A stretch of 25,490 nucleotides of DNA from a virus. Numbering within the stretch: position 1 is the stretch's first letter; every line of letters begins with the position of its first letter. The notes beneath the pieces are model-generated. The model did not search any database, was not told the origin of the DNA, and saw only the letters and a program-made list of their open reading frames with translations. Below, in pieces: positions 1 to 25,490 of the stretch. The position numbers and the translations under genes are program-made. The stretch lies in IMG/VR virus record IMGVR_UViG_3300007735_000531, positions 1 through 25,490 of that record. One strand, given 5' to 3'.

Positions 1-721
1 CGCGGTAGCCTGTGCCTGATGCGTTGTCGTTTTGTGCTTCGTAGGCAACCTTCAGCAGTGCGCCATTTTGCTGCAGCGCTGGTGCTTCCTTGCTCCATAA
101 TGCGCCTTCTGCCTTGCGCCGCCGCAGCAGGCCTGCTTCTACTGCTGTGCCAGGGTTGCGGTACAGCTCAAGTACAGCCGGCACATCAGCCCACTGCTTG
201 TCGCGCAACTTACGGCTAAGCGTCTCAAAGCCTAGAGCGTTGTAGAACGCTTCGCCCAAGTTGTAAGCAAAACTTACAAGTGCAGAGCGCTGGTTGTCGT
301 TCATAGCAGCCCAGTGCGGGACGGTGCCTTGCAACTTGGCGGCGATGCGGTCCACCTCAAGCCGCAGCAGTAGGTCGGCTTCGATGACGGTGATCTTATC
401 GCCGCGCTTGACGGGTTGGCCGGCACCATAGCGCGTGGTGCCGTAGCCGATCGTCCACGGGTCACCGCCGCTGGCTGGATCGGGATATGCCGCAAGGCGG
501 CAACCCTCAAACTCCTTGATCAGCGCAATGGCGGCGCTCAGGTCCGACTGCTTACCGGCAACGCTCCATGTATTGAACCATGGCCGGTCGCGGCGCATAG
601 CGGCGGCGTAGCCATTGGCCTTGAGATCCGCTTCAAGTTCCGCGATGGCAGCGAGCTGATGGGGCAGCCCCCGGTTGAAGCGAAACAACTGCTCCAGGGT
701 GATGGGGGCTTCGTTTGCCAT
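1..721 (-). CDS. Endolysin, GH24 lysozyme (3' end beyond window)
   Basis: Predicted muramidase that cuts the N-acetylmuramic acid/N-acetylglucosamine bond of peptidoglycan at lysis. It begins at the ATG at 719-721 and stays open for 240 codons to the window edge, so its C-terminus is not visible. The T4/P22-type core starts near residue 60. The catalytic triad is visible as Glu72 (in KEFEG), Asp81 (YPDP) and Thr90 (WTIGYGTT); the Glu-to-Asp spacing of nine equals that of T4 lysozyme (E11, D20). The later stretch NDNQRSALVSFAYNLG (141-156) is the usual GH24 helix. About 60 residues precede the core, with no hydrophobic signal, so this is not an obvious signal-arrest endolysin and probably needs a holin. 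Two short membrane-protein genes lie just upstream. The role of the N-terminal extension is unknown. Confidence 0.92.
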   Translation of the reverse strand, partial: MANEAPITLEQLFRFNRGLPHQLAAIAELEADLKANGYAAAMRRDRPWFNTWSVAGKQSDLSAAIALIKEFEGCRLAAYPDPASGGDPWTIGYGTTRYGAGQPVKRGDKITVIEADLLLRLEVDRIAAKLQGTVPHWAAMNDNQRSALVSFAYNLGEAFYNALGFETLSRKLRDKQWADVPAVLELYRNPGTAVEAGLLRRRKAEGALWSKEAPALQQNGALLKVAYEAQNDNASGTGYR

Positions 722-724
722 AGA

Positions 725-865
725 TCAGCGCTTCGGGAATACAGCTTTGAGCACCATCAGCACCAGCTGAATGATGCCATTTGCCTTGATGCCTGGATAT
801 AGGCTAAGCGCTTCACTAAGCGCTGCAACAATAATGGCAATAACAGTAGCGGTTGTGGGATCCAT
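725..865 (-). CDS. Small membrane protein, holin candidate (46 aa)
   Basis: Short ORF of 46 residues starting MDPTTATVIAIIVAAL and ending VLKAVFPKR. It has a hydrophobic N-terminal helix (about residues 5-16), a central YPGIKANG turn (23-30), a second hydrophobic stretch (31-43) and a basic tail. It sits 1 codon before the lysozyme ATG and 2 bases after the preceding gene's stop, so it is embedded in the lysis operon. Small proteins of this shape beside endolysins are common in cyanophage genomes. Size, hydrophobicity and position suggest a holin or holin-associated protein; no catalytic motif is expected or seen. The gene is real on grounds of spacing and composition; the holin role is inference. 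Confidence 0.68.
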   Translation of the reverse strand: MDPTTATVIAIIVAALSEALSLYPGIKANGIIQLVLMVLKAVFPKR

Positions 866-867
866 GC

Positions 868-1119
868 TTAGCGCGTGGGTGGGCGTGCCTCTAGCTTACT
901 GACGCGCTGCTCGACGGAGCTGATCCGCCCGAATGTTTCGCGGCGATCTTCCTTAATGTCTTGATGTAGCACTTCAAGTTGCGTTGCGATATGTTCTACT
1001 GCTGCTGTAAGACGTATTACAGCTTCACGTGCTTCATCGGTGCGGCGACTGAAGCCCATTGCGCCCATCGCCGCCACACTGATGGAGGCCCCAGCGACAG
1101 CAGCAATGATTTCGATCAT
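868..1119 (-). CDS. Membrane-anchored coiled-coil protein, lysis accessory or holin candidate (83 aa)
   Basis: I place the start at the internal ATG at 1117-1119 rather than an upstream ATG at 1197, because the protein then begins directly with a transmembrane segment (MIEIIAAVAGASISVAAMGA, residues 1-20) and no longer overlaps the previous gene. After the membrane segment come FSRR basic residues and a long charged amphipathic helix (about 28-78) with heptad-like spacing, predicted coiled coil. This one-helix plus coiled-coil layout recalls XhlA-type haemolysin/holin helpers, but I see no diagnostic motif. It is followed after 2 bases by the 46-residue membrane protein and then by the lysozyme, which supports a lysis role. 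That role is inference. Confidence 0.7.
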   Translation of the reverse strand: MIEIIAAVAGASISVAAMGAMGFSRRTDEAREAVIRLTAAVEHIATQLEVLHQDIKEDRRETFGRISSVEQRVSKLEARPPTR

Positions 1120-1138
1120 GAACCTAGCATAGAGGCTA

Positions 1139-1810
1139 TCACGCCCAAGGCCCAACGGAGGTGTTGGCACCAGCGGCGCCGATGGGCCAGATAGCAAAAA
1201 AGCTGCCTGCCACGGTCGAATAAGCGCCGCCAGGGGCTGCGCTGAGTTGATACTGCGGAATAAACGTGCCGCCAGCGTTGACGCTTACTGTGCCGTGGTA
1301 TGTGTAGCCATACTGAATCGTGGATGCCGCTGTTGCGCTGGTTAGGTTTGCCAGTGTGGCTATTGATATATGTGACGCGTTAGTTGTTCCAGTGCCTACT
1401 GTAGGCGGTGCAACAGTTGCGCCTGTCACATAGGCAGTATAAAAAATGTTGTTTAATGTTGCTGTTCCGCCGAATAAAATGCCAAACGTGTGGGAAGTTG
1501 TGCCAGATGTTTTTGACGCAAGAAAATCTGCAGTAAAAGCATAGACAGTTGAGGCTTGAAGGGTAACGCCTACATTAAAAAGCGACTGAGCCCCGGTCGC
1601 ATTACTTCCGGCGTAGTTACTATTCAACCGATAAAACATCATCGACGGTGACACGCCACGTCCGGCGGGCGTGGAGTAAACCACCTTGCCGTCGTACTCA
1701 AAAGCGCCGGCTGCCGCAGTTGTCAGGTTGGTGCCTGATTGCAACGACAGCGGCGCAGCGCTAGCAGTACCAGCTGGCAGTACCAGTGGCGTAAGGAAGT
1801 TGCGGCTCAT
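1139..1810 (-). CDS. Putative tail fibre/tip structural protein (223 aa)
   Basis: A 223-residue protein rich in Ala, Thr, Ser and Gly with few charged residues, a composition typical of beta-rich phage fibre and receptor-binding proteins. It begins MSRNFLTPLVLPAGTAS, similar in style to the start of the upstream fibre protein (MARKFFTDIDLQ), and shows alternating hydrophobic/polar beta-strand patterns throughout. No enzyme motif is visible. The ATG (1808-1810) overlaps the stop of the upstream fibre gene by one base, so the two are translationally coupled. The gene lies at the end of the fibre cassette just before the lysis genes. A distal fibre domain or virion surface protein is likely; the exact role is unknown. 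Confidence 0.75.
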   Translation of the reverse strand: MSRNFLTPLVLPAGTASAAPLSLQSGTNLTTAAAGAFEYDGKVVYSTPAGRGVSPSMMFYRLNSNYAGSNATGAQSLFNVGVTLQASTVYAFTADFLASKTSGTTSHTFGILFGGTATLNNIFYTAYVTGATVAPPTVGTGTTNASHISIATLANLTSATAASTIQYGYTYHGTVSVNAGGTFIPQYQLSAAPGGAYSTVAGSFFAIWPIGAAGANTSVGPWA

Positions 1811-2601
1811 CAGCCGATCACCACCACGCGATAGGCGTTGCTAGTCGGTGCAGTTGCAAACACCAGCGTTGCAGTGGTCGTGCTCGGGCGGTACACATCC
1901 ACCTCAACGTCGTCGTAGTTGCCGGAGTTGGGGAATACACGGATGATCACATCGCGGGTGTTGAGGCTGTGAGTAATGGTGTAGCTGGTGGCGCTGCCAT
2001 CACCGATATTGGTGCTGTACTTCTTGATGCGACCAGACCAACTTGCCAGTTTCAGCGGCGTGACGATGCGCTGATCATCAGTGCCGGCGTCAGTCTCTGC
2101 CTGAGTGGCGATTTCGGCAATGCCAGCAGTTGTCTCGCTGGCGGCTGGTGCAGCCGTGCCAAACGAAGTCCAGACTATGTTGCTGCTGCCGATCGTGCCG
2201 TTGACCTGTGTCTGCCGGAACGTAGAGCTGGCATCCGTACCTTCCTCGACGCTGATAGCCGCCTGCTCAAGCTCAGCAAAGGTGCTGGCATCCAGCGAGC
2301 GGGTCATGGCAACTGCGCTGCCGTTCCACACATAGATGCCGTTTTGGCTTTGCGTTGACTGGTTGCGCACCAGTACACGATCCTGCGATGCCATTGTGAC
2401 GCCATCGATCGTGGCGCCAGGACTACTCAGGTCGATGTTGCTCTGCGTGCCAACACGAGCGCTGTCCTTCCATGCCAAACCTTCAATCGCCGAGTCGACA
2501 TAGGCCTTGTTGGCTGCGTCACCGCTGTCAACGGGTGATGGCAGGTTGATCACCTTCGACGTGCTCTGCAGGTCAATGTCGGTAAAAAACTTGCGAGCCA
2601 T
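1810..2601 (-). CDS. Tail fibre-like protein (263 aa)
   Basis: Predicted virion fibre protein. Residues 1-40 (MARKFFTDIDLQ... AANKAYVDSAI) match the start of many phage fibres, where a SxKVxNLxxPxxxxDAANKAYVD segment precedes a beta-rich shaft. Around residues 155-188 is the ETTAGIAEIATQAETDAGTD motif that recurs in phage fibre repeats, followed by IVTPLKLAS. The C-terminal ~70 residues form a small beta domain (TSYTITHSLNTRDVIIRVF ... YRVVVIG) that I recognise from cyanophage and marine phage fibres. The stop overlaps the start of the next gene by one base. Host-surface binding is inferred from family and position; no receptor can be named. Confidence 0.83.
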   Translation of the reverse strand: MARKFFTDIDLQSTSKVINLPSPVDSGDAANKAYVDSAIEGLAWKDSARVGTQSNIDLSSPGATIDGVTMASQDRVLVRNQSTQSQNGIYVWNGSAVAMTRSLDASTFAELEQAAISVEEGTDASSTFRQTQVNGTIGSSNIVWTSFGTAAPAASETTAGIAEIATQAETDAGTDDQRIVTPLKLASWSGRIKKYSTNIGDGSATSYTITHSLNTRDVIIRVFPNSGNYDDVEVDVYRPSTTTATLVFATAPTSNAYRVVVIG

Positions 2602-2602
2602 A

Positions 2603-2929
2603 TCAGGTCAGGCGAGCGAGGCCAGCGGATGCTGGATTCAGTGTAACAACGGTTTGATTGGTGCTCGGATGCGCAATTTCGCCATCAATTTCTTGACTAC
2701 CTGTATCGAGCAATTCAACCGATGGGCGAAATCCCATATTGTGATTGATTATCCAGGTTGTTGAGGCTGTCGATTGCACGTGGACATACGCGCCAGATCC
2801 GGCTGGCCCTTGCGGCCCCTGTGTAATTGCAGCAACTGTGCTGGTAGCAGGCACCTCAACAACAGTAATGCCACTGTCCTCAGTAACCGTTACTGTATTG
2901 GTAACAGCGGTAACGCTTACGCTGGTCAT
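2603..2929 (-). CDS. Collagen-like small virion protein (108 aa)
   Basis: A 108-residue protein with three visible parts: an N-terminal Thr/Val-rich beta segment (MTSVSVTAVTNTVTVTEDSG), a short collagen-type triplet run (GPQGPAGSG, about residues 38-46), and a C-terminal beta domain containing WIINHNMGFRPSVELLD and ending TLNPASAGLARLT. The C-terminal domain is a familiar module of phage tail accessory proteins, related in pattern to the ITHSLNTRD domain of the neighbouring fibre. The start overlaps the upstream gene's stop by 4 bases (ATGA-type coupling). Trimerisation through the collagen-like stretch and a tail or baseplate decoration role are inference. Confidence 0.78.
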   Translation of the reverse strand: MTSVSVTAVTNTVTVTEDSGITVVEVPATSTVAAITQGPQGPAGSGAYVHVQSTASTTWIINHNMGFRPSVELLDTGSQEIDGEIAHPSTNQTVVTLNPASAGLARLT

Positions 2930-3264
2930 GCGGTGTAACCCTCGCTGACGTAGATGATGCCTTCTAGGTAATACTCCTTCAGGCCGCTTGGGTTGGTAAG
3001 TAGCACGTCGTAGTACGCCTCATTCGGGAATGTAGCGGTATCGGTATCTGTCAGCGCAATGGCAATGGTGCCCGTAGCGCGATTGGTGTAGGTGACTGTG
3101 AAGTCACCGTATTTGGTGGTGCGGCCCTGATTCCAAGCCTGCGCTTCAACGGTCCAGCCGGTCAGGTTGATTGCGGTGTCGGTGCTGTCCTTGAACTGCA
3201 GCGTGATGCTGTAGTCCGCCCGGCGCTGCAGGCTGATGTTGTATGTGCCGGGTGAGATCGCCAT
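2926..3264 (-). CDS. Small beta-sandwich tail accessory protein (112 aa)
   Basis: A 112-residue protein (MAISPGTYNISLQRRADYSI...). The pattern, polar N-terminus, a QRRADYSITLQFKD strand pair, NLTGWTVEAQAW, and then strands ending YYLEGIIYVSEGY, resembles the Ig-like N-terminal module of BppU-type baseplate upper proteins and the small tail accessory proteins that often accompany fibre genes. No catalytic residues are evident. It lies between the fibre companion genes and the collagen-like protein and is coupled to the latter by a 4-base overlap. A structural linker between tail tip and fibre is a reasonable inference. Confidence 0.77.
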   Translation of the reverse strand: MAISPGTYNISLQRRADYSITLQFKDSTDTAINLTGWTVEAQAWNQGRTTKYGDFTVTYTNRATGTIAIALTDTDTATFPNEAYYDVLLTNPSGLKEYYLEGIIYVSEGYTA

Positions 3265-3273
3265 GGCTACAGC

Positions 3274-3411
3274 TTAACGGCCCTGCCCGCGCAACTTCTT
3301 GCGGCCACGGCGGCGTGGCCTGGAATGCTGACCTTGACCCTGGGATGTGGTCTTAGGCGGCCCCGGCTGGTGCTCGATGCGGGCGGTGCCTTGCTTAGCG
3401 CGTACTGCCAT
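3274..3411 (-). CDS. Very basic 45-residue protein
   Basis: Micro-ORF of 45 residues from the ATG at 3409-3411, overlapping the stop of the preceding gene by one base (TGATG), to TAA at 3274-3276. The protein starts MAVRAKQGTARIEHQPG and ends RRRGRKKLRGQGR, with a net charge strongly positive and no acidic residues except one Glu. The SQGQGQHSRP...KKLRGQGR tail resembles a short phage protein family seen beside tail genes, as far as I recall. Function is unknown; the charge would suit nucleic-acid or virion-interior binding, but that is speculation. The tight coupling and filled 137-base gap argue it is expressed. Confidence 0.6.
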   Translation of the reverse strand: MAVRAKQGTARIEHQPGPPKTTSQGQGQHSRPRRRGRKKLRGQGR

Positions 3412-3644
3412 CAGCCTTCTAGCGCCTCCTTAATCTCGTCAGGCGTACTAGCCGCGTCGATAGCGTCTTGGATGGCTGCGTACCGATCGCGGATCTGTTG
3501 ACGTGCAGCCTCGGCGGCCTTGGCATCAACGCCGGGCATCTGCTTGGCGATCATCTCATCATGCGGGGCGAACTCAGCGGCGCGGGCAGCGCGACGCATG
3601 GCATGGGCAATGGATCTGGCCTTGTCTAGGTTGATGGTGATCAT
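3411..3644 (-). CDS. Hypothetical helical phage protein (77 aa)
   Basis: A 77-residue, almost wholly alpha-helical protein (MITINLDKARSIAHAMRRAA...), Ala- and charge-rich, with a conserved-looking DKARxIAHxxRRAARAxEFAPxDE segment at residues 7-29 and a C-terminal ASTPDEIKEALEG. Proteins of this pattern commonly sit beside phage tail-fibre genes and pair with a MxRIIYPN-type protein, exactly as here, where the upstream gene overlaps it by 4 bases. They may act as fibre-assembly helpers, but I know of no proven function. Confidence 0.75.
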   Translation of the reverse strand: MITINLDKARSIAHAMRRAARAAEFAPHDEMIAKQMPGVDAKAAEAARQQIRDRYAAIQDAIDAASTPDEIKEALEG

Positions 3645-3931
3645 TGCTCTGGCTCCTCAGCGATGGTGTCAATAGTTTGCTCGGCCGCGGCCTCTGCCTC
3701 CTTGGCAGCGCAATATGCGTCAGCGCCGATACCGTAGCCATCAGGGTTGCTGAAATCAGCCTCCCATGCACCGCGAAATGTGCGGTCGGATGGCACGTCC
3801 TCGGCGCTGATGATGAGGTACGCCACACCGTTGGGCACATCCTTAGCGGCAACGTCCTCGACAGGAAGCTCGCCGGTTGGGATGACGACGCTAAGGCCGC
3901 CTTCGTTGTTGGGGTAGATGATGCGGTTCAT
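3641..3931 (-). CDS. Conserved phage protein beside tail fibre (96 aa)
   Basis: A 96-residue acidic protein beginning MNRIIYPNNEGGLSVVIPTG. The central VAYLIISAEDVPSDRTFRGA followed by WEADFSNPDGYGIG (about residues 37-70) is a recurring signature of a small phage protein family encoded next to tail-fibre genes in many tailed phages. The C-terminus is Glu/Ala-rich and probably helical. It lies 9 bases after the fibre gene and overlaps the next ORF by 4 bases. A chaperone or fibre-linked role is inferred from constant neighbourhood; no enzyme motif is seen. Confidence 0.77.
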   Translation of the reverse strand: MNRIIYPNNEGGLSVVIPTGELPVEDVAAKDVPNGVAYLIISAEDVPSDRTFRGAWEADFSNPDGYGIGADAYCAAKEAEAAAEQTIDTIAEEPEQ

Positions 3932-3940
3932 GGGAGTACC

Positions 3941-5227
3941 TCAGCGGAAGACGGAAACGCACATTGCAGGGGCATCGGACGTGCCTGCGGTTCCTGTTGT
4001 GTTGTAAAAGATGACCCGTACCGATCCGGCAAGCATGTAGTCAGTACCAGCCAGGCTAGCCCTGTAGTCTGCGTCTACCACTGTTGAGGTGTGTCGAGTG
4101 CCGGTAACATTTGTCGCATAATTCGCGTCCGCCATTGCCGTTGTGAAGTTCACCGTATAGTCGCCCGTGCCGTTATCCGTAATGCTACTGACATTACCAC
4201 TAGCGCGGATTGCAACGGTGCCTGTGCCGTCAAAGTTGACCCAGGCGCGTGCCGAGTAAGATGGCGCAGAGCCCGATGCGGTACTGAGTGCTGCAGGGGC
4301 TGGGATTGATTGCCATGTCGGCGCAGAGCCAGAGCCATTGCTTGTAAATACTTGGCCGCTTGATCCATAGTTAGCACCTGCCAAGCCGATTGCGCCATTG
4401 CCGGCAATGCGCAGTCGTTCATTGAACCCAGAGTTGGTTCCTGTATAGAATGTAAGGACGCCCTCGTTTGCAGTTCCGCCGCCATTTGTGCAGCCAATTG
4501 CGGCTTTGTAATAGCCCTGACGAGCAAGAACATAGACAGGTCCATCGCCTGCTGTATTACGCCTATCACCGTAGAAAGGATTATCTAGTCCAAGCGCAGT
4601 TGTGTCACTGGATGCAAAAACCTGGCCCCCTGGCGCTAATTTGACTCCAGTTACGGTTCCACCAACATCTTGATTGGTTGTCCCTACCAACAGCCTGCCT
4701 GAGCTGTCCACGCGCAGGCATTCACTGCCGCCAGTGCTGATGGCTATTTGATCTGAACCTGGAGAATAAATGCCCGTATTAAGATCGCCACTAAAGGTAA
4801 TGCTGGGCGTTCCAGCGGCTCCAAGAGGGTAAACGATAGGAAGAGTCGATGTAGTCGCAGCGGTATCAATATTTAATCGTTGCGTACCATTAGTGCTGAT
4901 GGCTACTTGATCAGTACCAGGGCTGTAGAGGCCGGTATCGGTTCCGCTGGTTTTGAAGTACAGCGATGGCGCGGCAGCAGTGCCATTCTCAAGTGGTATT
5001 GTCGTGTACTCGCCGTCTAATTGGTAAAGTGTGATCCAAGCATTATTGGCGCCATTGCGCAGCTTCATAACGCCTGCGCTGGTATCAGCCCAGGGCATGT
5101 AGGCGTAGGTTGTCGTCGGCTCGCTAGTGCCGCTGTTATGGCTAACGATTGCGGCTAGCGCATTATTCAGGTCTGATCGGACCGCCGAGCCGGAGCCATT
5201 GGCGATCACATAATCATGCTGCGCCAC
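3941..5227 (-). CDS. Tail fibre protein with internal repeats (428 aa)
   Basis: A 428-residue fibre protein. The N-terminus (MAQHDYVIANGSGSAVRSDL) is the tail-attachment-like region common in cyanophage and marine phage fibres; TSEPTTTYAYMPWADTSAG follows at about 34-52. Residues ~93-180 carry two copies of a repeat (GLYSPGTDQVAISTNG and GIYSPGSDQIAISTGG) ending in LNIDTAA or LRVDSSG, beta-helix style shaft units; a shorter related unit (ERLRIAGNGAIGL) lies near 270. The last ~120 residues (SAPSYSARAWVNFDGTGTVA onwards) form the C-terminal domain seen on many cyanophage fibres. It is preceded by a 28-base gap containing a hairpin. Host recognition is inferred; no pectate lyase or depolymerase motif was seen. 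Confidence 0.85.
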   Translation of the reverse strand: MAQHDYVIANGSGSAVRSDLNNALAAIVSHNSGTSEPTTTYAYMPWADTSAGVMKLRNGANNAWITLYQLDGEYTTIPLENGTAAAPSLYFKTSGTDTGLYSPGTDQVAISTNGTQRLNIDTAATTSTLPIVYPLGAAGTPSITFSGDLNTGIYSPGSDQIAISTGGSECLRVDSSGRLLVGTTNQDVGGTVTGVKLAPGGQVFASSDTTALGLDNPFYGDRRNTAGDGPVYVLARQGYYKAAIGCTNGGGTANEGVLTFYTGTNSGFNERLRIAGNGAIGLAGANYGSSGQVFTSNGSGSAPTWQSIPAPAALSTASGSAPSYSARAWVNFDGTGTVAIRASGNVSSITDNGTGDYTVNFTTAMADANYATNVTGTRHTSTVVDADYRASLAGTDYMLAGSVRVIFYNTTGTAGTSDAPAMCVSVFR

Positions 5228-5232
5228 AACTT

Positions 5233-5249
5233 AGCAATGCTTCATTGCT
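5233..5249 (-). other. Perfect hairpin between tip protein and fibre genes
   Basis: On the transcribed strand AGCAATG, loop AAG, CATTGCT forms a perfect 7-base-pair stem inside the 28-base gap between the stop of the gpJ-like gene (5256-5258) and the ATG of the fibre (5225-5227). No run of T follows, so it is not a standard intrinsic terminator. It could be an mRNA processing or stability element or chance. Confidence 0.35.
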
Positions 5250-5255
5250 GGCAGT

Positions 5256-8200
5256 CTAGCCTGCCTTGCCGTAACCAACCGCGGACCAGCTGAAATTACG
5301 ATTTATTGATGAGCCGCCCTGCCGGAACACAACATCAAAGCCAGTGCCTGTGATGTTCGACACGGCAAAATCCTCCGCATGTGCCATATTATGCGCCGTG
5401 ATGCTAATGCTGGGCAGATAGGCGGTACTGCTGCCGCCTAGTGCGGTGGTGCCTGTCCAGAAGGCACTGCCAAACGTAATTGACTTGGTGCCGGCACCAC
5501 TGGCGACCACGCCATCGCTGTGCTCAATGCGACGCTGGAAGCTGGCGCGGTAGCCAAGCTCATCAACCAGGATGTTCTGATCCGGCACCCTCGTCTCCAG
5601 CTCAGCGCGGAAGCGGAATGCACGGCCCTTGTACGTGCCAGCGGCAAGGTCCTGGAACGCGGTCCACGGGCCACCGCCGATCAGCCGTACATTGCCGCTA
5701 GCGGTAAGACTTGCGGCTGCGGTATAGGTGAAGCTGTTAGTGGTGGCGGTAGCAACGGTGAACGTACCATCGACAGCGGCGCCGCTCGTGAAGTCAACCG
5801 TTACGGATTGACCTGCTGTGTAGCCATGCGCTGTGACCGTTACGGTTACTGTCGTGCCGGATTGTGAATAGGTGCCGCTGTAGTTCTTGTCTGTATGACT
5901 TACCAGTAGTTTGGCGTTGACCTTATCGGCAATCAAGCCGTCCCAGTCCGGCCAGTCGTCTACTTCATTGGTGCGGGAGTCCACGTTATCTGATGGATAG
6001 TTACCCCGCGCCACGAAGTAGCGCGATAGGTCGAGCGAGTAGACGCCTTCTAGGTCAAGCAAGTTTAGGAAGTCATAGGTTCCGCTGTTTAGGACATTGC
6101 CGGTTGCATCAAAGGTGCTAAGCGCATCGACATCTGCCACGCTGTCGAATGACTGCGCAAAATCAAGCTGCAGCACGTCAGCAACGCTGTCGTAAAGCGT
6201 GCCATCTTTTGCGCCTTGAAATGGCGGACTGTCTGCATCTTCACGGCGCGATAGGACTAGCAGATCTCCTAGTGCATCCGGTAGGTCAATAATGACACTT
6301 GTCTCGTTAGCGCTCTGCCTGCCGCCGTCATCCTCAAACTTGACGAGGATCTCGCCTTCAATTAGTGGCACGATGGCCTCGGTCTGGTTGCCGTTCTTTG
6401 CCTCGATCAGGTCGATGCTGTTGCTCCAGGTGGCAGTACCATCCGCCAGATTGCTATGGCGGATGTAGACCTTGCCGCCAACGCGCACATCAAGATCCGT
6501 TGCTGGCGACCACCGCAGACGGCCGGAGTTGGCATTGATGGCCTCAAAGCTAAGGTTTTGCACATCGCCTGGGATGGCGGTTTTGCCAACCGCTGCGAAG
6601 GTGAGCGATGCGAAGTCTGTCGATGGGCGTTGCAGTGCATTGATGGAATACACCTCAACCTGATATGTGGTATTGGTGGTGTCGAGGATTTCGTAGTCCG
6701 GGCGCGTTACCGTTGCGGTATTCCAGTTGCCGTTGACTTCGCGCCAACGCACGGCATATTGCGAAACGCCGACGACGGTCTGCCAGCTGAGGATGATCTT
6801 GACGAGTGCTTTGTTATTTTGTTCGTAGAACGCTTCTGATGCCGTTAGGTTATTTGGTGGATCTGGGATTGGGTTTAGGTTGGTGGTATCACGAACGGCT
6901 AGCGCAGCGCCGCGCTCCACGTAGTCGTATTTCGTGGCGTTGTAAGCAAGTGCTGTGATGTCATACAGATGACCGTCTTTTTCCTGCACCGTCAAGATGC
7001 GCCATTGCGATGTTTCTACAGCTGCGGTTTGGATGATCCATACGCTGTTGACATTTGGCGTTGTGGTCCAGGCGCTATCAACAGTGATCAGGATGCCAGT
7101 GCGGCTGATGATGTTTTTTGTCTCGACAGCGCCGCTTGGCAGCAGCACTGAGATTGTTGCACTGCTGCTTGGTAATCCGGTTGCATCGTCAACGCTGACC
7201 GTATTGGCACCTGCTGCGGCGATCCTGCCTCCATAGCGCACGCCAGCACGCATCGGATCTTGGATGTCAACAACAGCGCCAGGACGTACCAGCACACCAG
7301 CATCAATGCTGGCTGTAAAGCTGCACACTTCCGTCTCATTTTGCTCGCTGTGGAGAAGCCACGCCCCGAGTCGATGTGCCTGGCCGCGTGATGTACAGGC
7401 AAATGCCTTGACCTCTGTGGTTACAACGCCGTATTTGGCGATACCGACGCGATCTTCAACGACTTCGTAGTTGATTTCGCGGGTGCTCATGTCGAGGTAG
7501 CCGACGACTGCAACCGTATGCCGCGTCTTGAGGTCTGAGCCGGCGTAACTGAAGCCTGGCTCCAATACGTTGGAGCGGTTGAATAGATAGGTGGAATCTG
7601 TCGGCTTGTCTTGTGTGATCGTCAGCGAACCAGTAGACCAGTACGGCTGGCAGCGCATCACGCTGCACAGGTCGTTAATTAGCTTGTACGCTTCGTACTG
7701 GTTCTGAATCAGGCAGTTGCAAGAGAAGCGCGGCTCAGTGCCACCGAATCCGTCATCAACTAGCTCGTTGCAGTATTGCGAGGCTGCATAAAAGGCAAAC
7801 TTATCAAGTTGCGATGCCCTGATGTGATCTCCGAATCCGTAGCGCTTGCCTACGAGTAGGTCATAGAGCACCCAGGCTGGATCGCTACACCATTGCGCAG
7901 CGCCGAACGTACCAGTCCAGACGCCTGCGTAAGTGACGCGGCCTGTTGTGGCATCGACTGTTGCATTATTCGGTAGTGCTACTTTGATACCACGCACGCG
8001 GTAGGTGCGCGCAGGAATGCTGCTGAACTGCTGCGCATCAAAGCGGATGCCGACCAGTGCGCTGTTTGGATAACGCAGCTTTGTGTAAACCAGCTCGGTG
8101 TAGCTACTCCAGTAGGTTTCATTTTGTAGGTTGTTGTCATCTGAATCTGCAGTATTGCGTAGCACGCGCACATCAACTGGGAAGGCGCCGCTGATGTCGA

Positions 8201-8831
8201 TCAGGTAATCGCGCTGATACTGATCAGCTGTACGGCCGCTGATGGTGTCGGTCTTGACGGTAGTGTAGCCACCGCCGTTGTATTGCAGTTGGATGCTGAT
8301 GCTGACGCTAGTGCCGAGGATGTCGCCTTCATTGGTGTACTGCTCCAGTCGTGGCACGGTGATCGTGACACGCACTGCATCGACGTTTGAATCTGTGATC
8401 TGGCGCGTGACTGGTGCGACTGCCGTTACCTTTGTGCCTACGGCTTGCTCATCTTCTACTGCGTCAAATCCTGCGATGTAATCCTGCGCCTGCGTGCCGT
8501 AGCGTGCATCGACGGTGACGCCGCTGAAGTTGTAATCGCTGGACTGCGGCGATGTTGGATCAGCAGTGGAGCGCAGGATAGGGGTATCGGTTAGATAGAC
8601 ATCCTTCAGCAGCGCGACGTTATAGGTGGCAGTACCGCGTGTGTATGCGCGAGCGGAAGGGAAGCCCTCGATCTCGCCTTCGCTGATCAGGTCGAGGATC
8701 CTGGCGTATGCCTTGGATGCAAGATTATCGGCATCACGAATCGGTGTGCGTGATGTTGCATTGACCTGTACGGTCTGCTGTACGACTGTTTGCCGTCCGC
8801 CGCCGCCAGCACCAGCAATACGTTTTGCCAT
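5256..8831 (-). CDS. Tail tip attachment protein, lambda gpJ-like (1191 aa)
   Basis: Central host-specificity/tip protein that caps the tail tube and contacts the host. The N-terminal ~600 residues follow the lambda gpJ scheme: a Gly-rich start (AGAGGGG), then DLISEGEIEGF (48-58), ALLKDVYLTDTPI (73-85), and a central segment with WCSDPAWVLYDLLVGKRYGF and LCSVMRCQPYWSTG, which are hallmark gpJ-family stretches. A fibronectin type III-like domain follows (around 660-765, NLTASEAFYEQ...LSWQTVVGVSQYAVRWRE). Near residues 1010-1075 a short Thr/Val-rich module (TVTVTVTAHGYTAGQSVTVD) is inserted before the final beta domain. It is close to lambda gpJ in length (1132). It overlaps the gpI-like gene by one base (TGATG). 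Confidence 0.93.
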   Translation of the reverse strand: MAKRIAGAGGGGRQTVVQQTVQVNATSRTPIRDADNLASKAYARILDLISEGEIEGFPSARAYTRGTATYNVALLKDVYLTDTPILRSTADPTSPQSSDYNFSGVTVDARYGTQAQDYIAGFDAVEDEQAVGTKVTAVAPVTRQITDSNVDAVRVTITVPRLEQYTNEGDILGTSVSISIQLQYNGGGYTTVKTDTISGRTADQYQRDYLIDISGAFPVDVRVLRNTADSDDNNLQNETYWSSYTELVYTKLRYPNSALVGIRFDAQQFSSIPARTYRVRGIKVALPNNATVDATTGRVTYAGVWTGTFGAAQWCSDPAWVLYDLLVGKRYGFGDHIRASQLDKFAFYAASQYCNELVDDGFGGTEPRFSCNCLIQNQYEAYKLINDLCSVMRCQPYWSTGSLTITQDKPTDSTYLFNRSNVLEPGFSYAGSDLKTRHTVAVVGYLDMSTREINYEVVEDRVGIAKYGVVTTEVKAFACTSRGQAHRLGAWLLHSEQNETEVCSFTASIDAGVLVRPGAVVDIQDPMRAGVRYGGRIAAAGANTVSVDDATGLPSSSATISVLLPSGAVETKNIISRTGILITVDSAWTTTPNVNSVWIIQTAAVETSQWRILTVQEKDGHLYDITALAYNATKYDYVERGAALAVRDTTNLNPIPDPPNNLTASEAFYEQNNKALVKIILSWQTVVGVSQYAVRWREVNGNWNTATVTRPDYEILDTTNTTYQVEVYSINALQRPSTDFASLTFAAVGKTAIPGDVQNLSFEAINANSGRLRWSPATDLDVRVGGKVYIRHSNLADGTATWSNSIDLIEAKNGNQTEAIVPLIEGEILVKFEDDGGRQSANETSVIIDLPDALGDLLVLSRREDADSPPFQGAKDGTLYDSVADVLQLDFAQSFDSVADVDALSTFDATGNVLNSGTYDFLNLLDLEGVYSLDLSRYFVARGNYPSDNVDSRTNEVDDWPDWDGLIADKVNAKLLVSHTDKNYSGTYSQSGTTVTVTVTAHGYTAGQSVTVDFTSGAAVDGTFTVATATTNSFTYTAAASLTASGNVRLIGGGPWTAFQDLAAGTYKGRAFRFRAELETRVPDQNILVDELGYRASFQRRIEHSDGVVASGAGTKSITFGSAFWTGTTALGGSSTAYLPSISITAHNMAHAEDFAVSNITGTGFDVVFRQGGSSINRNFSWSAVGYGKAG

Positions 8832-9445
8832 CAGATGTTATCCGTGTCGATGCCGGCCGAGATCACAACAGAGCCGACGTACATTTCACCAAAAATCAAC
8901 GGTACGGGCGAGCCTTGCTGCGATGTATTCTGAATGCCGCTGAAGCTGTAAGACTTCTGCGGATCTAGCTCGGTGTTTTCGGTTGTATTGAAGGTGCTAG
9001 GTGTCGCTGGTCCGTATTGGCCGATCTGCGGCGTGGGGCTAAGCAGTTGGGCGACGCCGCCTAGGACCAGCGAGGCGCCGATTCCGCCAAGCATTGCGCC
9101 AACGCCAATCGTTGAGCCAAAAAAACCTAAAGTGGCGCCGCCAGTAAAAAATGCTCCAACAATCAGCGCCGCGCCTAGCACTATGCGCCCAACTGCACCA
9201 CCAGCGCCGCCGATGACCGGGATGATCTGAATGCAGCCAGCGGCGGGGTGGTGGATCTCGCTTAGGTCAGCGTCGTAGCTGTCAACGATGACGCGGTAGT
9301 GCTGGTCCGCCATGTGACGCTCCAGGCCGGGGAAGTTAGCGATCAGCATCCGCACAGCTTCAGCGGCGCTGCTGATCTCAGCCATGAAGCACCGCTGCCC
9401 AATGAACTTAGCGAGCGAGCCGTAGAGCCTAACTTCCCGTTCCAT
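8831..9445 (-). CDS. Tail tip assembly protein, lambda gpI-like (204 aa)
   Basis: A 204-residue homologue of lambda tail assembly protein I. The N-terminal ~75 residues ([20 protein letters not shown] ...) form the ubiquitin/ThiS-like domain of the family. A long Gly/Ala-rich hydrophobic region follows ([20 protein letters not shown] and [20 protein letters not shown], about 75-130), and the C-terminus [20 protein letters not shown] (about 178-197) is the conserved end that precedes gpJ in many phages. It starts inside the gpK-like gene (17-base overlap) and overlaps gpJ by one base, matching the K-I-J order of lambda. Role: tip assembly, possibly absent from the mature virion, as for lambda I. 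Confidence 0.9.
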
Positions 9446-10136
9446 AACGCAGCACCCTACCTGTGCATTTTAGGAGCCATTCCCCTAATAGGTCACGACT
9501 CGACAGCCTACCGCGTAGGTGGTGCAGCACCATCTGGTCACCAATATAAACACCAACATGGTTAAGCATGTTGGAATCAATAGCCATTAGCATCGCATCC
9601 CCTTTTTGCAGCTCTTCGCGTTCCACCTCATAGAAGCCTGCATCACGCCAGCAGTCATCAAACATCGGCTTAGCGTTGAACTCGTCTGGCGTGGCGGGTC
9701 GTTCCCAGTCGGGTAGCGCAATACCCTGCTCGGCGTACCAGTCACGCACTAGCGTCCAGCAGTCGGTGACGCCCCACACCCATTCGCGGCCGATCAGCGG
9801 CGCCTTGAAGCCGTTGGGTTTGCAGCTGCCCCATGCCTCAGTCTTTGGGTTGACGATCCACCACGGCAGGCCGGACTGCTCGCACGCCACGCGATCCGCT
9901 TCGCTTGGGATGGGTGGCGTGACTGGGTGGCTATGCACTACCGCGACCACTTCGCCGGCATCCTCGGCGGCGGCGTAGTCGGCAGGGTCGAGGATAAACT
10001 GCTCTGTGTCGCTCGATAGGTTGCGGCATGGCCAGTAGCGCTGCCGGCCTTTGATGACCACCAGCAGTCCACATGCCTCGCGTGGATCCTCGGCTTTGGC
10101 GTGCTCCAGTGCTGCCGCCTTGCAGGTCTTGTTCAT
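9429..10136 (-). CDS. Tail tip protein with JAB and NlpC/P60 peptidase domains, lambda gpK-like (235 aa)
   Basis: A two-domain peptidase of the lambda gpK type, thought to cut peptidoglycan peptides during DNA entry. I use the ATG at 10134-10136 ([20 protein letters not shown]), which overlaps the gpL-like stop as ATGA, rather than the upstream ATG at 10229. The N-terminal JAB/MPN+ metalloprotease has its full zinc signature: Glu20 (REACGLL), His68-Ser-His70-Pro, Ser78 and Asp81 (SEAD). The C-terminal NlpC/P60 domain has Cys126 ([13 protein letters not shown]), His193 (NHVGVYIGD) and a third polar candidate, His205 or His206. Length matches lambda gpK (199-231, depending on annotation) and the neighbours are gpL and gpI homologues. 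Confidence 0.94.
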
Positions 10137-10873
10137 CCGTTGAAGGTGCCGATGCCGGGGAAACTGCCGAATGGCAGCTGCGCAGCAGTGCCGAAGCGCA
10201 CCTGGCAGCTGCTCAACCGCTTGCCGCATACGTCGCTGCCGCTGGCGGCAACGCGATTATCATTCTCGTCGAAGTAATCGGTGCCGCTGTACGTGCATTC
10301 CGCTGAGCGGTACACCCACTGGCATAAGTTGGCGATGCACTGCCGCTTGGGGCTTCTGATGCCTGCTAGGTCAAAAGCTGCGGCGAGTTCAAACTCGACA
10401 AGATCCCGTGTTTCGCTTACCTTGCGCGACACGTAGAAGATTTCATCGGGAAACTTAACGGTAGGGTCTGGCGTGCCATAAGGGTTGACGCTACCAGGGA
10501 AGTTTGCCGCGTCGATGTAGCGTGCCAGGGTGCGAATGCGCGTTAGCTTGGCGCCGGTTAGGTCATTGCCTGGCGTTGTTGCATTGACGTTAAGCAGCAC
10601 AGCGGTGATGCTGCCGAGCAAGTTGGATGTACGGATCGTGGGGCGTGGCAGCTGGCCTTGACCGTTGTATTCAAAGCCTGATGCCTCGATTGGCAGCGCA
10701 GAGTATGCATTTCCAGCCCACACGATGTTGCCATTGCTGCTTAGCGCGTTGGTGCCGCCGTGGAAGCGATAGGTAGTTGCAGAGCCGTGCAACGCTGCTA
10801 CCAGCTCAAGTTCAAACAGCTCGATGATGCTGCCTGGTGCAACGGCCTGTAGCGCAGAGACTGGTACGGTCAC
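10133..10873 (-). CDS. Minor tail tip protein, lambda gpL-like, probable iron-sulphur protein (246 aa)
   Basis: Homologue of lambda minor tail protein L. The N-terminal half is a beta-rich tip domain ([20 protein letters not shown]..., [12 protein letters not shown] near residues 12-23). The C-terminal third has the clustered cysteines of the family: CIANLC, RSAEC, DVCGK and SSC, giving spacing C-x4-C-x8-C-x22-C-x6-C (about residues 181-227). Lambda gpL is reported to bind a Fe-S cluster through its C-terminal cysteines, so the same is inferred here. It overlaps the gpM-like gene upstream and the gpK-like gene downstream by 4 bases each (ATGA), so the M-L-K order and coupling of lambda are kept. 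Confidence 0.92.
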
Positions 10874-11220
10874 GGCTCAAATACTTGACGGAATGTTGCT
10901 GTAATCGTTGCGCGGCCGGTGTACGGGATCACCTTATTCCATTCGGCGCACACCCATTTGTAGGCAGTCGCCTCGTCTGGCGGTGTCCAGTCAAATGCAG
11001 CCGCATCTTCAGCGCGTGCATTAAGGAATGTCTCGATGGTATCAGCGTTTGCCTCGGTGATATTTTGCCACGTCAGGCTCCACTCCTTTGGATTCATGTG
11101 CGACGGGATGCCATATAGCAGCCGCTGTTCATAGCCATCGCCAAACTGCACGATGCGCGTACGTGGGCGGCTGGTCTTTTGCGCACCGTAGCTGGCGGCG
11201 ATAGCGGGGAAGGTAGCCAT
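10870..11220 (-). CDS. Minor tail protein, lambda gpM-like (116 aa)
   Basis: A 116-residue protein beginning MATFPAIAASYGAQKTSRPR. The segment VQFGDGYEQRLLYGI (about 25-39) is the defining FGDGYxQR motif of the phage minor tail protein M family, and the rest (TWQNITEANADTIETFLNAR, then [15 protein letters not shown]) fits the fold. Lambda gpM is 109 residues. It forms a ring in the tail tip between the tape measure/tube end and gpL. The start overlaps the tape measure stop (11220) and its stop overlaps gpL by 4 bases, consistent with the lambda H-M-L order. Confidence 0.93.
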   Translation of the reverse strand: MATFPAIAASYGAQKTSRPRTRIVQFGDGYEQRLLYGIPSHMNPKEWSLTWQNITEANADTIETFLNARAEDAAAFDWTPPDEATAYKWVCAEWNKVIPYTGRATITATFRQVFEP

Positions 11221-13337
11221 TATGCGAGCAGTCCTCCTGGGCGCTTCTGCTTGATCAGTTCCTGCCGCACTGCGATACCAACCACCTCACCTAGCTTATT
11301 CGCTTGCGTGCTGTCACCTTGCACGCTGGAACCGCTGGCATCAACGTTGACGACTACGTTACCGATCCCACCAAAGCTACCGGAAGGTGCAATGCCACCG
11401 CTGCGGCCTGGCATGAACAGCTCTGGACCACGCTCACCAACGAGGTACGGCTGGCCGCCGGTGACGCTACCGCCGGTGGCGCGGCCTGGCAGCAGTGACG
11501 GCATGTTGAATGCCGAAGGGCTGAACTTGACGCCAGGCAGGAAGCTGCCGCCAGTTTTGGGGCCAAAAAGATTGCTGATTGCGTTGATTGCTTGGTTAAT
11601 CACCAGCACACGCAGCAACTGATTGGCAATATCAATCAGTACGCCGGATGCAATCTTGCGCAGGCTGGTGCCAAAATCCTCAGCGCCTTGAATCAATCCA
11701 TCAAATGCTGATGCCATGCCTTGGCCGATGGTGTTAGCTATGCCATCTGCGAGAACCTTTTGCTTTTGCTGCTCTGCGGTCAGCTCTTGCGTGAGCGTTA
11801 TGTTTCGACTGTAACCTTCTGCCATCTGAATGATTTGCTCAATGCGCGCACCGCCAGATTCAAGCTGCTTTCGTTCTTCTTGCGAAATATCGTATTGCAA
11901 CTGGAGAGATACGCGCTTTGCTTCATAGCGCAGAGCCTCCAGCTGATTTGCCTTGGCCTGTGCGGGCAGCTCGGTATTGGCCAGGATTTCATTACCTTTT
12001 GCTCTAATCGCTAGCAGGTCTTGCTGCGCCTTACGAGTAATTAGCAGTAGTTCATTTTCCTGCCTGCGTGCTGTCATCGTGCGCTGTTCAATCACAAATT
12101 GCTGCTGCGCAATATCAAGCGCGCGTCCACTTTCGGCAATGGCCTCTGCAGCGCGCCTGCGATCTGCGGCGGCTCTGTCGGCGCCGTTTCTGCCGCCGCC
12201 GCCGCCGCCGCCGCCAAGCATGGGAATACTTGGCAATGCAGCGGCTGCTGCGGGCCGTGCGCTTTGCACCAGCCGGCCAGTGATAGTGCTGTAGACATTG
12301 CCTTGCGCATCGCTGTACGTACGGCCAACACCGGCGCGCTCCAGTCGTGCTGCGCCAGCGCGTTGCATCATGTTTGCCTTAAACCGCGCCTGCTCTACGC
12401 CTGTTGCCTTTTCAATCAATGAGTTGATGTAATTCAATACAGGGCCAGCTACAGCGCCGATACCGCGAATGATTGGCGCGATACCTTTTAACGTATTTGC
12501 AAGGATGCGCACGCCATCAATAATCGACGGCAGCAGATCCTGAGTTGCTGCAACCTGTAGGTTCTCAAACTCATTCTGCAGATTCTTAACGGCCTGCGCA
12601 GGGCCGTTCATCGCGGCGGCCAATTCATCAGCGCCTTCAGTGCCCGCACGCTTCAAGGCGCGGATCACAACATCACTTGTGATCTTGCCTTCTTCTGCTA
12701 ACTTGCGAATCTTGCTGATTGGCGCGCCAAGCTCTTGCGTGAGCGCTACCACCAAGCCGGGCGCTTGCTCCAGTACGGAGTTCAGCTCTTGGCCGCGCAG
12801 CACACCAGAGCCAAGCGCCTGCGTCAGTTGCAGCAATGCACCAGCCGATTCAGCCGCTGTGGCGCCACTTGCCTTGGCTGCAGTATTGAAGCCAACGAAT
12901 GCAGCCTCAATGTCAGACAGCGACACATTAAGCGGCCGTAGCCTGCCGTATAGCTCTGCAAACTGCTGATTGGATTCAGTAATGCTTAGCCCAAATGTGC
13001 GCGCAGCGCGCGCTGCTGCATCTTGAGCTGCAGCGATCTCGCCATAGCCCTTGGCAAGGAACTGCAGCCGGCGGCTTGATTCCTCACGTTGGATGCCAGC
13101 TTGCACTGCCTCCTGCGCAGTGCGCAATCCGATGTAGGCAACAGCAAGCTTGCCAACAGCGCCAGCAAGACCGCTGAATTGCGTGCCAATGCGCTGCACT
13201 GCTGTGCCTTGATTTTTTAGCGATTGCGTCGCTGCATCAGTATTAGTCTTCAGCTGCTGCGATTGCTGGTTGACAGCCTTCAGCTGCTGCAGCGCGCTGC
13301 GTGCATCAACCTGAATGTCAACATTAGCAACCGCCAC
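11220..13337 (-). CDS. Tape measure protein (705 aa, GTG start)
   Basis: Sets tail length and passes through the tube with DNA. The N-terminal ~45 residues form a coiled-coil-like region (ALQQLKAVNQQSQQLKTNTD). Residues ~75-265 match the tape-measure N-terminal domain: LYGRLRPLNVSLSDIEAAFVG, GVLRGQELNSVLEQAPGL and ISKIRKLAEEGKITSDVVIR are typical. A glycine run (eight Gly) and a basic stretch near 375-395 lead into long coiled-coil helices (400-520). The C-terminal ATGGSVTGGQPYLVGERGPE stretch (~632-651) is another family signature. With roughly 1.5 angstroms per residue, 705 residues predict a tail of about 105 nm. The start is GTG at 13335-13337, supported by a strong ribosome binding site. 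Confidence 0.95.
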   Translation of the reverse strand: MAVANVDIQVDARSALQQLKAVNQQSQQLKTNTDAATQSLKNQGTAVQRIGTQFSGLAGAVGKLAVAYIGLRTAQEAVQAGIQREESSRRLQFLAKGYGEIAAAQDAAARAARTFGLSITESNQQFAELYGRLRPLNVSLSDIEAAFVGFNTAAKASGATAAESAGALLQLTQALGSGVLRGQELNSVLEQAPGLVVALTQELGAPISKIRKLAEEGKITSDVVIRALKRAGTEGADELAAAMNGPAQAVKNLQNEFENLQVAATQDLLPSIIDGVRILANTLKGIAPIIRGIGAVAGPVLNYINSLIEKATGVEQARFKANMMQRAGAARLERAGVGRTYSDAQGNVYSTITGRLVQSARPAAAAALPSIPMLGGGGGGGGRNGADRAAADRRRAAEAIAESGRALDIAQQQFVIEQRTMTARRQENELLLITRKAQQDLLAIRAKGNEILANTELPAQAKANQLEALRYEAKRVSLQLQYDISQEERKQLESGGARIEQIIQMAEGYSRNITLTQELTAEQQKQKVLADGIANTIGQGMASAFDGLIQGAEDFGTSLRKIASGVLIDIANQLLRVLVINQAINAISNLFGPKTGGSFLPGVKFSPSAFNMPSLLPGRATGGSVTGGQPYLVGERGPELFMPGRSGGIAPSGSFGGIGNVVVNVDASGSSVQGDSTQANKLGEVVGIAVRQELIKQKRPGGLLA
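12192..12215 (-). repeat. (GCC/GGC)8 trinucleotide run in tape measure gene
   Basis: Eight perfect GCC triplets on the plus strand (GGC on the coding strand) encode eight consecutive glycines in the tape measure protein. The repeat separates the conserved N-terminal domain from the coiled-coil region, so it looks like a flexible hinge. Pure triplet runs are prone to slippage and could vary in length between related phages without a frameshift. Confidence 0.85.
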
Positions 13338-13344
13338 GGCAGCA

Positions 13345-13350
13345 CCTCCT
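13345..13350 (-). promoter_or_regulatory. Strong Shine-Dalgarno site of the tape measure GTG start
   Basis: AAGGAGGT occupies 13344-13351 on the coding strand, and its core AGGAGG ends 7 bases before GTG at 13335-13337. The near-perfect match to the anti-SD sequence decides the non-ATG start and makes this one of the strongest sites in a window where most genes depend on stop-start overlap. It lies between the frameshifted chaperone stop (13363-13365) and the tape measure. Confidence 0.8.
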
Positions 13351-13362
13351 TATAGCGGCAGT

Positions 13363-13880
13363 CTACCGCCGCATGGCTTCTTTCTCACGCTTGCCCTTCA
13401 CCTCATAATAGGCAGCAAAATGGATGAACTCAGCATCGGTCAGCTCAGTGCGCAACCGGCTAACTGTCATGCCAAGTTCACTAGCAAGGAAGAACTCAAA
13501 GAACAGCCATGAGTCTTCCTCTAGTCTTTTTTTGCTTCCTCTAGGTTTGCGTTACCGCCCAGGCCAAACAGGAATAGCTCCAGTTCGTTGAGTACACGCT
13601 CCGGCAGCTCGCGTTGCAGCTTTGCTGCATCAGGTGGCGCAAATGCTTTGCTGCCATCCTGCAGCTCTGCCTTCTGGCACAGCAGTTGCGTGCTTACCTC
13701 AAGCGCTGCATCAGAGCCTGCTAGTGCTGTTGCCTTGTTGCGATCAGCGCGGGTGATTGGCTTGAAGTACAACTCCAGCACCGCATCGCCTGCGTCATTA
13801 GTGACGACAAACTTACGCCGCTGGTTGAGATCAAAAGCCCCGGTGAGTAGATCAACGGGGCGCTGGTTATTAGCCGGCAT
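13363..13880 (-). CDS. Tail assembly chaperone GT, produced by -1 frameshift (172 aa)
   Basis: Fusion product analogous to lambda gpGT. Translation begins with the G frame (13880), reaches the slippery run, shifts back one base and continues through 54 new codons to TAG at 13363-13365. The extension has sense codons throughout and the expected T-domain pattern: FFEFFLASELGMTVSRLRTE, then LTDAEFIHFAAYYEVKGKRE and KEAMRR. The LGMTVxxLRxxLTxxEFxxFAAYYE pattern recurs in siphovirus tail chaperones. Known role of the family: GT recruits tail-tube subunits to the tape measure while G coats it; neither stays in the virion. Position between tail-tube genes and tape measure is exactly that of lambda G-T. 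The frameshift itself is inferred, not measured. Confidence 0.85.
13521..13880 (-). CDS. Tail assembly chaperone G (119 aa, zero-frame product)
   Basis: Zero-frame product ending at TAG (13521-13523). Residues 1-90 show the usual G-type pattern: MPANNQRPVDLLTGAFDLNQ, then RRKFVVTNDAGDAVLELYFK and PITRADRNKATALAG, which resembles tail assembly chaperones/tape-measure chaperones of many siphoviruses. The C-terminal helix VLNELELFLFGLGGNANLEE precedes the KKD end at the slippery site. Its ATG overlaps the preceding tail-tube gene's stop by one base. It should be the major product, with the longer GT form made in smaller amount. Confidence 0.87.
   Translation of the reverse strand: MPANNQRPVDLLTGAFDLNQRRKFVVTNDAGDAVLELYFKPITRADRNKATALAGSDAALEVSTQLLCQKAELQDGSKAFAPPDAAKLQRELPERVLNELELFLFGLGGNANLEEAKKD
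13527..13533 (-). promoter_or_regulatory. Slippery heptamer A AAA AAA for -1 frameshift
   Basis: On the coding strand the zero frame reads GCA AAA AAA GAC TAG, so the seven A residues are phased exactly as X XXY YYZ, two codons before the G-frame stop. A shift of -1 gives AAA AAA AGA CTA and opens the 54-codon T extension. The purine stretch GAGGAA just upstream could act as an internal SD-like stimulator, though its spacing is shorter than in dnaX. Confidence 0.85.
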
Positions 13881-14299
13881 CAGATGCTAAGCGTCAAGGT
13901 ACCGCTTGTCACGAAATTGATCGTGATGATTTCAAGCTCGCCCACTGTAGCGCTATATTCAGCGCTGGTAACAACAATGGTGCCGGTGATCTTTTTGCCG
14001 CCGGTTTCGTCCAAGTACAGCTCAACGGCTGCATCGGCTTCGTCGGTGGCCTGGTTGACATCCTTGATCAGATCCAGCTTGTCGCCGGCGCCAGGTGCGT
14101 CATACATCACCTCGATGGTGCCGGAGCCGCTGATCAAGCCGCCTACATTGGCGCGATACGTGCCGCCATGGGCGGTGGTATCCAGCGACTCCTTCTCTAC
14201 GGTCATGCTCCAAGACCGCACTGCTGCGATCTCGGAGATGCCGCCTGCACCTGCCTTATCAAAGAAGACAGTGCCCTGTTGCCCGCGATAAAAAGCCAT
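13880..14299 (-). CDS. Tail tube protein paralogue 2 (139 aa)
   Basis: Second of two tandem paralogues. It shares with the upstream copy MAFYRGQQG, RSWSMTVEKESLDTTA, NVGGLISGSGT, TSAEYSATVGELE and the FVTxGTxTLxI end, with the loops at ~60-100 differing most. The MTVEKESLDTTxxGxxYRxNVxG pattern is characteristic of phage major tail tube proteins of the lambda gpV/TP901-like superfamily. It lies 2 bases after the upstream copy and overlaps the chaperone gene by one base. Either copy could be the main tube subunit; this one may be a minor or alternative tube protein. Confidence 0.88.
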   Translation of the reverse strand: MAFYRGQQGTVFFDKAGAGGISEIAAVRSWSMTVEKESLDTTAHGGTYRANVGGLISGSGTIEVMYDAPGAGDKLDLIKDVNQATDEADAAVELYLDETGGKKITGTIVVTSAEYSATVGELEIITINFVTSGTLTLSI

Positions 14300-14301
14300 G
14301 A

Positions 14302-14718
14302 TCAGATGCCCAAGGTGATGGTGCCGTTGGTCACAAAATTAACGGTGATCACCTCCAGCTCGCCAACTGTTGCTGAATACTCGGCGGAAGTGATCACACC
14401 AAGAAAGGAAATCTTCTTGGTGCCAGCAGTGTCAAGGTACAGCTCAAACGATGCAGTGCCTTGATCGGTTGCGGTATTGACATGCTTGATGAAGGTATTG
14501 GTTTCGTCGGCACTGCTAGCGGTATAAAGCAGCTCGCAGGTGCCGCTACCACTGATGAGGCCGCCAACGTTGCCGCGGTAGGTATCGCCGAGCGCGGTTG
14601 TATCCAACGACTCTTTTTCAACGGTCATCGACCATGACCGCGTGCTAGCGATTGTGGAGAGGCTGACGGCAGCATCGTCAAACTTGACGCTGCCTTGCTG
14701 CCCGCGGTAGAAGGCCAT
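14302..14718 (-). CDS. Tail tube protein paralogue 1 (138 aa)
   Basis: First of the two tandem tail-tube paralogues, immediately downstream of the tail terminator gene (2-base gap). It has the same conserved blocks (MAFYRGQQG, SWSMTVEKESLDTTA, GNVGGLISGSGT, TSAEYSATVGELEVITVNFV). By eye it is about 60 percent identical to the second copy over its whole length, with no frameshift in either. The ESLDTTALGDTYR loop is typical of tube subunits that stack as hexamers around the tape measure. Order tail terminator, tube, chaperone, tape measure is canonical for long flexible tails. Confidence 0.88.
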   Translation of the reverse strand: MAFYRGQQGSVKFDDAAVSLSTIASTRSWSMTVEKESLDTTALGDTYRGNVGGLISGSGTCELLYTASSADETNTFIKHVNTATDQGTASFELYLDTAGTKKISFLGVITSAEYSATVGELEVITVNFVTNGTITLGI

Positions 14719-14720
14719 GG

Positions 14721-15137
14721 CTAGAGATCCTCGAAGGTTTCAAAGGTCATGCGGACCTGAGTTTGGAAATACCCTTCAGGAGCTGGTGATGCCAACACCT
14801 CCGGGCCAGTTGGCGGGTCAAAATGAACACCGCTAACGATAACTCTATTGTAAAGGTCGCGGATCCGCTTGGCGATTTGGTAGTTCAAGCCAGGGCCATT
14901 GCCTTGCGCGGTGAAGATATTGCATACCACTACGCCGATGATGCTGTTGCTGCTGCCGGTGACGCCGCCCAAGGTTAGGTAGTTGTTGCTGCCGAAGCTA
15001 ACCAGGCACTGCACCCAGCTGGTACCAGGCGTTGGCGTATAGGGCTGGTTGTGGAACGCAACCGGGATAACAGGCGCCTTTGCCAGCTCCGTTGCGATCC
15101 TGCCTTCTACGGTGGCGCGCACAGCGTTAAGGTCCAT
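14721..15137 (-). CDS. Tail terminator protein (138 aa)
   Basis: Predicted tail terminator (lambda gpU-like; DUF4128-type pattern). The N-terminal helix MDLNAVRATVEGRIATELAK, the segment IPVAFHNQPYTPTPGTSWVQ (about 24-43) and the later GLNYQIAKRIRDLYNRVIVSG helix (about 82-102) are familiar in this family, which forms a hexameric ring that ends tube polymerisation and joins the head. Its start overlaps the gp10-like gene's stop by one base and it directly precedes the tail-tube genes, the expected place. Assignment rests on pattern and position rather than catalytic residues. Confidence 0.82.
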   Translation of the reverse strand: MDLNAVRATVEGRIATELAKAPVIPVAFHNQPYTPTPGTSWVQCLVSFGSNNYLTLGGVTGSSNSIIGVVVCNIFTAQGNGPGLNYQIAKRIRDLYNRVIVSGVHFDPPTGPEVLASPAPEGYFQTQVRMTFETFEDL

Positions 15138-15577
15138 CAGTCGCGTCTCCCGATTGCATCAGCCTGCTGCCGTGCCCAGTCGCTCATCTCACGGGCGATG
15201 ATGTCGGGATATGCCTTGTCGATCTGGTTGTTGCGTGACCGCCAGCGGCCATTCCACGATAGCGGCAGGCTGGTGCCGTACAGCACCGGTTCCGCATACG
15301 GCAGGCTGTTGTGGATGTGGTAGACATTGCCGGCACGCTCAGCGCTGTAATTCAGCCGCCTTGGCGGAGTGATACCTACCGCGCTGGCCTGCGGCCCTGG
15401 ATCGTAACCAGGCGTGCTGTTTTCGCCGATTGACCATGCAAGGCGCAGCCGGCCGGTATCAACAGGGCTGCCTTCTTTGAGCCGCCGATCAGTCTCCAGC
15501 ACCACCACGCGCAGCAACTGCTCATACTTCTCCTGCGAGTAGCTGCCGATCTGCGATAGGTCGATGCGACGCGCCAT
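15137..15577 (-). CDS. Neck/minor tail protein, HK97 gp10-like (146 aa)
   Basis: A 146-residue protein whose N-terminal helix (QEKYEQLLRVVVLETDRRLK) is followed by GSPVDTGRLRLAWSIGE (about 37-53). The P-V-D-T-G-x-L-R-x-S/W signature is diagnostic for the HK97 gp10/head-tail joining family. Later YHIHNSLPYAEPVLYGTSLP (about 85-104) is also common in this family. It lies 2 bases after the head-closure gene and overlaps the tail terminator by one base, matching the connector, stopper, gp10, terminator order of siphoviruses. Confidence 0.88.
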   Translation of the reverse strand: MARRIDLSQIGSYSQEKYEQLLRVVVLETDRRLKEGSPVDTGRLRLAWSIGENSTPGYDPGPQASAVGITPPRRLNYSAERAGNVYHIHNSLPYAEPVLYGTSLPLSWNGRWRSRNNQIDKAYPDIIAREMSDWARQQADAIGRRD

Positions 15578-15579
15578 GG

Positions 15580-15936
15580 TCAGGCCCTTAGGATCAGCTC
15601 GTAGGTGATGGCCGTATTGTCCTGCTCGATGGTGGCAACCGCAATGACTTGATGCGTGACGCCGCTGATGATGACGCGATCGGCGGTACTAGGCACTGTC
15701 GCGGTGTCAGCCGCAGCGATGATCAGCCGCTTGTCGCCAGCTTGGATCAGTTCATTTACCTCGCGCTTGTTGACGCCTTCCAGCACGCCACGCAGCGCCA
15801 CATCGGACGTGGTTTCGCTGATGGTGCCGCTGGTTGGGTTATACACGCCAGGCGTCACCGTACGCAGCGTGGCTGCGCCGCCAAACTTTGCCATCAGCTT
15901 GGAGGCAGTCTTCTGTAGCGCAGAAGCAAGCGCCAT
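15580..15936 (-). CDS. Head closure (stopper)-like protein (118 aa)
   Basis: A 118-residue beta-rich protein with an N-terminal helix (LASALQKTASKLMAKFGGAA) followed by strands (TLRTVTPGVYNPTSGTISET) and an ERA-type end (AITYELILRA). The pattern, a short helix then YNPTSGTxSET... and GDKRLIIAA... VIISGVTHQVIAV, is typical of phage head-tail joining/stopper proteins (SPP1 gp16-like). It lies between the connector region and the gp10-like protein. Role: closes the portal channel after packaging and docks the tail; inferred from pattern and position. Confidence 0.84.
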   Translation of the reverse strand: MALASALQKTASKLMAKFGGAATLRTVTPGVYNPTSGTISETTSDVALRGVLEGVNKREVNELIQAGDKRLIIAAADTATVPSTADRVIISGVTHQVIAVATIEQDNTAITYELILRA

Positions 15937-16172
15937 CAGACCTTGTAGGCAATCACCTTGCCGCTAGCAAGCGTGACGCTAGTGAAGACACCTTCAATCG
16001 AATCACCTGCATTAAGCGGCACCGAGGTGAAGCTATTGCCGGTGGCATTGCTTACGGTTGCAGCGCTGATCACAGCAGTTGCCACTGCATACAGCTTCCA
16101 GAAGCGGCCAGTATGAGCAGCGGTGTCTGAGATGTACTCAAACCCGATGTTGTAGGTGTCACCATTGGCCAT
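15936..16172 (-). CDS. Small structural protein of the neck region (78 aa)
   Basis: A 78-residue, beta-rich protein (MANGDTYNIGFEYISDTAAH, then TGRFWKLYAVATAVISAATV). The GRFWKLYAVxTAVI...NAxGNSFTSVPLxAGDSIEGVF pattern resembles short phage proteins found between connector and stopper genes that I recall as unnamed. It starts 2 bases after the connector gene and overlaps the stopper gene by one base. It could be a head fibre, decoration or neck accessory subunit; no motif decides between these. Confidence 0.7.
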   Translation of the reverse strand: MANGDTYNIGFEYISDTAAHTGRFWKLYAVATAVISAATVSNATGNSFTSVPLNAGDSIEGVFTSVTLASGKVIAYKV

Positions 16173-16174
16173 GA

Positions 16175-16738
16175 TCAGCTCCGGCGGATTGCGATGTTGC
16201 CCGGTCCACTCAGTCTAAGCCCTGTCAGGTAACGTTCCATCAGCGGCGGCACCTTGTCAGCACCAACAGCGCCGAAACCAAGATTTGGCGTCACATCAAG
16301 GCTGCCGATCTTCACATTCTTGTAGTCCTCCAGTCCGCTAAGGCCAAGGCTATCGGGATTGTTGTGCAGGTACACCGCAAGCACAACTTCAGCGCGCTTG
16401 ATCTGATCTGGAATCTCAGTATCGTCGAAGTAATCCTCCGACACCCTGAACGGGAACCCTACGGCATAGGTGTTGATGTAGGTATCAGGCTTGCGTACAC
16501 CAGTACGCGGCCATTGCAGCGCCTGCGTATCAGTAGCACGTGCGCCAAGGAATCGCTCGCGGTCCAGCCGTTGCGTTGCTGATACCAGCGCACGATTCTT
16601 TTGGTCTGTGGTAGCCGATGCCCATGCGGTTACATCAGCATCCTCAATGAAGCCATCAATGATTGCCTGCGCATCAGCCAGCGTCAGGTAGCTGTTGGCG
16701 CTTGCTGACCCTACGGTTGCGTTGATTGCGATTGGCAT
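16175..16738 (-). CDS. Head-tail connector, DnaT-like domain protein (187 aa)
   Basis: A 187-residue protein starting MPIAINATVGSASANSYLTL. The GSASANSYLTLADAQAIID segment, RALVSATQRLDRERFLGARA (about 49-68), ALQWPRTGV (73-81) and the late helix IPDQIKRAEVVLAVYL (about 108-123) together are the signature of the putative DnaT-like/head-tail connector family in phages. It binds below the portal ring in related systems (HK97 gp6-like). The name DnaT-like is a domain label, not evidence of a replication role. Its start lies 65 bases inside the preceding 60-residue ORF. Confidence 0.88.
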   Translation of the reverse strand: MPIAINATVGSASANSYLTLADAQAIIDGFIEDADVTAWASATTDQKNRALVSATQRLDRERFLGARATDTQALQWPRTGVRKPDTYINTYAVGFPFRVSEDYFDDTEIPDQIKRAEVVLAVYLHNNPDSLGLSGLEDYKNVKIGSLDVTPNLGFGAVGADKVPPLMERYLTGLRLSGPGNIAIRRS

Positions 16739-16856
16739 CTGTCTGCTCGGCCGGCGCCGGTTCTAGTGTAAGCAACGGCTCTGGCATAGAAATAGAGGCC
16801 ACCTCCGTAGAGGCAGCCTCACGTTCACGCATTCGCCGGAATGCAAAAAGCCCCAT
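16674..16856 (-). CDS. Short basic/Pro-rich ORF overlapping the connector gene (60 aa)
   Basis: A 60-residue ORF starting MGLFAFRRMREREAASTEVA, whose ATG overlaps the stop of the upstream capsid-accessory gene (TAATG). Short proteins beginning MGxFxFRRxREREAAS occur at this same place, between capsid and connector genes, in many phages and prophages as I remember. The middle is Pro/Glu-rich and the end Arg-rich and Asn-rich (NRNQRNRRVSKRQ), probably disordered. Its last 65 bases overlap the connector start in another reading frame, which is unusual for this compact operon. Function is unknown. Confidence 0.6.
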   Translation of the reverse strand: MGLFAFRRMREREAASTEVASISMPEPLLTLEPAPAEQTDANRNQRNRRVSKRQQLPDAG

Positions 16857-17269
16857 TAGGCAACAGCCGCAGCAGTAGAGCCAAGGCCATAAAGCGTGAT
16901 TGCTTCACTGCCAGAGGCAACAGCAGTCACGCGGCCGAGGAATACCTTAGAGGCATTCTGCGCCACAGTGGCAACACCGCTAACGGTAACGCCACTACCG
17001 CCGGCAACGGTGATGGTATAGGCGCCAGCCGATGCGTTGAGCACCACCACCATGAAGGTAGTGCCGATGGCGCAGTCACCGCCAATGGCGGCAACGATCG
17101 CAGCAGCGGTGGCAGTGGTGTAGGTAGCAGCAGCAGTCGGCACACCACGGATGATGGTGTTGTAGCTCTGCGCTGCGGTCAGCGTGGCAGTTGCGGTGGG
17201 CTCCGCAAGCCCCATCTGTCCCGGCAGCAGACCGCCGGGAATGTCACCCAGTTCAAAGATAGAAGCCAT
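16856..17269 (-). CDS. Probable capsid accessory/decoration protein (137 aa)
   Basis: A 137-residue Ala/Thr/Val/Gly-rich protein starting MASIFELGDIPGGLLPGQMG. It contains predicted beta strands (AGAYTITVAGGSGVTVSGVA, then TVAQNASKVFLGRVTAV) and almost no charged residues after position 40. It begins 11 bases after the major capsid gene, a position usually filled by a decoration, head fibre or capsid accessory protein. No trimerisation motif or cysteine pattern allows a firm name, so the label is inferred from composition and place. Confidence 0.72.
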   Translation of the reverse strand: MASIFELGDIPGGLLPGQMGLAEPTATATLTAAQSYNTIIRGVPTAAATYTTATAAAIVAAIGGDCAIGTTFMVVVLNASAGAYTITVAGGSGVTVSGVATVAQNASKVFLGRVTAVASGSEAITLYGLGSTAAAVA

Positions 17270-17280
17270 GGCTAGTTACC

Positions 17281-18297
17281 TCAGAAGTTAGAAGTGACAG
17301 TACCGCGCACGATACCAATGTTCTTGGTTTCGTACACCTTAGTCCAGCTGCCGACTGTAGCCAGTTGCGCTGGCGTCGGGTTAGCGGAACCGCCCCACTT
17401 GGCGCCGATCGGGTGGTAGACGTAGTGCAGGTCAATCGACATGGCATCGCTCTTGGCGAGGATGTCACGGTCGGTTTCGGTCTGCAGTGCCAGCTGCTCA
17501 CCGGAGGCGATAGCGCCTTGGGTGAAGAAGTACACCGGATAGTTGGTGCTGGTTGGCGCCAGGTCGTCCGAGACGATCACGCGCATATTCATGTACGTGG
17601 GTACGCTCACCTCGCCGTAGGCGCCTTGGATGCTGCCAGCAAACACCGGAGCGATGCCGGTAGTGGCAACAGTGCCGCCACCGCGGGCTTCAGTGTTGGT
17701 CACGTAGTCGATCGCCTTGCGCTCCACAAGGTCGTAGTACACGGCCGAGTGCATAGCAACGGCAGTGAGCTTGTCGCCTTGATCGCCCAGCAGGCTGCGA
17801 GCCTTAGCCACCTGGCGGGGGCCGAGGGCAGTCATGCCGCTGGTATCAAAGCGCAGCGCCGAGAACGCTGGGCTGTCAGAGCCGGTGAGGCTACCAAAAA
17901 CGCCTTCCAGGGTTTTGATCAGATCCTTTTGGCGCTGGTTGGCCACATAGGAAGCCACCTTGTCGCCGATGGCAGCCATGGGGTCACTGCCAGCAGCAAG
18001 GGCTGCAAGGTCGCGTGCTTCCCATGCACGGCCACGATGCAGGATCACGCCAACTTGCTTGTCGGCGGTGATCTTGCCGGGCGTCAGGCTGGTGCTATCG
18101 GTCAGCACCTCGAAATCGCCGGACAGGTTGGCCTTCCAGAAAGGCACCTGCACGGTGTCACCACCATCGGTTGCATTCAGCTCCGCCATCGGCTGCACCA
18201 CGCCGGATGCCAGGAAGGCATCACGAGCGGTGGTCTGCTCGATGACATATGGAGTGAAAATCTCCGGGATGATGACATCAGAGCGAAGAGTCGCCAT
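17281..18297 (-). CDS. Major capsid protein (338 aa)
   Basis: Predicted HK97-fold shell subunit. The N-terminus (MATLRSDVIIPEIFTPYVIE) lacks a long delta domain, and a separate scaffold gene precedes it. Signature stretches include DTVQVPFWKANLSGDFEVLT (about 48-67), HRGRAWEARDLAALAAGSDP (about 86-105), LTAVAMHSAVYYDLVERKAI (about 176-195) and RVIVSDDLAPTSTNYPVYFF near 235-254; these recur in capsid proteins of phages with a separate scaffold. No prohead protease was found in the window. An SD-like GAGG lies 7 bases before the ATG (18297). Expected to be the most abundant virion protein. Confidence 0.93.
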   Translation of the reverse strand: MATLRSDVIIPEIFTPYVIEQTTARDAFLASGVVQPMAELNATDGGDTVQVPFWKANLSGDFEVLTDSTSLTPGKITADKQVGVILHRGRAWEARDLAALAAGSDPMAAIGDKVASYVANQRQKDLIKTLEGVFGSLTGSDSPAFSALRFDTSGMTALGPRQVAKARSLLGDQGDKLTAVAMHSAVYYDLVERKAIDYVTNTEARGGGTVATTGIAPVFAGSIQGAYGEVSVPTYMNMRVIVSDDLAPTSTNYPVYFFTQGAIASGEQLALQTETDRDILAKSDAMSIDLHYVYHPIGAKWGGSANPTPAQLATVGSWTKVYETKNIGIVRGTVTSNF

Positions 18298-18369
18298 GAT
18301 GAAACCTCAAAGAATAGGTTGAACAGTGGGCGCAGCCCTATATCACCAGCGCAGCCGGTTGTTGAAATA
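18298..18369 (-). other. 72-base gap before the major capsid gene
   Basis: The largest gene-free gap in the window. On the coding strand it carries two copies of GGCTGCGC, a small GGGC-TGC-GCCC hairpin and, near the end, GAGG as SD for the capsid gene. TTCAAC and TATAGG are separated by 18 bases, a weak sigma70-like pair. No T-tract terminator is seen. An extra promoter or RNA processing point to raise capsid expression is possible but unproven. Confidence 0.3.
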
Positions 18370-19041
18370 CTAGCGCATGGCTGCAGCCTTAAGCCGTTCG
18401 TACATATCACGATCAGTGCGATACAGCCTTGACTGCTCGGTCAGGTTGAACGAATCCGGCGCAAAGGGATTTTTGATGCCAGCCGGGATGTCGCCGGTAG
18501 CGCGGCCAGCAGGTGCGCCGCTGCCCTGTGGTTTCGGTTGCTTCTGCATCCATGCCGGCAGACTGGCCTTTGCCCATTCGGTAACGGGTGTGCGCTGGTA
18601 GCCGTTGACGACCACAACGGTGCCATCTGCATCACGCTCGATCTGATCGGCGCTCAGCTTGGTCTTGAGCACCATGTCAGGGTCATGCACGATGTCCGCC
18701 AATGCGGTCACTGCTGGTGCGACAAGTTCAAGCTCTCGCACGCGGGCTTCAAGTTCGCTGATGCGCTGGTCCTTCTGCGCCGCCTCCTGGCGGTACTGCT
18801 GCTCCAAAGCCTGTCGGGCTTCGGTGTACTTTCCTTGGGATTCCAGTTCGGCCTGTTCAGCGCGACGCTTGAACTCAAGCAGCTCTTCAACATTGACCCC
18901 ATCCGGCGCCTTGGACTTCTTCGCAGCACGCAGTTCAGCGATCAGCTCTGCATTTTTGCGTTCCAGTGCTTCGACACTGCGCTGCAGCGCTTCTGCTTCA
19001 CCAGTAGCCGCAGGCTGCTGGTTTTGTTGCTCGTCAGACAT
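18370..19041 (-). CDS. Capsid scaffold protein (223 aa)
   Basis: A 223-residue protein of typical scaffold layout: a disordered Gln-rich start (MSDEQQNQQPAATGEAEALQ), a long coiled coil (about 15-105, with RSVEALERKNAELIAELRAA and RISELEARVRELELVAP), a short Pro/Gly linker (QKPKPQG-like, about 165-190) and a small C-terminal basic helix (LYRTDRDMYERLKAAAMR) that would bind the inner face of the capsid protein. It directly precedes the major capsid gene. No protease motif is present. The start has no clear Shine-Dalgarno site and touches a small hairpin. Confidence 0.9.
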   Translation of the reverse strand: MSDEQQNQQPAATGEAEALQRSVEALERKNAELIAELRAAKKSKAPDGVNVEELLEFKRRAEQAELESQGKYTEARQALEQQYRQEAAQKDQRISELEARVRELELVAPAVTALADIVHDPDMVLKTKLSADQIERDADGTVVVVNGYQRTPVTEWAKASLPAWMQKQPKPQGSGAPAGRATGDIPAGIKNPFAPDSFNLTEQSRLYRTDRDMYERLKAAAMR

Positions 19042-19055
19042 TAGCCGCAGGCTAA
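19041..19055 (-). other. Hairpin at the scaffold start codon
   Basis: On the coding strand TTAGCC, loop TGC, GGCTAA forms a perfect 6-base-pair stem whose last base is the A of the scaffold ATG (19039-19041). A related CAGGCTAA octamer occurs on the plus strand at 19048-19055 and again at 19060-19067. No SD-like sequence lies at the normal distance. The hairpin might influence scaffold translation; it could also be chance. Confidence 0.3.
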
Positions 19056-19073
19056 ATTACAGGCTAATCATAC

Positions 19074-19349
19074 CTACCATTTAGCCTTATCTGCCCAATA
19101 GGCAGCAGACATCTTGCCTTTTGCGATATTGGCAGCATGACGCGCCTTGAATGATGCCCTTCTGGCCTTGTCTGCTGCTGATTCTCCTGTTCGCGGCGGT
19201 GAGCCTGATACGCCCTGCCGACCGAACCTGATCAGCTTGATGGTATCGCCTTCCTTTGCCAGCACTGCATGGGACTTCTTCGGGTGCGATGGCGTCCGCT
19301 TTGGCTTGTTGTAACCATCAAACTGCTCACCGCGATAGGTGATAGTCAT
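19074..19349 (-). CDS. Conserved small basic phage protein (91 aa)
   Basis: A 91-residue basic protein starting MTITYRGEQFDGYNKPKRTP. The stretches KKSHAVLAKEGDTIKLIRFG (about 24-43), FKARHAANIAKGKMSAAYWA (about 67-86) and the DKAKW end are highly conserved-looking and recur in a small protein family of marine and cyanobacterial phages, in my memory without known function. It overlaps the upstream 54-residue ORF by 4 bases. The positive charge and position between portal/minor head and scaffold genes suggest a virion-internal or packaging-linked role, but this is inference. Confidence 0.8.
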   Translation of the reverse strand: MTITYRGEQFDGYNKPKRTPSHPKKSHAVLAKEGDTIKLIRFGRQGVSGSPPRTGESAADKARRASFKARHAANIAKGKMSAAYWADKAKW

Positions 19350-19510
19350 TTCCGTTTTGGCTTCTTGGCGGTCTTTGCAGCAGCTTTGAAGTCAGCAGCG
19401 CTAGGACGGTCGGGGTCGCCTTTGCGCGACATGCGCTCATTACTGCCAGCCTCAATGCGTTTGCGCTTGGCATTGATATTGGCGTAAAGGCCAGGCTTTT
19501 TCTTCGCCAT
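19346..19510 (-). CDS. Conserved basic 54-residue protein
   Basis: Micro-ORF of 54 residues from ATG at 19508-19510 to TGA at 19346-19348. It begins MAKKKPGLYANINAKRKRIE and continues AGSNERMSRKGD, ending KTAKKPKRK. The GLYANIxAKRKRIxAGSxExM core is a recognisable small phage protein family that often sits beside portal or head genes. Start overlaps the stop of the preceding ORF by one base (TAATG) and its stop overlaps the next gene as ATGA, so expression by coupling is likely. Function unknown; strongly basic. Confidence 0.78.
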   Translation of the reverse strand: MAKKKPGLYANINAKRKRIEAGSNERMSRKGDPDRPSAADFKAAAKTAKKPKRK

Positions 19511-19689
19511 TACTTCTTGTCCTTCCGCGCCTTGCCAGCTTCGCTAAGCGCAATGGCGATGGCTTGCTTGCGTGACTTGACCTTTGGACCTTTGCCGGGG
19601 CCTGGTTTGCCTGTCTGCAGCGTACCGGCTTTGTATTCACCCATTACCTTGGCTACTTTTTTCTTTGCTTTAGTTGGTTTGCGTGCCAT
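19510..19689 (-). CDS. Basic 59-residue protein, DUF6496-like
   Basis: Micro-ORF of 59 residues from ATG at 19687-19689 to TAA at 19510-19512. It starts MARKPTKAKKKVAKVMGEYK and has VKSRKQAIAIALSEAGKARK (about 37-56). The K-V-M-x-E-Y/F-K-x-G and SRKQAIAIALSEAGK motifs match the DUF6496 family found in phages and bacteria. It begins inside the end of the minor head gene (20-base overlap) and is coupled to the following micro-ORF. More than a third of its residues are Lys or Arg. Role unknown; nucleic-acid contact is plausible from charge only. Confidence 0.78.
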   Translation of the reverse strand: MARKPTKAKKKVAKVMGEYKAGTLQTGKPGPGKGPKVKSRKQAIAIALSEAGKARKDKK

Positions 19690-20911
19690 AACGCCGTTGC
19701 AGTTGCTTCAAGGTTAGCTCTGATCCATCTTCGCTCACCATCCGTGCAATCGCCTGCTGCGGGCCATGCCTGCGACTAAGCATCTCAAAATATGGCACCT
19801 TGTTGGGGCCAAGCACATCAGCTTGTACGGCTGCCGGCTGCTTTGACAGCCATTCACCGTAGGTTGTGCCGGATGGCACCATGCCGCCAGCTGCAGCACG
19901 CTTGCCTTCAGGTGGTGGCGTGAAGCCTAGGCCTTTGTAATCAATGATCGGCACCGTAGTGCTGCGGCAGTTGAAGTGCTGCGGTGGCCGCGGCCCTTGG
20001 CCATAGGGAAACTCACGGCCATCTAGCGCGCGACATATTGCGCTGGTCCTGCTGTCAAGCGTCGCCACGTAGCGGTATTTTTTCGTAATGTCTTGATTTG
20101 CTTCGTAGAAGTTATTGCTAGCAGCATTCGCCACTTGATTGATGCTGGTGCGCACGATGGCGGTGACTTGGCTGTTGGCCATCTTGGTTAGCTCGCCGCC
20201 GGCCTGCGCTAGCTCGCGCACGCTTCTGGCCTCCTGCCCGAAGTCAAGGTTGCCGATCAGTCGTCGTGCAATGGATGGCGTCGGCTCACCGCTGAGTAGG
20301 CCATTACGCACCACGTTGCTAAAGCGCTCCGCCTGGCTGGTAGCAAGGCCGCGAAATGCCTTCTCAACAACCTGCCCATTCGGCAGCGTGATCGTTGCAC
20401 CTTTTGCAGCCGTTAGGTTGAACAGCCCAGTGCCGGCCTGCGTTGCTAATGCCTCGGTGCCATAGACGGACTTGAAAAGGTCATCTGACAACGCCACTAC
20501 GTTCAGCTGCGTTGGGTCTGTGGTCACTACAGACTGCGCAAACTGCGGGCTGATCTCAACGGTCCGCACCAGCGATCGGCCCTCAGGTGGCAATGCCTTC
20601 CGCAGCTGATCGGCGACGAACTCAGTCTGCAGTAACGCCAGGCCTTGCAGTTCACCGGCTGTGATCGCAGTCGCATCGCCGGCCCATCCGTCCAGGCTTT
20701 CCTTCAACTGCGCCAGCAGCGCACGCAATCGCGCTTGCGTTGCGGGTGCCGTGACGACGCTACCATCAGCTCGCGGGATAGTGCGCTCCAGCTGCTGCAC
20801 AGCGTTGATGATGATGTCGTTATATCGCAGGATGATCTGCTTGGCGACGCTATTGCTATAGCGGTTCAGATCAATGGCATTACGAAAGAACGCGGCAGGG
20901 GTATCGCTCAT
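19670..20911 (-). CDS. Minor head protein, Mu gpF/SPP1 gp7-like (413 aa)
   Basis: A 413-residue head morphogenesis protein. The N-terminal ~200 residues are helical. The Mu-F family domain is visible in the C-terminal part: NANSQVTAIVRTSINQVANA-like helix (about 245-265), then RYVATLDSRTSAICRALDGR (about 281-300), the GxxPPxHxxCRS motif (PRPPQHFNCRSTTVPI, about 305-320) with His and Cys conserved. In related phages this protein binds the portal and enters the procapsid, helping DNA stabilisation or ejection. It follows the portal with a 4-base overlap, the normal order. Confidence 0.92.
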   Translation of the reverse strand: MSDTPAAFFRNAIDLNRYSNSVAKQIILRYNDIIINAVQQLERTIPRADGSVVTAPATQARLRALLAQLKESLDGWAGDATAITAGELQGLALLQTEFVADQLRKALPPEGRSLVRTVEISPQFAQSVVTTDPTQLNVVALSDDLFKSVYGTEALATQAGTGLFNLTAAKGATITLPNGQVVEKAFRGLATSQAERFSNVVRNGLLSGEPTPSIARRLIGNLDFGQEARSVRELAQAGGELTKMANSQVTAIVRTSINQVANAASNNFYEANQDITKKYRYVATLDSRTSAICRALDGREFPYGQGPRPPQHFNCRSTTVPIIDYKGLGFTPPPEGKRAAAGGMVPSGTTYGEWLSKQPAAVQADVLGPNKVPYFEMLSRRHGPQQAIARMVSEDGSELTLKQLQRRYGTQTN

Positions 20912-22338
20912 GCGCTGACATTAAGATCCTCCGTGCTCGGTGCTTCGGTTGGCATGACATCGCTAGCAGCAGCCGGCTGATTCATTTCGATCAGCCCACC
21001 CTGCTGCGTTGCCATCAACTCTTCCTCCACCTCAAAGTCATCGCCTAGCACCTCACCCTGCGCCAGATTAGTGAGCAGCGTCTCTTGCGTAATTGCATTG
21101 GCAACCCATAGGTCACGCAGTGCATTGATGTCCGCTGGCTCCAGCCTGCTACCGAGGAAGTCACGGTTGACGTAGCTGCTGCCAACCTGCGTAATGTTCA
21201 GGTACTGCGCATGGTACGCCAGGCAGTTGTCGATCAGATCCTGCATGTTTTGCGCGATCACCATCATGGTGCTATCGCCTTGACTGCGGTCGATGCGTTT
21301 CGCTTCGGCAGTCTCAGCGCTCAGTTTCTGCCCCAGCACTGCCGACAGGCCTAGTTCATTGATCTGCGCTGCTAGTTGCTCCAGCCGGCGGAACTGCGCA
21401 TCAAATGCCCCGGTTTGCGGTGCGATGTATTCCGCGCGCCCTTCAGCCGGAAATGCAATGGCCTCGCCGGGACCAGCGGATACTTCCTCGGCGCTGCTCG
21501 GGAAACCAAAGAATGCCAGCATCGGCACGGCTGAGATGTGCAGCTGGTTGTCGAGATCGCTCTGCGATTGATACGCCTTAAGGTTCAGCTCTGCAATATC
21601 CTCCAGCGGTGGGCGTGATTCCATCATCCCAACGCGATTGGCGTATGCCACGCCAAATGGGATGCGGTCCAGGCTGGTTGTACCTTCGTCGTACAGCTCA
21701 AAGTTGCCCTTATCTCCCTTGCGATGCAGCTGATATGCGCCAGGTGTCAGCAGCCTGATCTGCTCCACGGTCTTCTCACCGTAGTCGCCATCAGGCACCA
21801 CGACTGACTCCTGCAGCCGCAGTTGCGTCAGCTGCTGCTGCCCGTCGATCAGCTCCGTCCGCCAGCCGAGGATTTCGCGCGGTGTGTAGCTGCACCAGTA
21901 CGGCCTGCCATTTTGCCCAGCAGCTGGTGCATCAACAAGAACACCAACATGCCCGTAACGGATCATCTTGCGTGCAGTCTCATATGTCCATACGTTCAGA
22001 TCATTGCCTTGCAGGTCAACATCAAACAGCTGCTCACGGATGGTGTCGTCTACATCCTTCAGTTGCACCGGCTTCCGCGTCAGCATTCCAGCCAGCATCC
22101 GCTCCAGCCGTTGGTAGAACGGCGGGCATACGCTACGCATCAGTCGGGCGTCGTAGCTGTCGTCTGCTTCGCGTGGCTCCTGCGGCAGGTAACGCCGATG
22201 GCGGCGACGGATTTCATATGTGCCGCCGATCAGGTCCTCGATCAGCAGCCAATGCGGCTCTTGGTTCACCCATGCCTGGCATGGGTCGTTGATCTGCGCA
22301 ACGCGAGCGGTGATCGTACGGTCGTAGCGTTGCATCAT
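20908..22338 (-). CDS. Portal protein, DUF4055 type (476 aa)
   Basis: A 476-residue portal protein forming the dodecameric channel for DNA packaging. Features of the DUF4055 group include the early DSYDARLMRSVCPPFYQRLE and GMLTRKPVQL (about 61-93), TYETARKMIRYGHVGVLVDA (about 118-137), WCSYTPREILGWR (148-160) and the central helix region AELNLKAYQSQSDLDNQLHI (~252-271) with FGFPSSAEEVSAGPGEAIAF. The C-terminus is Gln/Glu-rich and probably disordered. It lies between terminase and minor head genes; overlaps with both neighbours are 1-4 bases. Confidence 0.92.
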   Translation of the reverse strand: MMQRYDRTITARVAQINDPCQAWVNQEPHWLLIEDLIGGTYEIRRRHRRYLPQEPREADDSYDARLMRSVCPPFYQRLERMLAGMLTRKPVQLKDVDDTIREQLFDVDLQGNDLNVWTYETARKMIRYGHVGVLVDAPAAGQNGRPYWCSYTPREILGWRTELIDGQQQLTQLRLQESVVVPDGDYGEKTVEQIRLLTPGAYQLHRKGDKGNFELYDEGTTSLDRIPFGVAYANRVGMMESRPPLEDIAELNLKAYQSQSDLDNQLHISAVPMLAFFGFPSSAEEVSAGPGEAIAFPAEGRAEYIAPQTGAFDAQFRRLEQLAAQINELGLSAVLGQKLSAETAEAKRIDRSQGDSTMMVIAQNMQDLIDNCLAYHAQYLNITQVGSSYVNRDFLGSRLEPADINALRDLWVANAITQETLLTNLAQGEVLGDDFEVEEELMATQQGGLIEMNQPAAASDVMPTEAPSTEDLNVSA

Positions 22339-23693
22339 CAGTAGATACGGATTCCAGTGCTGCGGCCGGCATTGGCATGGAGTGGGTTGAACTCACGCCA
22401 CACGAGGTAGCCGAGTGCATCATTCATGTGGTCAAAGCCGGCATCCTTATCAGGGTCGCCACTGTCAGTGTAGCTTTGCAGCTCTAGGCATTCGATCAGC
22501 CGCTTGCAGGATTGATGCACCTGAAGCCTGATCTCACCTTTGCCGTTTTCCAGCAAAGCCTGAACAGCAGCCACGCGATCACGGATGGGAGGGTTAGCGC
22601 GTGGTGATTGGTTGCTGAAGCCATAGGACTCAAGAATCTGAATGTCGGTCTGGGTTGCGTTGGTGCTGCGGCTACTACCGCTGGCATCTGGGTAGATGTA
22701 GATGCGGTGGTCTTGGTAGCGCCTGCGGATTTCCTGCGCCAGCGCGTCAGTGTCATGCGCACCGCTGATTTCATCCACAACCGTAAGGCGCTTGGTGTCA
22801 CGTATGGCGATGACGGCTGACATATTGCCAACGTTGAAGTCAATGCCAATACGAAGCGGCTCGCGGTCAATAGCAGGCAGGCTGCTGAAGACATGCTTGC
22901 TGCGATCAAAGCGGTCATACACCTGCCCGGTAGTCAGGTTGACGAACTCGCCATCGAGATAGGCGCGCAGCAGGCTTGGGTCGTAGTTGGCCTGCAGCCG
23001 TTCGATGAAATCCGGCGGCAGGTGTGGGTTGTCGCTGGTACGCATCCTGATCAGGTGGCGATCAGCGCGCGCCTTGCCGTCATCACTGCCGAAGGTCTTC
23101 CACATCCAGCGGAAGCCTTCAGGCGTTGATGCAGCGCCGAACTGTCGCACGTTGCCGGAGCGCAAGCGGCCGAGGATCTTTGGAAATGCCTTGTCGGCAA
23201 TGCTTGGCGTTACGGTGTCGATCTCATCCGCCAGCACCCATGCAAGGTTCAAGCCGATGATGCGCTGCCAGTTCTCAAAGCTGCGGCATAGGATCTTGGT
23301 ATCACCGCCAGGCAGGTGCAGGATGTACTCCGGCAGCGGTGATGCACGAAAGCTGTACGGAATGCTGTACAGCTCTAGGAAGTTGTCAAAATCCGTCTGC
23401 CAGATGTCGCGGATCAGCGGGCCGGTGGGCTCCATCACGGCGCCGATGAAACCTTGATTAGCAGCAGCCAGCATCACAGCCTTGGCGCATAGCGCACGTG
23501 TCTTGCCGGCGCCATAGCCAGCACTGATACCAAGGATCTCGGTAGCGGTGTCATCCGCAAACGCAAGCTGGCCTGGGTGCAGGTCAGAGCGGATAGCCGC
23601 TAGCTGCTGCTCTAGGTCAAATGCCGTCCGTCCCTGCTGCTCCAGCTCCAATGCCGCCAGCCGCGCGGCAATCGGATCAGTCAGTCTTGACAT
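22338..23693 (-). CDS. terL: Terminase large subunit (451 aa)
   Basis: ATP-driven DNA packaging motor and headful or end-cutting nuclease. The Walker A motif SAGYGAGKT is at residues 57-65, the Walker B LAWVLADEID ends with Asp156-Glu157, and a coupling-motif-like FGAASTPEG lies at 185-193. The C-terminal RNase H-like nuclease domain has the first acidic motif IGIDFNVG with Asp285, a middle YPDASG motif near 350, and the final GFDHMNDALGYLVW motif near 420-435. Length is normal for the family. It overlaps the small-subunit gene by 17 bases and the portal by one. The packaging strategy cannot be decided from the sequence seen. Confidence 0.95.
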   Translation of the reverse strand: MSRLTDPIAARLAALELEQQGRTAFDLEQQLAAIRSDLHPGQLAFADDTATEILGISAGYGAGKTRALCAKAVMLAAANQGFIGAVMEPTGPLIRDIWQTDFDNFLELYSIPYSFRASPLPEYILHLPGGDTKILCRSFENWQRIIGLNLAWVLADEIDTVTPSIADKAFPKILGRLRSGNVRQFGAASTPEGFRWMWKTFGSDDGKARADRHLIRMRTSDNPHLPPDFIERLQANYDPSLLRAYLDGEFVNLTTGQVYDRFDRSKHVFSSLPAIDREPLRIGIDFNVGNMSAVIAIRDTKRLTVVDEISGAHDTDALAQEIRRRYQDHRIYIYPDASGSSRSTNATQTDIQILESYGFSNQSPRANPPIRDRVAAVQALLENGKGEIRLQVHQSCKRLIECLELQSYTDSGDPDKDAGFDHMNDALGYLVWREFNPLHANAGRSTGIRIY

Positions 23694-24144
23694 TATGACC
23701 AGTCTTTGCCGTGATCCTTAACAGCAGGTCACGCTCTACATCAGGCGGCAGGTTTGCATCAGCAATAGCCTGCACTGCAGCGTCGATGCCTTCCTGTTTG
23801 GCGCGAGTTACAGCGGCATTGTCTGAATAATGAGAGCGGAATGCAGGTGCATGGGTAAGCATCCAAGTTGATGCTTTTAGGTCGCCGCCTTCAGCTTGTT
23901 CAGCGATCTTTCCCATAAGCCGCATGCCACCTGCGGCGCGGCCATCATTGACAGCTTGCAAAAGCCGCACTTCCTCAGCCGTTGCGTCTTCGCCCTTTGC
24001 GTTGTTGATCCATTGCAGCATTGCCCGGAACGATACCCCAGCCGCTGGCGCAATATGCTCAAGAGGTGCGCCAAACTCAGCGAGAAAGCGCACCTTTTTG
24101 ATCACATCGTCGTTCAGTTTGTAATGACGACGGGCTGGCTTCAC
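23677..24144 (-). CDS. terS: Terminase small subunit-like protein (155 aa)
   Basis: A 155-residue, helical, DNA-binding-type protein. Residues ~8-50 form a helix-turn-helix pattern (LNDDVIKKVRFLAEFGAPLE, then HIAPAAGVSFRAMLQWINNA), typical of the small terminase N-terminus. The middle GGDLKASTWMLTHAPAFRSH (~87-106) is a recurring small-terminase segment in phages. It sits directly before the large subunit (17-base overlap), which makes the name likely. It would recognise the pac or cos site; no such site can be identified in the window. Its ATG overlaps the sliding clamp stop by 4 bases. Confidence 0.85.
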   Translation of the reverse strand: MKPARRHYKLNDDVIKKVRFLAEFGAPLEHIAPAAGVSFRAMLQWINNAKGEDATAEEVRLLQAVNDGRAAGGMRLMGKIAEQAEGGDLKASTWMLTHAPAFRSHYSDNAAVTRAKQEGIDAAVQAIADANLPPDVERDLLLRITAKTGHNVKTD

Positions 24145-25232
24145 TCTCGTACTTGCACGGGCATGATCAGGTACGTCTGCATCGTATCAGTATCGACTGG
24201 CGTGATGACAACGGGTGTAGTGGGTTTGTTGGCTGACAGCGTGACTTGCTGCGATGGCATGGCCTTCAGTGCATCTTGCAGGTAGGCGGCATTAACAGCG
24301 AAGGTAACAGGCTTGCCGGTGGTGGAGATCGCTAGGGTTTCGCTGCCATTGCCAAGTTCAACATCAGCGGTGACGGCAAGCATATCACCGATCGCCAGCT
24401 TGATGATGTTGTTATGGGTGTCGGCAAGGATTGCGACGCGGGCAACAGCGGCCAGCAGCGCTTTGCGGTCTACGGTAGCAGTTGTGGCGAAGCTATCGGG
24501 AATCAGCTTAGCGAAATCAGGATACGTCCCATCCAAGATGCGCGAGGTGATGACGGTGCGATCAGTCGCTAGGCGCACGTAGGCATTGTCAGCGGTGACG
24601 GTGATGTCAGCGTCGAGGTGCTGCAGCTCGCGGAGCGTAGTGGCTGGAATGGTGATGGCAGGCGTCTCGGCAAGTGGCGCGCTGCCGTACACGGAGAGGC
24701 GATGACCATCGGTTGCTGCAGCTTGGATGCCCATGGGGTCCAGGCTGATGTGGATGCCCTGCAGCAGCTGCTTAGCTTCATCACGGCTGGCGGCATGAGC
24801 AGTGGCGCTGATGGCAGACTGCAGGTCCGGCAGCGGGATGGTGATGGGCGTTGAGGCGGCACTGGGCTCGATCAATGCCGGCCAGTCGGATGGGTTTAAC
24901 GCGGTGAGGCTGTATTCACCGGCTGCGGTGGCCAGTGCAACGCGGCTGCCGGATACGGCGATGGTGACGGCTGCATCGGATGGCAGCTTGGCCACCAGTG
25001 GCGCCAGAAGGCCGTATGGCACGGCTGCAGAGCCCTTGGTGGTAACTGCAGCGGGAATGGTAGTGGTGATGGCCAGCTTGAGGTCAAAGCCGGACAGGCT
25101 GAGCGAGTCCTTGCTGGTGGCATCCAGCAGCACGGTGGCAAGGATCGGATGGCTGGCGCGACCGGTGCAGACGGCAGAGCGGATGGCAGCCAAGGCTGCG
25201 TTGAGGTCGGACTGAGCGACGGTGATGTTCAT
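24141..25232 (-). CDS. dnaN: DNA polymerase III beta sliding clamp (363 aa)
   Basis: Full-length ring-forming processivity factor; bacterial DnaN is ~365-380 residues with three clamp domains of ~120. Motifs seen: SHPILATVLLDA (28-38), FDLKLAI (49-55), DEAKQLLQGIHI (151-162), ATDGHRLSVYG (173-183), SRILDGTYPDFAKLIP (230-245), VARVAILADTHNNIIKL (263-279) and the C-terminal YLIMPVQVRE (354-363), where bacterial clamps end in MPMRL-type residues. The MPVQ(I/V)R end, DEAKQLL and ILADxHNN patterns resemble cyanobacterial DnaN as I recall it. Internal conservation suggests a working clamp. It is coupled by ATGA overlaps to an upstream ribbon-helix-helix gene and to the small terminase gene downstream, an unusual place for a replication gene. 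Confidence 0.95.
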   Translation of the reverse strand: MNITVAQSDLNAALAAIRSAVCTGRASHPILATVLLDATSKDSLSLSGFDLKLAITTTIPAAVTTKGSAAVPYGLLAPLVAKLPSDAAVTIAVSGSRVALATAAGEYSLTALNPSDWPALIEPSAASTPITIPLPDLQSAISATAHAASRDEAKQLLQGIHISLDPMGIQAAATDGHRLSVYGSAPLAETPAITIPATTLRELQHLDADITVTADNAYVRLATDRTVITSRILDGTYPDFAKLIPDSFATTATVDRKALLAAVARVAILADTHNNIIKLAIGDMLAVTADVELGNGSETLAISTTGKPVTFAVNAAYLQDALKAMPSQQVTLSANKPTTPVVITPVDTDTMQTYLIMPVQVRE

Positions 25233-25486
25233 GAGGCGAGGATGTTAACGGCGATAGCAGCAGCCTGCTCGGCATGAAGGCGCGAGATAGCGCCACCGAG
25301 CTGGCGGTGGATTTCAGAGCTGAGGCGGTGGTATGCGGCGAGGCTTGGCGTGGTCACTGCGGCACCTTGCGTGGCACCACGGATGAGCTGCCTAAGGCAC
25401 TCGGCGCGGGTTTGACCGCGGGACTGGGCTAGCAGGTCAATGCCTGCGGCTTCATCGTCGGGGAGGCGGAGCTTCAGTTCACGCAT
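25229..25486 (-). CDS. Ribbon-helix-helix-like small protein (85 aa)
   Basis: An 85-residue protein beginning MRELKLRLPDDEAAGIDLLA. Residues 1-37 fit a ribbon-helix-helix fold: a beta strand (RELKLRLP), a first helix (DDEAAGIDLLAQSRG) and a second helix (TRAECLRQLIRGA). The C-terminal ~45 residues are Ala-rich helix. Such proteins often dimerise and bind operators, sometimes autoregulating. The ATG (25484-25486) is 4 bases from the window edge, so its promoter and RBS cannot be judged. The stop overlaps the clamp ATG by 4 bases. A regulator of the clamp/terminase operon or a plasmid/relaxase-type accessory protein are alternatives. Confidence 0.7.
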   Translation of the reverse strand: MRELKLRLPDDEAAGIDLLAQSRGQTRAECLRQLIRGATQGAAVTTPSLAAYHRLSSEIHRQLGGAISRLHAEQAAAIAVNILAS

Positions 25487-25490
25487 CGCT

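Follow-up and report, generated by a model that had tools for sequence, protein, structure and literature searches.

The locus described here raises the question of why a siphophage of picocyanobacteria, which are minute cyanobacteria of the sea and of fresh water, should carry its own beta sliding clamp, the ring that keeps DNA polymerase attached to DNA, and why the gene for this clamp lies beside the genes for DNA packaging. By the window we mean the whole stretch of DNA that was analysed, 25,490 nt in length. It is a linear virus record of IMG/VR with its end immediately upstream of a ribbon-helix-helix (RHH) gene, so the virus's own replication genes lie outside the window.

The clamp gene and its neighbours

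The clamp gene and the genes closest to it are as follows:

25229..25489, minus strand: ribbon-helix-helix (CopG/RHH_1) protein (RHH_1, 2e-6), whose 5' end reaches the contig end or lies beyond it
24141..25232, minus strand: DnaN-type beta sliding clamp with three clamp domains, 363 aa (Pfam, PHROG, AlphaFold, dN/dS)
23677..24144, minus strand: small terminase subunit (TerS), GTG start (phrog_4102, 2e-6)
22338..23693, minus strand: large terminase subunit (TerL; Terminase_6N/6C, profile matches)
20908..22338, minus strand: portal protein (DUF4055, phrog_145)

The clamp gene consists of 363 codons (25232..24141), starts with ATG and encodes a protein ending in MPVQVRE. The original prediction had placed a complete three-domain DnaN at 24141-25232, and both its position and its completeness proved correct, the strand being minus. 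The Pfam domains PF00712, PF02767 and PF02768 occur in this order (2.9e-19, 4.3e-17 and 2.8e-19, far above the cut-off), and PHROG 947, 'DNA polymerase processivity factor', matches the protein from end to end (1.7e-70). The DEAKQLL and ILADTHNN blocks, as well as MPVQVR near the C-terminal end, are all present, as had been described. Structure prediction, which had been proposed as a check, gave a confident monomer model (AlphaFold pLDDT 91.5, pTM 0.84) with a clamp fold, and Foldseek aligned it to solved beta clamps of E. coli, Streptococcus and others with TM scores of 0.91-0.93. The cleft residues are intact: L155, T172-L177 (TDGHRL), P242, M362 and P363 (enterobacterial numbering) are identical to those of Salmonella, and the remaining cleft positions are the same as in picocyanobacterial DnaN or differ conservatively. 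Judged by its domains, predicted fold and hydrophobic partner cleft, the gene is a DnaN, the bacterial beta sliding clamp, and it is under strong purifying selection, with a dN/dS of 0.06-0.09 against near relatives.

The RHH gene lies upstream of the clamp and overlaps it by ATGA. An ATGA-linked run from RHH through the clamp to the terminase had been predicted; this holds for the RHH-clamp junction and fails at the next one, where terS overlaps the clamp stop by GTGA. The genes that follow terS on the same strand encode TerL, the portal, a Mu-F-like protein, a scaffold, the major capsid protein, a tape measure and a gpJ-like protein.

Origin of the clamp

The best cellular matches of the clamp are the DnaN proteins of Synechococcaceae, Cyanobium and Prochlorococcus (E ~1e-76 to 1e-85), while the clamps of non-cyanobacterial phages match it at best with E ~1e-24; these values come from different search spaces, and the trees are therefore the better evidence for origin. 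The tree that included outgroups united the clamps of phages and cyanobacteria in a single clade (support 100), to which Gammaproteobacteria, Bacillota and most other phage clamps do not belong. That first rooted tree placed the branch of phage clamps, a long-branched clade, at the base of the cyanobacteria. When the distant outgroups were removed and the tree was rooted on other cyanobacteria, all 28 viral rows (28/28) nested within picocyanobacteria, with supports of 100/99 and 98/95 on the key branches. When phages were constrained to group with picocyanobacteria in the outgroup tree, the likelihood was higher than in the unconstrained search, and the AU test does not reject this constraint (p-AU 0.885). 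An origin outside cyanobacteria is thus rejected by the trees and by the better likelihood of the constrained topology, and the original suggestion of a cyanobacterial-type DnaN taken from a picocyanobacterial host is supported. The simplest reading of these sequences would be a single acquisition from a picocyanobacterium, long ago.

Several other observations concern DnaN in cellular and viral records. Some of the larger cyanobacterial genomes encode two clamps, the second being divergent and lying in an open frame of ~500-590 codons (G085:C2, G093:C18, G095:C10, G099:C21). A genome record titled Bifidobacterium breve (L139) includes a picocyanobacterial dnaN contig and is likely mis-binned or mis-named. 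Three records that bear the names of Enterococcus, Staphylococcus and Acinetobacter phages (L330, L331, L337) have a DnaN resembling that of a host chromosome, and L337 has dnaA-dnaN-recF.

Gene order in related phages

Relatives were collected from IMG/VR, 80 by TerL, 80 by clamp and 80 more around the TerL of phage MED4-184, and the isolates S-H1, KBS-S-2A, MED4-184 and MED4-117 were added. The sample is thus defined by closeness to two TerL sequences and to the clamp, and the virus records in it are mostly fragments. The usual order is a replication gene, RHH, clamp, in some cases a methyltransferase, TerS, TerL and portal, and in many relatives an RHH homologue precedes the clamp. The survey of clamp-terminase adjacency that had been called for found the clamp beside terS-terL to be widespread, and since the order is kept in most relatives, a chance adjacency is rejected.

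The replication slot is occupied by one of three primase-helicases (Zn-ribbon/Toprim, D5/DUF5906 or Prim-Pol/VapE) or by a lambda-O-like initiator, a classification based on matches to profiles and to single sequences. Of the relatives whose upstream DNA is available, the nearest are L003 and L004 (clamp 97-98% and TerL 96% identical), which have a Zn-Toprim primase; L005 and L006 (78-79%), also among the nearest, have an O-like gene.

A hotspot of insertion lies between clamp and TerS (L005 9089-10273; L022, L056, L069 and others), where a gene for an N6/N4 DNA methyltransferase is often present, linked by ATGA/GTGA overlaps. Two unrelated proteins of 107 aa and 155 aa alternate in the TerS position, behind the same clamp and before a near-identical TerL; those of L003 (9097-9420) and of the window (23677-24144) differ despite 96% TerL identity. 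In MED4-184, a weak Tet/JBP-like oxygenase match (L092 17129-17911) lies upstream of terL, next to methyltransferases of the FkbM type and to DNA methyltransferases, and this group of genes could mean modified DNA.

Clamp presence and initiator type

Loci with distinct TerL were taken as the counting unit and classed by initiator and clamp, and O-like records were searched over their whole length. Among relatives with their own primase-helicase, of any of the three unrelated types, the clamp was present in 81/82. Among those with a lambda-O-like initiator it was present in 3/23 (L005, L006 and L061) and missing from 20; the clamp of L061 is included in this count, having been found by the whole-record search outside the stretch fetched around terL. 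The association of clamp with initiator class has a Fisher p of 2e-17, a value that ignores relatedness. The sole primase-helicase phage of the set without a clamp is L064, a 38 kb record with a D5-type primase.

Clamp-bearing rows of the TerL tree have switched from one kind of primase to another at least 29 times, with the clamp retained. The same tree offers 5 independent contrasts of initiator class: on average, the clamp changes with the initiator in 3.5 of them and runs counter to it in 0, and this number of contrasts is too small for statistical significance. A strict link of the clamp to one primase is rejected, as three primase types occur. Two isolates illustrate the contrast, since S-H1 carries the clamp and KBS-S-2A is without it, and the host of both is Synechococcus WH7803. 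The best reading of these observations is that the clamp goes with the replication module and not with the adjoining packaging genes.

From this, a rule can tentatively be proposed: within one lineage, a phage with its own primase-helicase, of whatever kind, needs its own clamp, and a switch to an initiator that recruits the entire host replisome leads to loss of the clamp. We consider the rule possible, though we would not yet favor it over its negation. If it is true, the clamp would allow phages that encode no polymerase to take over host Pol III while bypassing host DnaB and DnaG. No report of a link between clamp and initiator was found in the literature searched, in which subscription journals were thinly covered; clamp-bearing phages are already known, and the link to initiator type appears new.

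Proposed role of the clamp and alternatives

It is probable that the gene encodes a working clamp of picocyanobacterial host origin that is kept in the phage replication module, loaded by the host and used by host Pol III. As judged from L003 and L004, the phage would make its own primase-helicase, with which it would open and prime its own forks, and, as judged from the relatives, it would have neither a DNA polymerase nor a clamp loader. Pol III alpha or PolA were not detected in 20 records, nor were PolB or the loader subunit DNA_pol3_delta2 in 16, both sets being drawn from the longer relatives and including the complete S-H1. Because neither polymerase nor loader was detected in S-H1 and relatives, the ring would be placed on phage primers by the clamp loader of the host and would be bound, through its conserved cleft, by host Pol III on forks opened by the phage primase-helicase. 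Such loading and use by host proteins fit the host-like cleft and origin of the clamp. The position of the gene just before terS would then mark the border between replication and head genes.

A lambda O-like initiator would be expected to recruit host DnaB together with the host clamp, so that the phage could dispense with a clamp of its own. A primase-helicase encoded by the phage recruits neither of them, and a clamp of its own would help such a phage to capture the polymerase. In O-like phages of the same packaging lineage, the initiator would be expected to recruit host helicase and replisome, and the clamp is mostly absent from them. Of the roles suggested originally, replacement of the host clamp at phage forks fits best.

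The phage clamp might instead act away from the fork, diverting host clamp partners, such as repair enzymes or regulators of replication initiation, from host DNA or onto phage DNA. An intact cleft would bind host partners; however, the presence of the gene tracks primase type, a dependence that would be unnecessary for a general decoy, and we consider this role unlikely.

A packaging role, in which terminase would be recruited by rings that stay behind on phage DNA after replication, draws on the clamp-terS-terL order kept across most clamp-bearing relatives and on the tight spacing to the next gene (4-base overlaps or 3-5 base gaps). If the clamp were required wherever this terminase occurs, it should accompany it throughout, but the 20 distinct-TerL O-like records without a clamp include KBS-S-2A and MED4-184, and KBS-S-2A, MED4-184 and MED4-117, whose TerL are 74-79% identical, all do without it (the TerL of MED4-117 is the same as that of MED4-184). 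The slot after the clamp is occupied by two unrelated TerS types and by methyltransferase genes. In L249, the Zn-Toprim primase and the clamp are retained, but the terminase next to them belongs to the unrelated gpA type (GpA_ATPase 8e-102) and the portal is of another kind. In L061, a distance of more than 10 kb separates terL from the clamp gene, which is encoded on the opposite strand of the contig within an early recombination cluster, close to Sak, RusA and sigma-factor genes. In other groups of viruses the clamp gene is found next to RecT and SSB (L181) or downstream of RecT (L184). The canonical clamp-binding motif (QLxLF-type) was found in 0/122 TerL and 0/82 TerSb, and in none of the RHH proteins; a scan of the primases likewise found none. 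Packaging coupling is therefore rejected on presence and absence, on the swapped terminase and on the absent binding motifs, and we regard it as very unlikely.

Least probable of all is a late-transcription activator like T4 gp45, a DNA-tracking ring that would help a phage sigma factor at late promoters: some relatives have an RpoD-like sigma factor (L005, L061, KBS-S-2A), but KBS-S-2A has it without a clamp, the complete S-H1 has a clamp and no annotated sigma factor, so that the two are not strictly paired, and T4 gp45 requires its own loader, of which none was found in the records searched. A promoter and terminator scan of L003 4400-10800 found none, which says little for a cyanophage. 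The packaging or late-transcription role that had been put forward for this gene is thus unsupported, as the clamp tracks the replication module (81/82 versus 3/23).

These phages offer a natural experiment on how polymerase-less phages take over the host replisome. Upstream of a single clamp that was derived from the host and has been retained, three unrelated primase-helicases replace one another freely, and with an O-like initiator the clamp is mostly absent. The pattern predicts which part of the replisome a phage must supply itself.

Comparison with known systems

Phage-borne DnaN is a known kind of protein, represented by PHROG 947 and many annotated records. The closest described case is the 'DNA polymerase III beta subunit' of Synechococcus phage S-H1 (AZB50554, MK105819), which was annotated previously and belongs to the same clamp clade. 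S-H1, isolated on Synechococcus WH7803, has the order primase-RHH-clamp-TerS-TerL-portal, matching the usual order of the relatives; its clamp is ~39% identical to the one described here and falls in a different subclade.

The DnaN of picocyanobacterial hosts (Cyanobium, Synechococcus, Prochlorococcus) is 36-43% identical to the phage clamp over its full length and has the cleft residues and the MPVQ end in common with it, and the phage clade nests among the hosts. The host genes are chromosomal, and most of them are somewhat longer than the phage copies, which lie on longer branches.

The DnaN of other phages, including those of Arthrobacter, Rhizobium, Salinibacter, Microcystis and Nodularia (PHROG 947), belongs to the same family and is usually encoded among replication genes, but, where the surroundings were read, without an adjoining annotated terminase. 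These proteins fall mostly outside the cyanobacterial clade, the Nodularia phage clamp being long-branched among other cyanobacteria. T4 gp45 is, like the clamp described here, encoded by a phage; in contrast to it, gp45 is trimeric, lies outside the DnaN sequence family and works with its own loader and polymerase.
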